Source: Flavimarina sp. Hel_I_48
GTDB taxonomy: Bacteria > Bacteroidota > Bacteroidia > Flavobacteriales > Flavobacteriaceae
DNA: 64,000 bases
Reading direction: 5' to 3'
Assembly: GCF_000733945.1 (NCBI RefSeq)
Contig: NZ_JPOL01000002.1
Span: 1,489,001 to 1,553,000, forward strand
Position numbers and translations under genes: made by a program. Positions 1-64,000 of the stretch are shown here, piece after piece; the stretch's first letter is position 1, and each line of letters opens with the position of its first letter. The notes beneath the pieces were generated by a model that saw nothing but the letters and a program-made list of their open reading frames with translations, did no database searches and was not told where the DNA came from.

Positions 1-294
1 ACGAGTAGGTACATAGGATCACTCGTTTCAGACATTCACCGCAATATTTTAAAGGGCGGCATTTATATTTACCCTACAAGCTCCATAAAAGCGCAGGGCA
101 AACTACGCCTACTTTATGAGTGCAACCCCATGGCATTTATCGTTGAGCAGGCGGGCGGCAGCGCAAGTGACGGCCATAAGCGCATTCTCGATATTGAGCC
201 CAGTGAACTTCATGAACGCTGTGCCTTTTTCTGCGGAAGTAAAAATATGATGGAAACTGCGGAAGATTTTATGAAATCCCCCTTAGCAAAATAG
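1..294 (+). CDS. fbp: fructose-1,6-bisphosphatase class 1, C-terminal fragment (cut by window edge)
   Basis: The reading frame is open from base 1 and ends at the stop at 292-294. It encodes about 97 residues beginning [20 protein letters not shown]. This matches the conserved segment of class 1 fructose-1,6-bisphosphatases (RYIGSLVxDxHRNxLKGGIYxYP), followed by the usual [11 protein letters not shown] stretch that contributes to substrate and metal binding near the C-terminus. The enzyme removes the 1-phosphate from fructose-1,6-bisphosphate in cytosolic gluconeogenesis. The start lies outside the window. The gene converges on the TerB-like gene with only 8 bases between their ends and no obvious terminator. 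Confidence 0.95.
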
Positions 295-302
295 GATCAA
301 TC

Positions 303-725
303 TTATTTATTGAGTAGGTATTGGTAATCCTCAAAATCGACCCCACCGCTAAATATTTGAATAGAACGCTTGATTAGTTTCTGGGCGGTTTCTGCATTAA
401 AGCCAAGACCTATGGCATATTTTTCTATAAGAAAACGCTCATGGTCGTCTATACCGTGATCAGCAAAAATCATCTGAAAGAGATCATGCAGGCGCTCAAG
501 TCGTTTTTCGGTAGTATTGGGTGGATTTATGGGGAATTTGGTTGGATTTTCAAGAACCTCAATATATTCAGATTCATCAATATCAAGTTTAACGGCAAAG
601 CGCTTTAAGAGGGTTTCCTCTTCAGGGCCTATTTCACCATCTACAGTAGCCATGTTGGCAATTGCGGCAAAGTGACCTAAATTTCTGCGGTGCTCGCCGC
701 TATCGAATAAATCTGTAAAAGACAT
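303..725 (-). CDS. TerB-like (tellurite-resistance B fold) protein
   Basis: This 140-residue soluble, helical protein has no signal peptide. Two acidic helical repeats are visible: ANMATVDGEIGPEEETLLKR near residues 23-42 and MIFADHGIDDHERFLIEKYA near 85-104. Each carries the D-G-x-I/D-x-x-E pattern of the TerB domain, which binds divalent metal in characterised TerB proteins. Single-domain TerB proteins are common in Bacteroidota and their role is not defined. I would not infer tellurite resistance, since no other ter gene is nearby. It is monocistronic and convergent with fbp. The ATG at 725 is the only reasonable start. Confidence 0.75.
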   Translation of the reverse strand: MSFTDLFDSGEHRRNLGHFAAIANMATVDGEIGPEEETLLKRFAVKLDIDESEYIEVLENPTKFPINPPNTTEKRLERLHDLFQMIFADHGIDDHERFLIEKYAIGLGFNAETAQKLIKRSIQIFSGGVDFEDYQYLLNK

Positions 726-955
726 AAGTAATTTTTAAGAGGTCAAATATAGGAATTCGACAGGTGTTGGGAAATTAAAATCTCATTAATTTAAAGATGC
801 AATAAACATCCAGAAATGGTCAAAAACCTGGTTATTTGAGGCCGTTTTTAGCACTTTATACCTAATTTTTTCTTAATCCTTATCACCGTGTTGCCCCCAA
901 TACTTAATTTCAATAACTAGCCCTAGCATAAAACTATTCATTCCTAAAATTCCAC

Positions 956-1972
956 ATGCCTTTACTAGAATTCAATACAAAAGGGATTTATTGTCCGCCC
1001 GCAAAAGTATATCTGGACCCCTGGAAACCTGTTGACAAAGCCATTATTTCACACGGTCACGCAGACCACAGCCGCTGGGGTCATAAACAATATATTACGC
1101 ACCATACAAACGTTCCCATCATTAAACACCGCTTGGGCGACATAGAAGTAACCGGAAAAGCCTACAACGAGACATTTGTGATCAACAACGTGAAGTTTAG
1201 TTTTCACCCTGCCGGGCACATCATTGGGAGTTCTCAGATTCGTGTGGAGCACAAAGGCGAAGTCTGGGTATTTACCGGGGATTACAAGACCGAAAACGAC
1301 GGTGTGGCAGTTCCCTATGAACCTATAAAATGCGATACGTTTATTACGGAATGCACCTTTGGCCTACCAGCTTTTAAGTGGGTTCCTCAGGAAGAAGTTT
1401 TTGAAGATATCAACAACTGGTGGGCAACCAATAAAGCGGAGGGAAAAACCTCGATCCTTTTTGGCTATTCCCTGGGGAAAGCCCAGCGTTTGCTAAAATA
1501 TTTAAATCCAGAAATAGGAAAGATTTACACCCATGGCGCCATCGAAAACATGACCGAGGTCGTGCGCCCTTTTATAGACATGCCACCCACAGAACGCATC
1601 ACACGGGAAACCGACAAAAAAGCGATCGCCGGGAATATGGTTTTGGCACCGCCCAGTGCACACGGCAGCACCTGGATCAGGAAAATGGTACCTTATGTAA
1701 CGGGCTCTGCCAGTGGCTGGATGACTTTCCGCGGAGCGCGAAGAAGACGTGCCATTGATAAAGGTTTTGTACTATCTGACCATTGTGACTGGCCCGGACT
1801 GTTAGAAAGTATCAAAGAAACCGGCGCCGAAAAAATAATAAGTACCCATGGCTATAGCGATATTTTCTCTCGCTATCTGCGCGAGCAGGGCTACGATGCC
1901 CGTACCGAAGCCACACAGTATGAAGGCGAACTCGCAGAACTGGACAGTAAAAAAGAGGCTGAGGAGGCGTAA
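956..1972 (+). CDS. ligase-associated DNA exonuclease, metallo-beta-lactamase fold
   Basis: This 338-residue cytosolic protein has the metallo-beta-lactamase metal motif HGHADH at 33-38, a second-shell HPAGH at 84-88, TGDYK at 107-111 and a late STHGYSD motif near residue 297. This is the layout of the SNM1/CPSF-like exonuclease found beside ATP-dependent ligases and Lhr-core helicases in many bacteria. The family resects DNA using divalent metal. It is the first gene of the repair cluster (exonuclease, ligase, helicase, PdeM). The 131-base gap to the ligase is almost filled by a C-rich palindromic repeat, so co-transcription would run through a strong hairpin. The start is the ATG at 956, because the frame is not open upstream. 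Confidence 0.9.
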   Translation: MPLLEFNTKGIYCPPAKVYLDPWKPVDKAIISHGHADHSRWGHKQYITHHTNVPIIKHRLGDIEVTGKAYNETFVINNVKFSFHPAGHIIGSSQIRVEHKGEVWVFTGDYKTENDGVAVPYEPIKCDTFITECTFGLPAFKWVPQEEVFEDINNWWATNKAEGKTSILFGYSLGKAQRLLKYLNPEIGKIYTHGAIENMTEVVRPFIDMPPTERITRETDKKAIAGNMVLAPPSAHGSTWIRKMVPYVTGSASGWMTFRGARRRRAIDKGFVLSDHCDWPGLLESIKETGAEKIISTHGYSDIFSRYLREQGYDARTEATQYEGELAELDSKKEAEEA

Positions 1973-2079
1973 ATCCCCCTAACCCTCAAAGGGGGGACTT
2001 TAATTCTTTGAATTTTAAAAGGCTCCCCTCTTTTTCAAGGAGGGAAAATTTTCCGCTTGCGGAAAGAGGGGTGGTTGCA
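1973..2079. repeat. C-rich palindromic doublet, copy R1
   Basis: The element starts directly after the exonuclease stop with a short C-rich arm (CCCCCTAACCCTCAAAGGGG). An AT-rich spacer follows, then a longer unit from GGCTCCCCTC to GAGGGGTGGTT that contains an internal stem TTCCGC/GCGGAA. It has the same architecture as the copies at 3763-3906 and 4289-4446: an inverted unit, a spacer and a direct unit. It could fold in RNA and attenuate or stabilise the exonuclease-ligase transcript (inference). Confidence 0.8.
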
Positions 2080-2103
2080 GTTTAAAACAAGTTACAAGAC
2101 AAA

Positions 2104-3735
2104 ATGAAGAAATTTGCCCAATTAATAAAAACACTTGATAGTACCAATAAAACCAATCTTAAGGTTGAGGCGCTGGCCCAGTATTTTCGGGAGGCTGACG
2201 ATGATGATAAAATCTGGACGATCGCCATTCTCTCGCACCGCCGCCCACCGCGACCTGTAAACACCACGTTGTTGCGTATGTGGGCTACAGAACTTGCCGG
2301 GATCCCATTGTGGTTGTTTGAAGAAAGCTACCATATTGTAGGTGATCTTGCAGAGACCATTGCGCTGATTATTCCCGCTTCAAGCGAAAGTTCTGAAAAA
2401 AGTCTTACTCAGTTTCTGGAAGAAATCCTGGCCTTAAAAAAGAAACCGGAAGACGATAAACGCGAATACCTTTTTGAAAACTGGACAAACCTCAACTATT
2501 ATGAGCGTTTTGTCTTTTCAAAACTGATCACCGGCAGCTTCCGTATTGGGGTAAGTCAGAAATTGATGACGCGGGCGCTTTCAAAAGCAACCGAAATTGA
2601 TGAAGATATCCTGGCCTATAAACTCATGGGAAGTTGGACACCACAGAACACGACCTATCAGAAGTTGATTCTGGAAACGAACGAAGAGGATTATCTTTCA
2701 AAACCCTACCCTTTTTACCTTGCCTACGCCATTGAAGGCGAACCTGAAGATCTGGGTTCTGTTTCAGACTGGTTTTTAGAACATAAATGGGATGGTATAC
2801 GCGCACAGGTTATCCTGCGCAATGAAGAGGTTTTTGTCTGGTCGCGTGGGGAAGAACTGGTGACCGACAAGTATCCCGAGTTTCAGGATTTTGTGGGCGT
2901 GATTCCTGATGGAACGGTAATGGACGGAGAACTGCTGCCATTCCCCAAAGGGAAAATAGGCAGTTTTAACGATCTGCAAAAGCGCATAGGCCGCAAAACC
3001 ATTTCTAAAAATTTACTGGCCAAAGTCCCCGTTCGTCTAAAAGCATATGATCTTTTAGAATGGAAGGGCGAGGATATTCGTGATCAGCCTTTCGCCGAAC
3101 GCCGGAAACTTTTAGAACAACTTATTAAAAAAATCAACACTCCTGAATTGCCTCTGGAACTTTCCGAAACCATGCATTTTGACTCCTGGGAAGAAGCCGC
3201 TGAAGAACGCGAACGTTCCCGGGAAGTCCTTTCGGAAGGATTGATGCTAAAGCGGAAAGACTCTCCTTACCTTGTGGGCCGCAAAAAAGGCGACTGGTGG
3301 AAATGGAAGGTTGATCCCCTTACCATAGACGCCGTTCTCACCTATGCGATGCGCGGCCATGGCCGGCGTACCAATCTATTTACAGATTATACTTTCGGGC
3401 TTTGGGATGAAAAAAAAGAGGAACTGGTCACTTTTGCAAAAGCCTACTCGGGACTTACAGATAAAGAATTCCGAAGTCTTGATGCGTGGATCAAAAAAAA
3501 TATACTTGAACGGTTTGGCCCCGTTCGCAGCGTAACACCGTATCATGTTTTTGAGATCGGTTTTGAGGGTATCGCGCCTTCCGGCAGGCATAAAAGTGGG
3601 GTTGCCACACGTTTCCCACGTATGCTGCGCTGGCGAAAGGACAAGAAGATCGAAGAAGCTAACTCACTGGAGGATTTAAAAGCACTCATTCCCACCGCAG
3701 CAAAAGAGTCTGCAAAAAGGACAAAAGAATCCTGA
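2104..3735 (+). CDS. ATP-dependent DNA ligase
   Basis: This 543-residue protein has an N-terminal helical DNA-binding domain (about 1-195), then the nucleotidyltransferase domain. The active-site lysine is K228 in the motif EHKWDGIRAQ, and MDGELL further on corresponds to motif III. An OB-fold domain follows (WWKWKVDPLTIDAVL and downstream). It carries none of the primase-polymerase or phosphoesterase domains of LigD. The family seals 5'-phosphate/3'-OH nicks with ATP, alongside the essential NAD-dependent LigA. Its place between the MBL exonuclease and the Lhr helicase/PdeM pair is the standard ligase-associated repair cluster, most likely for break or gap repair. Confidence 0.95.
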   Translation: MKKFAQLIKTLDSTNKTNLKVEALAQYFREADDDDKIWTIAILSHRRPPRPVNTTLLRMWATELAGIPLWLFEESYHIVGDLAETIALIIPASSESSEKSLTQFLEEILALKKKPEDDKREYLFENWTNLNYYERFVFSKLITGSFRIGVSQKLMTRALSKATEIDEDILAYKLMGSWTPQNTTYQKLILETNEEDYLSKPYPFYLAYAIEGEPEDLGSVSDWFLEHKWDGIRAQVILRNEEVFVWSRGEELVTDKYPEFQDFVGVIPDGTVMDGELLPFPKGKIGSFNDLQKRIGRKTISKNLLAKVPVRLKAYDLLEWKGEDIRDQPFAERRKLLEQLIKKINTPELPLELSETMHFDSWEEAAEERERSREVLSEGLMLKRKDSPYLVGRKKGDWWKWKVDPLTIDAVLTYAMRGHGRRTNLFTDYTFGLWDEKKEELVTFAKAYSGLTDKEFRSLDAWIKKNILERFGPVRSVTPYHVFEIGFEGIAPSGRHKSGVATRFPRMLRWRKDKKIEEANSLEDLKALIPTAAKESAKRTKES

Positions 3736-3762
3736 TTGTTTTTTTAAGATAGTTGCGTATTA

Positions 3763-3906
3763 AACCCTTCCGTCAGCGCGAGCGCTGCCACCTTCCCTTC
3801 AAAAGGGAAGGAGCTTTTAAAAATCTCAGATTTTCACTTTTTTTGGGCTCTCCTCCTTTTTAAGGAGGAGAAAATTTCAGCTTTGCTGAAAGAGAGGTGG
3901 TTTTTT
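3763..3906. repeat. C-rich palindromic doublet, copy R2 (left flank of DUF559 gene)
   Basis: The left unit (CCTTCCGTCAG to GGGAAGGAGC) is inverted relative to the right unit (GGCTCTCCTCC to GAGAGGTGGTT), with about 30 AT-rich bases between them. Each unit has its own stem. The right unit pairs CTCCTCC with GGAGGAG and TTCAGC with GCTGAA. The left unit is close to the reverse complement of the unit at about 34091-34144, some 30 kb away, with differences mainly in the loop. The element ends about 15 bases before the DUF559 start codon. Confidence 0.85.
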
Positions 3907-3922
3907 CTTAAGTTTATTGCTC

Positions 3923-4288
3923 ATGAAACGTAAAATACATAACCTCAAACATCTAAAATCTTTTAGAAAAGACCTTAGGAACAAAGGAACTTCCGCAGAA
4001 GCCTATCTTTGGAAACACCTAAAAAATTCTCGTCTCAGGGACAGAAAATTTAGACGACAGCACAGTATAGAAAATTATATTGTAGACTTTTACTGTCCAA
4101 AAGAGCAACTGATTATTGAACTTGATGGAGCGGTTCATTTCAATGCAACTGCAGAAGAAAAAGATAACCTTAGAACAGAAAAATTAGAACAGTTAGGATT
4201 TACGGTAATTCGGTTTGAGAATAGGATGGTTTTTGATTTTTTGCCTTCTGTTTTAAAAGAAATTGAGGATTGTTTTAAACAGCATTGA
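3923..4288 (+). CDS. DUF559 domain endonuclease-like protein (Vsr/PD-(D/E)XK superfamily)
   Basis: This is a 121-residue protein from the ATG at 3923 (an in-frame TTG lies 6 bases upstream). The fold signature is RRQHSIENYIVDFYCPKEQL followed by IIELDGAVHF. D55, E66 and D68 are the likely metal-binding acidic residues, as in Vsr-like very short patch repair endonucleases. The N-terminus is very basic (RKIHNLKHLKSFRKDLRNK), which suits DNA binding. DUF559 proteins have no firmly established substrate. This gene breaks the otherwise standard order ligase-helicase and is flanked on both sides by large palindromic doublets. That suggests it arrived together with the repeats. It has no other domain and no signal peptide. 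Confidence 0.85.
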   Translation: MKRKIHNLKHLKSFRKDLRNKGTSAEAYLWKHLKNSRLRDRKFRRQHSIENYIVDFYCPKEQLIIELDGAVHFNATAEEKDNLRTEKLEQLGFTVIRFENRMVFDFLPSVLKEIEDCFKQH

Positions 4289-4446
4289 TGACCCCTCCGG
4301 CTTCCGCTGAAAAAGCGGAAGCCACCTCCCCTTGAAAAAAGGGGAGAAGCCAAAAAAGTGAAAATCTAAGATTTTCATTCATTTTAAAAGGCTCCCCTCC
4401 TTTTCAAGGAGGGGAAAATTTCAGCTTTGCTGAAAGAGGGGTGGTT
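4289..4446. repeat. C-rich palindromic doublet, copy R3 (right flank of DUF559 gene)
   Basis: The left unit begins directly after the DUF559 stop (ACCCCTCCGGCTTCCGCTG and onward, stem CGGCTTCCGC/GCGGAAGCC) and is followed by CCACCTCCCC/GGGGAGAAGCC. An AT-rich spacer of about 37 bases contains its own small palindrome AAAATCTAAGATTTT. The right unit runs from GGCTCCCCTCC to GAGGGGTGGTT. Compared with R2, the right-unit stem changes from CTCCTCC/GGAGGAG to CCCCTCC/GGAGGGG, a compensatory change that keeps the pairing. The helicase start codon lies about 50 bases downstream. Confidence 0.85.
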
Positions 4447-4494
4447 ACCCACCTATTATTATATTATCTTCACAATACCCTATCTTCAACAAAA

Positions 4495-6963
4495 ATGACC
4501 CAAAATCAATTGATTTCCCTGGCTTCCGGCTGGTTTAAAAGCCAATCCTGGAAACCTTTTCCTTTCCAGAAAGAAACCTGGAAAGCCTTTCTAAAGGGTA
4601 AAAACGGACTTCTGAATGCACCTACGGGCAGTGGGAAAACTTATGCCTTGTGGATTCCCATCGTACTTGATTATATTAAGAACAACCCTGAATACAAGAC
4701 CAAACGCAAAAAAGGCCTCAAAGCGATCTGGATCACACCACTGCGCGCATTATCAGTTGAAATCTCACAGGCTTCACAGCGTTTTGCGGATGATCTGGAA
4801 ACCCAACTTGAAGTGGGCATACGCACGGGCGATACGCCATTAAAAGAACGGGCAAAGCAGAAAAAAAACATGCCAGACCTGCTCATTACCACGCCCGAAA
4901 GTCTGCATTTGCTCCTTTCCTCTAAAAATTATGACAAAACGTTTAAGGATTGCTCTGCCATTGTCATTGATGAGTGGCACGAATTACTGGGCACAAAACG
5001 TGGCGTTCAGATAGAACTTGCACTTTCCCGACTCAAAACCATTGCGCCCAGGTTGCGCATCTGGGGAATTTCGGCGACTATTGGCAATCTGGAACAGGCC
5101 CAGGATGTACTTTTGGGACCAGAATCCCCGGCATTGAAAAACTCGGTGATGATCAAGGCAGATCTTGATAAAAAATATCAGGTGGAGAGTATCATTCCGG
5201 AAACGATGGAAACCTTCCCCTGGCGTGGCCATATGGGGCTGCACCTTATTGATGAGGTCGTTCCCATTTTACATGCAAGCAAATCAACATTGCTTTTTAC
5301 AAATACCAGGGCGCAGTGCGAACTTTGGTTCCAGAAATTAATGGCAAAATATCCCGAATTTGCCGGTGATGTGGCCATGCACCACGGGAGCATCAATAAA
5401 GAAACCCGCCTGTGGGTTGAAGATGCCATTCGCAATGAAAGCCTCAAAGCGGTAATTTGTACCTCAAGCCTTGATCTGGGTGTGGATTTTGCCCCGGTGG
5501 AAACCATTATCCAGATAGGCGGCCCCAAAGGTGTGGCGCGCTTTTTACAACGTGCCGGGCGAAGCGGCCACCAACCGGGAAAGACCAGTGTAATTCACTT
5601 TTTGCCCACGCATGCCATTGAGCTTATTGAAGCATCCGCGCTGGGCAAAGCGGTAAAACATCAGGTGGTAGAAGATCGTATTCCGTATTTATTGAGCTTT
5701 GATGTGCTCGTGCAGTACCTTTCTACGCTGGCAGTTTCCAATGGTTTTTTTCCGAAGGAAATCTGGCCAGAGATAAAGTCCACATTCTGCTTTCAAGCAA
5801 TAAGCGAAGACCAGTGGCGATGGATACTCAATTTTGTTACTAAAGGAAGTCAGTCGTTGCAAAGCTACGATGAGTACAAAAAAATTGAGATTGAAGAGGA
5901 TGGAAAGTTCAAGATCAACAACCGCGGGTTTGCCATGCGCCACCGGTTGCAAATAGGTACGATCGTTAGTGATGCCACACTGGCGGTAAAATTTTTATCT
6001 GGCGGCTATGTGGGCACGCTGGAAGAGTGGTTTATCTCAAAACTAAAACCGGGCGATGTATTTACGTTTGCCGGCAAAAATCTCGAACTATATCGCATCA
6101 AAGGCATGCAGGTTCTGGTCAAAAAAGCCAAAACCAAAAAACAGGCGAAGGTAGTGAGCTGGATGGGCGGCCGCATGACGCTTTCTGCACAAATGAGCGA
6201 ACTCTTGCGGCAGGAATTGTACTCGGCAAACGAGCCTATTGAAAATCAGACGCGCGAACTAAAGGCACTTTCTCACATTTTTAAGCGTCAAAAACAAGAA
6301 TCTATCATTCCCAATGCAGATCAATTTTTAATTGAAATGTTTAAAAGCAGGGAAGGTTTTCACCATATTTTTTATGCGTTTGAAGGTCGTTTTGTGCATG
6401 AGGCGCTGGGCAGTTTGCTGGCCTACCGTATTAGTTTGCTTTCCCCTATTTCCTTTTCACTGGCGTTTAATGATTATGGTTTTGAGATCCTTTCTGATCA
6501 GGAAATCGATATGCAACAGGTCATTGACAACAATTTATTTTCTTCGGAATACCTGCTGGAAGACCTTCAGAAAAGCCTCAATGCCACGGAAATGGCCCGC
6601 CGGAAATTTAGGGATGTCGCGGTCATCTCTGGGATGGTTTTTACCGGATATCCCGGAAAAATGGTCAAAAACAAGCATTTACAGGGTAATTCCCAGCTGC
6701 TTTTTGACGTTTTTCGGGATTTTGAACCTGATAATTTATTGTACCAACAAGCCTACCGCGAGACCTTTGAGCACCAACTGGAAGAAGGACGCTTGCGCCT
6801 TGCGCTAGAACGTATTGAAACCCAGACCATCGTGGTCAAACATTGTAAAAAGGCAACGCCTTTTTCCTTTCCTATCATTACAGACCGTCTCCGCGAAAAA
6901 TTGACCAGCGAGAAACTTGAAGACCGTATCAAGAATATGCTTAAATATTTAGATAAGATTTAG
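4495..6963 (+). CDS. ligase-associated DEXH-box DNA helicase (Lhr-core type)
   Basis: This is an 822-residue protein from the ATG at 4495. A GTG-initiated 18-residue extension is possible but would be encoded by the end of repeat R3, so I reject it. Walker A is APTGSGKT at 42-49. Next come the DEWH box (VIDEWHELLG), ISATIGN as motif III and QRAGRSGHQPG as motif VI. The C-terminal half carries the winged-helix and Lhr-core region. Lhr-core enzymes are 3'-5' ssDNA translocases and RNA:DNA or DNA helicases. In the ligase-associated cluster the helicase is expected to act with the exonuclease and ligase. It is co-directional with pdeM, 201 bases downstream. Confidence 0.93.
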   Translation: MTQNQLISLASGWFKSQSWKPFPFQKETWKAFLKGKNGLLNAPTGSGKTYALWIPIVLDYIKNNPEYKTKRKKGLKAIWITPLRALSVEISQASQRFADDLETQLEVGIRTGDTPLKERAKQKKNMPDLLITTPESLHLLLSSKNYDKTFKDCSAIVIDEWHELLGTKRGVQIELALSRLKTIAPRLRIWGISATIGNLEQAQDVLLGPESPALKNSVMIKADLDKKYQVESIIPETMETFPWRGHMGLHLIDEVVPILHASKSTLLFTNTRAQCELWFQKLMAKYPEFAGDVAMHHGSINKETRLWVEDAIRNESLKAVICTSSLDLGVDFAPVETIIQIGGPKGVARFLQRAGRSGHQPGKTSVIHFLPTHAIELIEASALGKAVKHQVVEDRIPYLLSFDVLVQYLSTLAVSNGFFPKEIWPEIKSTFCFQAISEDQWRWILNFVTKGSQSLQSYDEYKKIEIEEDGKFKINNRGFAMRHRLQIGTIVSDATLAVKFLSGGYVGTLEEWFISKLKPGDVFTFAGKNLELYRIKGMQVLVKKAKTKKQAKVVSWMGGRMTLSAQMSELLRQELYSANEPIENQTRELKALSHIFKRQKQESIIPNADQFLIEMFKSREGFHHIFYAFEGRFVHEALGSLLAYRISLLSPISFSLAFNDYGFEILSDQEIDMQQVIDNNLFSSEYLLEDLQKSLNATEMARRKFRDVAVISGMVFTGYPGKMVKNKHLQGNSQLLFDVFRDFEPDNLLYQQAYRETFEHQLEEGRLRLALERIETQTIVVKHCKKATPFSFPIITDRLREKLTSEKLEDRIKNMLKYLDKI

Positions 6964-7030
6964 TTTGCTCCTCCTAACATGGTCTTCCTCTCGTCGTAAC
7001 TCCTCGTCGGAGACAATAGGGGGAACTCTT
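6964..7030. repeat. pyrimidine-rich repeat remnant after the helicase
   Basis: Directly after the helicase stop, a tract rich in CTCCTC and TCCTCTC motifs ends in AATAGGGGGAA. It resembles the tract after the symporter gene (38143-38206), which has CTCCCC, TTCCTCTCCC, GTCGTCGG and AGGAGGGGGAA in the same order. I read both as decayed members of a dispersed intergenic family. The similarity is partial and judged by eye. Confidence 0.4.
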
Positions 7031-7164
7031 ACGGTTATGGGAAAAATAAAATGCTGAAAATAGAGTGTGATCTTTCGTCACTGCTGAAAATAACGGTTCT
7101 GGCGAGATGACTATCGGAAATTATTATGGGCTTTTGGGTAAAAAACCCCAACTTTGCAGTTGCT

Positions 7165-7800
7165 ATGTATCAAGAGATTTCAATTCATAACCATTCCTTT
7201 TTGCTTCATCCCTGTGGCGTTATTTTCTGGAAGGAAAAAAGAATGTTGCTCATCGCGGATGTGCATCTGGGCAAGGTTTCCCATTTCAGAAAATTTGGAA
7301 GTGCCGTGCCACAGCAGGCCGTTGATTCCAATTTTAATGCACTCACGCGTGTGGTAGAGGATTTTGAACCAGAAATTGTCTGTTTTCTGGGTGATCTTTT
7401 CCACAGTTCGTTTAATAAAGAATGGCTGCTTTTTGAAAAATGGATTCATACCCGCAATGAGAAATTCATTCTGGTAGCGGGCAACCACGATATCATTTCG
7501 CCTTTTCATTATGAAGCTGTAGGCATGGAAATCGCTTCAGAACTTGTGATAGGTGATTTTTTACTTACTCACCACCCTACCGAGCGTGACGGCTTCTTTA
7601 ATTTTTCGGGACATATTCATCCCGGTATTCGATTGAGCGGTCTGGGCAGGCAAACGCTAAAACTTTCCTGCTTTTTTAAGTCGGAAAATCAGCTGATTTT
7701 GCCTGCTTTTGGCACTTTTACAGGTAATTATTACCTCAAACCCGAACCGGGAGATGCCGTTTTTGCAATCACAAAAAATGAAGTGATACAGGTGTATTAA
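7165..7800 (+). CDS. pdeM: ligase-associated DNA damage response endonuclease PdeM (metallophosphoesterase)
   Basis: This is a 211-residue protein from the ATG at 7165. An in-frame ATG 13 codons upstream (7126) gives an atypical N-terminus. Calcineurin-like metallophosphoesterase motifs are in order: ADVHLGK (31-37, D32/H34), FLGDLFHS (about 76-83), GNHD (about 107-110), LTHHP and GHIHPG. The family (MPE/PdeM) is a manganese-dependent nuclease or phosphoesterase that co-occurs with the Lhr-core helicase, MBL exonuclease and ATP-dependent ligase. It completes the four-gene repair set here. No gene follows until the DUF1080 gene, which has its own candidate promoter. Confidence 0.92.
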   Translation: MYQEISIHNHSFLLHPCGVIFWKEKRMLLIADVHLGKVSHFRKFGSAVPQQAVDSNFNALTRVVEDFEPEIVCFLGDLFHSSFNKEWLLFEKWIHTRNEKFILVAGNHDIISPFHYEAVGMEIASELVIGDFLLTHHPTERDGFFNFSGHIHPGIRLSGLGRQTLKLSCFFKSENQLILPAFGTFTGNYYLKPEPGDAVFAITKNEVIQVY

Positions 7801-7920
7801 AAAAGCTTTGCACATGCTGCTTGAGACTAATATTAAATAACACGAGTGCACAATAGTATGGCTTCGACAATAATTCTATCAAATATCTAAATAACATAAT
7901 TATTTAGAATAAAAATTATA

Positions 7921-7928
7921 TATATTTG
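7921..7928 (+). promoter_or_regulatory. candidate -7 box (TATATTTG) upstream of DUF1080 gene
   Basis: TATATTTG fits the Bacteroidota primary sigma factor -7 consensus TAnnTTTG and lies 53 bases upstream of the DUF1080 ATG in an AT-rich gap. No TTG at the -33 position is evident, so support is moderate. Confidence 0.45.
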
Positions 7929-7981
7929 AGAATATGGATATTAATTATCAAAAATCTATAACTACTATTTAATTTTACTTG

Positions 7982-8650
7982 ATGAAAATATTGTCTACTC
8001 TTACCTTTTTAAGTCTTCTTCTTTTTTTGCCCAAAACAGATCAAAAACCACTTTTTAACGGAAAAGATTTAACGGGATGGCATATGGACGTACCTGACCT
8101 GGATAATAAAACCTCCACTAAAAAGCCCTTTATAGTGCGTGATGGAATGCTTGTGAGCCTGGGCGAGCCCCGTGGACATTTAATAACTGACGCCGTTTAT
8201 AAAAATTTTCAGTTAGAAGTAGAATACCGCTTTCCTGGAGCTCCAGGCAATTGTGGTGTTTTAGTGCATGCATCTACCCCCAGGGCTCTTTACGATATGT
8301 TTCCGAAATCGATTGAGGTACAGATGGAACATGGCAATGCAGGCGATTTCTGGTGTATTATAGAAGATATTGAAGTAGAGAATATGGAAGCAAAACGCGG
8401 CCCAAAAGCGGAATGGGGTATTACAGAAGGTAAGGGAAGGCGTATTGAAAACCTGACCACAAACTCTGAAAAACAGCTTGGAGAATGGAATAAAATGATC
8501 ATAAGGTGCAAAGCAGATTCGATCAAAGTGTGGGTAAATGGTGACCTGGTCAACGAAGGTTTCAACTGCAGTGCGCAGGAAGGCCATATTGCATTACAAG
8601 CCGAGGGAGCAGAGGTTATCTTTAAGCAAGTGGCACTAACACAGCTTTAA
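7982..8650 (+). CDS. secreted DUF1080 (3-keto-disaccharide hydrolase domain) protein
   Basis: This is a 222-residue protein from the ATG at 7982. A hydrophobic N-terminal signal (ILSTLTFLSLLLFLP) is followed by one DUF1080/3-keto-disaccharide hydrolase domain. Hallmarks are PLFNGKDLTGW at its start, NCGVLVHAS, SIEVQMEHG, and GHIALQAEGAEVIFKQVAL at the end. Members of this concanavalin-like family cleave 3-keto-glycosides in oxidative glycan breakdown, and some only bind sugars. It is the first of three co-directional genes (DUF1080, SUMF1-like, Gfo/Idh/MocA), which suggests a periplasmic keto-sugar pathway. The actual substrate cannot be read from the sequence. Confidence 0.88.
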   Translation: MKILSTLTFLSLLLFLPKTDQKPLFNGKDLTGWHMDVPDLDNKTSTKKPFIVRDGMLVSLGEPRGHLITDAVYKNFQLEVEYRFPGAPGNCGVLVHASTPRALYDMFPKSIEVQMEHGNAGDFWCIIEDIEVENMEAKRGPKAEWGITEGKGRRIENLTTNSEKQLGEWNKMIIRCKADSIKVWVNGDLVNEGFNCSAQEGHIALQAEGAEVIFKQVALTQL

Positions 8651-8723
8651 TATATCATTTAAAATCTGCTCTTTATAATTATAATTTCTTCGATTAAAAA
8701 TTTAGAATAATTTTTTTTTAAAA

Positions 8724-9692
8724 ATGCGCAACAGAACACAATTTCTCCTTTTTATCGCTTTTAGCTATCACATCTCACTTTTTTATGCTCAAGATAAACG
8801 CGCTGACTATGATCAAGAGATAGGAGGCACAAAGCTTTCTATAGCAATGGTAGCCATACCTCAGGGTACTTTTATAATGGGAAGCAATGACACTACAGGC
8901 AATACTGATGAGCATCCCAAACATACAGTTGCTATAGATTCATTCTACATTTCAAAATATGAGATTACCTGGGACCTCTATAATCTCTACCTGAATAGAA
9001 GAATAGATGATCAGAATTCGAAAACCCGAGGTAAAGATGTAATGCTAGAAGTTGATGCCGTTGCAGGAGCGACTATACCTTATGTAGATATGAGTTTGGG
9101 CATGGGTACTGGTGAAGATCTTCCTGTTGGGAACATTACAGCTTATGCCGCTTCAAAGTTCTGCGAGTGGCTCTCAGCAATGACCGGTTATTTTTATAGG
9201 CTTCCTACAGAAGCGGAATGGGAATATTCTGCAAGGGCAGGATCAGATACCCCTTATTTCTTTGGCGATAGTGAGCAAGACTTAACTGATTATGCCTGGT
9301 TTTATTCAAATAGTGAAGATACTTATCATAAAGTTGGTCAAAAAAAACCAAATCCATGGGGATTATATGACATCTACGGTAACGTAGCAGAATGGACACT
9401 GGATCAATACCTTCCCGAAATTTATGCAGAACGTAAAAATGACGTTGAAAATCCCCTTGAAACACCCACAAAGGAATATCCTCGCGTAGTTCGTGGCGGT
9501 TCGTATTATGATTATGCAGAAGATTTAAGAAGTGCCGCGCGCATGCCTTCTTCAGAAAACTGGAAAATGCGCGATCCTCAGTTTCCCAAAAGCAAATGGT
9601 GGAATACTGACGCCCCGTACGTGGGTTTTAGAATCGTACGGCAGGTAAACCCGCCTGCGGAAGCCCAATATTCGAACTATTGGGATCAATAG
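8724..9692 (+). CDS. SUMF1/FGE-fold secreted protein lacking catalytic cysteines
   Basis: This 322-residue protein has a signal peptide (RTQFLLFIAFSYHISLFYAQ). The formylglycine-generating-enzyme sulfatase fold covers about residues 38-312: MVAIPQGTFIMGSNDTTGN, the HPKHTVAIDSFYISKYEIT strand, RLPTEAEWEYSARAG, NPWGLYDIYGNVAEWTLD, VVRGGSYYD and PYVGFRIVRQ. The region where true FGEs carry their copper-binding cysteine pair here reads SAARMPSSENWKMRDPQFPK, without cysteine. The only cysteine is in KFCEWL. It is therefore probably not a sulfatase maturase, and no sulfatase is nearby. A binding, structural or other role is more likely. Its 3' end overlaps an upstream in-frame extension of the next ORF but not that gene's likely start. 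Confidence 0.85.
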   Translation: MRNRTQFLLFIAFSYHISLFYAQDKRADYDQEIGGTKLSIAMVAIPQGTFIMGSNDTTGNTDEHPKHTVAIDSFYISKYEITWDLYNLYLNRRIDDQNSKTRGKDVMLEVDAVAGATIPYVDMSLGMGTGEDLPVGNITAYAASKFCEWLSAMTGYFYRLPTEAEWEYSARAGSDTPYFFGDSEQDLTDYAWFYSNSEDTYHKVGQKKPNPWGLYDIYGNVAEWTLDQYLPEIYAERKNDVENPLETPTKEYPRVVRGGSYYDYAEDLRSAARMPSSENWKMRDPQFPKSKWWNTDAPYVGFRIVRQVNPPAEAQYSNYWDQ

Positions 9693-9718
9693 AAATTTTC
9701 AACCAAAAACAAAAACCA

Positions 9719-11065
9719 ATGAAAACGACTGACAAAACAAAACAACAACCCTTTTCCAATGCAACCAGAAGGGATTTTTGCAGGAATACGGCACTTTTTA
9801 CTGCTGGAATGATGCTTCCCTCTCTGGAAATGGGCGCAATGGCGAATGTTTTTAACGATAAAAAACTAAAACTGGCCGTAGTGGGCTGCGGTGGTCGCGG
9901 TACCGGCGCTACCAACCAGGCGCTAAAAGCTGATGATAATATTGAACTGGTGGCCATGGCAGATGCTTTCCAAGATCGTTTAGATGAAAGTTTTAGCGCA
10001 TTGAGTACTGAATTTGAAGGAACGAAAAAAATAAATGTAAAAGACAAGAATAAATTTGTGGGCCTAGATGCCTATAAAAAGGCCATTGACATGGCCGATG
10101 TGGTTATTCTTGCCACCACGCCAGGTTTTAGACCCTATCACTTTGAATATGCCGTCAACGCTGGCAAACATATCTTTATGGAAAAACCAGTAGCTACAGA
10201 TGTTCCTGGTATTCGCAAAGTACTTGAAATGGCAAAGGTCGCCAAAGAAAAAAAGCTGAACGTGGTCGTAGGTCTTCAACGTCATTATCAAAACAACTAC
10301 CTCGCCATCGCTGACAAAATAAAAGAGGGAACGGTAGGTAAAATCACTTCTGGTCAGGTATACTGGAACAGTGGTGGAGTATGGGTAAGACCAAGAACGC
10401 CAGATCAAAGCGAAATGGAATACCAAATGAGAAATTGGTACTATTTTACCTGGCTTTGTGGTGACCATATTTTAGAACAGCACATCCATAACATTGATGT
10501 GGCCAACTGGTTTATTGGTGAATATCCCGTTTCAGCGCAAGGAATGGGTGGCAGACAAGTAAGGACCGGCCCTGAACATGGTGAAATTTTTGATCACCAT
10601 TTTGTGGAATTTACCTATCCCAGCGGAGCGGTAATTGCGAGCCAGTGCCGTCATCAACCGGGCACCTGGTCTAAGGTGGGCGAAAACTTTCAGGGAAGTA
10701 AGGGCATGATTGAAATGAACGATGCCGGGGCTGCAAAAATTGTAGATCTTGAAGGCAAACCTGTATTTGAATACAGAAACAGGCAGGATCCCAACCCATA
10801 TCAAGTGGAGCATGACCGTTTATTTGCCTCTATCAGAAATGATGAAGTCATAAACGACGCCGAAAATGGCGCGAAGAGTACCTTTACGGCAATCATGGGA
10901 CGTATGGCCACGTATACCGGTAATATCATCACCTGGGATGAAGCCATGAAATCTGAAAAAGTATTGATGCCCGCAGCGCTCACATGGGAATCTACGCCGC
11001 CCGTAACGCCAGGACCAGATGGTAATTACCCAATCCCTATGCCGGGACAATCAAATATGGCGTAA
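9719..11065 (+). CDS. Gfo/Idh/MocA family oxidoreductase with Tat signal
   Basis: This is a 448-residue protein from the ATG at 9719. The N-terminus carries a twin-arginine signal (TRRDFCRNTALFTAGMML), so it is exported folded to the periplasm. The Rossmann nucleotide motif KLAVVGCGGRGTG is at about 51-63, the family EKPVATD motif at about 160-166, and the substrate domain follows with WYYFTWLCGDHILEQHIHN and AQGMGG. Such exported members usually retain NAD(P) tightly and oxidise or reduce sugars, or act in 3-keto-glycoside metabolism. It lies 26 bases after the SUMF1-like gene and ends at a bidirectional terminator. Confidence 0.9.
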   Translation: MKTTDKTKQQPFSNATRRDFCRNTALFTAGMMLPSLEMGAMANVFNDKKLKLAVVGCGGRGTGATNQALKADDNIELVAMADAFQDRLDESFSALSTEFEGTKKINVKDKNKFVGLDAYKKAIDMADVVILATTPGFRPYHFEYAVNAGKHIFMEKPVATDVPGIRKVLEMAKVAKEKKLNVVVGLQRHYQNNYLAIADKIKEGTVGKITSGQVYWNSGGVWVRPRTPDQSEMEYQMRNWYYFTWLCGDHILEQHIHNIDVANWFIGEYPVSAQGMGGRQVRTGPEHGEIFDHHFVEFTYPSGAVIASQCRHQPGTWSKVGENFQGSKGMIEMNDAGAAKIVDLEGKPVFEYRNRQDPNPYQVEHDRLFASIRNDEVINDAENGAKSTFTAIMGRMATYTGNIITWDEAMKSEKVLMPAALTWESTPPVTPGPDGNYPIPMPGQSNMA

Positions 11066-11093
11066 CACCTTTGTGTTTTACGAATACATTCAA

Positions 11094-11130
11094 AAAATCT
11101 GTAGGTAACGTATTATCTACAGATTTTTTT
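11094..11130. terminator. bidirectional rho-independent terminator
   Basis: The stem ATCTGTAG/CTACAGAT surrounds a loop of about 10 bases and is flanked by an A-run on the left and T7 on the right. It serves the Gfo/Idh/MocA gene on the plus strand and the converging FG-GAP gene on the minus strand. Confidence 0.8.
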
Positions 11131-14100
11131 AATTTGAATTTATAGAGAAAAATTGGGGCGCTTCGTTATTTTTTGCAAACAGAACCGTTTGCTCATCCCC
11201 CACGGAAATTACCCTAAGGGATTTGGTAACGCCCTGCGCCATGATGCCAGATTGAGCGGCACTTATGGCTTTGAAATCCCCCTTGCCATCACCCTTTAAA
11301 AACAAACCATAAGAAGCATCTGCACGTGGCGTTTCCACTTCGGCGGCGTATAGGTTTCCGGCCATAAGGATATCCATATTTCCATCCTGATCAAAATCCT
11401 GTAATAATGTGGAGTTTATTGAAGAAACCTGCGCTTCGTTAGGGAGTTTATGAACTTTAAAACTTCCTCCGGTATTTTCAAGCCACATGGATGCGAAAGT
11501 TTTTGCCTTTAGGTGGGTGGCTTCCTCTAATTGATCGTTATTAAATATATCTTTCACCGTGGCTTTACCAAAGGCCTCATAGGTAGGAAATTTCTCTTTG
11601 ATAAAAGGCATTTGTTCTGAAGAACATTGACGACCGCGCAAAGGAACGAGGTTTTTGTTATCATAATAACCCAGTACAATATCATTAGTTCCCGAATTAT
11701 CAAAATCTGCCGCGTAGACTTCAAACGGAGCTTCTAAAGACGCGTGATATTTATAATTCAATCCTAAGTTTCCTGCCACAAGATCGAGATCACCATCGCC
11801 ATCAAGGTCGCGGGAATTTAGGCTGAACCACCACCCGTTAGTTTCTTGCAATCCATAAGCTTCGATTTTTTCTTCTAGATTTTTGCCATCCTTATTTTCA
11901 AAAACGGTGATGGGCATCCATTCACCGGCAGCGATTAAATCCATAAAACCGTCGTCGTTGAGATCCATCCATAGTGCGTCTGTAACCATACCCAGACTGG
12001 AAAGCTTATCGTTGAGCGAATTTTCGGCTAGTTCAAAGCGAATTTTTCCATTTTCACTTTTATTTTCCAATATATAGCTCCTGGCTGGAACGGGGTATTT
12101 ACCGGGTATTTGCCTACCACCAATAAAAAGATCCATATCGCCGTCATTATCAAAGTCTGAAGGTTTCACGCACGAACCGCTGATGGCGATGGAGGGCAAA
12201 GCATTTGGCTTATATTGAAAATTTCCTTTGCCATCGTTCAGGTAAATCCGGTCTTTGAGCAATGCTGCCCCCTCAACATTTTCATTTCCACCACTTACCA
12301 CATAAAGGTCAAGGTCATTATCCTGATCAAAATCAATAAAAACGGCCGCTACATCTTCGTATTTAGACGCAGTTTTAAGCAATTGGTGATTGGTTTGTGT
12401 AAACGAGCCATCTCTTTTCTGAATTAGAAAAGTTCCTGAATGGTTAAGTGCGCCGCCGATGTACATATCATCCAACCCATCACCATTAACGTCACCCACA
12501 GCCACTGCTGGGCCTTCGTTTGATAACTTATGAGGTAATAGACTTTCGCGTTTATAATCATCAAATTCATTTTCATTGTGGGAATAACCGGCAATTTCTA
12601 GCTGATTTTCGGTAAAAATTTGCCGTTTTTGAGGAGTTTTAGAGCGTTTTTCAGCGATTTTTGAATCGGTATAGCTTAGGGTGAGTGTTTGATTCGCCTT
12701 CACATTTTCAAGAAATTGTCTTCTTTGATCAGGCCATAATATTTCTACGTCAATCTGTGATGCTTTGCCCAGACCGAATAAAATTTCAGGATCAACAGCA
12801 GATAAAAATCCGCGGGAAGCATATACTTCCTGCATTTGCGTACTGCTATCAGTTTTAACAATCACCCGCGCCCCCAGACCGTTGCGATTTATTTTAGACC
12901 CTTTGAATTTAAAATTTATATAATTGCCCAAATTCATTTCCGCAGCGTTGTTCTTTAAAATGGAAGCAGGATCGTCTGTGTTGTTGAGCACGATATCCAG
13001 GTCGCCATCATTGTCTAAATCTGCGTACACGGCACCGTTAGAACTATTTATATCCCCCGTACCCCAACTATCGTTCATTTTTTCAAAACTTAGGTCGCCC
13101 TTGTTCTTAAAAAAATAATTTTCCTTTTTGCGTGTGGGCATCTTATCCAGCACATCAACGATATAATCCTTAGGGTCAAACTGTTGTTTGTTTTTAATAG
13201 AATCCTGCTTTTTATTCACGTAGTTCACAAAATCATTGTTTCTGAAATCGCGCTTAATCCCGTTGGAAACAAAAAGATCTTTCAGTCCATCATTATCCAT
13301 ATCAAAAAAGAGCGGAGCCCAACTCCAGTCTGTAGTGGCAACCCCTGCAAGTTGTGCGATTTCCGAAAATTGGGGGACACTGTTTTTATCCAGAAAGCCA
13401 GTATTGAGTTGCAAAGTGTTGTACATATATTGATGATGAAGTCCCAGGTTTACAGCCTCGTAAAAACCCGCGGGATTCATCCCACTCATGCTGGTCTTGA
13501 CGTCATAACTGCTTTCACCCATCATATCTACCGTCATTATATCAAGCCAGCCATCATTATTGATGTCTGCCATATCATTACCCATCGAGAAAAATGAAAT
13601 ATGATTGGTAGCCTCTAAAATCCTGTCAGTAAAGGTTCCATTGGCATTATTTATATATAAATGATCTTTACCGGTATAATCACTGGAAATATATAAATCT
13701 GGCCAGCCATCATTGTTAACGTCCCCCACTGCAATGCCTAACCCATATTCAATTCTATTTTGAATGATACCCGCTTCTTTGCTTACATCCCTAAAAACAC
13801 CATTATCATTGCGCAGCAATCTATCATTAGCTACATCCCCATCCATGTTTACCAGTTCAGCAAGGGTTTTATCGCCTGGGTAAGAAGATGGATAATGGTT
13901 GAGCAGATACATATCAAGATCGCCATCCTGATCGTAATCAAAAAATGCGGCTTGTGAAGAGCAATCGGTAAAATCGAGGTGGTAATCAGCAGATTGTTCC
14001 TTAAACGTGGGAACACCATTTTCAGCAGTTCCCATATTGATGTAAAGCTTGTTTTTTCGACTATCAGGATTCGTGAATTTGCCAGAGTTTGAAATGTAGA

Positions 14101-14506
14101 TATCCATCCAGCCGTCATTGTTAATATCAACCGTGGTGACACCTGTTGAAAAATGTTTGCCATCCTTGATATTGGTCTGACTGGAAACATTCTTAAATTT
14201 CAGGTCGCCCTGGTTGAGATAAAGAGCATGCTGATCTAGGGCAGAAACAAAAAAAAGATCTTTTAGCCCGTCATTATCAAAGTCTGAAACAGCAAGACCG
14301 CTACCGTTATAATAATATTCATATTGCAGCCCATTAAAGCGGATATCCTCTTTAAGATCATTAGCAAAAGTGATTCCTGTTTCCTGAGCAGATAATTTTG
14401 TAAATATTCCTTGGTCTGAGGTGTTTACACTTCCTGTTTCAACATCTTTTTTACAGGAAAAAAGGCTACATATGATAATAAACAGGAAAAATTTAATTCG
14501 TTTCAT
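11129..14506 (-). CDS. large FG-GAP/VCBS-repeat lipoprotein with ASPIC/UnbV domain (CRTAC1-like)
   Basis: This 1125-residue protein has an SPII lipoprotein signal ending FSCKK (cysteine near residue 18). Many FG-GAP/VCBS repeats of the form D-x-D-N/G-D-G-x-x-D-L/I are seen on both sides of an ASPIC/UnbV domain (about 535-610, including GLGARVIV and DPEILFGLG). The repeats form a calcium-binding beta-propeller. CRTAC1-like proteins of this size occur next to SusC/SusD genes in Bacteroidota and are thought to be surface-exposed glycan- or protein-binding components. It follows SusD on the same strand after a terminator, so it may have its own promoter. Confidence 0.88.
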   Translation of the reverse strand: MKRIKFFLFIIICSLFSCKKDVETGSVNTSDQGIFTKLSAQETGITFANDLKEDIRFNGLQYEYYYNGSGLAVSDFDNDGLKDLFFVSALDQHALYLNQGDLKFKNVSSQTNIKDGKHFSTGVTTVDINNDGWMDIYISNSGKFTNPDSRKNKLYINMGTAENGVPTFKEQSADYHLDFTDCSSQAAFFDYDQDGDLDMYLLNHYPSSYPGDKTLAELVNMDGDVANDRLLRNDNGVFRDVSKEAGIIQNRIEYGLGIAVGDVNNDGWPDLYISSDYTGKDHLYINNANGTFTDRILEATNHISFFSMGNDMADINNDGWLDIMTVDMMGESSYDVKTSMSGMNPAGFYEAVNLGLHHQYMYNTLQLNTGFLDKNSVPQFSEIAQLAGVATTDWSWAPLFFDMDNDGLKDLFVSNGIKRDFRNNDFVNYVNKKQDSIKNKQQFDPKDYIVDVLDKMPTRKKENYFFKNKGDLSFEKMNDSWGTGDINSSNGAVYADLDNDGDLDIVLNNTDDPASILKNNAAEMNLGNYINFKFKGSKINRNGLGARVIVKTDSSTQMQEVYASRGFLSAVDPEILFGLGKASQIDVEILWPDQRRQFLENVKANQTLTLSYTDSKIAEKRSKTPQKRQIFTENQLEIAGYSHNENEFDDYKRESLLPHKLSNEGPAVAVGDVNGDGLDDMYIGGALNHSGTFLIQKRDGSFTQTNHQLLKTASKYEDVAAVFIDFDQDNDLDLYVVSGGNENVEGAALLKDRIYLNDGKGNFQYKPNALPSIAISGSCVKPSDFDNDGDMDLFIGGRQIPGKYPVPARSYILENKSENGKIRFELAENSLNDKLSSLGMVTDALWMDLNDDGFMDLIAAGEWMPITVFENKDGKNLEEKIEAYGLQETNGWWFSLNSRDLDGDGDLDLVAGNLGLNYKYHASLEAPFEVYAADFDNSGTNDIVLGYYDNKNLVPLRGRQCSSEQMPFIKEKFPTYEAFGKATVKDIFNNDQLEEATHLKAKTFASMWLENTGGSFKVHKLPNEAQVSSINSTLLQDFDQDGNMDILMAGNLYAAEVETPRADASYGLFLKGDGKGDFKAISAAQSGIMAQGVTKSLRVISVGDEQTVLFAKNNEAPQFFSINSN

Positions 14507-14662
14507 TATTAGCTAAATAAAATTGGTTTGAAAATAAGTAGGTGCCCACTGCATTCTTTTTAAAAAAGAAGGTACTACAACAACATGATTTTCAAAACTA
14601 TAAATTAGTATTTTAGACCAGATTTACCCTATTTTTAATCGAAATAAGGCTGTTTTAAATAA

Positions 14663-14696
14663 AAAAAGCCCAATATCTAATGACATTGGGCTTTTT
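14663..14696 (-). terminator. terminator after the susCD pair
   Basis: The stem AAAAAGCCCAAT/ATTGGGCTTTTT lies 13 bases beyond the susD stop on the minus strand. The run of A on the plus strand gives the U-tract of the minus-strand transcript. Confidence 0.8.
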
Positions 14697-14708
14697 AAAT
14701 TCATTGAT

Positions 14709-16580
14709 TTACTCGTAACCTGGATTTTGAATCAAAGCAGTATTGGCATTGAGTTCGTTGTTCCTGATGGGTGTATAATAACTTTTATCCAGCCAAAGTC
14801 GGTTTTCAAAACCGGGATCAATCTCTGATGGCTCGTAGGAATAGTTATAGTTACTTGTATCATATTTATAAGTTGCCACCGAAGCCCCAGGTTTTAAAGT
14901 CCCTGAAATTTCAATGATTCTCGCTTTTGCACCTATCGTTGAAGGTGCGATCATCCAGCGTCTTGCATCATGATAGCGGTGAGCTTCATAGGCAAGTTCT
15001 ATAAGTCGTTCATTCCTATAGTCTGCCATTAGATCAACCCCACTGGACGTAATTGCGGGCATACCAGCCCTAAACCTAATTTGGTTCAGCCAGGCTTTTG
15101 CTTCCGTCTCGTCACCACCACTTTCTAAAAGTGCTTCGGTATAGTTTAAAACCATTTCGGTATATCTGAAAAAGGGCCATGGTATGGTCTGAAATTCATT
15201 TTGATCTACAAAATCGTCATCTGGATTTATAAATTTCTTGAAGTAATATCCTGTGCGGGTACCATTCCAGTTTTCAATAGGACCTTCCCTTGTATCAAGG
15301 CCATTATGGGTTATCACTTTAGAATCTAAAATAACTTCATATTTACCTGTTTGAATTTGATTTGCCGGGTCTCTTTCTGCCGCGTCAGAAGGCCGTGGCT
15401 TCCAGTCTGCACCATCGTAAAGAATGGTCGCATAAAAACGTGGATCCCTATTAAGATATGGGCTCTCACTATCTTCAGGATCATCCCAGCTAAATTCTGA
15501 ACCATCACTCATACCATAAGCGTCAACCAAGTTTTGAAGCGGGGTATTCCCTGCCCAGTTATGGTAGCCGTTAGGACCGTTAAAAAGCCCCACTTGTCTT
15601 CCCGGACCAGATATTTGAACATATTGACGTTCCCAGATAACATCTGTTTCCCCTCCGTTACGCGATAGTGCGATATCAGAATAGTTCTGCTCCCCTTCCT
15701 CTGCGGAAACCGGTGCTTGCAGACCAAATTTATATCCTGTCCCCACATAATCCATAGCAGCTTTTGCCGCATCCCTTGCATTATTCCAGCGTTCTTCTTG
15801 ACTTCCGGAAGTATATGCGATCAGTTCTGGGTTTGAATAGCCCGCTATCACCGAAGAATTTGCCGAGGCCACCTCTATATCGTGCAAATCGCTCGCAGCA
15901 TAAAGCAATATTCGCGACTTTAAAGCTAATGCTGCCGCAGCATTGGTCCTGCCAGGATCTAAACTTACACCGTCAAGAAGCGCAAAGGCGGCATCACAAT
16001 CTGCCACTACAAAATTCACGGATTCTTCAAAGGAACTCCTTGGGATTTTAAATTCTGAATCCAGCGCCAAAGGAGTATCCAATAAAGCCACCCCACCATA
16101 AAACCGAATCAATTGATGATAATAATAAGCACGCAGATAAAGTGCTTCCCCCAGTAGGCGATCGCTCAACTCCTTATTTTCTAAGGTACCCTCATTCATT
16201 TTTTCGATCGCGATATTTGCAGCGCGTATATACTGGTACATAAAATTCCAGTCGTGAGTCTCATCAACCCACCCTACATCATTTGAATTCGTACGCGATT
16301 CCATTATAGTGTTTATGCCCCTTCCCGTATGGGTGAAAATGGCCTCGTCAGAAAGGGATGCCATCATTTGCTCACCAAAACCTCCAGCGCCAAGACCGTT
16401 ATAGATCCCGGTCACAGCTGCGGAGGCAAGGCCGGCATCTGACCAGACACTTTCTTCGGAAACTTCACTAAGCGGGGTAACATTGGTAAAGTCATCATTG
16501 CAGCCCAATACCAAGAATAAGAGGGGCACAAATAATATTACTTTAAATTTCATCATTATATTTTTGAGTTTATTTTTCAT
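14709..16580 (-). CDS. RagB/SusD family nutrient-uptake outer membrane lipoprotein
   Basis: This is a protein of 623 residues, or about 614 if the internal ATG at 16553 is used; the second better fits a signal beginning MKFKVILFVPLLF. The lipobox LVLGC is followed by the SusD-like N-terminal TPR region (ESVWSDAGLASAAVTGIYNG, LYLRAYYYHQLIRFYGGVAL) and a RagB/SusD C-terminal domain (PWPFFRYTEMVLNYTEALLE, YRNERLIELAYEAHRYHDAR). It is the surface lid and ligand-binding partner of the adjacent SusC porin. The stop of susC lies 3 bases upstream of this start. The substrate is unknown. The neighbours suggest a glycan or a modified sugar. Confidence 0.95.
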   Translation of the reverse strand: MKNKLKNIMMKFKVILFVPLLFLVLGCNDDFTNVTPLSEVSEESVWSDAGLASAAVTGIYNGLGAGGFGEQMMASLSDEAIFTHTGRGINTIMESRTNSNDVGWVDETHDWNFMYQYIRAANIAIEKMNEGTLENKELSDRLLGEALYLRAYYYHQLIRFYGGVALLDTPLALDSEFKIPRSSFEESVNFVVADCDAAFALLDGVSLDPGRTNAAAALALKSRILLYAASDLHDIEVASANSSVIAGYSNPELIAYTSGSQEERWNNARDAAKAAMDYVGTGYKFGLQAPVSAEEGEQNYSDIALSRNGGETDVIWERQYVQISGPGRQVGLFNGPNGYHNWAGNTPLQNLVDAYGMSDGSEFSWDDPEDSESPYLNRDPRFYATILYDGADWKPRPSDAAERDPANQIQTGKYEVILDSKVITHNGLDTREGPIENWNGTRTGYYFKKFINPDDDFVDQNEFQTIPWPFFRYTEMVLNYTEALLESGGDETEAKAWLNQIRFRAGMPAITSSGVDLMADYRNERLIELAYEAHRYHDARRWMIAPSTIGAKARIIEISGTLKPGASVATYKYDTSNYNYSYEPSEIDPGFENRLWLDKSYYTPIRNNELNANTALIQNPGYE

Positions 16581-16583
16581 GGC

Positions 16584-19500
16584 TTAAAATGTTAAATTGG
16601 CTCCTAAGCTTACAATCTTTGAATTGGGATAATCCCTTCCACTTGCGCTTGTGCCTTCTGGATCAAAAACAGAATTAGTGATCGTGAATAGGTTGGTGCC
16701 ATTTGCATAGACCCTAAAATTTTCTATACCCATTTTCTCTGTAATCTTAGCAGGGATGCTATACCCTATTTCAAAATTTTTGAGCCTTAAATAATTTGTG
16801 TTTTGTCTCCAGTACGTATTCCCATTGCTGTAATACTGATCAGCCCTATCGGTTATTCTAGGATCTACGCTACTTGGGTTATCTACAGTCCAGCGGTTGT
16901 TATAAATAAATGCAGGATAATTACCAATGGTTCCCGCCTCATCGAAGTTCAAGAACACCTCTCCTCCTGTGGCACCCTGAACAAGCGTACTTAGGTCAAA
17001 GTTTTTATAGCTTGCGGTAAGGCTCAGACCTCCCTGAAAAGTTGGGTTATTGTTCTTTTCTGTCCTATATCTATCATCTGGAGTGATACGGCCATCGCCA
17101 TCATAATCCAATAATTTCATGTCTCCCGGGCGAAGTTCATTTACGAGTGAAGAATAGTCTAAAGTCTCTGCATCAATATCAGCCTGAGTTGCAAACACAC
17201 CGTCATAGCCATAGACTAGATTAGAATTTATAGGCCGGCCTGTTGCCCGTTGCCATTCGGGAGAACCTTCGGCTTCATCATTAAAGATTATTTTATTTTT
17301 AGCATAGCCCCCGTTTACACTAACCCCAAAATTAAAATCACTTATATTATCGTTATAACCCACACTAAAATCAAAGCCCCTGTTTTCAACCTCTCCAATA
17401 TTTTGACGGGGAGGCGTGATACCAGTGATTGCTGGAAGCGAAGCAGAAGGAGGGGTCAAGATATCTTTACGTTTGTTCAGGAAAACGTCAAATTCAAAAT
17501 TGATCCTGTTCTGTAAGAATCTTGCATCAACACCTAGATCAATGTTTGTAGCTACTTCCCAGGTAATATAAGGGTTGGGGACTTTAGATTCTGAAAGCGT
17601 AATTACCTGTTGGTTATTGATCACATAGTTACCAAATCCATACGTTGATAAAAATTGATTTGGCGGAAAGTCATCGTCATTGAACTTATCGTTACCCAAT
17701 TGTCCCCAGGAACCTCTTATTTTAAGGAAATTAAGAAAGGAACTGTTATCATTTTCCTCGAAGAATTTTTCTTTGGTAATCACCCATCCACCGGTAAATC
17801 CTGGGAAGAATCCATATCTGGTATCTTCTGGAAAAAGATAAGAACCATCATAACGCCATAAAAACTCAAAAAGGTACTTCTCTGAATAATCATAAGAGAA
17901 TCTTCCATAATAGTTGAGACGTGCTGCCCTGTTTGAAGAACCGGTATTGTTCTGCTGGTCAGGACCTCCTGCAAATAGATCATCAATAACCGGCGAAATG
18001 AAAAATCTTCGGTATGCCTCAAAACCCTCATAATCTGTTGTCTCCCGCTGAATACCGGCCAATAAAAGCATATTGTGATTTCCAATAGTGCGCTTATAGG
18101 TAGCATTTGCTCCTAAAAGTATATTTAAGGTGTTGGTAGTATATTGATTCAAGTTGGGTTCGGCGGGCCCGCGTTGTCCCTTCACAAGTTCGGGAAGTCC
18201 ATCTTCTCCCAAGGTGTTACCATCCCAAGTATAAAGCGACCATGGGGTACGCCATACTTTTTGGTTTTTAAAACTTTTATCTATTGCAGCAGTACCCTGC
18301 AAAGAGAGACCGCTAACCCATGGAATATTTATATCAAGGGTTCCGTTAGATTGAAAATAATCCCTTTTATCCTTATCATAACCTGTGGCATTAGTAGTTA
18401 TCACTACTGGATTCTGACCATTTTCTATGTCTGGGCCTGGTAATCCATTAGGCCAGTATGCGGGTTCTGTGGGCCTGCCCCGTGTAAGCATCCTAAAAAT
18501 GTCATTAGCACTTTGGGTAGGATAGTACCTGTACTCTTCTCTCCCCAATACCCCTAAACTGACTTTTACGTCTTCACTAATTTGCGCATCAAGATTAATA
18601 CGTATGTCATACTGCTCATAACCTGTAGCAGAATTTTTATAATAAGCCCCCTGTTTTAAGAAGCCTAAAGAAGTATAGTAGCTAAAATTCTCACTACCAC
18701 CGGTGAGCTGCAACGTGTGCTTTTGCTGCGGGGCTCCGTTTTGGAAAGTCTCGTCAAACCAATCTGTATTAGGATGCCCATAGGGATCTTCTCCATTTGC
18801 AAATAAGGCAATATCCTCTTGCGTAAATGGAGCAGGTCTTACAGAACCATCTGGTCTGGTATAACTCCCCGAAGTCCTAAATGCATTTGTAGCAGCGGTC
18901 CATTCAGAAACGGGAAGGTTGTAGACTTCAAGTTCATTACGCATTTGGGCATACTGGGGTGCCGTCGCCAGTTTGGGCACTTGTGTGGGGTCAGCCCATC
19001 CATAACTCCCTGAATAACTGAGTTTTGGCTTGCCTTCCCTACCTCTTTTGGTTGTAATCAAGATTACTCCGTTTGCAGCACGCGCCCCATAAATAGCCGC
19101 TGAAGCATCTTTTAGTACAGATATGGTCTCAATATCTGCTGGGTTTATACGGGCTAAGCCCCCGTCCCTGTCAGGGATTCCATCTACAACTACAAGAGCG
19201 CCGGTATTGTTATAGGTGTTCGTACCCCTAATTCTTATGGTAGCATTATCATATCCCGGTTGCGCACTGGCCTGCTGTACAAATAGACCTGAAACCCGGC
19301 CAGAAAGCGTATTGGTGAGGTTGAGCGCCGGCGACTTTACTAATTCTTCCCCTTCCACTGAGGCTACAGATCCAGAAATCGTGGCTCTTTTTTGCGTTCC
19401 GTAGCCTACTACGACCACTTCATCGAGGCTGGCAACATCATCCTCAAGGGCAACATTGATAGTTTCCCTGTTATTTACAGCTTCCACAAGTGTTTTAAAA

Positions 19501-19763
19501 CCCACATAGGTGAATTTTAAATTGGATTCTGGACTCTCAATCGTTATAGTATAATTACCATCAAAATCGGTCACAGTGCCCACAGAAGTATCATCAGCAT
19601 TTATAATGGACACTCCAGGCAGCGGCAAACCATCAGATGCCGCAGTCACGGTACCAGAAATTGTGACTTGAGCCGTCATTGAAAAACCGAAAAGTAAAAA
19701 AAGTAGTAAAACTGGAAAACGAAAAATTCCTCCCAGTTTTAAGTAGAGTAGTTGATTAATCAT
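16584..19763 (-). CDS. SusC/RagA family TonB-dependent outer membrane transporter
   Basis: This 1059-residue protein has a signal peptide ending near FSMTAQ. A CarboxypepD_reg-like domain (about 33-115, VTISGTVTAASDGLPLPGVS) is followed by the TonB-box-adjacent segment EVVVVGYGTQKRATISGSVA, the plug domain (IRIRGTNTY, VVVDGIP) and a 22-strand barrel ending in the typical aromatic residue (SLGANLTF). It imports large substrates with its SusD partner, powered by TonB. It is the promoter-proximal gene of the pair. Upstream is an AT-rich gap with a near-consensus TATATTTA on the minus strand. Confidence 0.96.
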   Translation of the reverse strand: MINQLLYLKLGGIFRFPVLLLFLLFGFSMTAQVTISGTVTAASDGLPLPGVSIINADDTSVGTVTDFDGNYTITIESPESNLKFTYVGFKTLVEAVNNRETINVALEDDVASLDEVVVVGYGTQKRATISGSVASVEGEELVKSPALNLTNTLSGRVSGLFVQQASAQPGYDNATIRIRGTNTYNNTGALVVVDGIPDRDGGLARINPADIETISVLKDASAAIYGARAANGVILITTKRGREGKPKLSYSGSYGWADPTQVPKLATAPQYAQMRNELEVYNLPVSEWTAATNAFRTSGSYTRPDGSVRPAPFTQEDIALFANGEDPYGHPNTDWFDETFQNGAPQQKHTLQLTGGSENFSYYTSLGFLKQGAYYKNSATGYEQYDIRINLDAQISEDVKVSLGVLGREEYRYYPTQSANDIFRMLTRGRPTEPAYWPNGLPGPDIENGQNPVVITTNATGYDKDKRDYFQSNGTLDINIPWVSGLSLQGTAAIDKSFKNQKVWRTPWSLYTWDGNTLGEDGLPELVKGQRGPAEPNLNQYTTNTLNILLGANATYKRTIGNHNMLLLAGIQRETTDYEGFEAYRRFFISPVIDDLFAGGPDQQNNTGSSNRAARLNYYGRFSYDYSEKYLFEFLWRYDGSYLFPEDTRYGFFPGFTGGWVITKEKFFEENDNSSFLNFLKIRGSWGQLGNDKFNDDDFPPNQFLSTYGFGNYVINNQQVITLSESKVPNPYITWEVATNIDLGVDARFLQNRINFEFDVFLNKRKDILTPPSASLPAITGITPPRQNIGEVENRGFDFSVGYNDNISDFNFGVSVNGGYAKNKIIFNDEAEGSPEWQRATGRPINSNLVYGYDGVFATQADIDAETLDYSSLVNELRPGDMKLLDYDGDGRITPDDRYRTEKNNNPTFQGGLSLTASYKNFDLSTLVQGATGGEVFLNFDEAGTIGNYPAFIYNNRWTVDNPSSVDPRITDRADQYYSNGNTYWRQNTNYLRLKNFEIGYSIPAKITEKMGIENFRVYANGTNLFTITNSVFDPEGTSASGRDYPNSKIVSLGANLTF

Positions 19764-19989
19764 AGTTTAAGGTTGGTTAGTTGTCAACGTAAATATATCA
19801 TAATATATGTTAATTAATTTAGCATTCATTAATATATTTTGAAAATATTATAAAAACCATATTCTAAATCATAAATATTTTTAAAAATGAAATAACAGAA
19901 TGCGAGATTCTTGAATTGTTAAAATACAAATATTCCCAGATACTACGCTTTTCTATTGGGTGTCCCTACCGTACTTTTAAAGAAAAAAA

Positions 19990-20799
19990 ATGAAAATGAA
20001 AAAGAAATTAGCGCTGCTCAACCTGTTTTCTGTCATCCTTGTAATTGGGGTCAATTATGCATCACAGGCATTCCGGTGGAATGATACGACGATTGGCGAT
20101 ATGAGTGCACGCTACGATAACCTGTTTACACCAGCACCGTATGCTTTTGCTATTTGGGGGGTAATTTTCTTGAGCCTTGTCGCCTATTCCGTTTTTCAGG
20201 TGCGGCGTGCTTTTTTCAGTAGTAAAGAATCTGCTTTTATTGAACAGACCGGTTATTGGTTTGCACTGGCAAACGTGCTGAATGCTGCCTGGGTGTTCGC
20301 TTTTACCTACGATTATTTGCTGTTTTCCGTAGTTATTATGCTGGGTATTCTGTTCAGTTTACTGAAAGTAGTGCTAAGCACAAATATGGAGCGCTGGGAC
20401 GCGCCCATTGCTACGATTGCATTCGTATGGTGGCCCATTTGTTTTTACTCGGGTTGGATTTCTGTTGCCACCATCGCAAATATTTCGGCTTTTTTAGCAA
20501 AATTAGACCTAAAAGGAAGCGAGCTGAACCAAATTGTATGGACTATGGTTATGATAACCGTAGCAGTATTTATAAATATTTTAATGATCAATCTGCGCAA
20601 CATGCGTGAGTTTGCAATGGTGGGCGCATGGGCACTTTTTGCGATCTTTAATAGGCACAACGGGGATTATAATGCGATTGCGTATTACGCGCTTTGTGGA
20701 AGTATACTTTTAATAATTGCTGCCGCAATTCACGGTTACAAAAACCGGGAGACCAATCCCATGGAAAAACTTAAAGAGCGACTTAATAAAAGTAAATAG
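19990..20799 (+). CDS. TspO/MBR-like tryptophan-rich membrane protein
   Basis: This 269-residue integral membrane protein has about seven hydrophobic segments. The first 15 residues start one helix (LALLNLFSVILVIGVNYAS), and the motif FTPAPYAFAIWGVIFLSL resembles the helix 2 signature of TspO/MBR (tryptophan-rich sensory) proteins. Further conserved tryptophans occur in NAAWVFAFTYDYLLFS and FVWWPICFYSGWIS. Bacteroidota members are longer than the roughly 160-residue bacterial TspO. Their ligand (porphyrin, isoprenoid or other) is not established. The gene stands alone. Confidence 0.75.
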   Translation: MKMKKKLALLNLFSVILVIGVNYASQAFRWNDTTIGDMSARYDNLFTPAPYAFAIWGVIFLSLVAYSVFQVRRAFFSSKESAFIEQTGYWFALANVLNAAWVFAFTYDYLLFSVVIMLGILFSLLKVVLSTNMERWDAPIATIAFVWWPICFYSGWISVATIANISAFLAKLDLKGSELNQIVWTMVMITVAVFINILMINLRNMREFAMVGAWALFAIFNRHNGDYNAIAYYALCGSILLIIAAAIHGYKNRETNPMEKLKERLNKSK

Positions 20800-20865
20800 C
20801 TTTGTAGTTCCTAAAAACGCTCCTAATAATTAGCTAAATTGATCGAAAATTGAGCTATATCCGAG

Positions 20866-21000
20866 GTTCTTTTGGGCATTTCCCTGTGGGCCGGGCTTTA
20901 CATTGCAATCTTTTTGGTCGTGCCTCACAAAAAGGCCTCTTCCCGGAAGGGATAGATAAGTGCATTTCAATCCCTAACGCAAAATCAATATTCAAACCAT
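20866..21000. repeat. intergenic GC-richer element, possible dispersed repeat relic
   Basis: The 364-base gap between the TspO-like gene and the disulfide oxidoreductase holds no supportable gene. Part of it is clearly GC-richer than the surrounding spacer (TGGGCCGGGCTTTACATTGC and onward) and carries the hairpin CTTTTTG/CAAAAAG around GTCGTGCCTCA, then AATCCCTAACGCAAAATC. This layout is reminiscent of noncoding repeats scattered in flavobacterial genomes. I recognise the pattern only from memory and saw no second copy in this window. Confidence 0.4.
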
Positions 21001-21079
21001 AAGGCGATTTTAAACCTAAGGCCAGTTCTGTGAGCATTTTGTTTGCGAAATCAGCGGAACCAAAATCACTTTTAAAGTC

Positions 21080-21120
21080 AAAAAAAAAAAAGACCATAAA
21101 AATAGTTTTTCGTGGTCTTT
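21080..21120 (-). terminator. terminator of the disulfide oxidoreductase gene
   Basis: On the minus strand a stem AAAGACCA/TGGTCTTT around an AT-rich loop is followed by a run of more than 8 T. It lies about 44 bases after the stop at 21164. Confidence 0.8.
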
Positions 21121-21163
21121 ATGCAATTTTCTGTGTTCTTGTATCTTTATTCTTTACTCTAAA

Positions 21164-22516
21164 TTAAATCATCGCTTTCATGTCCCCTCCCCAGGTGGGG
21201 TATGTGAGCGGCAAACCTTTTAAGGTTCCCGTATCCAGTTTGCCCACCATGGCCAGCACAAATAAATTAATGGTTTCGCCAGCGTCAGGACTTAGAAGGT
21301 GCGCTCCAAGGATCTGGCCGGTATTTTTATCAACCAGGGTTTTAAAAGCATAACGAGGCGCATTTATGTGTTTGGCATTGTACCAGTCTGGTACGTTTTC
21401 TTCTTTTACATTAAAATCGTGACCCGCTTCCTTGGCCTCTTTTTCATTCATTCCTACGGTGGCCAACTGTGGTTGCGTAAAAACAACGGAGGGCGTGGGT
21501 GGAATCTCGAGTTCCAGATGGTTTCCCTTGAGAATATTTTTAGCGACAATGCGGCCTTCCTGACCAGAAAATGGCGTGAGCGGCAGAGTGCCACTGGCGG
21601 AAACATCACCGCATGCATACACTTTGGGATTAGACGTGCTCTGTAAAAAAGAATTTACGGTGATTCCTCCTTTCTCATACGCAACATTTCCTTTTTCCAG
21701 ATTAAGCGCTGCTGTTGCCGGGATTCTACCAGCGGTATTAAAAACCAATTCCGCTTTTACCTCAACTTCCTTTTCGTCCTGTTCCGTACTTACGCGGAAA
21801 TTTTTAGTGAGTTTTTCAATGCTCTTAACATCGGCATTCATTATAAATTTGATACCTAATTTCTCTGAATCTTCTTTTAAATACTCGGCAAGTTGCGCAT
21901 CAAAACCATTCAGTATTTTATCAGAACGTTCTATCACGGTAACTTTAACGCCACAACGCGCGGCGATATGGGCAAATTCCATCCCAATATAGCCCGCTCC
22001 TATAAATATCATACTTTCCGGCAGTTCAGATAGTTCTAGAAAATCATCACTGGTAAGTACATGTTCGCGTCCAGAAATTTTCAATTCCATAGGAACATGG
22101 CCGGTAGCGATAACAATTTTTTTTGCTTTGACCGTTTTACCTTCTACGGAAAGGGTTTCCTCATCAATAAATTCTGGGGATTGATGGTACATTTTTATTC
22201 CTTCCTTTTTGAGGGCACGCTCTGTTGTAAATGGAACGGGATCAACAAAGGTTTCTTTAAAGGCCATTAAGTCTTTCCAGTTTACTTTCGGTGGATTTTC
22301 AATGCCCTTCCCTTCCAGATTACGTGCGTGCTGTAAGACTTGTGTCACTCCCACGAGTACCTTTTTAGGATCGCAGCCCCGGTTTGCACAGGTACCTCCA
22401 TATTCACGATTGTCTGCAATGGCGACGCGCATTCCTGCTTCTGCCGCGGCATCAGCAACTTTTTTTCCGGCAGAGCCGGTTCCTATTACAAAAACATCGT
22501 ATTCTTCAACAGCCAT
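21164..22516 (-). CDS. FAD-dependent pyridine nucleotide-disulfide oxidoreductase (glutathione reductase/Lpd-like)
   Basis: This 450-residue protein has an FAD-binding GTGSAG at 12-17 and the redox-active pair C43/C48 in GGTCANRGCDPKK. The NAD(P) site is MIFIGAGYIGMEFAHIAARC, and a second FAD motif reads VYACGDVSASGTLPLTPFSG. The dimerisation domain is present, but the usual HPTxxE catalytic His/Glu pair is replaced by TYPTWGGDM at the C-terminus. So it is unlikely to be the standard Lpd E3 or glutathione reductase. It is nearer to uncharacterised mercuric-reductase/Lpd-like members. It ends at a strong terminator and starts at the only good ATG. Confidence 0.88.
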   Translation of the reverse strand: MAVEEYDVFVIGTGSAGKKVADAAAEAGMRVAIADNREYGGTCANRGCDPKKVLVGVTQVLQHARNLEGKGIENPPKVNWKDLMAFKETFVDPVPFTTERALKKEGIKMYHQSPEFIDEETLSVEGKTVKAKKIVIATGHVPMELKISGREHVLTSDDFLELSELPESMIFIGAGYIGMEFAHIAARCGVKVTVIERSDKILNGFDAQLAEYLKEDSEKLGIKFIMNADVKSIEKLTKNFRVSTEQDEKEVEVKAELVFNTAGRIPATAALNLEKGNVAYEKGGITVNSFLQSTSNPKVYACGDVSASGTLPLTPFSGQEGRIVAKNILKGNHLELEIPPTPSVVFTQPQLATVGMNEKEAKEAGHDFNVKEENVPDWYNAKHINAPRYAFKTLVDKNTGQILGAHLLSPDAGETINLFVLAMVGKLDTGTLKGLPLTYPTWGGDMKAMI

Positions 22517-22651
22517 AATTGTTTCTATTCTCTATTAGTATTTTTATTCCCAACTATGATACCCGCTATTCAGAATTCATTTCAAAATCCCAGTAATTTT
22601 ACGTGATGAAAACCTGAAAAACGTTTATGTTGGGGCGTATTAAATTAAAAC

Positions 22652-23437
22652 TTAATAAATCGTCTTTACCACACCACCATCTACACGTAGGGAAGCGCCA
22701 TTAGTTGCAGAAGATAACGGACTGGCAATATAGGCAACCATGTTTGCGACTTCCTGGGTTTCGGCAAAACGCTGAATCAAGGACGTGGGACGCGCCTTGC
22801 TAAAGAATTCCTCTTCCACTTTCTTACGGTCGCCGCCTTCATCCAGACCGGTCATTTCCTGTACACCTTCTGAAAATGTGGGGCCGGGCAATACACTGTT
22901 TACGGTAACATTAGTGCCTTTTGTGATTTCGGCCAGGCCTCTGGAAATTGCGAGTTGGGCGGTTTTCGTCATTCCGTAATGTACCATTTCTACCGGGATA
23001 TTTACTCCGCTCTCGCTACTTATAAAAATGATTCGGCCCCAGTCCTTTTTAAGCATTTTAGGCAAAAAAGCACGGGATAAACGCACACCGCTCATTACGT
23101 TTACGTCGTAAAAACGTTGCCATTCGCTGTCTGGAATTTCCATAAAATCAGTCTCGCCAAACACACCTATATTGTTGATAAGAATATCAACTTCATCCAG
23201 TTCTTCAATGAGCTTTTCAACCGTTGCTATCTCGCTAAAATCACAGACAATCCCTGTCACATTTCCGTCAGGAACTTCCTTTAGAATCTCCTTTTTTGCC
23301 TTTTCTATTGATTCCGGGCTCCGGCCATTGATTATGACCTCGGCACCTTCTTCGGCAAGCGTTTTTGCGATCGCTTTTCCTATTCCCTTCGTGGAGCCAG
23401 ATATAAAGGCCCTTTTATTTTTGAGTTTTAAATCCAT
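22652..23437 (-). CDS. SDR family NAD(P)-dependent oxidoreductase
   Basis: This is a 261-residue protein from the ATG at 23437; an in-frame TTG lies one codon upstream. The nucleotide motif is GSTKGIGKA (about 14-22) and the catalytic signature is FISSESG with MVHYGMTKTA (YxxxK). The NNIG motif appears as ILINNIG. The C-terminal SATNGASLRVDGG is typical of classical SDRs that reduce or oxidise small carbonyl or hydroxyl substrates. It overlaps the upstream DoxX gene by 23 bases on the same strand, so the two are translationally coupled. Confidence 0.9.
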   Translation of the reverse strand: MDLKLKNKRAFISGSTKGIGKAIAKTLAEEGAEVIINGRSPESIEKAKKEILKEVPDGNVTGIVCDFSEIATVEKLIEELDEVDILINNIGVFGETDFMEIPDSEWQRFYDVNVMSGVRLSRAFLPKMLKKDWGRIIFISSESGVNIPVEMVHYGMTKTAQLAISRGLAEITKGTNVTVNSVLPGPTFSEGVQEMTGLDEGGDRKKVEEEFFSKARPTSLIQRFAETQEVANMVAYIASPLSSATNGASLRVDGGVVKTIY

Positions 23438-23849
23438 CAATTATTTTTCTTTGCTTGCTATCTAATGCAAGTGCGTTATGTTCTAAATTTTTTAAAAGTA
23501 TAAAAAAGAAAAGCGCGTAAACCATTTGTGATCCTACGCCCATCCAGTCTTCTTTGATGCCGGAACCAAAAATAAGCACCGCGATCAAAATTGCCCCTGC
23601 AGCGGCAAAAAATCGGGTTTTTAAGCCCAAAATTAGCGCTAAACCAATACTAAATTCAATAAACGGAAGCGTATACGCAAAGCCAGAAACAAGAACTTCT
23701 GGCAAATAAGTTCCTTTAAACCCTTCAACAACATGCGCTACAAAAGAGGAAAGTTTAGGGATTCGTATCAAGCCATGAATAAACAAATTTATCCCAATGG
23801 TAATTCGTGCCAGTAAAAACGCAAGTTGATCGTTAGATAGTTTTTTCAT
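23415..23849 (-). CDS. DoxX family membrane protein
   Basis: This 144-residue protein has four hydrophobic helices. The DoxX-type start is LAFLLARITIGINLFIHGLI, with FAYTLPFIEFSIGLALILGL in the middle. DoxX-like proteins are small inner-membrane proteins linked to redox or thiol homeostasis, and their biochemical activity is not settled. It is the first gene of a two-gene unit with the SDR enzyme. The disulfide oxidoreductase follows further downstream on the same strand, a setting that supports a redox role. Confidence 0.85.
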   Translation of the reverse strand: MKKLSNDQLAFLLARITIGINLFIHGLIRIPKLSSFVAHVVEGFKGTYLPEVLVSGFAYTLPFIEFSIGLALILGLKTRFFAAAGAILIAVLIFGSGIKEDWMGVGSQMVYALFFFILLKNLEHNALALDSKQRKIIDGFKTQK

Positions 23850-24034
23850 ATGCCGTTGATGCCTTGTATATAGAAACTAAATAGAATTTAGATGTCTTTT
23901 AAGCAGTTAGCTAAAGTACCCAAGGCAAGTCGTAAAGCCTGTTAGTAAAATGGTAAAAAACAACTTTCATTTTTCCTGAACGAGCTTTTGCATTCCTTAA
24001 CAAAAAAAGGGTTTTCTAATTTAGCGATTCGCTT

Positions 24035-24042
24035 TACCTTTG
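24035..24042 (+). promoter_or_regulatory. candidate -7 box (TACCTTTG) of mfd
   Basis: TACCTTTG fits TAnnTTTG and lies only 8 bases before the mfd ATG. Transcription from it would give a very short or absent leader. No TTG is evident at the -33 distance. Confidence 0.5.
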
Positions 24043-24049
24043 CGCCCGA

Positions 24050-27000
24050 ATGGCGAAAACCAAAATAAATCAGCACTTTGCACAGCTCCCGCAACTGCAG
24101 GATCTGCAAACTGCCATTGCCAAGCCCCAAAACAGGCTTGCCGTAAATGGCCTTATAGGCTCTGCGCTTTCCTTTGTGCTGGCAGAAAGTTTTAAAACTT
24201 CGGAAAAACCGTTTCTGGTCATATTAACTGATAAGGAAGAGGCGGCCTATTTTCTCAATGATCTGGAAAACCTGATCAATTCAGGAAAGAAAAAGCAGCA
24301 TGATGTACTTTTTTATCCCGGGAGCTACCGTCGTCCTTATCAGATCGAAGAAACTGATAATGCCAATGTACTGTTGCGGGCAGAGGTGCTCAACCGCATC
24401 AACTCCCGTAAAAAACCAGCACTGATCGTAACTTATCCCGACGCGCTTTTTGAGCAGGTGGTCACCCGAAAAGAACTGGACAAAAGCACGCTTAAAGTTG
24501 GCGTCAACGACAAATTATCCCTTGATTTTGTAAATGAAATGCTCTTTGAATATAAGTTCAAAAGAGCCGATTTTGTTACAGAACCGGGAGAATTTTCGGT
24601 GCGTGGGGGGATTATTGACGTGTTTTCCTTTTCTCATGATGAGCCGTACCGCATCGAGTTTTTTGGTGATGTGGTAGACAGCATCCGTACGTTTGATGTG
24701 GAGACACAACTTTCTACGGGACAGCAAAAAAAGATTTCCGTAATGCCTAATGTGGAAAGCAAGCACATTCAGGAAACGCGCGAGAGTTTTCTCAATTATA
24801 TTTCCCCTGAAACCGTTGTATTTACGCAAAGTCTGGAACAGATAGCTTCTCGCATTGATACCAATTTTGAAAAGGCGAAAGAAGCTTTTGCTAAATTATC
24901 TGGCGAGATCAAGCACAATGCCCCAGAAGAATTGTTTTGCGACTCTAAACAAATTACCCGGCAATTACTTGATTTTACGCTTGTGGAATTAGGCAATTCA
25001 ACCATAAACCTCAATGCATCAAAAACCACAGAGGAGATTGTTTTTGATCAGCAGCCACAGCCTTCTTTTAATAAGCAGTTTGACCTGCTGATTGAAAACC
25101 TGAACGAAAATGCAGAAAATGGGTATCGTAATTACATTTTCTGCGTAAGTGAACAACAGGCCAAGCGTTTTCACGATATTTTTGATGATGCCAAGCAACA
25201 GGTAAAACAATTTGAAACGGTGATTTTGCCACTATATCGCGGTTTTATAGATGACACGCTAAAAATTACCTGCTATACAGATCATCAGATTTTTGAACGT
25301 TACCATAAATTCAATTTAAAGGACGGTTACGCTAAAAAGCAGGCGATTACGCTTAAAGAACTTACCAGTTTGCAAGTGGGCGATTATGTAACCCATATTG
25401 ATCACGGTATCGGTAAATTTGGTGGTCTTCAGAAAATTGATGTGGAAGGTAAAAAGCAGGAAGCCATTAAACTTATTTACGGGGAGCGGGACATCCTCTA
25501 CCTCAGTATTCACTCGCTACATAAGATCACCAAGTTTAACGGTAAAGATGGCAAAACCCCCCAGATCTACAAACTGGGAAGTGGCGCGTGGAAAAAGCTC
25601 AAACAAAAGACAAAGACCAAGGTCAAGGATATCGCCTTTAACCTGATCAAGCTTTACGCAAAACGCAAGCTGCAAAAAGGACACGCCTTTGGCCCAGATA
25701 CGCATTTGCAGCACGAACTCGAAGCGAGCTTTATTTATGAGGATACGCCAGATCAAAGCAGTGCCACGGAAGCTATAAAAGCAGATATGGAAAGTCCACG
25801 CCCCATGGACCGCCTGGTTTGCGGTGACGTGGGTTTCGGTAAAACTGAAGTTGCCATTCGGGCTGCATTTAAAGCGGTGGATAATGGCAAACAGGTCGCC
25901 ATTCTCGTACCCACAACCATTCTTGCTTTTCAGCACCACCAGACTTTTGAAGAACGTTTAAAGGAATTTCCTATACGGGTGGATTACCTGAACCGTTTTC
26001 GTACCGCGAAAGAAAAAAGGGAAACCCTGGCAGATCTTGAAGCCGGGAAAGTGGATATTATCATAGGTACCCACCAGCTCACCAATAAAAAAGTAAAATT
26101 CAAAGATCTTGGCCTGCTCGTGGTTGATGAGGAACAAAAATTTGGCGTTTCCGTTAAAGACAAACTGAAAACCATAAGTGAAAATGTAGATACGCTCACG
26201 CTTACCGCGACGCCCATACCACGTACGTTACAGTTCAGCTTGATGGCGGCGCGCGATCTTAGTACGATTACCACGGCCCCGCCCAATAGATATCCTATCG
26301 AAACGCATGTGGTTCGGTTTTCAGAAGAAACCATGCGCGACGCTATTTCATATGAAATACAACGCGGCGGACAGGTATTTTTTATCCATAACCGCATTGA
26401 AAATATCAAGGAAGTTGCCGGTATGATCCAGCGGCTTGTCCCTGATGCAAAAGTGGGTGTGGGCCACGGCCAAATGGAAGGTAAAAAGCTGGAAACACTC
26501 ATGCTGAAGTTCATCAATGGCGAATTTGATGTGCTTGTTTCTACCACAATTGTAGAAAGCGGTCTCGATGTGCCGAATGCAAATACTATTTTTATCAATA
26601 ATGCCAATAATTTTGGCCTTTCAGACCTGCACCAGATGCGTGGAAGGGTGGGACGTAGCAATAAAAAGGCATTTTGCTATTTCATTACGCCGCCACTTTC
26701 TGCAATGACTGATGAGGCGCGCAAACGCATGACCGCGCTGGAACAATTTTCCAGTTTGGGAAGTGGTTTCAATATCGCCATGAAGGATCTTGAAATACGC
26801 GGTGCCGGTGATCTGCTGGGCGGCGAGCAAAGTGGTTTTATCAATGAAATAGGATTTGATACGTACCAGAAAATCCTTAACGAAGCTATTGACGAACTAA
26901 AAGAACATGAGTTTGCAGACCTTTATGAAGAGCAAAACAAAGCTGAAGATAAAGAGTATGTAAAAGACATGGTTATTGATACCGATTTCTCCCTGCTCTT

Positions 27001-27451
27001 TCCAGATGATTACATCAACAATATTTCTGAGCGTTTGAAACTGTATACAGAACTTAACGACCTTAAAACCGATGAGCAACTGGCCGAATTTCAGACGAAA
27101 CTTGTTGACCGTTTTGGGGAATTGCCACCGCAAGCGGAAGATTTACTGAATTCTGTACGTATCAAATGGATTGCCACCGCTTCTGGAATTGAGAAAATAA
27201 CCATGAAAAAAGGCAAATTGCTGGGCTTTTTCCTGGCAGATCAACAATCTGCTTTTTATCAAAGTCCGGGATTTTCACGTATTCTCCAGTACGTACAGAC
27301 GCACTCCAACCAGGTAACTTTAAAAGAGAAGAAAACCCGCAGCGGACTACGTTTATTGCTTAGCATTCCTGGTATTACTTCTGTAAACAAAGCGCTGAAA
27401 ATTCTCTCGCCTTTAAGGAAAGTTCAGGAAGTAGCTGAAAACGCGGAATAA
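24050..27451 (+). CDS. mfd: transcription-repair coupling factor Mfd
   Basis: This 1133-residue protein has full family length. The N-terminal UvrB-homologous domains come first, then the RNA-polymerase-interacting module (SLQVGDYVTHIDHGIGKFGG). The RecG-like translocase has Walker A GDVGFGKTE near residue 592, DEEQ near 693 (VVDEEQKFGVS), TATPIPRTL, and VESGLDVPNANT with QMRGRVGRS. The C-terminal TRCF domain ends the protein. Mfd removes RNA polymerase stalled at lesions and recruits UvrA. Inserts and gaps look normal. The gene is monocistronic, and a small C-rich tract follows its stop. Confidence 0.97.
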   Translation: MAKTKINQHFAQLPQLQDLQTAIAKPQNRLAVNGLIGSALSFVLAESFKTSEKPFLVILTDKEEAAYFLNDLENLINSGKKKQHDVLFYPGSYRRPYQIEETDNANVLLRAEVLNRINSRKKPALIVTYPDALFEQVVTRKELDKSTLKVGVNDKLSLDFVNEMLFEYKFKRADFVTEPGEFSVRGGIIDVFSFSHDEPYRIEFFGDVVDSIRTFDVETQLSTGQQKKISVMPNVESKHIQETRESFLNYISPETVVFTQSLEQIASRIDTNFEKAKEAFAKLSGEIKHNAPEELFCDSKQITRQLLDFTLVELGNSTINLNASKTTEEIVFDQQPQPSFNKQFDLLIENLNENAENGYRNYIFCVSEQQAKRFHDIFDDAKQQVKQFETVILPLYRGFIDDTLKITCYTDHQIFERYHKFNLKDGYAKKQAITLKELTSLQVGDYVTHIDHGIGKFGGLQKIDVEGKKQEAIKLIYGERDILYLSIHSLHKITKFNGKDGKTPQIYKLGSGAWKKLKQKTKTKVKDIAFNLIKLYAKRKLQKGHAFGPDTHLQHELEASFIYEDTPDQSSATEAIKADMESPRPMDRLVCGDVGFGKTEVAIRAAFKAVDNGKQVAILVPTTILAFQHHQTFEERLKEFPIRVDYLNRFRTAKEKRETLADLEAGKVDIIIGTHQLTNKKVKFKDLGLLVVDEEQKFGVSVKDKLKTISENVDTLTLTATPIPRTLQFSLMAARDLSTITTAPPNRYPIETHVVRFSEETMRDAISYEIQRGGQVFFIHNRIENIKEVAGMIQRLVPDAKVGVGHGQMEGKKLETLMLKFINGEFDVLVSTTIVESGLDVPNANTIFINNANNFGLSDLHQMRGRVGRSNKKAFCYFITPPLSAMTDEARKRMTALEQFSSLGSGFNIAMKDLEIRGAGDLLGGEQSGFINEIGFDTYQKILNEAIDELKEHEFADLYEEQNKAEDKEYVKDMVIDTDFSLLFPDDYINNISERLKLYTELNDLKTDEQLAEFQTKLVDRFGELPPQAEDLLNSVRIKWIATASGIEKITMKKGKLLGFFLADQQSAFYQSPGFSRILQYVQTHSNQVTLKEKKTRSGLRLLLSIPGITSVNKALKILSPLRKVQEVAENAE

Positions 27452-27454
27452 AAT

Positions 27455-27474
27455 CTCTCTTCCCAGGGAGGGGA
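27455..27474. repeat. short C-rich repeat remnant after mfd
   Basis: CTCTTCCCAGGGAGGGGAGT follows the mfd stop within a few bases and can form a small stem. It looks like one truncated arm of the C-rich doublet family. Confidence 0.4.
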
Positions 27475-27647
27475 GTACTTCAAAGTCAGATTTTTCGGTA
27501 ATTTTCGGTATGAAATGGCGAAAAGTATATTTGAAATGCAATTCGGTATAGAATTTTTAAGCTGAATTTATTTTGTTCTCAAACGCTAAATTCAGGTTCA
27601 GAGTTGATAGTAAAGCAATTAAGCTTCCATAGTTATTTCCAGATGCG

Positions 27648-27668
27648 ATCCTGAAACAAGTTCAGGAT
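27648..27668. repeat. CTGAA-palindrome repeat, copy 1
   Basis: The near-perfect 21-base palindrome ATCCTGAAACAAGTTCAGGA(T) is preceded by GATGCG. It belongs to the same family as the copies at 31638-31658 and 31699-31719, in the gap between convergent mfd and yraN. Confidence 0.65.
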
Positions 27669-27693
27669 GAAGAAAGGAACTATGAAAAACCGT

Positions 27694-28050
27694 TTAAAAA
27701 TGGTAAAAAGCATCTTCAAAATGCTCTAATTTTTCCCGGTTTTTGTTCTTTAGCACAGCGATAATATCAAAGCGCGCTTCCAGATCCAGATCGTTGGACA
27801 CAATATATTCATTTGCCGCTTTTACTAGCAATTTGATTTTTGACGGAGTTACAAAATCCTGCGGATCGCCAAAAAAGTCGGAATTGCGCGTTTTTACTTC
27901 ACAAATGATCAATATTTCGCCCTTTTGGGCAATTATATCGATTTCCGCCTTGGCAAAAAACCAATTACGCTCCAAGATTTTATAACCTTTTTTGAGCAAA
28001 TAATCAGCGGCAAAGACCTCTCCCCATTTCCCGAGTTCGTTGTGGTTCAT
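27694..28050 (-). CDS. YraN family protein (UPF0102, nuclease fold)
   Basis: This is a 118-residue protein from the ATG at 28050 (MNHNELGKWGEVFAADYL), which aligns with family N-termini. The ORF stays open to 28086, but the upstream codons lie partly in a palindromic repeat, so the longer form is unlikely. The restriction-endonuclease-like core is visible as AEIDIIAQKGEILIICEVKTR, with D, E and K of the D-x(n)-ExK motif. YraN proteins are widespread and have no proven substrate, although a Holliday-junction-resolvase-like fold is known. It is close upstream of the LD-carboxypeptidase on the same strand. Confidence 0.9.
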   Translation of the reverse strand: MNHNELGKWGEVFAADYLLKKGYKILERNWFFAKAEIDIIAQKGEILIICEVKTRNSDFFGDPQDFVTPSKIKLLVKAANEYIVSNDLDLEARFDIIAVLKNKNREKLEHFEDAFYHF

Positions 28051-28079
28051 GATTCTGAATTTATTCTTTTGTGACATGA

Positions 28080-28182
28080 CCTGCAAGGTATGAGCGAGGA
28101 ACGAGTGATCCTTGTAGGTCTTACACAGAACAGCGATTAGACCTACAAGGAGGCCTTCGTTCCTCAGGCAACACCTTGCAGG
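28080..28182. repeat. nested palindromic element P1 (CCTGCAAGG family)
   Basis: A 103-base element bounded by CCTGCAAGG and CCTTGCAGG. Inside it are GAGGAACGA paired with TCGTTCCTC, and CCTTGTAGGTCT paired with AGACCTACAAGG around a loop of about 17 bases. The whole element would fold into one long hairpin. It has no ORF of its own. A relative, P2, lies at 33909-34035. Confidence 0.8.
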
Positions 28183-28226
28183 GCTGAAATTCTAAGTTGA
28201 TATTAACGTGAAGGTCTATAAATCAG

Positions 28227-29129
28227 CTAAACTTCAGTAAAATCCAACTGCACACTATTTTCTGATACATCAAGCGTTGCTTTTCTGCCCATGATCAGGG
28301 CACGGTTATCATCCAGGTGCCCGGCAGGGAAATCGAAACACACGGGATAAGCATATTCCGCTACTGCGTCCAGCACGATTTCCTTCGCATTTTTGCCAAA
28401 AGGAACACTATTATCATGCATTCGCGTCAACCCACCCACTACGAGTCCGCACAGGTTTTTCAGCAAACCGTTGCGTTTTAAATTTACCATCATGCGGTCC
28501 ACATGGTACAGATATTCATCCAGATCTTCAATAAACAGAATTTTCCCATCTGTGGCAATCGCAGAGGGACTTCCGCAGAGCGAATAGATAATGGAAATGT
28601 TCCCGCCCACGAGTTGGCCGCTGGAAGTACCCATGCGATTTAACGGGTGGGAATCTACCTGATACTTTATAGGCTTACCAAAAAGCGCATCGTGAAGGCT
28701 TTCTTTCGCCTGGGCAGAATTATCTTCTACCCCTTTCCCCATCACCGCATGAATCGTTTCAAAACCCATCCTGTTGAGGTGGCTGTGCAATACGGTAACA
28801 TCGCTGTAGCCTGCGATCCATTTGGGGTATTTGACGAATTTATAAAAGTCGAGACCGTCTATTATTCGTACGGTACCGTACCCGCCTTTAGCACACCAGA
28901 TTGTCTTTATGGAAGTATCGTTGAGCATGCGCTGCAAGTCGTCGCGGCGCAAGGTGTCGCTGCCGGCATATTGATCTTCGGTGGCGCCTATGGTTGCACC
29001 CAAAACGGGTACAAGCCCCCAGTTTTCAAGCAGTTCAATTGCATTTTTAAGATCTGGCAAATCCACTTTGCGCGCAGTGCTTATTAAGCCTACTTTATCA
29101 CCAGCTTTTAAATACGGGGGTGTGATCAT
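28227..29129 (-). CDS. LD-carboxypeptidase (peptidase family S66)
   Basis: This 300-residue protein has the S66 nucleophile in AGYSDVTVLHSHL (serine near residue 110). The glutamate is in LFIEDLDEYLYHVDRMM, and the histidine is in CFDFPAGHLDDNRALIMG near the C-terminus. The N-terminal segment KVGLISTARK is also typical. The family cleaves the L,D peptide bond of tetrapeptide stem peptides during cytosolic murein recycling. A related group acts on microcin C7, but that is less likely without immunity genes nearby. Confidence 0.92.
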   Translation of the reverse strand: MITPPYLKAGDKVGLISTARKVDLPDLKNAIELLENWGLVPVLGATIGATEDQYAGSDTLRRDDLQRMLNDTSIKTIWCAKGGYGTVRIIDGLDFYKFVKYPKWIAGYSDVTVLHSHLNRMGFETIHAVMGKGVEDNSAQAKESLHDALFGKPIKYQVDSHPLNRMGTSSGQLVGGNISIIYSLCGSPSAIATDGKILFIEDLDEYLYHVDRMMVNLKRNGLLKNLCGLVVGGLTRMHDNSVPFGKNAKEIVLDAVAEYAYPVCFDFPAGHLDDNRALIMGRKATLDVSENSVQLDFTEV

Positions 29130-29196
29130 GTTTTAGTCATTTTATAAAGGAAAATAGCCATTTTTAGGCAATTTTAGTCTTTCTACAGAATAAAAA

Positions 29197-29284
29197 GACT
29201 TAGGGCTCAAGACGGAATGACTTAGGATAACTGAGAAAAAGTCTTACGTCTTACGTCTAAACATGTTCAAACTTGCCCTAAGTC
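29197..29284. repeat. inverted repeat in the gap upstream of metG
   Basis: GACTTAGGGC at 29197-29206 is inverted as GCCCTAAGTC at 29275-29284. A tandem CTTACGT CTTACGT lies in the loop. The 293-base gap between the divergent LD-carboxypeptidase and metG genes otherwise holds only a candidate metG promoter box. Confidence 0.4.
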
Positions 29285-29391
29285 AAAGAAATTAAAACTT
29301 TAGAAAAGCTTGGGAAATTGAGTAAAATCCGTCTAAAATCCTACCTCAAAAAGTCCTGTCGTCATTAAAAAAGGAATCCCCCTATAAATAG

Positions 29392-29399
29392 TATCTTTG
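29392..29399 (+). promoter_or_regulatory. candidate -7 box (TATCTTTG) of metG
   Basis: TATCTTTG fits TAnnTTTG exactly and lies 24 bases before the metG ATG. A -33 TTG is not evident. Confidence 0.55.
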
Positions 29400-29422
29400 C
29401 CACCTAAATTTTCAATCAGCCC

Positions 29423-31567
29423 ATGACTCCGCAACGCTATACCCTTACCGCCGCATTACCGTACACTAACGGCCCCATTCACATAGGCCACCTTGCCGGG
29501 GTGTACGTGCCCGCAGATATTTACGCCCGCTATTTACGCCTTACGGGTCAAGATGTCGCTTTTATCTGCGGAAGCGATGAGCATGGTGTTGCCATTAGCA
29601 TAAAAGCAAAAAAAGAAGGGATTACCCCGCAGGAAGTAGTAGATAAATACCATAAAATGATCAAGGATTCCTTTGCGGAATTTGGGATCTCCTTTGACAA
29701 TTATTCGCGCACTTCGGCTAAAATTCACCACGATACCGCTTCTGAATTTTTTAAGAAATTATACGATAAAGGTGATTTTATCGAAGAAGTGACCGAGCAG
29801 CTTTACGATCCTGAGGCAGATCAATACCTTGCCGATCGTTTTGTGGTGGGCACCTGCCCTAAGTGTGGTCACGACGAAGCTTACGGCGACCAGTGTGAGA
29901 ACTGCGGTTCGTCACTCAATGCAACCGATCTAATTGACCCAAAATCTACCATTTCTGGTGCAAAACCGGTCTTAAAAGAGACAAAACACTGGTTTTTACC
30001 TTTAGATCGCTACGAAGATTTTCTACGGGACTGGATTTTAAAATCCCATAAAAAAGACTGGAAATCCAATGTGTACGGCCAGTGCAAATCCTGGATTGAT
30101 GAAGGCTTGCGCGCCCGTGCGGTGACCCGCGATCTGGATTGGGGAATCCCGGTTCCCGTTCCCGGCGGGGAAGGCAAAGTGCTTTATGTGTGGTTTGATG
30201 CGCCCATTGGTTATATTTCTTCAACCAAAGAATGGGCCGAGCGCGAGGGAAAAAATTGGGAAGATTACTGGAAAAAAGACGATACTAAACTGGTGCATTT
30301 CATCGGGAAGGACAATATTGTTTTTCACTGCATCATTTTCCCCAGTATGCTAAAAGCAGAAGGAAGCTATATCCTGCCCGAAAATGTACCGGCAAACGAA
30401 TTTCTTAACCTGGAAGGCCGCAAATTGTCCACCTCAAAAAACTGGGCGGTCTGGCTGCATGAATACCTGGAGGATTTTCCCGGCCAGCAGGATGTTTTGC
30501 GTTATGCACTTACTGCAAACGCCCCGGAAACCAAGGACAACGATTTCACCTGGAAGGATTTTCAGGCTCGTAATAACAATGAACTGGTGGCCATTTTTGG
30601 TAATTTTATCAACCGCGTGGTAGTGCTTACCGATAAATATTATAATGGTCTTGTACCAGAAGCGGGCGAACTCAATGAAGAGGATCAAAAAACCCTTGAC
30701 GAACTTCGCGCCTACCCCGCGGTAATCGCTAGCTCGCTGGAGCGTTACCGCTTCCGCGAAAGCCAGAACGAACTTATGAACGTCGCGCGTCTGGGCAATA
30801 AATATCTTGCCGATGCGGAGCCCTGGAAAACGGTAAAAACCGACGAAAATCGGACGAAAACGGTCATGAATCTGGCGTTACAAATCGCTGCTTCTTTGGC
30901 GGTGCTCAGCGAACCCTTTTTGCCTTTTACTTCAGCAAAGCTCAGGGAAATGCTGAATATTACTGCCGGCCCCAATGCGGAATCCACAGATACTGTTGCC
31001 CAACTGCAATGGGATGACCTGAGCGAACAAAAACCGTACGTAAAAGCAGGACATAAAATCGAAAAAGGCACCTTACTCTTCAGTAAAATAGAGGACGAGC
31101 AGATCGAAAAACAATTGGAAAAATTAGAAAAGACAAAAATGGAAAATAAAGAAATCCCCTCCCCCCAGCCCCCGAAGGGGGAGCAAAATAAGAGTGAGAA
31201 AACACCCCCTTCTGGGGGCGGGGGTACTCCTCAAAAGGAGATTATTCAATACGAAGATTTCACTAAACTGGATATGCGCGTGGGCACGATTCTGGAAGCA
31301 GAAAAAATGCCGAAAGCCGATAAACTTCTGGTTTTAAAAGTAGATACTGGTATTGATGTACGCACCATTGTTTCCGGTCTTGCCGAGCATTATGCACCTG
31401 AGGATATCGTGGGAAAAAAAGTAACTGTTTTAGTCAATCTCGCCCCGCGCAAACTGCGCGGCACCGAAAGCGAAGGCATGATCTTAATGGCTACAACCGC
31501 TGAAGGAAAAGTGATTTTCCTAAATCCAGATGTGGAGAATGTGGAGAATGGGGCCGGGATTAGTTGA
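29423..31567 (+). CDS. metG: methionine--tRNA ligase with C-terminal tRNA-binding domain
   Basis: This 714-residue class I synthetase has the HIGH motif PIHIGH (HIGH at 20-23). The zinc knuckle CPKCG...CENCG is near 150-162, and the KMSKS equivalent KLSTSKN is near 334. The anticodon-binding helices run to about residue 570. A C-terminal EMAP/tRNA-binding OB domain ([20 protein letters not shown]) starts near 609. Between the two lies a linker of about 29 codons (31154-31240) encoded by a C-rich palindromic repeat. Its residues [16 protein letters not shown] and TPPSGGGGT are low-complexity and unlike the surrounding protein. The insertion keeps the frame. Function should be intact, since the join is a flexible linker. 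Confidence 0.97.
31154..31240. repeat. C-rich palindromic doublet inside metG (copy R5)
   Basis: An inverted arm (CCCCTCCCCCCAGCCCCCGA to GGGGGAGC), an A-rich spacer and a second arm (CACCCCCTTC to GCGGGGGT, then CTCC/GGAG) repeat the layout of the intergenic doublets. It starts on a codon boundary (codon 578). Its length of about 87 bases is a multiple of three, and it has no stop in the reading frame used. Confidence 0.75.
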
Positions 31568-31637
31568 TATTATTTTATATTCCAAAAGTTATATAAGATA
31601 AACGTAGTTCGTTTTTCTACTTTCCTGAGGCAATTTC

Positions 31638-31658
31638 ACCCTGAACTTGTTTCAGGGT
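31638..31658. repeat. CTGAA-palindrome repeat, copy 2
   Basis: ACCCTGAACTTGTTTCAGGG(T) is a 21-base palindrome in the metG-tex gap. It is the reverse-complement type of the copy at 27648-27668. Confidence 0.65.
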
Positions 31659-31698
31659 CTTATCAGGTAGTTCATTTTTTGTCAAGACTAAAAATGCG

Positions 31699-31719
31699 AT
31701 GCTGAACTAAATTCAGCAT
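31699..31719. repeat. CTGAA-palindrome repeat, copy 3
   Basis: ATGCTGAACTAAATTCAGCA(T) is a 21-base palindrome just before tex, with the same ATGCG lead-in as copy 1. It overlaps the region where the tex ribosome-binding site would lie, so it could affect tex expression (inference). Confidence 0.65.
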
Positions 31720-31734
31720 TACTAAAAAACATTT

Positions 31735-33900
31735 ATGCCCAGCATTCAAGATTTCATAATCCAACAAACCTCAATCTCACATGCTGGAGTAAAAAACACC
31801 CTCCAGCTTCTGGCAGAAGACTGTACCATTCCCTTTATTTCCCGCTATCGGAAAGAGCGTACCGGGAATCTGGACGAAGTGCAGATTGGTGAAATTGTAA
31901 AGCTCAAAGAGCAGTTTGAAACGCTGGAAAAGAGGAAAGGCACTATTCTAAAAGCGCTGGAAGATCAGAACGCGCTCACTCCAGATTTACAAAAGCAGAT
32001 TGAAAATACGCAGGACGCAACCACCCTTGAAGATCTTTACCTGCCTTTCAAAAAGAAGCGGAAAACCAAAGCTGATACTGCCCGAAATAACGGACTCGAA
32101 CCACTCGCTAAAATCATCATGTCGCAACCCAGCGGCATGAACGCACAAAAATTGACCGAAACCGCTTCAAAATATGCCAAAAAAGAGGTGAAATCCAGCG
32201 AGGAGGCACTGGAAGGTGCGCGCTATATTATTGCAGAATGGGTAAATGAACGCACTGATGTTCGCAATGCACTGCGCCGGGAACTGGAGCGTAATGCCGT
32301 GCTCACGACCAAGGTTATAAAAGCCCAGAAAGAAGAGGAAAAAGCGCAAAAATACCGCGATTATTTCAAGTGGGAAGAGGCCTTAAGAAATTGTCCATCG
32401 CACCGGTTTTTAGCTATTTTGAGGGCAGAAAAAGAAGGTTTTATACGGGTAAAAATAACTATTGATGAGGAACGCGCATTAGAACACATCAACAGAAAAG
32501 TAATAAAATCCCCTTCCGCGTGCGCGGAACAGATCAGCATGGCGGTTGAGGATGGTTACAAACGTTTGCTTTTCCCCGCACTTTCCAATGAGGTTTTAAA
32601 TTCGGCAAAGGAAAAAGCGGATAACGAAGCGATTTTGGTGTTTGCCAAAAATCTAAAACAGCTGCTACTGGGTGCTCCACTGGGTCAAAAGCGCATTCTT
32701 GCCATTGATCCCGGGTTTAGGACGGGCTGCAAAGTGGTTTGCCTGGATGCGCAGGGCGGCCTGCAGCATAACGAAACCATTTATCCCCACCCGCCTAAAA
32801 AAGACATCAAAGGCGCCAGCAAAAAAATCAGTTTTCTGGTTGAGGCGTATAAGATTGACGCGATTGCCATAGGCAACGGTACCGCCTCGCGCGAGACCGA
32901 ACATTTTATACGTAAAATCCCTTTCAAGACCGATCTGCAAGTGTTTGTGGTAAGCGAGGCCGGGGCAAGTATTTATTCGGCATCGCCCATTGCGCGGGCA
33001 GAATTTCCCAATTATGATGTAACCGTGCGCGGCGCGGTTTCCATAGGTCGCAGACTTGCAGATCCACTGGCTGAACTGGTGAAAATTGATGCAAAATCAA
33101 TTGGTGTGGGGCAATATCAGCATGATGTAGATCAGGTCAAATTGCAAAGCGAACTGGACCGCGTGGTTGAAACCTGCGTGAACGCGGTGGGCGTAAATAT
33201 CAATACCGCCAGTGCCCCGCTGCTGAGCTACGTTTCGGGAATAGGTGATAAACTGGCCGAAAATATTGTTGCCCACCGGGAGGAAAACGGTGCGTTTGCT
33301 TCGCGAAAAGAGATACTAAACGTCGCCCGACTTGGTGCTAAAGCCTTTGAACAATCGGCTGGATTTCTTCGTATACGCGATGGTAAAAATCCACTGGATA
33401 ATTCTGCCGTGCATCCGGAAAGTTACCCAATTGTTGAAAAAATGGCTAAAAATGCCCATAAATCGGTTGCCGAATTGATTGGAAACACGTCTGAACTTAG
33501 CGATATAAATCTTGAAAAATACGAGACCGAAAGTGTGGGATTGCTTACACTAAAGGATATTATTAACGAACTTGAAAAACCCGGACTGGATATTCGCGCG
33601 GAAGCAAAAGTGTTTACTTTCAATCAAAACATCAAGACTATCGAAGATCTGGAAAAGGGCCAATTATTGCCCGGAATTGTCAATAATGTGACCAATTTTG
33701 GTGCTTTTGTGGATATTGGGATCAAAGAAAGTGGTCTTATCCATATCTCCAATCTCGCCGAAGGTTTTGTGAGCGATGTAAGTGCGCATGTCGCTCTTCA
33801 TGAACAAGTAGTGGTTGAAGTGCTTGATGTTGATATTCCGCGGAAGCGCATTCAGTTGAAGAAAAGTAAAATCCCCCTAACCCCCAAAGGGGGGAAGTGA
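31735..33900 (+). CDS. tex: Tex-like S1 RNA-binding transcription accessory protein
   Basis: This 721-residue protein has the full family layout. The N-terminal Tex domain contains FISRYRKERTGNLDEVQIGE. A YqgF-like RNase H fold (RILAIDPGFRTGCKVVCLDA) is followed by helix-hairpin-helix motifs (LLSYVSGIGDKLAENIVAHR) and a C-terminal S1 domain (GIVNNVTNFGAFVDIGIKES, about 642-715). Tex proteins bind nucleic acid and affect transcription and stress tolerance. The native protein seems to end near QLKKSK. The final IPLTPKGGK is encoded by a C-rich repeat arm whose next bases supply the TGA stop. Confidence 0.95.
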   Translation: MPSIQDFIIQQTSISHAGVKNTLQLLAEDCTIPFISRYRKERTGNLDEVQIGEIVKLKEQFETLEKRKGTILKALEDQNALTPDLQKQIENTQDATTLEDLYLPFKKKRKTKADTARNNGLEPLAKIIMSQPSGMNAQKLTETASKYAKKEVKSSEEALEGARYIIAEWVNERTDVRNALRRELERNAVLTTKVIKAQKEEEKAQKYRDYFKWEEALRNCPSHRFLAILRAEKEGFIRVKITIDEERALEHINRKVIKSPSACAEQISMAVEDGYKRLLFPALSNEVLNSAKEKADNEAILVFAKNLKQLLLGAPLGQKRILAIDPGFRTGCKVVCLDAQGGLQHNETIYPHPPKKDIKGASKKISFLVEAYKIDAIAIGNGTASRETEHFIRKIPFKTDLQVFVVSEAGASIYSASPIARAEFPNYDVTVRGAVSIGRRLADPLAELVKIDAKSIGVGQYQHDVDQVKLQSELDRVVETCVNAVGVNINTASAPLLSYVSGIGDKLAENIVAHREENGAFASRKEILNVARLGAKAFEQSAGFLRIRDGKNPLDNSAVHPESYPIVEKMAKNAHKSVAELIGNTSELSDINLEKYETESVGLLTLKDIINELEKPGLDIRAEAKVFTFNQNIKTIEDLEKGQLLPGIVNNVTNFGAFVDIGIKESGLIHISNLAEGFVSDVSAHVALHEQVVVEVLDVDIPRKRIQLKKSKIPLTPKGGK
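33871..33897. repeat. C-rich repeat arm forming the tex C-terminal tail (R6)
   Basis: ATCCCCCTAACCCCCAAAGG plus GGGGAAG is close to the left arm of R1 (1975 onward). It lies inside the tex reading frame immediately before the stop codon. Confidence 0.7.
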
Positions 33901-33908
33901 CGCGCTGA

Positions 33909-34035
33909 CCTGCAAGGCGATGTGCTGAGTTTATCGAAGTATATGAGAGAGGCACGAGCGGTTCCTTGTAGGTCTAATTGGATTCCACGTTAGACCTACA
34001 AGGAGGTCTTCGTTCCTCAGACAACACCTTGCAGG
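33909..34035. repeat. nested palindromic element P2 (CCTGCAAGG family)
   Basis: A 127-base relative of P1 (28080-28182) bounded by CCTGCAAGG and CCTTGCAGG. It carries the internal pair CCTTGTAGGTCTAA/TTAGACCTACAAGG and the arm TTCGTTCCTCAGACAACACC, nearly identical to P1. The left arm has extra sequence compared with P1. It sits between two C-rich repeat fragments, which suggests insertion into a repeat cluster. Confidence 0.8.
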
Positions 34036-34037
34036 TT

Positions 34038-34144
34038 AAAAAAAGGAGGGGAGCTTTAACCTTAGTTTCAATTTTAAAATCGCAATTTAAGGCTCCTTCC
34101 CTTTCCAAGGGAAGGTGGCAGTGCGCAGCACTGACGGAAGGGTT
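34038..34144. repeat. C-rich palindromic doublet upstream of the deacetylase gene (R7)
   Basis: A short left arm (AAGGAGGGGAGC) is followed by an AT-rich spacer and a full right unit from GGCTCCTTCCC to CTGACGGAAGGG. The right unit is nearly the reverse complement of the left unit of R2 at 3763-3815. The 298-base gap between tex and the deacetylase gene is made almost wholly of repeats. Confidence 0.8.
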
Positions 34145-34198
34145 TGCGCCCTAAACTTAAATAACCCGTTAGCGTGTAAACATCCTATTAATAAATCA

Positions 34199-35101
34199 AT
34201 GCTAAAAATCGCTTACCATCCCATTTACAAACACCCCTTGCCGAAAGGGCACCGTTTCCCTATGGAAAAATATGAACTGCTGCCCCAGCAATTATTGCTG
34301 GAGGGAACGGTAACCCAGGCTGATTTTTACGAACCGGGAATGCCCGATGAAAACTATATACTTGCGGTACATACTCAGGAATATTTTCAGAATTTAAAAG
34401 CACTGGACCTGGAGCGCAGGGCGGCAAGAAAAGTGGGGTTTCCACTTTCTGCGGAACTTGTGCAACGCGAGCAGATCATCGCACAGGGCACAATTATGGG
34501 ATGTGATTTTGCTTTAGAACATGGTATCGCTTTTAATATCGCCGGCGGTACGCACCATGCCTATAGCGATCATGGGGAAGCTTTTTGCCTGTTGCATGAT
34601 CAGGCGATTGGCGCGCGCTATTTACAGGCTAACAGACTCGCGAAAAAAATACTGATCGTTGACCTGGATGTGCATCAGGGCAATGGGACGGCAGAGATCT
34701 TTCAGAAAGATGATTCCGTATTTACTTTTTCCATGCATGGCGCGGGCAATTATCCATTTAAAAAGGAGGTTTCTGATCTTGATATCGCCCTTCCCGATAA
34801 AACCGGCGATGAAATTTATCTGGCGAAATTAAAAGAAACCTTGCCCCGGTTGATCGATGAAGTAAAACCTGATTTTATCTTTTACCTCAGCGGTGTTGAC
34901 ATTCTGGAAACGGACAAGTTGGGCCGATTAAGCTGTACAGTTGATGGTTGTAAAAAGCGCGATGAATTTGCCCTAAGCTGCTTCCGCGAAAGCGAAATCC
35001 CGGTTCAGGTAAGTATGGGCGGCGGTTATTCCCCAGATATTAAAATTATCATTGAAGCGCATGCGAATACCTACCGGGTGGCGCGAAAAATCTTCGTCTA
35101 A
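34199..35101 (+). CDS. histone deacetylase-family (arginase/deacetylase fold) hydrolase
   Basis: This is a 300-residue protein from the ATG at 34199 (MLKIAYHPIYKHPLPKGHRF). The ORF extends 28 codons upstream, but that part is encoded by repeat R7. Motifs are GGTHHAYSDHGEAFCLLHDQ (active-site histidine pair), the zinc ligands in LIVDLDVHQGNGT near 154-166, FSMHGAGNYP, and YLSGVDILETDKLG with the third zinc aspartate. Bacterial members deacetylate small amides, polyamines or proteins, and the substrate here is unknown. It appears monocistronic. Confidence 0.92.
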   Translation: MLKIAYHPIYKHPLPKGHRFPMEKYELLPQQLLLEGTVTQADFYEPGMPDENYILAVHTQEYFQNLKALDLERRAARKVGFPLSAELVQREQIIAQGTIMGCDFALEHGIAFNIAGGTHHAYSDHGEAFCLLHDQAIGARYLQANRLAKKILIVDLDVHQGNGTAEIFQKDDSVFTFSMHGAGNYPFKKEVSDLDIALPDKTGDEIYLAKLKETLPRLIDEVKPDFIFYLSGVDILETDKLGRLSCTVDGCKKRDEFALSCFRESEIPVQVSMGGGYSPDIKIIIEAHANTYRVARKIFV

Positions 35102-35202
35102 AATCCCATTTTTAGCATTACAATAACATTTTTTAGCATAATTGAAACGGTTCTGCCTCCTTTTAATAAGTATATTATAAACACTTAAAAATAAAATATA
35201 CT

Positions 35203-35805
35203 ATGGGAATTAAAGTAGCAGTAATCTATTATAGCGCAACAGGGACAAATTATGAAATGGCAAAGCAAGCTCGCGATGCCGTAAAATCTGAAAACGTGGA
35301 CGAGGTTAAGCTTTTAAAGTTTAAAGAAACCGCACCACAGGAAGCTATCAATAGTAAGGAAGACTGGAAAAAGCATGTGGAAAACACTAAAGATATCCCA
35401 GAAGTAACCCTTGATGACCTGGAAGCAGCAGATGCGATCATCTTCAGTATTCCTACACGCTACGGTAACATGCCGTCTCAAGTGCAAAGCTTTTTTGACA
35501 CTACCGGCGGGCTGTGGTCTGATGGTAAACTGGTAAACAAAGTGGTTAGCGGTATGACCAGCGCCCAGAACCCACATGGCGGTCAGGAAACCACATTAAT
35601 GTCTTTGTATAAAACCATGATTCACTGGGGAGCAATTATCGCCCCACCAAGTTATACAGATCCCGTAATCTTTAAATCTGGCGGAAATCCATACGGTACA
35701 AGTACCGAAGGCGGCGATGTTTCTGATGCGGTAAAAGCATCGATCAAACACCAGGCACAACGAACCGTGCAAATAGGTCGCTGGATAAAAGCAGGAATGA
35801 ACTAA
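35203..35805 (+). CDS. wrbA: NAD(P)H:quinone oxidoreductase, WrbA-like flavodoxin-fold protein
   Basis: This 200-residue protein has the flavodoxin fold. The FMN phosphate loop is YYSATGTNYEMA (9-20), and the WrbA hallmarks are PTRYGNMPSQVQSFFDTTGG and SAQNPHGGQETTLMSLYKTM. The C-terminal PYGTSTEGGDVSDAVKASIK also fits. WrbA proteins reduce quinones by two electrons and protect against oxidative stress. The gene stands alone and ends in a clear terminator. Confidence 0.93.
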   Translation: MGIKVAVIYYSATGTNYEMAKQARDAVKSENVDEVKLLKFKETAPQEAINSKEDWKKHVENTKDIPEVTLDDLEAADAIIFSIPTRYGNMPSQVQSFFDTTGGLWSDGKLVNKVVSGMTSAQNPHGGQETTLMSLYKTMIHWGAIIAPPSYTDPVIFKSGGNPYGTSTEGGDVSDAVKASIKHQAQRTVQIGRWIKAGMN

Positions 35806-35828
35806 ATCATATCCTTAAAAAGAAAATT

Positions 35829-35864
35829 AAACCTTGTAGAAATAATTTCTGCAAGGTTTTTTTT
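35829..35864 (+). terminator. terminator after wrbA
   Basis: The stem AACCTTG(T)AGAAA/TTTCTGCAAGGTT is followed by T8, about 24 bases beyond the stop. Confidence 0.85.
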
Positions 35865-36036
35865 GAGTAACAGGCATTCTTAAATGCTATATAAAATTCA
35901 CATATATAAGTCAGATTTGAATACTTCTACAAAAACAGAAAAAGTACCCTCATTGTTAAATAGCACTATTTATACTTCTAATTTGCCCTTTTCTTCGCAA
36001 ACGTTTTAGTTTTTTAACTATATTCGGAACTTCTTT

Positions 36037-36066
36037 ATAAAAACGGCTTATTTTCGATTAAAATTG
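36037..36066 (+). promoter_or_regulatory. possible shared upstream element of symporter and acs genes
   Basis: TAAAAACGGCTTATTTTCGA followed by TTAAAATTGG resembles TAAAAAACGGACTTTTTCGC followed by CTAAAACCAA at 38301-38330. Both lie within about 60 bases upstream of acetate-uptake genes (DUF4212/symporter and acs). The match is by eye and could be chance. If real, it may be a common promoter or regulator site. Confidence 0.3.
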
Positions 36067-36094
36067 GGCGTTTTTTCAACAAAATTGAACGTTT

Positions 36095-36373
36095 ATGACC
36101 GAAAAACAGAAAGCTTCCGCATACTGGAAGGAGAATATAAAATACCTTGTGATCCTATTAACTATCTGGTTTGTCGTATCCTTTGGGTGCGGCATTTTAT
36201 TTAAGGATGAACTCGATGCATTCCGGTTGGGTGGTTTCAAACTCGGTTTTTGGTTTGCCCAGCAAGGTTCGATTTATGTTTTTGTCGTCCTCATTTTTGT
36301 TTACGTCTATTTAATGAATAAGCTGGATAAAAAGTATGGCTATGACGAACCTTCAAATGCTAAGAAGTCATGA
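36095..36373 (+). CDS. DUF4212 small subunit of sodium/monocarboxylate symporter
   Basis: This 92-residue protein has two transmembrane helices (YLVILLTIWFVVSFGCGILF and IYVFVVLIFVYVYLMNKLDK). The family motif AYWKENIKYL precedes the first helix. DUF4212 proteins are the partner of VC_2705-type Na+:solute symporters. The stop codon overlaps the next start codon (ATGA), so the two are translationally coupled. Confidence 0.92.
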   Translation: MTEKQKASAYWKENIKYLVILLTIWFVVSFGCGILFKDELDAFRLGGFKLGFWFAQQGSIYVFVVLIFVYVYLMNKLDKKYGYDEPSNAKKS

Positions 36374-38142
36374 GCGTACAGGTATGGACATGGATTTTAG
36401 TGGGAATCACTTTTGCCCTTTATTTTGGTATCGCGATCTGGGCACGCGCAGGGTCAACAAAAGAATTTTATGTGGCCGGTGGGAATGTTTCCCCGCTGGC
36501 AAATGCCATGGCCACCGCGGCAGACTGGATGAGCGCGGCCTCGTTTATCTCCATGGCCGGGCTGATCTCTTTTATGGGCTATGATGGTTCCGTTTACCTG
36601 ATGGGATGGACGGGTGGTTATGTGCTGCTGGCATTGCTTTTAGCGCCCTATCTGCGGAAATTTGGCAAGTTCACCGTGCCTGATTTTATTGGCGATCGCT
36701 ATTATTCTAACACGGCACGCACCGTTGCGGTGATCTGTGCGCTTATCGTTTCCTTTACTTATGTGGCCGGTCAAATGCGCGGCGTGGGTATTGTTTTCTC
36801 ACAGTTTCTGCAAGTGGAAATCTTCTGGGGTGTAATAATAGGCATGGTGGTGGTTTTGGCTTTTGCCCTTCTGGGCGGTATGAAAGGAATCACCTATACC
36901 CAAGTGGCGCAGTATTGTGTGCTCATCTTTGCCTTTATGGTCCCCGCAATCTTTATTTCCATACAAATGACGGGGAATATCATACCGCAGATTGGGATGG
37001 GCGGCACGGTAGAAGATGGTACATTTCTACTTGACAAACTTGACACGCTGCACACGCAGCTGGGTTTTAAAGAATACACAAGCGGAAGCAAATCTACCTG
37101 GGACGTATTTGCAATTACTCTGGCCCTCATGGCGGGTACTTCTGGCCTGCCGCACGTGATCGTCCGGTTTTTTACGGTTCCCAATGTTAAGGATGCACGC
37201 AAATCTGCCGGACTCGCACTGTTGCTTATCGCCATTTTATACACTACCGCGCCGGCGGTTTCCGTATTTGCACGTACCAATCTTATTGAAACCGTGAGCG
37301 AAAAAGCGTATACAAACTTGCCAGAATGGTTCAAAAACTGGGAAAACACCGGCTTAATTGCCTGGAGCGATAAAAATAATGACGGCAAAATTCAATATGT
37401 AAATGGCGAGGCGCTTACCGGCAAACCAGACTATATCTCAGCGCGCGGCGCTTCTGGAGAGCGAATCGTTACAAACGCTTCCGCGGAAGCAAACGAACTG
37501 TATGTAGATCGCGACATTATGGTGCTGGCCAATCCTGAAATTGCCGGTTTGCCCAACTGGGTCATCGCCCTTGTTGCGGCCGGCGGTCTGGCCGCTGCCC
37601 TTTCTACCGCAGCCGGTTTGTTGCTTGTTATTTCCACATCGGTTTCCCATGATTTGATCAAAAAACAACTCAAGCCAGAAATCAGCGAAAAAAGCGAATT
37701 ATTGGCTGCGCGCATCAGTATTGTGGTTGCTGTGGTCATCGCCGGTTTCTTCGGGATTTATCCGCCGGGATTTGTTGCGGCGGTGGTCGCGCTCGCGTTT
37801 GGGCTTGCCGCAGCCTCTTTTTTTCCTGCGATCGTGCTCGGTATTTTTGACAAGCGCATGAACAAGGAAGGTGCCATTGCAGGAATAGTCGTGGGACTGG
37901 CGCTCATGCTGTTTTATATGATTCGGTTCAAAATCGGATTGATAGGCGTACTCGATCCCCTGCCAGAAAGTGAATGGTGGCTGGGCACTTCCCCAGAAGG
38001 TTTTGGTACGCTGGCCATGCTGCTCAATTTTGTGGTCGCCCTTGTGGTTTCCCGTTTTACACCGCCACCGCCAGAAGATGTTCAGGAAATTGTGGAAAGT
38101 ATCAGAATTCCCAGTGGCGCCGGGGAAGCGCAGGGACATTAA
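36370..38142 (+). CDS. sodium:solute symporter (VC_2705/ActP-like)
   Basis: This 590-residue SSS-family protein has about 13 transmembrane helices. It starts VQVWTWILVGITFALYFGIA. The SSS features include FYVAGGNVSPLANAMATAAD, MAGTSGLPHVIVRFF and AALSTAAGLLLVISTSVSHD, the last helping to form the sodium site. A hydrophilic insert of about 75 residues (near 315-390) includes the Ca-loop-like SDKNNDGKIQY. Together with the DUF4212 subunit and acs downstream it probably imports acetate or other short monocarboxylates. A pyrimidine-rich repeat remnant follows the stop. Confidence 0.92.
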   Translation: MSVQVWTWILVGITFALYFGIAIWARAGSTKEFYVAGGNVSPLANAMATAADWMSAASFISMAGLISFMGYDGSVYLMGWTGGYVLLALLLAPYLRKFGKFTVPDFIGDRYYSNTARTVAVICALIVSFTYVAGQMRGVGIVFSQFLQVEIFWGVIIGMVVVLAFALLGGMKGITYTQVAQYCVLIFAFMVPAIFISIQMTGNIIPQIGMGGTVEDGTFLLDKLDTLHTQLGFKEYTSGSKSTWDVFAITLALMAGTSGLPHVIVRFFTVPNVKDARKSAGLALLLIAILYTTAPAVSVFARTNLIETVSEKAYTNLPEWFKNWENTGLIAWSDKNNDGKIQYVNGEALTGKPDYISARGASGERIVTNASAEANELYVDRDIMVLANPEIAGLPNWVIALVAAGGLAAALSTAAGLLLVISTSVSHDLIKKQLKPEISEKSELLAARISIVVAVVIAGFFGIYPPGFVAAVVALAFGLAAASFFPAIVLGIFDKRMNKEGAIAGIVVGLALMLFYMIRFKIGLIGVLDPLPESEWWLGTSPEGFGTLAMLLNFVVALVVSRFTPPPPEDVQEIVESIRIPSGAGEAQGH

Positions 38143-38206
38143 GTCCTCCCCTCTATGCATTCCTCTCCCTATGGTCGTCGGTTGCAAGACCCAGGAGGGG
38201 GAATAA
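38143..38206. repeat. pyrimidine-rich repeat remnant after the symporter
   Basis: The sequence runs from CTCCCCTCTATGCATTCC through CTCCCTATGGTCGTCGG to AGGAGGGGGAA. It follows the stop directly and resembles the tract at 6964-7030. It lies in the 194-base gap before acs. Confidence 0.4.
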
Positions 38207-38336
38207 AATTCCGTAGTAAACTTTTTATTTCAGTTAACACTAAGAATTTCCGCTTTGCGAAATGGATTTCGTAGTTTTAATGAAAATAGAACAATGAGCC
38301 TAAAAAACGGACTTTTTCGCCTAAAACCAACCAATA

Positions 38337-40247
38337 ATGAGCAATTATCACATCAAACATTTAGAGGAATATTTTCAGGTTTACCGCAAATCTGTGCGCG
38401 ATCCTGAAAACTACTGGGAGGAGATCGCAGAAGAGCATTTTCTCTGGCACAAGCGATGGGACAACGTCTTAAGTTGGGATTTTGAAAAACCCGAAGTTAA
38501 GTGGTTTGAAGGTGCAAAGCTCAATATTACCGAAAATTGCATTGACAGGCACCTGCGCACGCGCGGCAATAAAACAGCTATTTTATTTGAACCTAACGAT
38601 AGTTCAGAAAAAGCACAACACATAACCTATAATGCATTGCATGACAAGGTTTGCCAATTTGCGAACGTGCTCAAGCAGCAGGGCGTAAAAAAAGGGGACC
38701 GCGTTTGTATTTACCTGCCCATGATCCCTGAATTGTCTTATGCGGTTTTGGCCTGCGCACGCATTGGAGCGATACACTCGGTGGTATTTGCAGGTTTTTC
38801 CGCGAAAGCGCTCGCCACACGAATCAATGACAGTGATTGTAAGCTAGTGATCACATCTGATGGATCGTACCGCGGTAAAAAAGTGCTGGATTTAAAAAGC
38901 ATCGTTGATGAAGCTTTAGAAACGTGTGAATGCGTAGAAAACGTACTTGTTGTGAAACGCACCAGGTCTAAAATTTCTATGAAAGATGATCGGGATCAAT
39001 GGTTGGCACCGCTGATGGATGCCGCTGAAAAAACCTGCGAACCTGAAATTATGGATGCCGAAGATCCCCTGTTTATCCTCTACACCTCTGGCTCTACGGG
39101 AACACCAAAAGGGATGGTGCATACCACGGCAGGCTATATGGTCTACACAGCCTTTACGTTCAAGAACGTTTTTCAATACACAGAAGATGATATTTACTGG
39201 TGTACGGCAGATATAGGCTGGATTACGGGCCACAGTTACATTGTTTATGGTCCGCTGGCCAATGGCGCCACCACCGTTATGTTTGAAGGTGTGCCCTCTT
39301 ATCCTGATCATGGTAGATTTTGGGAAATTGTTGAAAAACATAAAGTCACCCAGTTTTATACCGCGCCCACGGCAATACGCGCGCTTGGTAAGGAAAAGCT
39401 CGATTTTGTGGAAAAATATGATCTTTCTTCGCTCAAAGTCCTCGGTACGGTGGGCGAACCCATTAATGAAGAAGCGTGGCACTGGTACGATGAAAATATA
39501 GGTAAGCGAAAATGTCCCATTGTAGATACCTGGTGGCAAACGGAAACGGGAGGTATTTTGATTTCACCCATTCCCTATTCCACCCCGGCAATACCCACTT
39601 TTGCCACGCTCCCGTTACCCGGAATACAACCTGCGCTGATGGATGAAGAAGGCAAGGAAATTCACGAGAACCAGGTAGATGGCCGCTTGTGCATAAAATT
39701 TCCCTGGCCCTCCATTGCACGTACGATCTGGGGCAACCATGAGCGCTATAAAGAAACGTATTTTTCAGCATATAAAAACATGTATTTTACCGGGGATGGT
39801 GCGCTACGGGACAGCGTGGGCTATTATAGGATCACGGGTCGCGTGGATGATGTGGTCATTGTTTCCGGGCATAATCTGGGTACCGCGCCCATTGAAGATG
39901 CGATCAACGAGCATCCCGCTGTGGCAGAAAGTGCGATTGTGGGCTTTCCACACGACGTAAAAGGCAACGCGCTTTACGGTTATGTGATTTTAAAGGAAAC
40001 CGGAGAAACGCGTGATCGTGACAACGTACGCAAGGAAATCAACCAACTTATTTCTGAAAGGATAGGACCCATCGCAAAACTGGACAAAATCCAGTTTACC
40101 AGCGGACTGCCAAAAACACGAAGCGGAAAGATCATGCGGCGCATATTACGCAAAATAGCTTCTGGAGACACCAGTAATCTTGGGGACACCAGCACGCTTT
40201 TAAATCCTGAGATCGTAGATGAAATCATGGAAAATGTGCTAAAATAA
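38337..40247 (+). CDS. acs: acetyl-CoA synthetase (AMP-forming)
   Basis: This 636-residue protein is typical in length. Motifs are YTSGSTGTPKGM (about 248-259, the P-loop), TWWQTETGG, YFTGDGALRD, the hinge region YYRITGRVDD, GHNLGTAPIEDAI, and KTRSGKIMRR near 594-603, whose lysine is the regulatory acetylation site in the family. It activates acetate to acetyl-CoA through acetyl-adenylate. Its position downstream of the monocarboxylate symporter on the same strand supports acetate assimilation. The 194-base gap leaves room for a separate promoter. Confidence 0.96.
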   Translation: MSNYHIKHLEEYFQVYRKSVRDPENYWEEIAEEHFLWHKRWDNVLSWDFEKPEVKWFEGAKLNITENCIDRHLRTRGNKTAILFEPNDSSEKAQHITYNALHDKVCQFANVLKQQGVKKGDRVCIYLPMIPELSYAVLACARIGAIHSVVFAGFSAKALATRINDSDCKLVITSDGSYRGKKVLDLKSIVDEALETCECVENVLVVKRTRSKISMKDDRDQWLAPLMDAAEKTCEPEIMDAEDPLFILYTSGSTGTPKGMVHTTAGYMVYTAFTFKNVFQYTEDDIYWCTADIGWITGHSYIVYGPLANGATTVMFEGVPSYPDHGRFWEIVEKHKVTQFYTAPTAIRALGKEKLDFVEKYDLSSLKVLGTVGEPINEEAWHWYDENIGKRKCPIVDTWWQTETGGILISPIPYSTPAIPTFATLPLPGIQPALMDEEGKEIHENQVDGRLCIKFPWPSIARTIWGNHERYKETYFSAYKNMYFTGDGALRDSVGYYRITGRVDDVVIVSGHNLGTAPIEDAINEHPAVAESAIVGFPHDVKGNALYGYVILKETGETRDRDNVRKEINQLISERIGPIAKLDKIQFTSGLPKTRSGKIMRRILRKIASGDTSNLGDTSTLLNPEIVDEIMENVLK

Positions 40248-40356
40248 GAACAAGATACTACGTTTTCTAAGCCTTATATTACGGAAATGGCGCAGAAGTG
40301 TATCTTTTAAACATTAATAATTAACTTTCGACTTTAAAATAAAAACCATAGAATAT

Positions 40357-41139
40357 ATGAAATCAATGAAGCTTTTTTTAACTGCTGGTGTACTGGCAGG
40401 TACGTTCCAGATATATGCACAAGAGCAAAGTGAGGTTCCCGAAGTATCTCCCATGCCCATGAAACCCGAGATGACCGAAATCTGGCAGCCGGAAGTTGAA
40501 GTTGTAACACCAGCAAAAAAACTGGGCGATGCCCCATCTGATGCTATTGTCCTTTTTGATGGTAAAAATCTCGATCAATGGGTTAGCCAAAAAGATACTA
40601 CGCAAACCGCTCCCTGGGAAGTTGTAGACAACGATTATTTACAGGTCGTTCCCGGTTCTGGAATGATACAGACTAAAAAGAAATTTGGCGATATCCAATT
40701 GCACCTCGAGTTCAGCGCACCAGACAAAGTTGAGGGATCAAGCCAGGGTCGGGGCAACAGTGGGGTGTTTTTTCAAAACCGCTATGAACTGCAAATTTTA
40801 GATTCCTATAACAACCGTACCTACCGCAATGGGCAGGCCGGCAGTATTTATAAGGATCACGCCCCGCTGGTCAACCCTATGCGCGGCCCACTGGAATGGA
40901 ATGTTTACGATGTAGTTTACAGGGCGCCACGCTTTAAGGAAAATGGACTTATAGATTCCCCTGCGGAAATTACCGTTTTTCTGAACGGTGTCCTGGTACA
41001 GAACAATGCCACAATAAACGGACTCACGCAATACATTGGACTTCATGATTACCCAGAATCTCACGGTAATGATGTGATCGCCCTTCAGGATCATGGTAAC
41101 AAAACCCAGTTTAGGAATATTTGGGTACGCGAGCTTTAA
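40357..41139 (+). CDS. secreted DUF1080 (3-keto-disaccharide hydrolase domain) protein
   Basis: This 260-residue protein has a signal peptide (MKLFLTAGVLAGTFQIYAQ, cleaved near residue 22). After a short Pro-rich linker comes one DUF1080 domain: IVLFDGKNLDQWVSQKD, GDIQLHLEFSAP, RGNSGVFFQNRYELQILDSY, NVYDVVYRAPRF, and LQDHGNKTQFRNIWVREL at the end. It is a different subtype from the DUF1080 protein at 7982-8650. It has the Q-D-H-G ending typical of the common Bacteroidota group, which acts on or binds oxidised sugars. It seems monocistronic and ends at a strong bidirectional terminator. Confidence 0.9.
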   Translation: MKSMKLFLTAGVLAGTFQIYAQEQSEVPEVSPMPMKPEMTEIWQPEVEVVTPAKKLGDAPSDAIVLFDGKNLDQWVSQKDTTQTAPWEVVDNDYLQVVPGSGMIQTKKKFGDIQLHLEFSAPDKVEGSSQGRGNSGVFFQNRYELQILDSYNNRTYRNGQAGSIYKDHAPLVNPMRGPLEWNVYDVVYRAPRFKENGLIDSPAEITVFLNGVLVQNNATINGLTQYIGLHDYPESHGNDVIALQDHGNKTQFRNIWVREL

Positions 41140-41221
41140 ATTTATTGGGTCACAGTCCTTTTTAGTGTAAATAGCTAAAAAGAGAGTTGCGAATAGAGCA
41201 GCGCGTCTATATTTAGATTAA

Positions 41222-41282
41222 GAAAACAGGATCAAAAAGGTTGTTTTAAGGTAAAAAACAACCCTTTTTGATCCTGTTTTTT
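41222..41282. terminator. strong bidirectional terminator between the DUF1080 gene and recQ
   Basis: A long stem AAAACAGGATCAAAAAGGTT / AACCCTTTTTGATCCTGTTTT with T and A runs at the ends lies between convergent genes. Confidence 0.9.
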
Positions 41283-41342
41283 ATATTTTCCGCCCATTTA
41301 TCAAGCTTAATATAACCAGTATTTTTATAAAAATATCTTGAT

Positions 41343-43463
41343 TTATTGATCTGAAATTAGCAGATAAAGACCCATTTTAATCTTCCAGTAGGGCATTTTT
41401 TCTTCAAAATGAATGAAAAATTCCTTAAGGCCTGTAGGATCCTCAATTTCAGATTTTGCGCGATCTATTGATTCGAGCTCTTCGGTAGTAATTAATTGGT
41501 GCAGATCAATGGCTTCGCCATCGGTTTTTAACTTCGTTAAATGACCATATATTGTTCCCGGTGCCAGATCCCTTTTTTCTGAAATTTCTTCTATGGAAAG
41601 CCCTTCGTTAAAAAGTTCGTGGGTTATTTTATATGTATTCCCCTTATTCTTTTTTGACTTCCTTTTCTTAGGTTTTTCCTGTTCAAGTAGTTCCAGGAAA
41701 CGAGTACCGTACTTATCCAGTTTTGCCTGTCCCACACCGCTTACCATGATCATATCGTCAAGCGTTTGTGGTTTTTTAGCTTCCATATCTTTTAATGTGG
41801 CGTCACTAAAAACAATATAGGCCGGCACCCCTTCTTCTTTTGCAATGGCCGAGCGCAGTTCCCTGAATTTTTCAAAAAGAATGCCTGTGGCATCATCAAG
41901 CGTTCTGGCCACGCTCACCGCTGGTTTTTCCTTAACAAGACGGGCCAATTGTATCTGTTCCCCTTCAAAAAGTACTTTTTTAGCCAAAGGGGTCAACATG
42001 AGTCGGCCATGTTCATGAAACCGTATTTCAAGAACCCCCTGATTGATCATCTGGATCACATACTGCTGCAAATCGCGCCAAGGGATATCACTTGCCGCAC
42101 CGTATGTCTTTACACTTTGATATCCTTTATCAAGAATAGTGGCATTTTCTGAGCCACGCAACACGTCAATAAGCGTTCCCATTGCTTCCTGCTCCTTTAA
42201 GCGTGCCACGGCAGAACACACCTTTTGCGCCAGCACGGTACCATCTATATATTGGGGCGGTCTTTTGCATATATCACAGTTGCCACAGTCCTCATAAATA
42301 AATTCCCCAAAATAATTGAGCAGCGCCTTTCGGCGGCAGCTTAGCGCTTCGGCATATTGCTGCATGCGGTCCAGCTTGGCCAACTGGTATTCTTCCGTAG
42401 GGCTTCCTTCGGCAAATTTGCGCAACTGTACCGTATCTGCATAACTATAAAAAAGTAAGGTATGCGCGGGCAGGCCATCACGACCGCCACGCCCTATTTC
42501 CTGATAATAGCCTTCAATATTCTTCGGCATATTATAGTGAATTACCCAGCGTACATTGCTTTTGTCTATGCCCATACCAAAGGCGATGGTCGCCACGACT
42601 ATTGGCGTACGGTCGTTAATAAAATCTTCCTGTACGCGCATGCGCTCTTCTGGGGTTAGCCCGGCGTGATAAGCTTCGGCCTTGTGACCGGCAGCGGCCA
42701 ACTTCTCTGCCACAGATTCGGTATTTTTTCGGCTTAAGCAATAAATGATACCACTTTCATCCTGCCTGCTATCCAGAAAATCAAGAATTTGCTTGTTCCT
42801 GTTGTTTCCCGGTCGTACTTCAAGATACAGATTAGGACGGTCAAAAGAGGCCAGATGCTTCGTAGCCTGCGGTATGGCAAGCTGTTTCATGATATCATCC
42901 TGTGTCGCCTTATCTGCGGTAGCGGTAAGGGCGATCAAGGGCACATGGCTCATTCGTTTTTTTAAGTACGCAAGCTGGGTATAGGCCGGCCTAAAATCAT
43001 GCCCCCAGGAAGAGATACAATGTGCTTCATCTACCGCAATAAGATTGATGGTAATGTTATTTAGATAATTATCCAAGAGGGAAAGGCTTTCAGGGGCAAC
43101 GTAAATCAATTGCAATTTGCCGTTTTCCAGTTGGCTCAGGGTGTTTTTTTGTTCAATTTCTGGCTGGGAACTATTGAAATATGCTGCGGAAATACCATTC
43201 CCCCGCAAGGCATCTACCTGATCTTTCATTAGTGCGATTAGTGGGGAAATAACCAGTGCCGTACCTGGAAGTGCCAATGCCGGCAACTGAAAGCACAACG
43301 ACTTCCCACCGCCCGTTGGCATTACCGCCATGGCGTCCCTACCCGCCATAATATCTGCAATGACCGACTCCTGATTAGGCCGAAAAGTATCGTACCCAAA
43401 ATTAGTTTTAAGAAGTTGGAGCAGTTCGGTTTTTGTTTCTGTGGGTAAGGTTGTTGCTGGCAT
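41343..43463 (-). CDS. recQ: ATP-dependent DNA helicase RecQ
   Basis: This 706-residue protein has Walker A MPTGGGKS at 48-55, DEAH in AVDEAHCISSWGHDFRP near 145, and YYQEIGRGGRDG as motif VI. The RecQ zinc site is CRRKALLNYFGE..CGNCDIC. The RQC winged helix and an HRDC domain (YIVFSDATLKDMEAKKPQTL to GVGQAKLDKYG) follow. The last 100 residues form an extra helix-turn-helix (HTH_40) domain, ITHELFNEGLSIEEISEKRD. RecQ unwinds 3'-5' in recombination and replication restart. Its length and domains are those of the Bacteroidota RecQ with the C-terminal extension. Confidence 0.95.
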   Translation of the reverse strand: MPATTLPTETKTELLQLLKTNFGYDTFRPNQESVIADIMAGRDAMAVMPTGGGKSLCFQLPALALPGTALVISPLIALMKDQVDALRGNGISAAYFNSSQPEIEQKNTLSQLENGKLQLIYVAPESLSLLDNYLNNITINLIAVDEAHCISSWGHDFRPAYTQLAYLKKRMSHVPLIALTATADKATQDDIMKQLAIPQATKHLASFDRPNLYLEVRPGNNRNKQILDFLDSRQDESGIIYCLSRKNTESVAEKLAAAGHKAEAYHAGLTPEERMRVQEDFINDRTPIVVATIAFGMGIDKSNVRWVIHYNMPKNIEGYYQEIGRGGRDGLPAHTLLFYSYADTVQLRKFAEGSPTEEYQLAKLDRMQQYAEALSCRRKALLNYFGEFIYEDCGNCDICKRPPQYIDGTVLAQKVCSAVARLKEQEAMGTLIDVLRGSENATILDKGYQSVKTYGAASDIPWRDLQQYVIQMINQGVLEIRFHEHGRLMLTPLAKKVLFEGEQIQLARLVKEKPAVSVARTLDDATGILFEKFRELRSAIAKEEGVPAYIVFSDATLKDMEAKKPQTLDDMIMVSGVGQAKLDKYGTRFLELLEQEKPKKRKSKKNKGNTYKITHELFNEGLSIEEISEKRDLAPGTIYGHLTKLKTDGEAIDLHQLITTEELESIDRAKSEIEDPTGLKEFFIHFEEKMPYWKIKMGLYLLISDQ

Positions 43464-43689
43464 TCGGCAAAAATAGGGAATCTTGGAATTAAACTGGATA
43501 AAGAGAAAAGAATGGTTTGCTGAAGGAGGAGAAAGATTGGACTAGAACTAAAAAAAATGTCAACGTAGAAACTTTTTATTTAGTATGGTTTATTAAATTT
43601 TAAGAACACAGTTATATCCAAAAATCAAATAGTGTCTAAAAATGTCTTCCTTTAAATGAACTTTTAAAAAGAGAAAAATTTGGAAGAGT

Positions 43690-44556
43690 TTACCTACTAA
43701 AAAAAGTATTTCTAAATTCCCGTGGAGTACTATTGTTTGTTCTTTTAAATGCCAAGTTGAAACGGCTCATAGAGTTAAATCCACATTCGAAGGAAATATC
43801 GGTGATACTCTTGTCGGTCGTAACCAATTTCCGTTGGACCTGGGTAATTCTTTCCTGAACGATGTATTCGTTAAGCGTCATCCCAAAAGCCTTTTTAAAA
43901 ACAACATTGGCATAGTCCGGGTGCAGTCCCACCTCGTTCCCGATATCTGTGGCCTTTATTGGTCGAAAATAATTTTGGGCTATATACATGGCCATTCGCT
44001 CTACATAACTTATGTCGCCTGAATGGATTTGTAAACCATTATTTTGCTTTTTTGGTAAAACCTTATCTGCCATTCGTATCAATCGTGCATGCATTTCGAG
44101 CAATACAGCCTCACTTCGATTTTTTGAAGACAGGTCCTTGATCCAGTTGTTTAGAAGAAATTCATCATGAATGGATTGTACCCCTGAATTTTCGGTGAGC
44201 ACTTCTCCCTTAAGCACCCGGTCAACATAAAAAGCTGGAAGTTTCCATTCCAAGAATTGGGTCAAAGGAATTGTACAGACATAGTAGGGAGCGGATTTAC
44301 CATAACTTACAATCTGGTGGGGAACGAGACCCCAAAACAACGCCAAACTATTCTCTGGAATGGTTGTTTTGGAGCCGCGAAATAAATAGGTCAAATTACC
44401 CTCGGTAAGGTAGTTGATCTCAATTTCATTGTGGCGGTCGGGTTTTTGCATCAAATTTGGCCTCCATAGTTCACAGGTCAATCCATAGGGACTAAACGCG
44501 CCACGCCCCTTATCAAACTTTTTTAAATTCTCGGGATACAGTATGTTATTTTCCAA
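43690..44556 (-). CDS. AraC family transcriptional regulator
   Basis: This 288-residue protein has an N-terminal cupin-like sensing domain (HNEIEINYLTEGNLTYLFRG) and a C-terminal AraC DNA-binding domain. The two helix-turn-helix units lie in KATDIGNEVGLHPDYANVVF and SITDISFECGFNSMSRFNLA, followed by FKRTNNSTPREFRN. It is divergent from the DUF1593 gene, with 117 bases between the starts. It probably controls that gene in response to a sugar-like ligand. Confidence 0.92.
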   Translation of the reverse strand: MENNILYPENLKKFDKGRGAFSPYGLTCELWRPNLMQKPDRHNEIEINYLTEGNLTYLFRGSKTTIPENSLALFWGLVPHQIVSYGKSAPYYVCTIPLTQFLEWKLPAFYVDRVLKGEVLTENSGVQSIHDEFLLNNWIKDLSSKNRSEAVLLEMHARLIRMADKVLPKKQNNGLQIHSGDISYVERMAMYIAQNYFRPIKATDIGNEVGLHPDYANVVFKKAFGMTLNEYIVQERITQVQRKLVTTDKSITDISFECGFNSMSRFNLAFKRTNNSTPREFRNTFFSR

Positions 44557-44673
44557 TTCGTATTATTTTATGTAGAAATACGAGACTAAATTTACACAAT
44601 AATTCAATTTAATAGGACAATTTATATATTCAGAGAAATTAATTGTCAGAGAAAGCTTAACTCCATTGCAAAA

Positions 44674-46038
44674 ATGAAAAACACTTGGGTCCCATTAATC
44701 TTCCTATTCCTATTTGCATCCCGTGTTTCTGCACAGGCCATACAAGAACAGGAACTTGAAGGCATATCCTACAGACCAAGGATCATAAACACTACCGATC
44801 TGGGTGCCGATCCCGATGATAAACAATCTATGGTGCGTCAATTAGTAAGCGCCAGCGAGTTTGATATCGAAGGATTGATCGTTGCCACCGGCTGTTGGAG
44901 AAAAACACAGAGCAATACCAAAATGTTGGACACAATTTTAGATGCATACGCAGCGGCATACCCCAATCTAAAAGTCCACGCGGATGGGTATCCCACTCCG
45001 GAATACCTAAGATCACTTTCAGTTATGGGTCAAACGGGTTATGGAATGGACGACGTGGGATCGGGAAAGGACAGTCCAGGTTCGGAATTAATTATCGCCT
45101 CGGCAGACGGGGACGACCCAAGGCCACTTTGGGTTATGGGATGGGGAGGCATGAACACTATCGCACAGGCGCTTTGGAAAGTACGTGATACACGATCTGA
45201 TGAAGGTTTGAAAAAATTCCTGAGCAAGCTTCGCCTCTTTGATGTTCTTGGGCAGGACGACGCCGGTGCCTGGATCGCGAAAAACTTTCCAGATGTTTTT
45301 TACATCCGTGCTACCGGAGTATACGGTTGGCAACCGCCAAAAAATGGTGATTATCAACGTAATGCCATTCAAAACCATGGTCCCCTTGGCGCTGTTTATC
45401 CAGATACCCAGTGGGCCACAGAGGGAGACAGCCCGGCTTTCATGCATGTATATCCGAACGGACTCAATGATCCCGGACAAATTGACCAGGGCAGTTGGGG
45501 CGGTCGATTTGATCCAACCAGAAAAGCCGGTATTCGAAGCATGTCCGAGGTGGCAAAAATAGAGAATGATGCAGAAACACAATATGACCCCTACTATATG
45601 TACGGCAATACGGAAGAAGGTGCAGATGCGATAAAGCGTTGGAGCAAGGGCTACAATAACGACTTTGCCGCACGTATGGATTGGAGCATCATAAGTAATT
45701 ATAAGGATGCCAACCACCACCCTGTTGCTGTGCTGAACGGGGATAGGACCAGAAGGGTTATGTATATGACCGCATCAGCTGGCAATAATATTGTATTGAG
45801 TGCCGAAGGCTCTACGGACCCCGATGGCAATTCGATTTCATATGAATGGTCTTTTTATGATGAGCCCAGTTCGTATGAGGGTTCGGTATCCATTATGAAC
45901 GACAAATCTATGAAAGCTTCTATTGAGATTCCTGAAAATTCAAAGGGCAGGAATATCCATGTGATCCTTGAAGTATATGATAATGGTTCTCCCAACCTGT
46001 ATGCATATCGCCGTATGATCATCAATGTAAATCCATAG
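44674..46038 (+). CDS. secreted DUF1593 nucleoside-hydrolase-like protein
   Basis: This 454-residue protein has a signal peptide (WVPLIFLFLFASRVSAQ). The DUF1593 domain starts at RIINTTDLGADPDDKQSMVR. The D-x-G-A-D-P-D-D motif matches the metal-binding DxDxxxDD of nucleoside hydrolases. A C-terminal immunoglobulin-like DUF (NNIVLSAEGSTDPDGNSISY to NVNP, about 365-454) completes the usual architecture. Members are predicted glycosidases or ribohydrolases that act outside the cytoplasm, and their substrates are unknown. The divergent AraC gene suggests inducible use. Confidence 0.9.
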   Translation: MKNTWVPLIFLFLFASRVSAQAIQEQELEGISYRPRIINTTDLGADPDDKQSMVRQLVSASEFDIEGLIVATGCWRKTQSNTKMLDTILDAYAAAYPNLKVHADGYPTPEYLRSLSVMGQTGYGMDDVGSGKDSPGSELIIASADGDDPRPLWVMGWGGMNTIAQALWKVRDTRSDEGLKKFLSKLRLFDVLGQDDAGAWIAKNFPDVFYIRATGVYGWQPPKNGDYQRNAIQNHGPLGAVYPDTQWATEGDSPAFMHVYPNGLNDPGQIDQGSWGGRFDPTRKAGIRSMSEVAKIENDAETQYDPYYMYGNTEEGADAIKRWSKGYNNDFAARMDWSIISNYKDANHHPVAVLNGDRTRRVMYMTASAGNNIVLSAEGSTDPDGNSISYEWSFYDEPSSYEGSVSIMNDKSMKASIEIPENSKGRNIHVILEVYDNGSPNLYAYRRMIINVNP

Positions 46039-46048
46039 CATTGTTGAA

Positions 46049-46186
46049 ATGAAACTGAATTTCAAGTTAACGTTTCTGGCGCTTTGTACTTTTTTGAACA
46101 TGCAAATCATGGGCAACCCAAGAACAGGTCTCCAATATAAAAATGTAGGCTTTCCCATAAACACCACAGGTGTTAATTCGAATTGA
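46049..46186 (+). pseudogene. 45-codon orphan signal-peptide ORF, probably a truncated gene
   Basis: An ATG 10 bases after the DUF1593 stop opens MKLNFKLTFLALCTFLNMQI, then MGNPRTGLQYKNVGFPINTT and a stop soon after. The N-terminus looks like a genuine signal peptide, but the mature part is only about 23 residues and carries no recognised domain. The close spacing suggests it was the next gene of the DUF1593 operon and lost its 3' part. The 386-base gap it lies in also holds one copy of a 24-base repeat. A true small secreted peptide cannot be excluded. Confidence 0.45.
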
Positions 46187-46196
46187 GGTGTAATAA

Positions 46197-46220
46197 AACC
46201 CAGGTTTTCTTGAACTATAC
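46197..46220. repeat. 24-base direct repeat, left copy
   Basis: AACCCAGGTTTTCTTGAACT plus ATAC matches 21 of 24 positions with 47526-47549, 1.33 kb away. The pair flanks the VOC and beta-helix genes. Confidence 0.55.
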
Positions 46221-46424
46221 AAGGTTTATTTCAGGATTTCCTCCAAAATGTCTTTTAAATTAACCTGGTTAGATTTGGAAACTAATGTAAGTCAAGGACA
46301 CGTATTATAAAATTTTTACAGCCATTTTTCGACTTATATCTCTGTATCACTATCTTTATATCCTCAAACGGATATTTATAGAAGATCTCTCCGAAATAAT
46401 CATATAACCGCACAGTATTCCAAA

Positions 46425-46811
46425 ATGGAAATCGAGAAATTACATCATATTGCCATCATATGTTCGGACTATAGAAAATCAAAGCATTTCTATACAGAGA
46501 TTTTAGGGTTTGAAATTGGTAGTGAAATATACAGAACGGAGAGAAAATCTTATAAACTGGATCTTCTTTTGAACGGACAATATTTAATTGAACTGTTCTC
46601 CTTTCCCAATCCGTCCAATAGGCCCACAAGGCCAGAGGCAACGGGATTGAGGCATATTTGTTTTAGTGTGAAAGATATTGGCAATGCGATGGAATATTTA
46701 AGATCAAAAAATGTTGTAACCGAACCAATTCGGATAGACGAACATACCGGTAGGAAATTCACGTTTTTCAGCGACCCAGATGATCTACCGATCGAGATTT
46801 ACGAAATATGA
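46425..46811 (+). CDS. VOC family protein (SMU1112c/YaeR-like glyoxalase fold)
   Basis: This 128-residue protein is a single vicinal oxygen chelate domain with paired beta-alpha-beta-beta-beta modules. The first is KLHHIAIICSDYRKSKHFYT with LILIELFSF-like metal-side strands (YLIELFSFPN). The second is GLRHICFSVKDIGNAMEYL, ending PIEIYEI. The N-terminal H-H and C-terminal E residues fit the metal site of the SMU1112c/YaeR subgroup, whose reaction is unknown. Its stop overlaps the next start (ATGA), so it is coupled to the beta-helix protein. Confidence 0.9.
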   Translation: MEIEKLHHIAIICSDYRKSKHFYTEILGFEIGSEIYRTERKSYKLDLLLNGQYLIELFSFPNPSNRPTRPEATGLRHICFSVKDIGNAMEYLRSKNVVTEPIRIDEHTGRKFTFFSDPDDLPIEIYEI

Positions 46812-47413
46812 TAAATTTAGAAAAGTACATTGATGATGTAAATTCAAAATTCCCGCATATCAAAAACCTGCAGCCATGGGAAATTGTACATGATATGGAA
46901 AGTATTTTATTACAAAGAATAAAACTCTTGGGTGATGATTATGAGATCAACGACAATGTTGCCATTCATAGGACAGCCACAATTGAACAGGGCGTAATCT
47001 TAAAGGGTACAATAATCATTTCCGAAAATTGTTCGTTAGGTGCGAATTCTTACTTTAGAGGGCCGATATTTTTGAGCAGCTCCGTAAGGATCGGGCCAGG
47101 TTCAGAAATAAAGCAATCCATGATATTCAATAATACCGCAGTGGCTCATTTTAATTATATCGGAAACAGCATAATTGGACAGAACATAAATTTTGAAGCG
47201 GGTTCAATCTGTGCCAACCACTTCAATGAAAGAAGGGACAAACGAATTTTTGTGACCCTTGATGGAAAAAGTATAGACACTAAGGTCGAAAAGTTTGGAT
47301 CACTTGTTGGCGACAATTCAAAGATTGGCGCCAATGCGGTACTGTCTCCGGGGACAATTCTGGAAAAAGATAGTGTTGTAAAACGGCTTGAATTAATTGA
47401 ACAAACAAAATGA
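46808..47413 (+). CDS. left-handed beta-helix (hexapeptide-repeat) protein, GlmU C-terminal-like
   Basis: This 201-residue protein has an N-terminal helical segment (1-45), then hexapeptide-type beta-helix turns such as IHRTATIEQGVILKGTIIIS, NCSLGANSYFRGPIFLSSSV, RIGPGSEIKQS and GDNSKIGANAVLSPGTI. The central stretch NFEAGSICANHFNERRDKRI resembles the acetyltransferase half of GlmU-like sugar-nucleotide enzymes. There is no nucleotidyltransferase domain. It is probably an acyl- or nucleotidyl-sugar transferase part or a paralogue of unknown substrate. It is translationally coupled to the VOC gene. Confidence 0.8.
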   Translation: MINLEKYIDDVNSKFPHIKNLQPWEIVHDMESILLQRIKLLGDDYEINDNVAIHRTATIEQGVILKGTIIISENCSLGANSYFRGPIFLSSSVRIGPGSEIKQSMIFNNTAVAHFNYIGNSIIGQNINFEAGSICANHFNERRDKRIFVTLDGKSIDTKVEKFGSLVGDNSKIGANAVLSPGTILEKDSVVKRLELIEQTK

Positions 47414-47525
47414 CGGAAGTCAGGGTAATTTTTCCCAACAAAGCTGAATCATTTAAAAGTTTAGTTTTTTAGCCTATAAATGAACTTCAAAGAAAATTAG
47501 GTTAAAAAGAGATTTTGGGTATTTT

Positions 47526-47549
47526 AACCCAGGTTTATTTGAACTATCC
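47526..47549. repeat. 24-base direct repeat, right copy
   Basis: AACCCAGGTTTATTTGAACT plus ATCC is the partner of 46197-46220. It is followed at once by a terminator-like stem. The rest of the 463-base gap (47414-47876) is AT-rich and shows no gene. Confidence 0.55.
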
Positions 47550-47553
47550 ACCG

Positions 47554-47572
47554 GGCTCTAAAGAGCCTTTTT
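47554..47572 (+). terminator. terminator after the VOC/beta-helix pair
   Basis: The stem GGCTC/GAGCC with a tight TAAA loop is followed by T5, about 140 bases past the stop codon. Confidence 0.6.
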
Positions 47573-47876
47573 AATGTCTTTATATTAGCAACATATATTG
47601 CTTCTTCTTCAAGTTAATTCTAGAAAGTCCCACCTAGAATTCATTTTCCCATAACTAATTATTAAAATTTCTATTAGAGTATCATTTTAGGATCTCAATC
47701 ACTCACTTAAGTAAATTTTCAATAAAAATTTCGATAGAATAAAAGCTCGAATTTGAATACAGTAATGATTTTTGAATCAAATTTTGATATACATTTGATA
47801 GAGAACAAAAATGTTCAAAACAACCGGAAAAACCTAAAAGTCAATCATTCAACTTCAAAACTACAAATTAAAACCA

Positions 47877-48287
47877 ATGAAAAAAAAAGTACTCTTTTTA
47901 TCTATTTTCCTTTTAATGTGCGGCAGCGCGTTCAGCCAATTCAAAGTAGGTTTTCACCAGTCTAACCTTCCTTTTATAGCGCTGGGTTACGAAATTCAAG
48001 ATCGATTTACTCCAGAATTGAGATTGGGCAGTGATCAATTTATTGAAGATCTTTCGATTGAGGCTGTACTAACTTACAAATTCATCAATAAGGAAGATTA
48101 TAATTTCTATGGAGGCTTAGGTTATAAGACCACTATTTATGAAGGATTGGTAATTCCTATAGGTTTTAATTTTTACCCTTTTGAAAATAAAAAATTTGGT
48201 TTTCATATAGAAGCGGCCCCTATCCTACTAAATGCTGATATTCTACGGGGTAGTTTTGGAATACATTACCGTTTCCTTAAAAGCTGA
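47877..48287 (+). CDS. small outer-membrane beta-barrel-like protein
   Basis: This 136-residue protein has a clear signal peptide (KVLFLSIFLLMCGSAFSQ, cleaved after about residue 20). The mature part alternates polar and aromatic residues in strand-sized pieces (FYGGLGYKTTIYEGLVIPIG, KKFGFHIEAAPILL) and ends in GSFGIHYRFLKS, typical of small outer membrane barrels. No family was recognised. It is monocistronic and ends at a bidirectional terminator. Confidence 0.7.
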   Translation: MKKKVLFLSIFLLMCGSAFSQFKVGFHQSNLPFIALGYEIQDRFTPELRLGSDQFIEDLSIEAVLTYKFINKEDYNFYGGLGYKTTIYEGLVIPIGFNFYPFENKKFGFHIEAAPILLNADILRGSFGIHYRFLKS

Positions 48288-48313
48288 TAATAAAACAGCA
48301 AGAACGGAACAAA

Positions 48314-48359
48314 AAAACGCCCTGTTTTCCTCCAAAAATTGGATAAAACAGGGCGTTTT
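48314..48359. terminator. bidirectional terminator between the small OM protein and the Cys/Met metabolism gene
   Basis: The stem AAAAACGCCCTGTTTTCC / GGATAAAACAGGGCGTTTT has A- and T-runs on either side, between convergent genes. Confidence 0.85.
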
Positions 48360-48384
48360 CTGGTGTATTAAGCCAGTTTTCTGA

Positions 48385-49527
48385 CTAATCCAGTGCTTGT
48401 TCTAAGTCGGCAAGAAGATCTTCTTCATCTTCTATACCCACACTCAGCCGAATCAGGGAATCTTTAATCCCTATTTTTTCGCGCTGCTCTTTAGGAATAC
48501 TGGCGTGTGTCATACTCGCAGGATGACCGGCGAGGCTTTCCACTCCGCCCAGGCTTTCTGCAAGGGTGAAAACTTTAAGTTTTTCAACCACTTTTACGGC
48601 GCCCTCCTTAGAATCTTCGGTCGTAGTAAAAGATACCATACCACCATAATCCTTCATTTGTTTTTTTGCAATGTCATGGTTGGGGTGATCCTCAAAACCT
48701 GGCCAGTATACATGATCAACCTTAGGATGATTCTTAAGGAAATGTGCTACCGCCTTACCATTTTCACAATGACGCTGTACCCGTATATGCAGTGTTTTTA
48801 TTCCGCGAAGCGCTAAAAAACTATCCTGTGGACCGCAAATTGCGCCACTGGCATTCTGTATAAAATAGAGTCGGTCTGCGAGTTCATCATCCTTGACCAC
48901 CAGCGAACCCATAACCAGGTCACTATGCCCACCTATATATTTTGTAGCGCTGTGCATCACGATATCTGCGCCCAGATCAAGGGGCTGCTGCAAATAAGGA
49001 GTAGCAAAGGTATTGTCTACCGCAAGCAAAAGATCGTTCTTTTTTGCCACCTGGGAAACCGCCTCGATATCAATAACATTCATCATGGGATTTGTGGGGG
49101 TCTCCACCCAGATCAACTTGGTATTTTCATTGATATGCTCTGCGATCTTATCTGCATCCTGCATTCCCACAAAGTGAAATTTCAACCCGAAATCTTCAAA
49201 AATCTGTGTAAATAACCGGTAAGAACCGCCATAAAGATCATTTGTGGAGATTATCTCATCCCCGGGCTTAAATAATTTAAGCACCGCGTCTATAGCGGCT
49301 AGACCAGAGGCAAAAGCGACACCATGCTTTCCATTTTCTATGCTTGCCAGGGATTTCTCAAGGGCCGCACGGGTAGGATTTCCGCTTCGCGAATACTCAA
49401 AACCCTTATGGCCACCCGGAGTGGTCTGGGAAAAAGTAGATGTTTGATATATGGGGGGCATCACGCTGCCGTATGCAGGATCTACGTCCTTCTGGCCACC
49501 GTGAATGGTTTTGGTGTTAAATTTCAT
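48385..49527 (-). CDS. cystathionine gamma-synthase/lyase (PLP-dependent)
   Basis: This 380-residue member of the Cys/Met metabolism PLP family has STFSQTTPGGHKGFEYSRSG with the phosphate-binding YSR motif, then ASGLAAIDAVLKLF and LIWVETPTNPMMNVIDIEAV. The PLP lysine is in DIVMHSATKYIGGHSDLVMG. The C-terminal SLGGVESLAGHPASMTHASI is typical. The family makes or cleaves cystathionine, and synthase and lyase cannot be separated safely by reading alone. It is monocistronic and divergent from the DUF3298 lipoprotein gene. Confidence 0.92.
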   Translation of the reverse strand: MKFNTKTIHGGQKDVDPAYGSVMPPIYQTSTFSQTTPGGHKGFEYSRSGNPTRAALEKSLASIENGKHGVAFASGLAAIDAVLKLFKPGDEIISTNDLYGGSYRLFTQIFEDFGLKFHFVGMQDADKIAEHINENTKLIWVETPTNPMMNVIDIEAVSQVAKKNDLLLAVDNTFATPYLQQPLDLGADIVMHSATKYIGGHSDLVMGSLVVKDDELADRLYFIQNASGAICGPQDSFLALRGIKTLHIRVQRHCENGKAVAHFLKNHPKVDHVYWPGFEDHPNHDIAKKQMKDYGGMVSFTTTEDSKEGAVKVVEKLKVFTLAESLGGVESLAGHPASMTHASIPKEQREKIGIKDSLIRLSVGIEDEEDLLADLEQALD

Positions 49528-49604
49528 AATATACTGTGTTTTTAATCTTTCGTTAAAAGTGCCGTAAAAATACCAAGTGGTTAGCGGAACGCCAAAATTG
49601 CCTG

Positions 49605-49612
49605 TATCTTTG
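49605..49612 (+). promoter_or_regulatory. candidate -7 box (TATCTTTG) of the DUF3298 lipoprotein gene
   Basis: TATCTTTG fits TAnnTTTG and lies 27 bases before the TTG start at 49640. No clear -33 TTG is at the proper distance. Confidence 0.5.
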
Positions 49613-49639
49613 GCCTATGTTTAACGTAAAAACCTGCTT

Positions 49640-50407
49640 TTGAAAATCTTTGCGCCCCTGTTTCTTGTTTTGTTGCTCCTAACCAGTTGCCAGGACGAGG
49701 CTTCTACACTTTCTTTTTCTGAAAAATCCTACACTACTGCTTCCCTGCCGGAATGTAAAGAGGACCTCTGCCCTAAAATTGCTATTCAGCTTTTAATGGC
49801 TGAAGGCAAATCGCCGCTGGCAAAGACCATTAACACTGCAATAGAAGAAAAAATCGCCACTGGCCTCGCTATTAGCCCGGAAGAAGAAGGAAAAATCAAA
49901 ACCATTGATGAGGGCGTTACCAATTTTATAAAGGAATACAGAACGGCAAATTCAGAATTTCCCAACTTACCCTCTACGGAAGGCTACGAATTTACAAGCA
50001 ACAGCAGCATAAGCCTGGAAACCGAAAGTTTACTTTCCATAGCGATTGAAATGTACAGCTACTGGGGCGGTGCACATGGCTATGGCAGTACTACTTATGT
50101 GAATTTTGACAAAAAAGATGGGAAGCAGCTTACGATGGACAACCTTATAAAAGATAAACAAAAGTTCAGGGAACTTGCAGAGCGGCTCTTCCGAAAAGAA
50201 GAAGATATTCCCGAGACCAGAAATATTAATAATACCGGTTATTTTTTTGAAAATGACACGTTTAGCCTACCCAATAATTTTGGGTTTGAAAAAGATACCC
50301 TTATCTTGATTTACAACCCCTACGAAGTTGCATCGTACGCTGAGGGGCAAATTACAATCAAAATCCCGAAAGCAGAGGCAGCCCCTTTTCTTTCCGTGCA
50401 TTTATAG
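49640..50407 (+). CDS. DUF3298/DUF4163 (RsiV-like) lipoprotein
   Basis: This 255-residue protein is read from a TTG start; an in-frame stop lies just upstream and there is no ATG in the signal region. The lipobox is LLLLTSC (signal FAPLFLVLLLLTSCQ). The rest is a DUF4163 segment followed by DUF3298 (YSYWGGAHGYGSTTYVNFDK, the common Y-x-G-G-A-H motif, and FEKDTLILIYNPYEVASYAE). Related domains occur in the RsiV anti-sigma factor, where they bind lysozyme. Free lipoprotein forms have no set role. The 3' end overlaps the converging DinB-like pseudogene by 50 bases. Confidence 0.85.
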   Translation: MKIFAPLFLVLLLLTSCQDEASTLSFSEKSYTTASLPECKEDLCPKIAIQLLMAEGKSPLAKTINTAIEEKIATGLAISPEEEGKIKTIDEGVTNFIKEYRTANSEFPNLPSTEGYEFTSNSSISLETESLLSIAIEMYSYWGGAHGYGSTTYVNFDKKDGKQLTMDNLIKDKQKFRELAERLFRKEEDIPETRNINNTGYFFENDTFSLPNNFGFEKDTLILIYNPYEVASYAEGQITIKIPKAEAAPFLSVHL

Positions 50408-50854
50408 CGCGTTTGAGTGCGGTGATTGCGCCGTGGTGAATTCCTTCATGAAAATTATTGAATACAATGGCCTCTTCTATCGTGCTCAAAACAGAACCAG
50501 AGTTGGCCGTATAGGGTTTATACTTTTCAAAAAGTCCTTCATGAAGGTCTTTCCTTGTTTGTTCAACAGCGGGTATTAGCTTTGATTTTAGATACTGCAC
50601 AGCTACGTTATCAATGTTTTTAGTAGGTTTTGTACCCTTTTTATAATTGGTGATCCACTCTTCTGCAATCACGGGGGTCTGGCCTGTAAAAGAATACATA
50701 TACATTTGCTGATGTGCCAGCGTGTGCGCAATGTTCCAAAAAATATTATTGTTAAATCCGTAGGGATTGCGTTCAACTCTTCAAGAGCAAGATTTTCCAG
50801 GTAGCCAGTGAGGATCTCATGATTTTTTAAGGTAATATCAAGTGTATAGTCCAT
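50358..50854 (-). pseudogene. DinB family gene with a one-base frameshift
   Basis: Two overlapping frames together make one DinB-like four-helix protein. The first, from the ATG at 50854, reads MDYTLDITLKNHEILTGYLE to ELNAIPTDL. The second carries YGFNNNIFWNIAHTLAHQQM, the conserved DinB helix with its metal histidines, and runs through ITNYKKGTKP to FNNFHEGIHHGAITALKRAI. They join if one C is added in the run of three C (GGG on the plus strand at 50763-50765). This is either a real inactivating deletion in a homopolymer or a sequencing error. DinB-like proteins are metal-dependent thiol or transferase enzymes, often of unknown substrate. Confidence 0.85.
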
Positions 50855-50869
50855 AGCGTAAATTTAAAT

Positions 50870-50877
50870 TATATTTG
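50870..50877 (+). promoter_or_regulatory. candidate -7 box (TATATTTG) of the ArsC-like gene
   Basis: TATATTTG fits TAnnTTTG and lies 54 bases before the TTG start at 50932, in the gap shared with the divergent DinB-like gene. Confidence 0.45.
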
Positions 50878-50931
50878 CCCGCTGCTAAGAAGCCAAAACC
50901 CTTTAGAAGCCCAACCATAAAAGCATAAGTT

Positions 50932-51300
50932 TTGAAGAAAATATATTACCTCTCCACCTGCGATACCTGCAACCGTATTATTAAAGAAATTGAGCTCCCA
51001 AGTGCTTTTATCAAACAGGATATAAAAACAGATCCTATTACCGGGGAGCAACTAGAAGAACTTTACAACCTTGCGGGCAGCTACGAGGCTTTGTTTAGTA
51101 AACGTGCCAGGCTTTATAGAGAGCTTGACCTCAAAAATCAAAACCTTGATGACGATGCGATGGGCAATTATATCCTGGAACATTATACCTTTTTAAAACG
51201 TCCCGTTATCGTGAACAACGGGGATATTTTTATAGGGAATGCCAAAAAAACGGTCGCTGCTGCAAAAGAAGCCATTCACCGCAACGATAAAGAGATATAG
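50932..51300 (+). CDS. ArsC/Spx-family thioredoxin-fold protein
   Basis: This 122-residue protein is read from a TTG start (no ATG is available in frame before the core). The N-terminal motif YYLSTCDTCNRIIKE has the ArsC-type active-site cysteine followed by a second cysteine (CxxC). FLKRPVIVNNGDIFIGN matches the family's conserved RPI motif region (K-R-P-V). Such proteins are annotated as arsenate reductase-like but may be Spx-like regulators or have other redox roles. No arsenic genes are nearby. Confidence 0.85.
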   Translation: MKKIYYLSTCDTCNRIIKEIELPSAFIKQDIKTDPITGEQLEELYNLAGSYEALFSKRARLYRELDLKNQNLDDDAMGNYILEHYTFLKRPVIVNNGDIFIGNAKKTVAAAKEAIHRNDKEI

Positions 51301-51325
51301 TCTATAAAATTGATCCTAAAGTAAT

Positions 51326-51805
51326 TTATTGACTTAGAGCCTGAGGTTTTTTACCGGCAGTGCGGGTATCTTCTTTTGTGATCGTTCTAAAATCTTCGGT
51401 TCTATCCAGCTGGGAAAGGTTGTTGTACAATGCTTCGGGCAATGTGGTCAATTTTCGGCTTTTAAGATCCATCCAGGCACCCATCATTTCGCAGCGCGCA
51501 AAATTGTTCCCTTCCGCATCATAAAAATTGTGTACGAATTCAAAAAACTTACCGCCCTCTGCAAGGCCTTTCAACTGTAAGGAAACCTGTACAGGCTTAC
51601 CGGCAAATACTTCTTTAAAGTAATACATATGCTCGTAGAATACCACGGGACCCAGATTGAGCTTTGCCATCTCTTTCTGGCCAAAACCGTTTTCCATCAA
51701 ATAACTCATACGGGTATGGCTCATAAAATTTATATATGCTGAATTGGCCAAATGCCTATTTGCATCAATATCGCTCCAGCGTATTTCAAAATCCTTTAAA
51801 TACAT
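51326..51805 (-). CDS. acyl-CoA thioesterase (4HBT hotdog fold)
   Basis: This 159-residue protein starts with the hotdog motif FEIRWSDIDANRHLANSAYI, whose aspartate (WSDID) is the usual 4HBT catalytic residue. HTRMSYLMENGF follows and is typical of the FatA/YbgC-like group. A long central helix and the segment GNNFARCEMMGAWMDLKSRK complete it. It probably hydrolyses short- or medium-chain acyl-CoA. It converges on the ArsC-like gene with 25 bases between. Confidence 0.88.
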   Translation of the reverse strand: MYLKDFEIRWSDIDANRHLANSAYINFMSHTRMSYLMENGFGQKEMAKLNLGPVVFYEHMYYFKEVFAGKPVQVSLQLKGLAEGGKFFEFVHNFYDAEGNNFARCEMMGAWMDLKSRKLTTLPEALYNNLSQLDRTEDFRTITKEDTRTAGKKPQALSQ

Positions 51806-51925
51806 AAATCGTTCTTAGGTTATAAAACAAAGGTATTATTTTTAAATCCCTAATTCTGTTGTAAATATCTTAATGGATTTGCCTTAAGCACCCTTAGGGT
51901 CTATTTTTACGAAAAAAATACGCGT

Positions 51926-52951
51926 ATGTACATCAAAAGAAATATGAGCTGGAAACTCATATTTAGATATACCTGGAAGAATATCCTGTTTTTCGTCCTA
52001 TACTGCCTTCTTATATTTTTTATCTATGAAATATTAGGGTTCTATTTTATTGGTTTTCCCTTTCAACCACTAACTGTGATAGGTATTGCGGTATCTTTTT
52101 ATGTAGGTTTTAAAAATAGCCAGAGTTACGACCGTTTCTGGGAAGGTAGAAAGATATGGGGCAGTGTGGTAAATTACAGCAGGACATGGGCCATACGGGT
52201 AATCAGTTTTGTGGATACCGATGACGAGGCTTTTAATCAGCGCGTAAGGACTGAAATGGTACATCGTCACGTAGCCTGGATCAATGCACTGCGCGTGCAA
52301 TTGCGCCAACCCCGGTCCTGGTCGCTAGAGCATGGTTTTTTTGCAAAAAGGCTCTTTGACAGCCATGCAGAGCGCAACATGTCCAGAACAGGTGCACATA
52401 ATTTTATATCTCAAGTGGAGTATGAAAATATTAGGGACCGCCCTAATATAGCTACGCACCTGGTCAAGAATCAGGCAAATTCAGTGACTCAATTGCGCAA
52501 AGACAATGTGATTGATGCCTTTCAGGAAATGCAGCTGCAAGCAGTGCTTGAAGAATTTTATAATCTACAGGGAATGTGCGAGCGTATAAAAAACACGCCA
52601 TTTCCCAGACAGTACGCTTATATGTCAAAAATATTTACATGGATTTTTGTCTTACTTCTACCTCTTGGTTTATTGAATATTTTTGAAGAACATGTGCAAA
52701 GTGACACGATACATGAAGGGTTAAAAAACCCGTTACTGTTTTTACAAATGATTCCTTTTGCGGTACTGATCATGTGGATTTTTACCACCATGGAAATGGT
52801 AGGTGACAGCAGTGAAGACCCGTTTGATGGACGTGCAAATGACGTTCCCATGACCGCACTTTGCCGCACCATTGAAATAGACCTGCGTGATATGCTCAAT
52901 GAAAAACAATTACCAAAACCCATAGAACCAAAAGACGATATTCTTTATTAA
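51926..52951 (+). CDS. bestrophin family ion channel
   Basis: This 341-residue membrane protein has the bestrophin/RFP-TM signature. The N-terminal helix WKNILFFVLYCLLIFFIYEI is followed by FQPLTVIGIAVSFYVGFKNS and SYDRFWEGRKIWGSVVNYSR, the conserved arginine-rich motif. The later helix pair is FTWIFVLLLPLGLLNIF and PFAVLIMWIFTTMEMVGDSS, and the last segment leads into EDPFDGRANDVPMTALCRTI. Bacterial bestrophins form pentameric channels, cation-selective in the best-studied case. It is monocistronic. Confidence 0.93.
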   Translation: MYIKRNMSWKLIFRYTWKNILFFVLYCLLIFFIYEILGFYFIGFPFQPLTVIGIAVSFYVGFKNSQSYDRFWEGRKIWGSVVNYSRTWAIRVISFVDTDDEAFNQRVRTEMVHRHVAWINALRVQLRQPRSWSLEHGFFAKRLFDSHAERNMSRTGAHNFISQVEYENIRDRPNIATHLVKNQANSVTQLRKDNVIDAFQEMQLQAVLEEFYNLQGMCERIKNTPFPRQYAYMSKIFTWIFVLLLPLGLLNIFEEHVQSDTIHEGLKNPLLFLQMIPFAVLIMWIFTTMEMVGDSSEDPFDGRANDVPMTALCRTIEIDLRDMLNEKQLPKPIEPKDDILY

Positions 52952-53015
52952 AATTTCATCTGAAAGAAGCGCTAAGTATAATTTACCAAAGGCATTTCAA
53001 AACGTGAAAAAAGCA

Positions 53016-53046
53016 TTGCAAAAAGCTTAAATCTTCGTTATCTTTC
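53016..53046 (+). promoter_or_regulatory. candidate promoter of the azurin gene (TTG-N20-TATCTTTC)
   Basis: TTG at 53016-53018 is followed after 20 bases by TATCTTTC at 53039-53046. This is near the Bacteroidota -33/-7 consensus and about 80 bases upstream of the azurin ATG. Confidence 0.55.
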
Positions 53047-53125
53047 AAATTCATTTAAAACAACCGTGCCGCTTTACAAACTGTTGAGGCACAGGTTATA
53101 AAATTAAGACTAAAACCATTTATTC

Positions 53126-53638
53126 ATGAAAATCCTTAAGAAATTAGCGCTTGTAGCCCTTGCTACCTTGCTTGTAAATTGTGGCGATGCCGAAAAAAAA
53201 GAAAAAGATGAGGTCAAATTAAAGTCCAATAACTCCGCAACAACTTCTTCAAAAAAAGAATCTGATGTTACCGAAGTTGTGTTGCTTGCCACAGATCAAA
53301 TGCAGTTCAATAAAACTGAAATACGCGTACCTGCAGGTAAGCCTATAACCCTGACTTTACGCCATACCGGTACCATGGATGTAAAAGTTATGGGACATAA
53401 TTTTGTATTGCTGAAAAAAGATACAGAGATTCCCGCTTTTGCAAATGCGGCCGCTGGTGCAGCAGAAAATGAATATATTCCTGACGGTACTGAGGCCGTT
53501 ATTGTACATACTAAATTAGTAGGTGGTGGTCAGTCTGACACTATTGATTTTGACGCTCCAGAGCCTGGGACTTATGATTTTATCTGTAGTTTCCCCGGTC
53601 ATTACGCTTTGATGAAAGGTAAATTCATCGTGGAGTAG
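53126..53638 (+). CDS. azurin, membrane-anchored cupredoxin
   Basis: This 170-residue lipoprotein has the signal LKKLALVALATLLVNC with the cysteine near residue 19, then a Lys/Ser-rich linker. The cupredoxin core carries the type I copper ligands H91 (MGHNFVLL), C154, H159 and M163 in CSFPGHYALM. Azurins carry electrons in the periplasm. The lipid anchor places it on the outer face of the inner membrane or on the outer membrane. No partner oxidase or reductase is adjacent. It ends in a strong terminator. Confidence 0.95.
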   Translation: MKILKKLALVALATLLVNCGDAEKKEKDEVKLKSNNSATTSSKKESDVTEVVLLATDQMQFNKTEIRVPAGKPITLTLRHTGTMDVKVMGHNFVLLKKDTEIPAFANAAAGAAENEYIPDGTEAVIVHTKLVGGGQSDTIDFDAPEPGTYDFICSFPGHYALMKGKFIVE

Positions 53639-53667
53639 GTCAAAGACCTGAAAATCATTCCATTTTT

Positions 53668-53712
53668 AGGCTAAAATCAAGCATAAATACTTGGTTTTAG
53701 CCTATTTTTTTT
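53668..53712 (+). terminator. terminator after azurin
   Basis: The stem AGGCTAAAATCAAG / CTTGGTTTTAGCCT is followed by T8, about 30 bases after the stop codon. Confidence 0.88.
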
Positions 53713-53789
53713 CATTTTAATCCTTATTTTTCAATAGAATAAAAGTGTTTTCTAACTCGTGAATAACTTACAATTAGCAACTTTAAGTA

Positions 53790-55415
53790 ATGATAAAAAA
53801 TCGCGACTATATATTCTTTTTGATTATAACATGTACTCTTCTTGCCGTATGCTCGTGTAAGAAAGAAGCTAAAAATCATACTTTGCAAATTACCAAATCA
53901 CAAGAAGCACAATTTTTAAAGAAAGAACTAAATCCTATAGAACGCTACGAGGAATTGCTCGTAGATGTACAGATGCAGCGCATCTTTGAGGATGGAAAAA
54001 CGTTTGTGGACTGTATACCGAAATTTCCCGCGGATACTATTTTAAAAAATTACAGGGCAGAAAAAGAACGGGCAGATTTTGATCTGAAAACATTTGTTCT
54101 CATCAATTTTGAACTTCCCATTTCACCTACCACAGACTTCGAATCTGATACTACACGCACGGTATCAGAACATATTGAAACGCTTTGGCCCTATCTCACG
54201 CGCAATGCAGATGAAATCGTACCGGGCAGTCGCATAGCCCTACCAAATAAATATATCGTTCCGGGTGGGCGTTTTCAAGAAGTATATTATTGGGATTCCT
54301 ATTTTATTCTTCTGGGGCTCAAGGAAACCGGCAATGATAGCCTACTGAAAAATATTGTCGATAATTTTGCCTATCAGATAGCGAAATTTGGTTTTGTCCC
54401 TAATGGGAACCGCACCTATTACCTTAGTCGCTCCCAACCCCCATTTTTTGCCGAAATGGTTGAATTGTTAGCTTCGGTTCAAAATGAAAAAGAGACGTAT
54501 TTAAAATATAAGGACGCTCTGGAACACGAATACGCTTTCTGGATGAAAGGCGCCAGGACACTAGCTCCCGGTGACTCTAAAATGCGCGTGGTAAAAATGA
54601 AAGACGGCAGTGTTCTAAACCGTTTTTACAGTAATACCACAACCCCCAGGGCAGAAAGTTACTATGAAGATGTCACTACTGCGGCAAAGATACCAGAACG
54701 GGACGCGGAAGATGTTTACCTCAACATCTCTGCTGCCTGTGAGAGTGGCTGGGACTTCAGCAGCCGCTGGTTTTCAGAACCTGATAAATTAACGACCATT
54801 AAGACCACGAGGATTATCCCTGCAGATCTTAATGCCCTTATCTTCAAAATGGAAAAAACACTGGCCAAAATGCGCAGTTTTGCTGGAGACGAGCGCGGAG
54901 CAAACAATATGGAAACCGCGGCAGAAATTCGCAAAAAGGCAATAAATACGTATCTCTGGGACGCAAAAACCAGGATTTATCAGGATTACGATCTCGATAA
55001 GAATACTTTTACAAATGTGCTGTCGTTAGCAACCGTCTATCCTTTATATTTTGGACTTGCCAGTCAGGAGCAGGCAGATTCCATTGCTGAAATCTTACAA
55101 GAAAAATTTCTTAGCCCAGGTGGTCTTTCCACCACCTTGAATGACAACAGCGAACAATGGGATTATCCCAATGGCTGGCCTCCCTTACAATGGATATCAA
55201 TCAGGGGTCTTGAGCGTTATGGCAAAAATGAACTTGCGACGACCATTAAATCAAGATGGCTGGCCCTTAATGAAGATGTATATAAACGTACCGGCAAAAT
55301 GCTTGAAAAATATAATGTCGTAGATACCTCTTTACTCGCAGGCGGAGGGGAATATCCTAATCAGGATGGCTTTGGGTGGACAAATGGCGTATATCTGGAT
55401 CTGAAAGAGAACTGA
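53790..55415 (+). CDS. treA: alpha,alpha-trehalase (GH37), lipoprotein
   Basis: This 541-residue protein has a lipoprotein signal (LIITCTLLAVCSC, cysteine near residue 27). Both trehalase signatures are present: PGGRFQEVYYWDSYF near 157-171 and QWDYPNGWPPLQW near 455-467. The catalytic aspartate is in ESGWDFSSRW (near 322), and the general base glutamate is in GEYPNQDGFGWTNGV near 520. The enzyme inverts and cleaves trehalose to two glucose in the periplasm or at the surface. It precedes a FUSC membrane protein and, 2.5 kb away, the sugar-oxidation locus. Confidence 0.95.
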   Translation: MIKNRDYIFFLIITCTLLAVCSCKKEAKNHTLQITKSQEAQFLKKELNPIERYEELLVDVQMQRIFEDGKTFVDCIPKFPADTILKNYRAEKERADFDLKTFVLINFELPISPTTDFESDTTRTVSEHIETLWPYLTRNADEIVPGSRIALPNKYIVPGGRFQEVYYWDSYFILLGLKETGNDSLLKNIVDNFAYQIAKFGFVPNGNRTYYLSRSQPPFFAEMVELLASVQNEKETYLKYKDALEHEYAFWMKGARTLAPGDSKMRVVKMKDGSVLNRFYSNTTTPRAESYYEDVTTAAKIPERDAEDVYLNISAACESGWDFSSRWFSEPDKLTTIKTTRIIPADLNALIFKMEKTLAKMRSFAGDERGANNMETAAEIRKKAINTYLWDAKTRIYQDYDLDKNTFTNVLSLATVYPLYFGLASQEQADSIAEILQEKFLSPGGLSTTLNDNSEQWDYPNGWPPLQWISIRGLERYGKNELATTIKSRWLALNEDVYKRTGKMLEKYNVVDTSLLAGGGEYPNQDGFGWTNGVYLDLKEN

Positions 55416-55629
55416 TCGTTAAAGAAACAGGAGACTAATTTCAGTATTAAACTAAAGTTGTATCTGTTTATGAACAAGATATTCAGAGAGGCTTTATTGA
55501 CTTCCTGATGTCTGCAATTTAATGCTGCCAAACTACCTTAAATAGGTAGTTCCAGGCCATTACTTTCTAAAATTAGGTTGAAATGGCCATAAATTGATCC
55601 CTGCGTGGGATTTAATCAGTGTAATGACA

Positions 55630-57870
55630 ATGCATATCAAAGAAGTTGTACATTCTGTTTTAAAGTTTCTGAAGAGCACTAATTTTTTAAAAGGATTATT
55701 GCTTACCACTGCTGCTTTTACTGCCATTGCATTTTGCACTTATTTCTATAATGTAGCCGTGGGTAGCGGCGCTGCACTGGGTGTTTTATTGGTTTCAGCC
55801 AGTGATATTCCCGGTAATAGGAAAAATCATCTCATTGGTATGGGAGCGGCACTCGTACTGGCCCTTGTCAATTTTTTATGTATTCACCTTTCTTTACAGA
55901 TTGATTATCTGGTTATTCCGGTACTCGCAGTTCTGGTTTTTTGCAATGCGATAATTGCCGTATACGGGTTTCGGGCTTCCCTTATTTCCTTTTCGGGACT
56001 ACTGGCGCTTGTTCTTAGCTTTGCGCATCCACAGACGGGCAGCTTACTCTATTTCAATTTGTTGTATATTTTTCTAGGGGGGTTCTGGTACATTATATTA
56101 TCCTCTATTTTAAGAAGTTACAGGACTGAAAAATACAGTAAAGAGCTTATTAATTCTTGTATGCACCATACTGCGGAATATTTAAAAGTTCGCGTATCAC
56201 TTTATAAAACCAAAGATCGAAACGAGGTTTTTAAAAAACTGCTGACCCTTCAAGATACGATAACAACAGAACACGAAGATATTCGGAACGCTGTAATGAC
56301 ACAGCGACAGCAATCTGGTGCTACAGGTTCAAAGCGGAAACAGCTCTTAATGCTTATAGACCTCGTGGATATGCTGGAGCTAGCTGCCGCAAATCCCATT
56401 GACTATCAAAAATATGATACTAATGGACAGGAATATCAAAAGGTACTTCATACTTTTTCAGAGGTAATCCAGGAGGTTGCCGAACAGTTGGAGCATTTAT
56501 CGAATAGCACTAACGCTAAAAAGCGGCATTCCGAAAAAGATCTCGGTGAATATCTACAAAAAGCAGCCGCCGCAATTGAAATTTATAAAACCGGAAAAGG
56601 GATCCTTACAAATCCCAAGAATTTGCTCACGCTCAGAAATTTATTTGATTATACAGAAAAGCAGGTACAAAAGCTTGCTTCCATAAAACGGGTTTTGCGA
56701 TCAGAAGGGTTGAATGACAGATCTATACTTAAAAAAGAAGAACAGTATCAGTTTCTTACCCCACAGGATTACAATTGGGCTGTGCTTCAGGAAAACCTTT
56801 CCTTATCGTCCCCCATTTTTAAACACGCCATACGCCTGGTAATTACCGTACTAACAGGTTATTTACTGGGTTCAATATTTTCTATACAAAACGCCTACTG
56901 GATCATCCTGACCATTATAGTAATTATGCGTCCAGGCTATGTGCTTACACGGGATAGGTCAAAACAGCGGGCCATTGGGACTGTGATAGGTGGTATTGTA
57001 GCTGTGGGAATCGTAATGTTAACGCAGGATAAAATTATTTATGGCGTCCTGATATTTATAAGCATGACCCTGGCATTTGGTCTGGTACAGCAAAATTATA
57101 AGACCGCGGCCGTTTTTATAACACTGACCCTTGTTTTTGTTTATGCCCTGTTGACCCCAGATGCTTTAGCGGTAATAGAATATAGGGTGGTTGATACGCT
57201 GATAGGCGCCGCAATGGCGAGTATGGCTAATTTTTTACTTTGGCCAGCCTGGGAAGATCATACTATTAGACAGCAAATCCTAGATTCTATAGAAAATTCT
57301 CAGATTTATATCAAAGAGATCGGTAATCTTTATGAACTCGATAAACGTACGACCACAAGCTACAAACTCGCCCGTAAGAAGGCCTTTTTAGGAATAGCCA
57401 ACCTCCATGCGGGCTTTCAGCGCATGGCTCAAGAACCCAAATCCCATCAGATCAAAACCATAGAACTTTATGAGGTAATGGTAAACAGCCACACCCTGGT
57501 TTCAGCAGCTGCCTCTTTGGGTACGTATATACAAATACACCCTACAACAAAACCCTCGGTTCATTTTACGAATAGTATACACGCGATCAGTGAGACGCTG
57601 CTCAATTGTAGGACGCATTTAAAAAACGATGAGGAGTTAAGGGACGGCAACGAAAAACTATTTGCTGAAGCCAGTAAGGAACTCACTTTTCTCTATGAAA
57701 ATTTAACTCAGGAGCGCAATGAACAGCGAAAAGAGGGAATAGACAAGATAGATCCTGAATTTAGGGAGAAAATGAAAGAGGCACGTGTAGTTATTGATCA
57801 ATTGAAGTATATCTATACTATTTCTGAAAATCTCTATAAAGCCCTGAAAAACTATGAAAAAAGGGCATAA
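55630..57870 (+). CDS. FUSC family inner-membrane protein (YccS/YhfK-like)
   Basis: This is a protein of about 746 residues. The start may be the ATG at 55624 or 55630; the open frame begins at 55594 with TTG, which I disfavour. Two membrane modules are seen. The first (about 15-160) has several helices such as GLLLTTAAFTAIAFCTYFYN. After a long soluble coiled region, the second (about 400-550) has LVITVLTGYLLGSIFSIQNA and IILTIIVIMRPGYVLTRDRS. A C-terminal soluble domain follows. FUSC proteins resemble aromatic acid exporters (AaeB), but the substrate is unknown. The gene appears monocistronic; the 178-base gap after trehalase holds nothing recognised. Confidence 0.9.
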   Translation: MHIKEVVHSVLKFLKSTNFLKGLLLTTAAFTAIAFCTYFYNVAVGSGAALGVLLVSASDIPGNRKNHLIGMGAALVLALVNFLCIHLSLQIDYLVIPVLAVLVFCNAIIAVYGFRASLISFSGLLALVLSFAHPQTGSLLYFNLLYIFLGGFWYIILSSILRSYRTEKYSKELINSCMHHTAEYLKVRVSLYKTKDRNEVFKKLLTLQDTITTEHEDIRNAVMTQRQQSGATGSKRKQLLMLIDLVDMLELAAANPIDYQKYDTNGQEYQKVLHTFSEVIQEVAEQLEHLSNSTNAKKRHSEKDLGEYLQKAAAAIEIYKTGKGILTNPKNLLTLRNLFDYTEKQVQKLASIKRVLRSEGLNDRSILKKEEQYQFLTPQDYNWAVLQENLSLSSPIFKHAIRLVITVLTGYLLGSIFSIQNAYWIILTIIVIMRPGYVLTRDRSKQRAIGTVIGGIVAVGIVMLTQDKIIYGVLIFISMTLAFGLVQQNYKTAAVFITLTLVFVYALLTPDALAVIEYRVVDTLIGAAMASMANFLLWPAWEDHTIRQQILDSIENSQIYIKEIGNLYELDKRTTTSYKLARKKAFLGIANLHAGFQRMAQEPKSHQIKTIELYEVMVNSHTLVSAAASLGTYIQIHPTTKPSVHFTNSIHAISETLLNCRTHLKNDEELRDGNEKLFAEASKELTFLYENLTQERNEQRKEGIDKIDPEFREKMKEARVVIDQLKYIYTISENLYKALKNYEKRA

Positions 57871-57936
57871 AATCAATATTATAGCCAATTATCTAGTGTA
57901 AAAGGCATGTTTTTCAAATTTTAAATGCTTTAACTG

Positions 57937-58860
57937 TTAATAGGTATCGGCTTTCAGATAAGCTTCAATCACCGCTTTCTCTCCTTTCTCCCCTTCGATG
58001 GAATTACCATGCTCCATCCCAACCATGCCTTTGTATCCTTTCTCATGAATAAATTTGAAGACATTCTGAAAATTGATTTCACCAGTGCCAGGTTCTTTTC
58101 TACCGGGATTATCGCCTACCTGAAAATATGCGATCTCATCCCAGCTGTTCTCTATATTAGGAATCAAATTGCCCTCCTGAATCTGCTGATGATAAATATC
58201 ATAGAGTATCTTACACGAAGGGCTTCCAACCGCTTTGCAGATATGATACGCCTGTGGTGATTCACTAAGAAACATACCCGGATGGTTATAAAAATTGAGT
58301 GGCTCAAGTACCATGGTGATCCCATGAGGTTCCAGAAGGGCAGAAGCCTGCTTAAGGCTTTCGATAACATGGGCGCTCTGATACTCCTTATTCTGGGTTT
58401 GGTCCACAAAACCCGGTACTACGGTGACCCACTTTGCATTAACCCTTTTTGCCACTTCTATAGAAGATTTGATTTCACTTAGAAACTCCTCCCTGAGGGC
58501 TTTATTGCCACTGGTAAGATTTGGCGTTGTCCAGTAAATTGTATGCGCCACAAAAACGCCCATTTCAATACCACGCTTCTGCATGGTCTGCGCCATTTTT
58601 TCCTGTAGTTCCACTGGGCGGTTACGCATTTCGTTATCTTCAAAGGCAGTGAAACCCTGATCTGCCATAAACATAAGTTGGTCTATAGGGTCCTTGCCCG
58701 CACTTTTTTCAAACATGCCTATATGCGGTGCATAATTTAGTTTGAAAGTATTTTCTGGCTGTGATAAATCCAAATGTGCGCCAGCGAAAGATTGCAAACC
58801 ACCGAAAGCTAAAAAAGAGCCACTTAGGGCTCCTTTTTGCATAAAATCTCTTCTTCTCAT
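57937..58860 (-). CDS. hydroxypyruvate isomerase-like TIM-barrel sugar isomerase/epimerase with Tat signal
   Basis: This 307-residue protein has the twin-arginine signal MRRRDFMQKGALSGSFLAFG. The xylose-isomerase-like TIM barrel has metal-side residues in MVLEPLNFYNHPG, ILYDIYHQQIQEG, YFQVGDNPGRKEPGTGEINF and VGMEHGNS. It is probably periplasmic and acts on a keto-sugar. It is the last gene of a tight minus-strand operon (GMC, subunit 3, isomerase) with gaps of 1-2 bases. The pairing with a sugar dehydrogenase suggests it processes the 3-keto product. Confidence 0.9.
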   Translation of the reverse strand: MRRRDFMQKGALSGSFLAFGGLQSFAGAHLDLSQPENTFKLNYAPHIGMFEKSAGKDPIDQLMFMADQGFTAFEDNEMRNRPVELQEKMAQTMQKRGIEMGVFVAHTIYWTTPNLTSGNKALREEFLSEIKSSIEVAKRVNAKWVTVVPGFVDQTQNKEYQSAHVIESLKQASALLEPHGITMVLEPLNFYNHPGMFLSESPQAYHICKAVGSPSCKILYDIYHQQIQEGNLIPNIENSWDEIAYFQVGDNPGRKEPGTGEINFQNVFKFIHEKGYKGMVGMEHGNSIEGEKGEKAVIEAYLKADTY

Positions 58861-58861
58861 A

Positions 58862-59497
58862 TTATAATGACATTATTTTACCACCACCTGCTTCTTCTAA
58901 AGAAATACATCCTTTATAAGCACCAGGTACAGGATCATACCAAAGTACATTTTCCCCAACCGCTTCACTGGTTTTCCATGCCCATACTGCTTTATCACGT
59001 ACATTATTAAGATAACCATAGGAATTTGCCTCCGTATCAATCTCTTCTTTTTCAGGCTTTTCTGGATCCTGTGTAGCAGATAAACGCTGATCATATTCTG
59101 CACGTTTTTCTTTTTCTGCACCTAGGTATTTAGCTACCATTTTCTCAAATTCTTCCGGTTTCCCGTCTACAATATCCTTATCGAATTCACTCTTAAAGTT
59201 GATGGCAAAAGCATTGGCCTGAGCCTTAAAGCTTCTTTGCTCATGTTCTTTTGCCACTTTATCCATATAACTGTCTATGAATTGAGCGATATTTAGTTCA
59301 CCTGCACCAGGTGTTTCATCTTTCGGTATAATTATGTCAAGTACATGCTTTAAAGCATACCCATTGCTAGCCGTTAGAAAAATGGGTTGCCAATCTGGAT
59401 CGCTCGTACAACTTTGCAACAGGCTGAAAACCGAAGGAGCCACAACAACATAACCAGCTCCTAGTCCTAAATTTTTTAATAAATCTCTTCTTTTCAT
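58862..59497 (-). CDS. gluconate 2-dehydrogenase subunit 3 family protein (Tat-exported small subunit)
   Basis: This 211-residue protein has the twin-arginine signal MKRRDLLKNLGLGAGYVVVA. It ends in LLQSC, so it could also be lipidated. The mature part matches the gluconate 2-dehydrogenase subunit 3 fold (LKHVLDIIIPKDETPGAGEL, then helical segments with WAWKTSEAVGENVLWYDPVP). In such complexes the small subunit carries the signal peptide and the FAD-containing GMC subunit travels with it. The neighbouring GMC protein indeed has no signal of its own. Confidence 0.93.
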   Translation of the reverse strand: MKRRDLLKNLGLGAGYVVVAPSVFSLLQSCTSDPDWQPIFLTASNGYALKHVLDIIIPKDETPGAGELNIAQFIDSYMDKVAKEHEQRSFKAQANAFAINFKSEFDKDIVDGKPEEFEKMVAKYLGAEKEKRAEYDQRLSATQDPEKPEKEEIDTEANSYGYLNNVRDKAVWAWKTSEAVGENVLWYDPVPGAYKGCISLEEAGGGKIMSL

Positions 59498-59499
59498 CC

Positions 59500-61206
59500 T
59501 TAAGAATTTTTCTCATTTTTAAAATTGGCTGCTGCGTGCTCCGCGGCCCTTGCTGTCATTGCCATATAGGTAAGCGATGGGTTTACACAACTTGCAGAAG
59601 TCATAAATGAACCATCGGTCACATATACATTAGGCACGGCATGCACCTGATTGTTCCCATTGAGAACAGAAGTTTTAGGGTCGCGTCCCATACGCGCTGT
59701 ACCCATTTCGTGAATACCTAATCCAGGTGCACCGGGATCGTCCATGGGCTCAATATTCTTGAAGCCCGCTTTTTCTAGCATTTCAGTAGCCTGGGCAACC
59801 ATATCTTTACGCATTTCCCATTCATTTTCCTTCCATTCTGCATCAAAGGTTATGGTAGGTAAGCCCCACTTATCTGTCTTCTCATAATCCAGTTCCATTT
59901 TATTCTCGTGGTATGGCAAGCATTCGCCAAATCCCATAAGACCCATTTGCCAGTCACCTGGCTTAGAGATTGCTTTTTTGAAATCTGAACCATAGTTGGC
60001 CTCAGCTACTGCTTCAGACCAGTCACCACGGCTGGCTCCTCCCTGATATCCGTAGCCGCGCTTGAACGAAGCCTGATCAGAATCTCCACCCACATTTCTA
60101 AAACGTGGAATATAAAGGCCATTTGCACGGCGTCCTTTGTAATATTTATCTTCAAAACCATCGTAGCTTGCGCTCGCACCAGCTTTAAAGTGATGATCCA
60201 TGATATTATGTCCTAACTCGCCGCTGTCATTACCCAATCCATTGGGAAAACGCTCTGATTTAGATTGCATTAATATGGATGCGGAAGCAATTGCAGAAGC
60301 ACAAAGGAAAATGACGTTAGCCTTAAATTCGATCTTTTCATTGGTTTCGGCATCTATAACCTTAACACCGGTAGCCATTTTGGTTTTATCGTCATAAACT
60401 ACTTCGCTTACGATACTAAAAGGTCTCAGCGTCATATTACCCGTACGTTCTGCTGCAGGAAGTGTGGAAGAATTACTGCTGAAATATGCCCCAAAAGGAC
60501 AACCGCGCATACAACGGTTTCTGTATTGACATGCAGACCTGCCTTCATAGGTTTTGTCACCTGTAATATGGGCACATCTACCTATGGTAAGTAGACGATC
60601 CTTATAATTTTGCGCGATATTCTGTTTTAGGTGATCCTCAACACAGTTCAACTCCATTGGGGGGCCAAATTTACCGTCCGGCAGTTGTGGTAGTCCTAGA
60701 TTTTCACCACTAACGCCTATGTATTCCTCTACTTTATCATACCATGGTGCAATATCTTTATAACGTATAGGCCAATCTACTGCTATGCCTTCTTTTTCAT
60801 TCGCCTCAAAATCAATATCGCTCAGGCGGTAACTTTGCCTACCCCACATGATGGATCTTCCACCCACGTGATACCCGCGCATCCAGTCAAAACGTTTGGT
60901 CTCATTGTAGGGATGTTCAAGATCATTGACAAAAAAATGGTTGTGCGCCGCATTGGTAGTATATCCCGTACGTGCCTGTTTCAATTGTTTTTTCTGCTCC
61001 TCCTTTGGTAGTTCGCCCTTAAATTCAAAATCCCAGGGATCCATATTCATGGTAGGATAATCTTCTATGTGGCGCACCATACGGCCGCGCTCTAATACAA
61101 GGGTTTTAAAACCCTTCTCACATAATTCTTTTGCGGCCCAACCGCCACTTATTCCTGTACCTACAACGATAGCGTCGTACATCTCTTCTGGTTTTGCTTT
61201 ACTCAA
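59500..61206 (-). CDS. GMC family FAD-dependent sugar oxidoreductase (large subunit)
   Basis: This 568-residue protein has no signal peptide. The FAD motif is DAIVVGTGISGGWAAKELCE (GxGxxG at 16-21), with GGRSIMWGRQSYRLSDIDFE and a cysteine cluster CQYRNRCMRGCPFG that resembles the ferredoxin-like segment of gluconate/glucoside 3-dehydrogenase subunits. The C-terminal GMC motif is GIHEMGTARMGRDPKTSVLN to SASCVNPSLTYMAMTARAAE. It likely oxidises a sugar hydroxyl (C2 or C3) in the periplasm and passes electrons to the respiratory chain; the cytochrome subunit is not in this window. It is first of the minus-strand operon. Confidence 0.93.
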   Translation of the reverse strand: MSKAKPEEMYDAIVVGTGISGGWAAKELCEKGFKTLVLERGRMVRHIEDYPTMNMDPWDFEFKGELPKEEQKKQLKQARTGYTTNAAHNHFFVNDLEHPYNETKRFDWMRGYHVGGRSIMWGRQSYRLSDIDFEANEKEGIAVDWPIRYKDIAPWYDKVEEYIGVSGENLGLPQLPDGKFGPPMELNCVEDHLKQNIAQNYKDRLLTIGRCAHITGDKTYEGRSACQYRNRCMRGCPFGAYFSSNSSTLPAAERTGNMTLRPFSIVSEVVYDDKTKMATGVKVIDAETNEKIEFKANVIFLCASAIASASILMQSKSERFPNGLGNDSGELGHNIMDHHFKAGASASYDGFEDKYYKGRRANGLYIPRFRNVGGDSDQASFKRGYGYQGGASRGDWSEAVAEANYGSDFKKAISKPGDWQMGLMGFGECLPYHENKMELDYEKTDKWGLPTITFDAEWKENEWEMRKDMVAQATEMLEKAGFKNIEPMDDPGAPGLGIHEMGTARMGRDPKTSVLNGNNQVHAVPNVYVTDGSFMTSASCVNPSLTYMAMTARAAEHAAANFKNEKNS

Positions 61207-61247
61207 AATCTATTAGGTATTTGAAAATATTTGATATATAATGATAC

Positions 61248-61255
61248 CAAATATA
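61248..61255 (-). promoter_or_regulatory. candidate -7 box of the GMC operon
   Basis: The minus strand reads TATATTTG, which fits TAnnTTTG, in the 162-base AT-rich divergent region, 42 bases upstream of the GMC start codon. No -33 TTG is visible at the right distance. Confidence 0.5.
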
Positions 61256-61368
61256 TAAATTAAAGTTATTTTTTTAATGGATTCATAAAACTATAATTCA
61301 AAAAATGCATAGTTTTAACATCCTAAACACGGTGTCAAGCGCCTGAAACTAATAAATCGATTTAATTA

Positions 61369-62331
61369 ATGATAAAACGACTCCTTTTATTCAGCTTATT
61401 TAGTGTATCCCTGATTTCCTGCAAAGAAAAACCCAACAAACAGGAATCAACTGAAACGGTGGAAACAACGGCCGCCGCCCAGCCATTCTTTAAAATTTCC
61501 CTCGCGCAATGGTCACTAAGTGGCCCCATAAGAGACGGAAGCATGAATCCGTTTGATTTTGCTCAAAAAGCCAGTGAGATGGATTTTGAAGGTATTGAAT
61601 ACGTAAGCCAGTTGTATACAGAAAAACTGCAAAACTATCCTGACCAGGCTACTGCTATGAATTCACTGGTGCAGACCCTAAAAGCCAAAAGTGAACAGTA
61701 CGGGGTAAAAAACGTACTTATAATGATAGACAACGAAGGGGAACTTTCTTCTACAGATGTATCCACGCGGGACGAAGCCGTCAAAAAACATCAAAAATGG
61801 GTAGATGCCGCAGCGCAACTGGGTTGTCACGCGGTGCGTGTTAACCTTAAAGGGGCAGATGAGAAAGAAGCCTGGAAAGAAGCCTCTGTTGACGGTCTGA
61901 CCAAGCTTGCTGATTATGCTGCCGAAAAGGATATTGAAGTCCTTGTTGAAAATCATGGCGGCTTTTCTTCAAATGCAAGTTTATTAATGGAAGTAATAAA
62001 TAAGGTAAACCTTGATAATTGTGGCACATTACCAGATTTTGGCAACTTTTGTATAGAAAGTAGTGAAGATGGCTGCGCCGAAGAATACCCTCGTTATAAG
62101 GGCATAGAAGAAATGATGCCAAAGGCCATGGCCATAAGTGCAAAAACATATGCCTTCACAGATTCTGGAGAAGAAAAGGATATGGATTATATGAAGATTA
62201 TGCAAACCATAAAGGACGCTGGTTACAGTGGCTTTATAGGTATTGAATATGAAGGGGATCAACTTACCCCAGAAGAAGGTATTGCAAAAACAAGGGAATT
62301 ATTAATACAAACTGCCAAAAAACTAAATTAA
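61369..62331 (+). CDS. TIM-barrel sugar phosphate isomerase/epimerase-like lipoprotein
   Basis: This 320-residue protein has an SPII signal (KRLLLFSLFSVSLISC, cysteine near 19) and a Thr/Ala-rich linker. The xylose-isomerase-like barrel has KISLAQWSLSG, IEVLVENHGGFSSNASLLME, CGTLPDFGNFC, and a final SGFIGIEYEGDQLTPEEGIA. It is a second, extracytoplasmic isomerase of the locus and is divergent from the GMC operon. It probably acts on a keto-sugar. Exact chemistry (epimerase, isomerase, or lyase) cannot be assigned. Confidence 0.9.
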   Translation: MIKRLLLFSLFSVSLISCKEKPNKQESTETVETTAAAQPFFKISLAQWSLSGPIRDGSMNPFDFAQKASEMDFEGIEYVSQLYTEKLQNYPDQATAMNSLVQTLKAKSEQYGVKNVLIMIDNEGELSSTDVSTRDEAVKKHQKWVDAAAQLGCHAVRVNLKGADEKEAWKEASVDGLTKLADYAAEKDIEVLVENHGGFSSNASLLMEVINKVNLDNCGTLPDFGNFCIESSEDGCAEEYPRYKGIEEMMPKAMAISAKTYAFTDSGEEKDMDYMKIMQTIKDAGYSGFIGIEYEGDQLTPEEGIAKTRELLIQTAKKLN

Positions 62332-62338
62332 GCCATTT

Positions 62339-63580
62339 ATGAAATTTCTTACACGCTCCCAACTTTCGATCATGTTTTTCCTGGAATTCTTTATTTGGGG
62401 AGGCTGGTTTGTTACACTGGGTACTTTTATGGGACAAAACCTCAACGCATCAGACGTTGAAATAGGAGCCGCTTTTTCTACACAATCCTGGGGTGCCATT
62501 GTTGCCCCTTTTATAATAGGTCTCATTGCAGATCGCTATTTTAATGCCGAACGAATTCTTGGTGTATTGCACCTGGTAGGGGCAGTACTAATGTATCAAA
62601 TGGCCAATACCGAAAATGTGGATGTTTTCTATCCATACGTTCTGGGGTATATGATTGCTTTTATGCCCACACTGGCATTGGTAAATTCCATTGCTTTCAG
62701 ACAGCTGAAGGATCCCGCTAAAGAATTTTCGTTTATCCGTGTTTTTGGGACAATAGGGTGGATTATTGCCGGTCTGGTCATAAGTCTCGTGTTTGCATGG
62801 GACAGCAAAGTTGGTATCGCTGACGGTATGCTAAAAAACACGTTCCTGATGTGCGCGATAGCTTCAGCTGCGCTTGGTATATTTAGCTTCACACTGCCTA
62901 AAACACCACCGGTTGTCGCAAAAGGTGAAAAAGTGGGCCTTAGGGAAATCCTTGGCCTTGACGCACTGGCGCTTCTCAAAGACCGCAATTTTTTGATATT
63001 TTTCCTGGCTTCCATACTTATTTGTATTCCGCTGGCTTTTTATTATCAAAACCTAAGTCCTTTTCTGACCGAAATTGGCGTTGAAAACTCAACTGCAAAA
63101 GCCTCCATAGGGCAGGTTTCTGAGGTGCTTTTCATGCTGTTATTGCCCCTTTTCTTTAAAAAATTCGGTGTAAAATACACCCTTATTATTGGAATGGCCG
63201 CATGGGCGGTTCGCTACCTTCTGTTTGCTTATGGCAACGCAGATGACCTGGTTTTTATGATCCTTATAGGTATCGCACTCCACGGTTTGTGCTATGACTT
63301 CTTCTTTGTATCTGGCCAAATTTACACAGATAGCAAAGCAGGATCAAAGTTCAAAAGTTCTGCACAGGGACTTATTACGTTGGCTACTTATGGAGTAGGT
63401 ATGCTTATAGGTTTTCAAGTTGCCGGGGTCATTACAGAGAGTAATCTCCTTAGCGATGGCGTTCACGACTGGAATGGGATCTGGACATTTCCGGTCCTGT
63501 TTGCCGCGGCTGTTATGGTTCTTTTTCTTATATTCTTCAAGAACGAGCGTATCGAGCCTAAAGAGCTGGAAAAACTATAA
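62339..63580 (+). CDS. NupG-type nucleoside/sugar:H+ symporter (MFS)
   Basis: This 413-residue protein has 12 transmembrane helices. The nucleoside:H+ symporter family signature is visible at the start (LSIMFFLEFFIWGGWFVTLG, TQSWGAIVAPFIIGLIADR). Helices FLIFFLASILICIPLAFYYQ and LHGLCYDFFFVSGQIYTD follow, the latter a typical NupG motif. In Bacteroidota these permeases often sit in sugar loci and may carry sugars or sugar derivatives rather than nucleosides. It starts 7 bases after the isomerase stop, so it is in the same transcript. Confidence 0.9.
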   Translation: MKFLTRSQLSIMFFLEFFIWGGWFVTLGTFMGQNLNASDVEIGAAFSTQSWGAIVAPFIIGLIADRYFNAERILGVLHLVGAVLMYQMANTENVDVFYPYVLGYMIAFMPTLALVNSIAFRQLKDPAKEFSFIRVFGTIGWIIAGLVISLVFAWDSKVGIADGMLKNTFLMCAIASAALGIFSFTLPKTPPVVAKGEKVGLREILGLDALALLKDRNFLIFFLASILICIPLAFYYQNLSPFLTEIGVENSTAKASIGQVSEVLFMLLLPLFFKKFGVKYTLIIGMAAWAVRYLLFAYGNADDLVFMILIGIALHGLCYDFFFVSGQIYTDSKAGSKFKSSAQGLITLATYGVGMLIGFQVAGVITESNLLSDGVHDWNGIWTFPVLFAAAVMVLFLIFFKNERIEPKELEKL

Positions 63581-63628
63581 TCGCAATACGCACGGCCAAC
63601 TAATAAAAAATTAAAACAATACCGAAAC

Positions 63629-64000
63629 ATGAAAAAATTAAAAATGGGGATGATTGGCGGCGGCCAGGGTTCTTTTATAGGTGACGTACACCGCAAGGCA
63701 GCAAGCATAGATGGAATGATTGAACTGGTATGTGGTGCTTTTAGCAGCAGCGCAGAACGCAGTATCGCTTCCGCGAAAGCGCTTGGTCTTTCCGAGGAGC
63801 GTGCGTACAAGAATTTTGAGAAAATGATAGAAAAAGAAGCCGCTATGCCCGAAGGGGAGCGTATGGATATCGTTTCAATCGTGACGCCTAACCATATGCA
63901 CTTTCCTCCTGCAAAAATGGCATTGGAAAAAGGCTTTCACGTCATCTGTGACAAACCCATGACCCTTACTTTAGAAGAAGCGGAAGAGCTAAAGGAAGTA
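63629..64000 (+). CDS. Gfo/Idh/MocA family oxidoreductase (3' end beyond window)
   Basis: The ATG at 63629 opens 124 codons that run to the window edge. The Rossmann motif is KMGMIGGGQGSFIGDVHRKA. SIVTPNHMHFPPAKMALEKG and the family motif CDKPMTLTLEEAEEL follow. No signal peptide is present, so unlike the paralogue at 9719 it is cytosolic. It lies 48 bases after the NupG-type transporter, which fits uptake of a keto-sugar and its reduction or oxidation inside the cell. An in-gene palindrome GCTTCCGCGAAAGC occurs at 63767-63780. Confidence 0.92.
   Translation, partial: MKKLKMGMIGGGQGSFIGDVHRKAASIDGMIELVCGAFSSSAERSIASAKALGLSEERAYKNFEKMIEKEAAMPEGERMDIVSIVTPNHMHFPPAKMALEKGFHVICDKPMTLTLEEAEELKEV

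What the first reader, a model, noticed from the sequence alone, without database searches (positions are those of the whole stretch)
3763..4446. DUF559 nuclease gene between two REPIN-like palindromic doublets, inserted into a conserved DNA-repair cluster
Seen directly: the ligase-associated cluster has the order exonuclease, ligase, DUF559, helicase, PdeM. The DUF559 gene is bracketed by elements R2 and R3, each built as inverted unit, AT-rich spacer and direct unit. Between R2 and R3 the right-unit stem changes CTCCTCC/GGAGGAG to CCCCTCC/GGAGGGG, a compensatory change that keeps pairing. A unit almost identical to the R2 left unit recurs 30 kb away. Known: REPIN doublets in pseudomonads are spread by the RAYT transposase, and DUF559 belongs to the Vsr/PD-(D/E)XK superfamily without a set function. 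Inference: the DUF559 protein may process or mobilise these hairpins, a nuclease-repeat system parallel to RAYT/REPIN.
Basis: partly seen in the sequence, partly recalled or inferred. Interest (0 to 1): 0.8.

Follow-up and report, generated by a model that had tools for sequence, protein, structure and literature searches.

The report
DUF559 nuclease gene with triplex-forming repeats
A small nuclease gene of unknown role sits, in most bacteria looked at here, beside copies of a DNA repeat that can fold into a three-stranded hairpin, which suggests that the nuclease is the missing partner enzyme of a repeat known since the 1990s.

Summary
The palindromes are not ordinary REPs: each unit is a polypyrimidine/polypurine hairpin plus a tag mirroring the purine arm (G->G, A->A or T), the code of an intrastrand purine triplex (140 of 205 hairpins match 9/9; arm shuffles mean 20, maximum 31). 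They are thus boxC/PIT/TM-like, repeats for which Holder et al. 2015 found no mobility gene nearby. DUF559 genes carry them: hairpins beside 75 of the 80 best-matching loci, about 63 times background density, 18 of 20 loci of a family survey, and, by a looser rule, 16 of 19 loci in three other phyla. Repeat load tracks DUF559 (>=5 matches: OR 26.5 in 199 genomes, 16.8 in 296) more than Y1 transposases (OR 2.5). DUF559 also sits in frame inside LeuS, MetH and RecG, with hairpins at 18 of 20. The ligase-helicase junction is polymorphic within the genus. The fold is nearest to a solved DUF559 protein and homing endonuclease I-Bth0305I. Best reading: DUF559 recognises and probably mobilises these repeats; biochemistry untested.

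The parts
956..1972 (+). ligase-associated exonuclease (TIGR04122); host cluster
1973..2076 (+). R1: triplex-repeat doublet without gene (left unit of CCCCCTAACCC type, right unit with tag GGGGTGGTT)
2104..3735 (+). ATP-dependent DNA ligase (TIGR04120); host cluster
3763..3811 (-). R2 left unit, inverted: tag 3763-3771, hairpin 2 about 3774-3787, triplex hairpin 3791-3811 (CCTTCCC type)
   Evidence: tag match (L180; L214)
3849..3902 (+). R2 right unit: triplex hairpin 3849-3871 (CTCCTCC type), hairpin 2 3875-3891, tag GAGGTGGTT 3894-3902
   Evidence: L229
3923..4288 (+). DUF559 (PF04480, YcjD-like) nuclease ORF, 121 aa from ATG 3923 (TTG 3917 possible); D55, E66, D68, H72 invariant in 26 relatives
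4291..4346 (-). R3 left unit, inverted: tag 4291-4298, hairpin 2 4299-4323, triplex hairpin 4326-4346
4393..4446 (+). R3 right unit: triplex hairpin 4393-4415 (CCCCTCC type), hairpin 2 4419-4435, tag GGGGTGGTT 4438-4446
   Evidence: L227
4495..6963 (+). ligase-associated DEXH helicase (TIGR04121); host cluster
7126..7800 (+). PdeM phosphoesterase (TIGR04123); host cluster
33869..34145 (.). R4: dispersed doublet, one unit interrupted by a second repeat family (about 33900-34036)

Best explanation
DUF559/YcjD is the cognate nuclease of the boxC/PIT/TM kind of triplex-forming repeats, and gene plus repeats form a mobile family laid out like RAYT/REPIN. Shown by sequence: DUF559 genes are flanked by the repeats, often on both sides, in several phyla; the repeats carry a 3' tag that fits the hairpin's purine arm as an antiparallel purine third strand; the window's genome holds one full-length gene and some twenty dispersed repeat sites; repeat load follows gene presence; the gene, usually with hairpins at its ends, is found in frame inside LeuS, MetH and RecG, and is absent at the same places in relatives. 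Inferred: the enzyme recognises the folded (single-stranded or extruded) hairpin with its tag, cuts near the tag or at a target, and host replication or repair then copies the unit, the inverted doublet, or the doublet with the gene as its spacer into a new site.
For: Flanks: hairpin near 75 of 80 loci (the best 80 of 571 relatives found), tagged in 72, tagged on both sides in 40; 205 hairpins in at most 72 kb near versus 32 in 709 kb far (profile). Other phyla: 16 of 19 by a 6-bp-arm rule, tagged 14. Mirror code 140 of 205 at 9/9 versus direct 12, reverse complement 8, 200 shuffles mean 20.2 maximum 31. In-frame inserts: hairpin upstream 14, downstream 17, both 13, either 18 of 20; 22 of 29 LeuS genes of relatives have a 20-26 residue loop there instead. 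Co-occurrence: >=5 model matches in 28 of 57 genomes with a stand-alone gene versus 5 of 142 without (p 1.4e-13); phylum sample 48 of 126 versus 6 of 170. Y1 transposase association weaker (OR 1.5, 2.5, 2.3 at >=1, >=5, >=10; p 0.2, 0.02, 0.09), and no match in the own genome at E<=1e-4. dN/dS 0.035 to 0.11 in the 4 of 21 congener pairs that could be computed, none with the window's own gene. Fold and profile: I-Bth0305I next after the solved DUF559 protein 3hrl. E. coli TM no. 9 lies about 170 nt from ycjD.
Against: No biochemistry, and no observed transposition. Repeats without any DUF559 hit exist (G165 with 14 matches, G187 with 7; G254, G233, G345 with >=10 in the phylum sample, where weaker gene hits than E 1e-15 were not looked at). 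18 of 57 genomes with a stand-alone gene have no model match at all, so the model misses types or the link is loose. Two of 20 survey loci lack a strict hairpin; L110, L203 and L212 fail in other phyla. In E. coli the two TM units lie on one side of ycjD, not around it. The repeat model was trained on tagged hairpins from around DUF559 genes, the gene's own flanks add matches, and palindromes are counted on both strands, so low thresholds are inflated; >=10 matches still gives OR 18 to 19. Relatedness was not corrected for. No target-site duplication was defined. Holder et al. saw no stable triplex in vivo.
Confidence: 0.6

Rival explanations
1. DUF559 is a selfish homing-type nuclease that uses the triplex repeats as landing sites: the repeats spread by another agent, and the gene inserts into or between them.
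For: The nearest solved relative with a known role is homing endonuclease I-Bth0305I; in the window a complete doublet lies on each side of the gene; some genomes carry repeats without the gene.
Against: Repeat load depends strongly on gene presence; the one other candidate looked at, a Y1 transposase, is not found in the own genome; in LeuS and MetH inverted units sit at the insert ends, so repeats and gene appear to have arrived together.
Confidence: 0.19
2. DUF559 is a housekeeping structure-specific nuclease that removes or repairs triplex hairpins that stall replication; repeats persist only where it is present.
For: Vsr-type repair nickase among the fold matches, at rank 13; location in a DNA-repair cluster here; PIT elements block DNA polymerase in vitro (told in PMC4666352).
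Against: Does not explain why the gene itself is flanked by repeats, nor in-frame insertion into LeuS, MetH and RecG; the gene is absent at the junction in five of 12 congeners and ycjD is strain-variable in E. coli.
Confidence: 0.1
3. The hairpins are terminators or regulators of the DUF559 gene, copied elsewhere by chance.
For: GC-rich hairpins near a gene are often terminators (general knowledge).
Against: The tag follows the stem by a mirror rule; hairpins lie on both sides and in coding sequence; dispersed copies lie far from the gene; PIT elements showed no promoter or terminator activity (told in PMC4666352).
Confidence: 0.04
4. Repeats are moved by a RAYT/IS200-type Y1 transposase and DUF559 is a passenger.
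For: REPIN-like doublets; Y1 matches are common in the family (78 of 199 genomes), with a weak association at >=5 matches (OR 2.5, p 0.02).
Against: Own genome has no Y1 match but about 23 distinct repeat sites; among genomes without a stand-alone DUF559, >=5 matches occur in 2 of 44 with Y1 and 3 of 98 without.
Confidence: 0.03

Closest known systems
boxC / PIT / TM (TMECO) intrastrand triplex repeats (Holder et al. 2015, PMC4666352)
   Same: Polypyrimidine hairpin plus mirror third strand; dispersed; inverted doublets of two different unit types; TM no. 9 lies beside ycjD.
REPIN/RAYT (Y1 HUH transposase and GTAG-tagged REPs)
   Same: Nuclease gene bracketed by palindromes; dispersed gene-less doublets.
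   Different: Unrelated enzyme fold; tag is a mirror third strand, not a GTAG tetranucleotide; no Y1 match in the own genome.
I-Bth0305I and related Vsr-like homing endonucleases
   Same: Nearest solved fold apart from 3hrl; a mobile-DNA nuclease.
   Different: The LeuS, MetH and RecG inserts are continuous with the host reading frame; stand-alone genes carry flanking repeats.
Rickettsia palindromic elements (recalled, not tested)
   Same: Palindromic repeats in frame inside protein genes (recalled).
   Different: No DUF559 link known to me; not compared here.

Membership tests
DUF559 (PF04480) / YcjD | Profile match above the curated cut-off | tested here: met
   115 bits, cut-off 20.6; the NCBIfam YcjD equivalog model matched below its cut-off, 73 of 218 bits, so it is a relative, not an ortholog call
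Vsr / I-Bth0305I nuclease fold | Structural match with conserved acidic and His residues | tested here: met
   Foldseek 3r3p E 2.6e-4; 1vsr only at rank 13, E 0.079; D55, E66, D68, H72 invariant in 26 sequences
boxC/PIT/TM intrastrand triplex motif | Y/R hairpin followed by a mirror third strand (G on GC, A or T on AT) | tested here: met
   140 of 205 at 9/9, shuffles max 31; in the own genome 15 of 20 distinct sites among L213-L242 tagged, my count
boxC/PIT/TM intrastrand triplex motif | Short loop between purine arm and third strand | tested here: not met
   In the four flanking units of the window 19-28 nt, including hairpin 2, separate them (L180); short-loop forms of about 3 nt occur elsewhere, e.g. 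L057, L058, L080
boxC/PIT/TM intrastrand triplex motif | Folds as a triplex | not testable with these tools
   Shown by others for TMECO oligonucleotides in vitro, not in vivo (PMC4666352, sections read)
REPIN/RAYT | Cognate Y1 HUH transposase (PF01797) | tested here: not met
   No PF01797 match in own genome at E<=1e-4
REPIN/RAYT | Gene bracketed by repeats plus dispersed gene-less doublets | tested here: met
Homing endonuclease in intron or intein | Resides in a self-splicing intron or intein | tested here: inconclusive
   Stand-alone ORF here; LeuS, MetH and RecG inserts are continuous in frame; no Rfam match in the window; no intein profile search was made
Homing endonuclease | Cuts a specific target and is copied there | not testable with these tools
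   -

The most novel reading that the evidence does not exclude
DUF559/YcjD nucleases and boxC/PIT/TM repeats together form an unrecognised class of bacterial mobile element, spread over several phyla, in which a homing-endonuclease-like enzyme recognises its DNA through an intrastrand triple helix and spreads minimal gene-less copies (and at times itself, in frame, into essential genes).
Probability: 0.5. Interest if true: 0.95.

Novelty: new variant of a known kind. Interest (0 to 1): 0.85.

Why it matters
boxC/PIT/TM repeats have been known since the 1990s (as told in PMC4666352) and no partner enzyme is named in the papers seen here; DUF559 is a large family without a set function. Linking them gives both a hypothesis that can be tested at once in E. 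coli K-12, where ycjD sits beside one of the 23 TM copies. A triple helix used as a recognition code for a nuclease would be a new principle of DNA recognition, and the in-frame insertions into LeuS, MetH and RecG show that such elements enter the coding sequence of conserved proteins.

Tried and rejected
Large-frame DUF559 hits were first taken as a negative control; they turned out to be in-frame inserts with hairpins of their own, so no domain-level negative control remains. Y1 transposase as mobiliser: disfavoured. Rfam: no family in the window at gathering threshold. PADLOC gave only weak partial matches (mREase_II 6e-6, DpdF 2e-4). L184 versus L185 did not give a clean target-site duplication. 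Papers: ten searches listed none whose listing links DUF559 or YcjD to these repeats; the 14 papers that hold 'DUF559' were seen as a listing only, and no preprints or subscription journals are held, so this is weak proof of absence. A Gammaproteobacteria-wide count with the published TM consensus could not be run; the Bacteroidota phylum sample was run instead. A tree of DUF559 against repeat type was not made. dN/dS failed in 17 of 21 pairs. Covariation of stem pairs is not independent evidence, because the hairpins were picked for pairing.

Full report
1. What is in the window. The cluster is exonuclease, ligase, DUF559, helicase, PdeM. The window lies in a 4.14 Mb genome that has one full-length PF04480 gene (7.6e-33) and one weak partial match. 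R2 and R3 flank the gene, R1 lies between exonuclease and ligase, and an interrupted copy lies at 33869-34145.

2. The repeats are triplex-type. A table of 205 hairpins beside 80 related genes showed that the stretch after the hairpin (directly, or after a variable second hairpin) tends to be the mirror image of the purine arm, with A kept or changed to T: AAGGAGGGG goes with GGGGTGGTT, AAGGGAAGG with GGAAGGGTT, AAGGAGGAG with GAGGTGGTT, AAAGAGGGG with GGGGAGATT. This is the code of an antiparallel purine triplex (G on GC, A or T on AT). Of 205 hairpins 140 match 9 of 9; the same test with the direct arm gives 12, the reverse complement 8, and 200 shuffles of arms among hairpins mean 20.2, maximum 31 (an earlier count on 185 grouped hairpins gave 129 against 20.5). 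Mirror symmetry does not arise by copying and is not what a protein dimer reads, so a fold-back third strand is the natural reading (inference). In the window the step from R2 to R3 changes both stem strands and the tag together. Stem pairs vary on both sides in 7 of 9 pairs of 62 aligned hairpins, but these hairpins were picked for pairing.

3. The repeats are known; the link was not found in print. Holder et al. 2015 (PMC4666352; abstract, sections 12, 15 and 18, part 1 of section 20, and passages read) describe boxC/PIT/TM motifs: 23 copies in E. coli K-12, inverted doublets always of two types, and no mobility genes near them. Their copy no. 9 (1,351,204-1,351,239) lies about 170 nt from the 3' end of ycjD, the E. 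coli DUF559 gene; with 18 TM regions in 4.64 Mb the chance that one lies within 200 bp of a given gene of this size is about 0.003 (my arithmetic). 'DUF', 'endonuclease' and 'vsr' and 'ycjD' do not occur in that paper. In another strain (L245) two complete TM units stand in inverted order on the 3' side of ycjD, the second overlapping its 3' end; K-12 has the first and a piece of the second without its tag. So in E. coli the gene is beside a doublet, not bracketed. PMC12817139 (passages read) reports ycjD in place of the eef operon in phylogroups A, B1 and C and a 12-nt longer ORF in ST69 and ST182; I read those 12 nt as the TM tag (inference). Of 5426 E. coli genomes 3333 hold at least 80% of the 811-bp ycjD stretch; two without it (L243, L244) have a TetR gene and an efflux gene there.

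4. The association is general. In the best 80 of 571 relatives a hairpin lies within 400 bp up or 500 bp down in 75, tagged in 72, tagged on both sides in 40; 205 hairpins in at most 72 kb near against 32 (27 tagged) in 709 kb more than 1 kb away, about 63-fold. The five loci without a strict hairpin show imperfect ones by eye. Nineteen loci from Pseudomonadota, Cyanobacteriota and Deinococcota: 16 with hairpin, 14 tagged, by a looser 6-nt rule and without a shuffle control. One of the 80 loci is titled Candidatus Magasanikbacteria (L079).

5. DUF559 inside genes. One search lists 31 matches in frames over 800 aa; 20 were fetched and are DUF559 in frame inside LeuS (15), MetH (3) and RecG (2) (host names are my reading of the sequences). 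By a 5-bp-arm rule 14 have a hairpin upstream, 17 downstream, 13 on both sides, 18 on at least one, against one per about 8 kb elsewhere in the same stretches. In 29 LeuS genes found in 31 genomes around G109, 22 have a 20-26 residue loop at the place, two are slightly longer (L156, L165), one has DUF559 (the query genome itself), one (L169) a repeat-only insert, one (L162) a decayed insert, one (L160) another repeat, and in L175 the place was not found.

6. Repeat load follows the gene. Model R1, built from tagged hairpins of the loci above, was searched in 199 genomes of the family: 56 have a match. Stand-alone class: 57 genomes, hand-sorted (frame of at most 211 aa, E<=1e-20; frames of 243-800 aa and partial hits left out). 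>=1 match 39 of 57 against 17 of 142; >=5: 28 against 5 (OR 26.5, p 1.4e-13); >=10: 16 against 3. Phylum sample of 296 genomes in 140 genera, any DUF559 at E<=1e-15: >=5: 48 of 126 against 6 of 170 (OR 16.8, p 9e-15); >=10: 32 against 3; it shares some genomes with the first. Y1 transposases: OR 1.5, 2.5 and 2.3 at >=1, >=5 and >=10 (p 0.2, 0.02, 0.09). Exceptions: G165 and G187 (repeats, no gene hit), G090 (only a weak hit), G012 (gene in broken pieces), G149 (only in-frame DUF559), and 18 of 57 gene-bearing genomes without a model match. The own genome gives 36 matches at E<=0.1, about 23 distinct sites (my count); of 20 distinct sites among L213-L242, 15 carry a tag.

7. The junction. Of 40 genomes searched 23 have the helicase. 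In 12 genomes of the genus the ligase-helicase junction holds DUF559 in seven (own included), repeats only in one (L181), neither in four (L182, L183, L185, L188). Of 11 loci outside it one (L191) has the gene, six have ligase and helicase ORFs that overlap, and four (L195, L196, L199, L200) have other layouts without DUF559. So the gene is an insertion, not a fixed cluster member. The genus is probably Leeuwenhoekiella (L184 and L187 read the same as L005 and L006 at the junction; inference). dN/dS is 0.035 to 0.11 in the 4 of 21 pairs computable, none with the window's own gene.

8. The protein. AlphaFold2 model, mean pLDDT 89.7. Foldseek: 3hrl (a DUF559 protein, E 5e-8), then homing endonuclease I-Bth0305I (2.6e-4), PvuRts1I-type enzymes, and Vsr at rank 13 (0.079); the profile search finds 3hrl (7e-26) and I-Bth0305I (0.011).

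9. Conclusion. Association, mirror code and in-frame insertion are shown by sequence; recognition, cutting and mobilisation are inferred. In layout it works like RAYT/REPIN, but it is not a member. After checking, confidence was lowered slightly (0.62 to 0.60) because E. coli ycjD is flanked on one side only and because three of the 20 survey loci are not independent.

Noticed in passing
window 28078-28183 and about 33900-34036: A second palindromic repeat family (GACCTGCAAGG ... CCTTGTAGGTCTAA / TTAGACCTACAAGGAGG ... ACCTTGCAGG); one copy has split R4. It resembles repeats I recall near Bacteroidota RAYT genes, yet the genome has no Y1_Tnp match.
   Followed up: partly
L131-L150: LeuS, MetH and RecG carry in-frame DUF559 domains; whether each protein is made as one chain is unknown.
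   Followed up: partly
L108 1894-3333: Photobacterium plasmid: a long array of triplex units follows the DUF559 match.
   Followed up: no
L209: Pseudanabaena plasmid: the DUF559 match lies inside a very large annotated protein, with tagged hairpins near.
   Followed up: no
L160 (LeuS loop): The same LeuS loop holds an in-frame insert that looks like a different palindromic repeat, so the loop may tolerate several element families.
   Followed up: no
L245 and L101, ycjD 3' end: The 12-nt length difference of ycjD between E. coli lineages looks like gain or loss of a TM third-strand tag.
   Followed up: partly
G000:C2:2033875-2034000: Weak partial PF04480 match (profile 66-107) in a 209-aa frame; similar weak hits occur in many family genomes and may be another nuclease family.
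   Followed up: no
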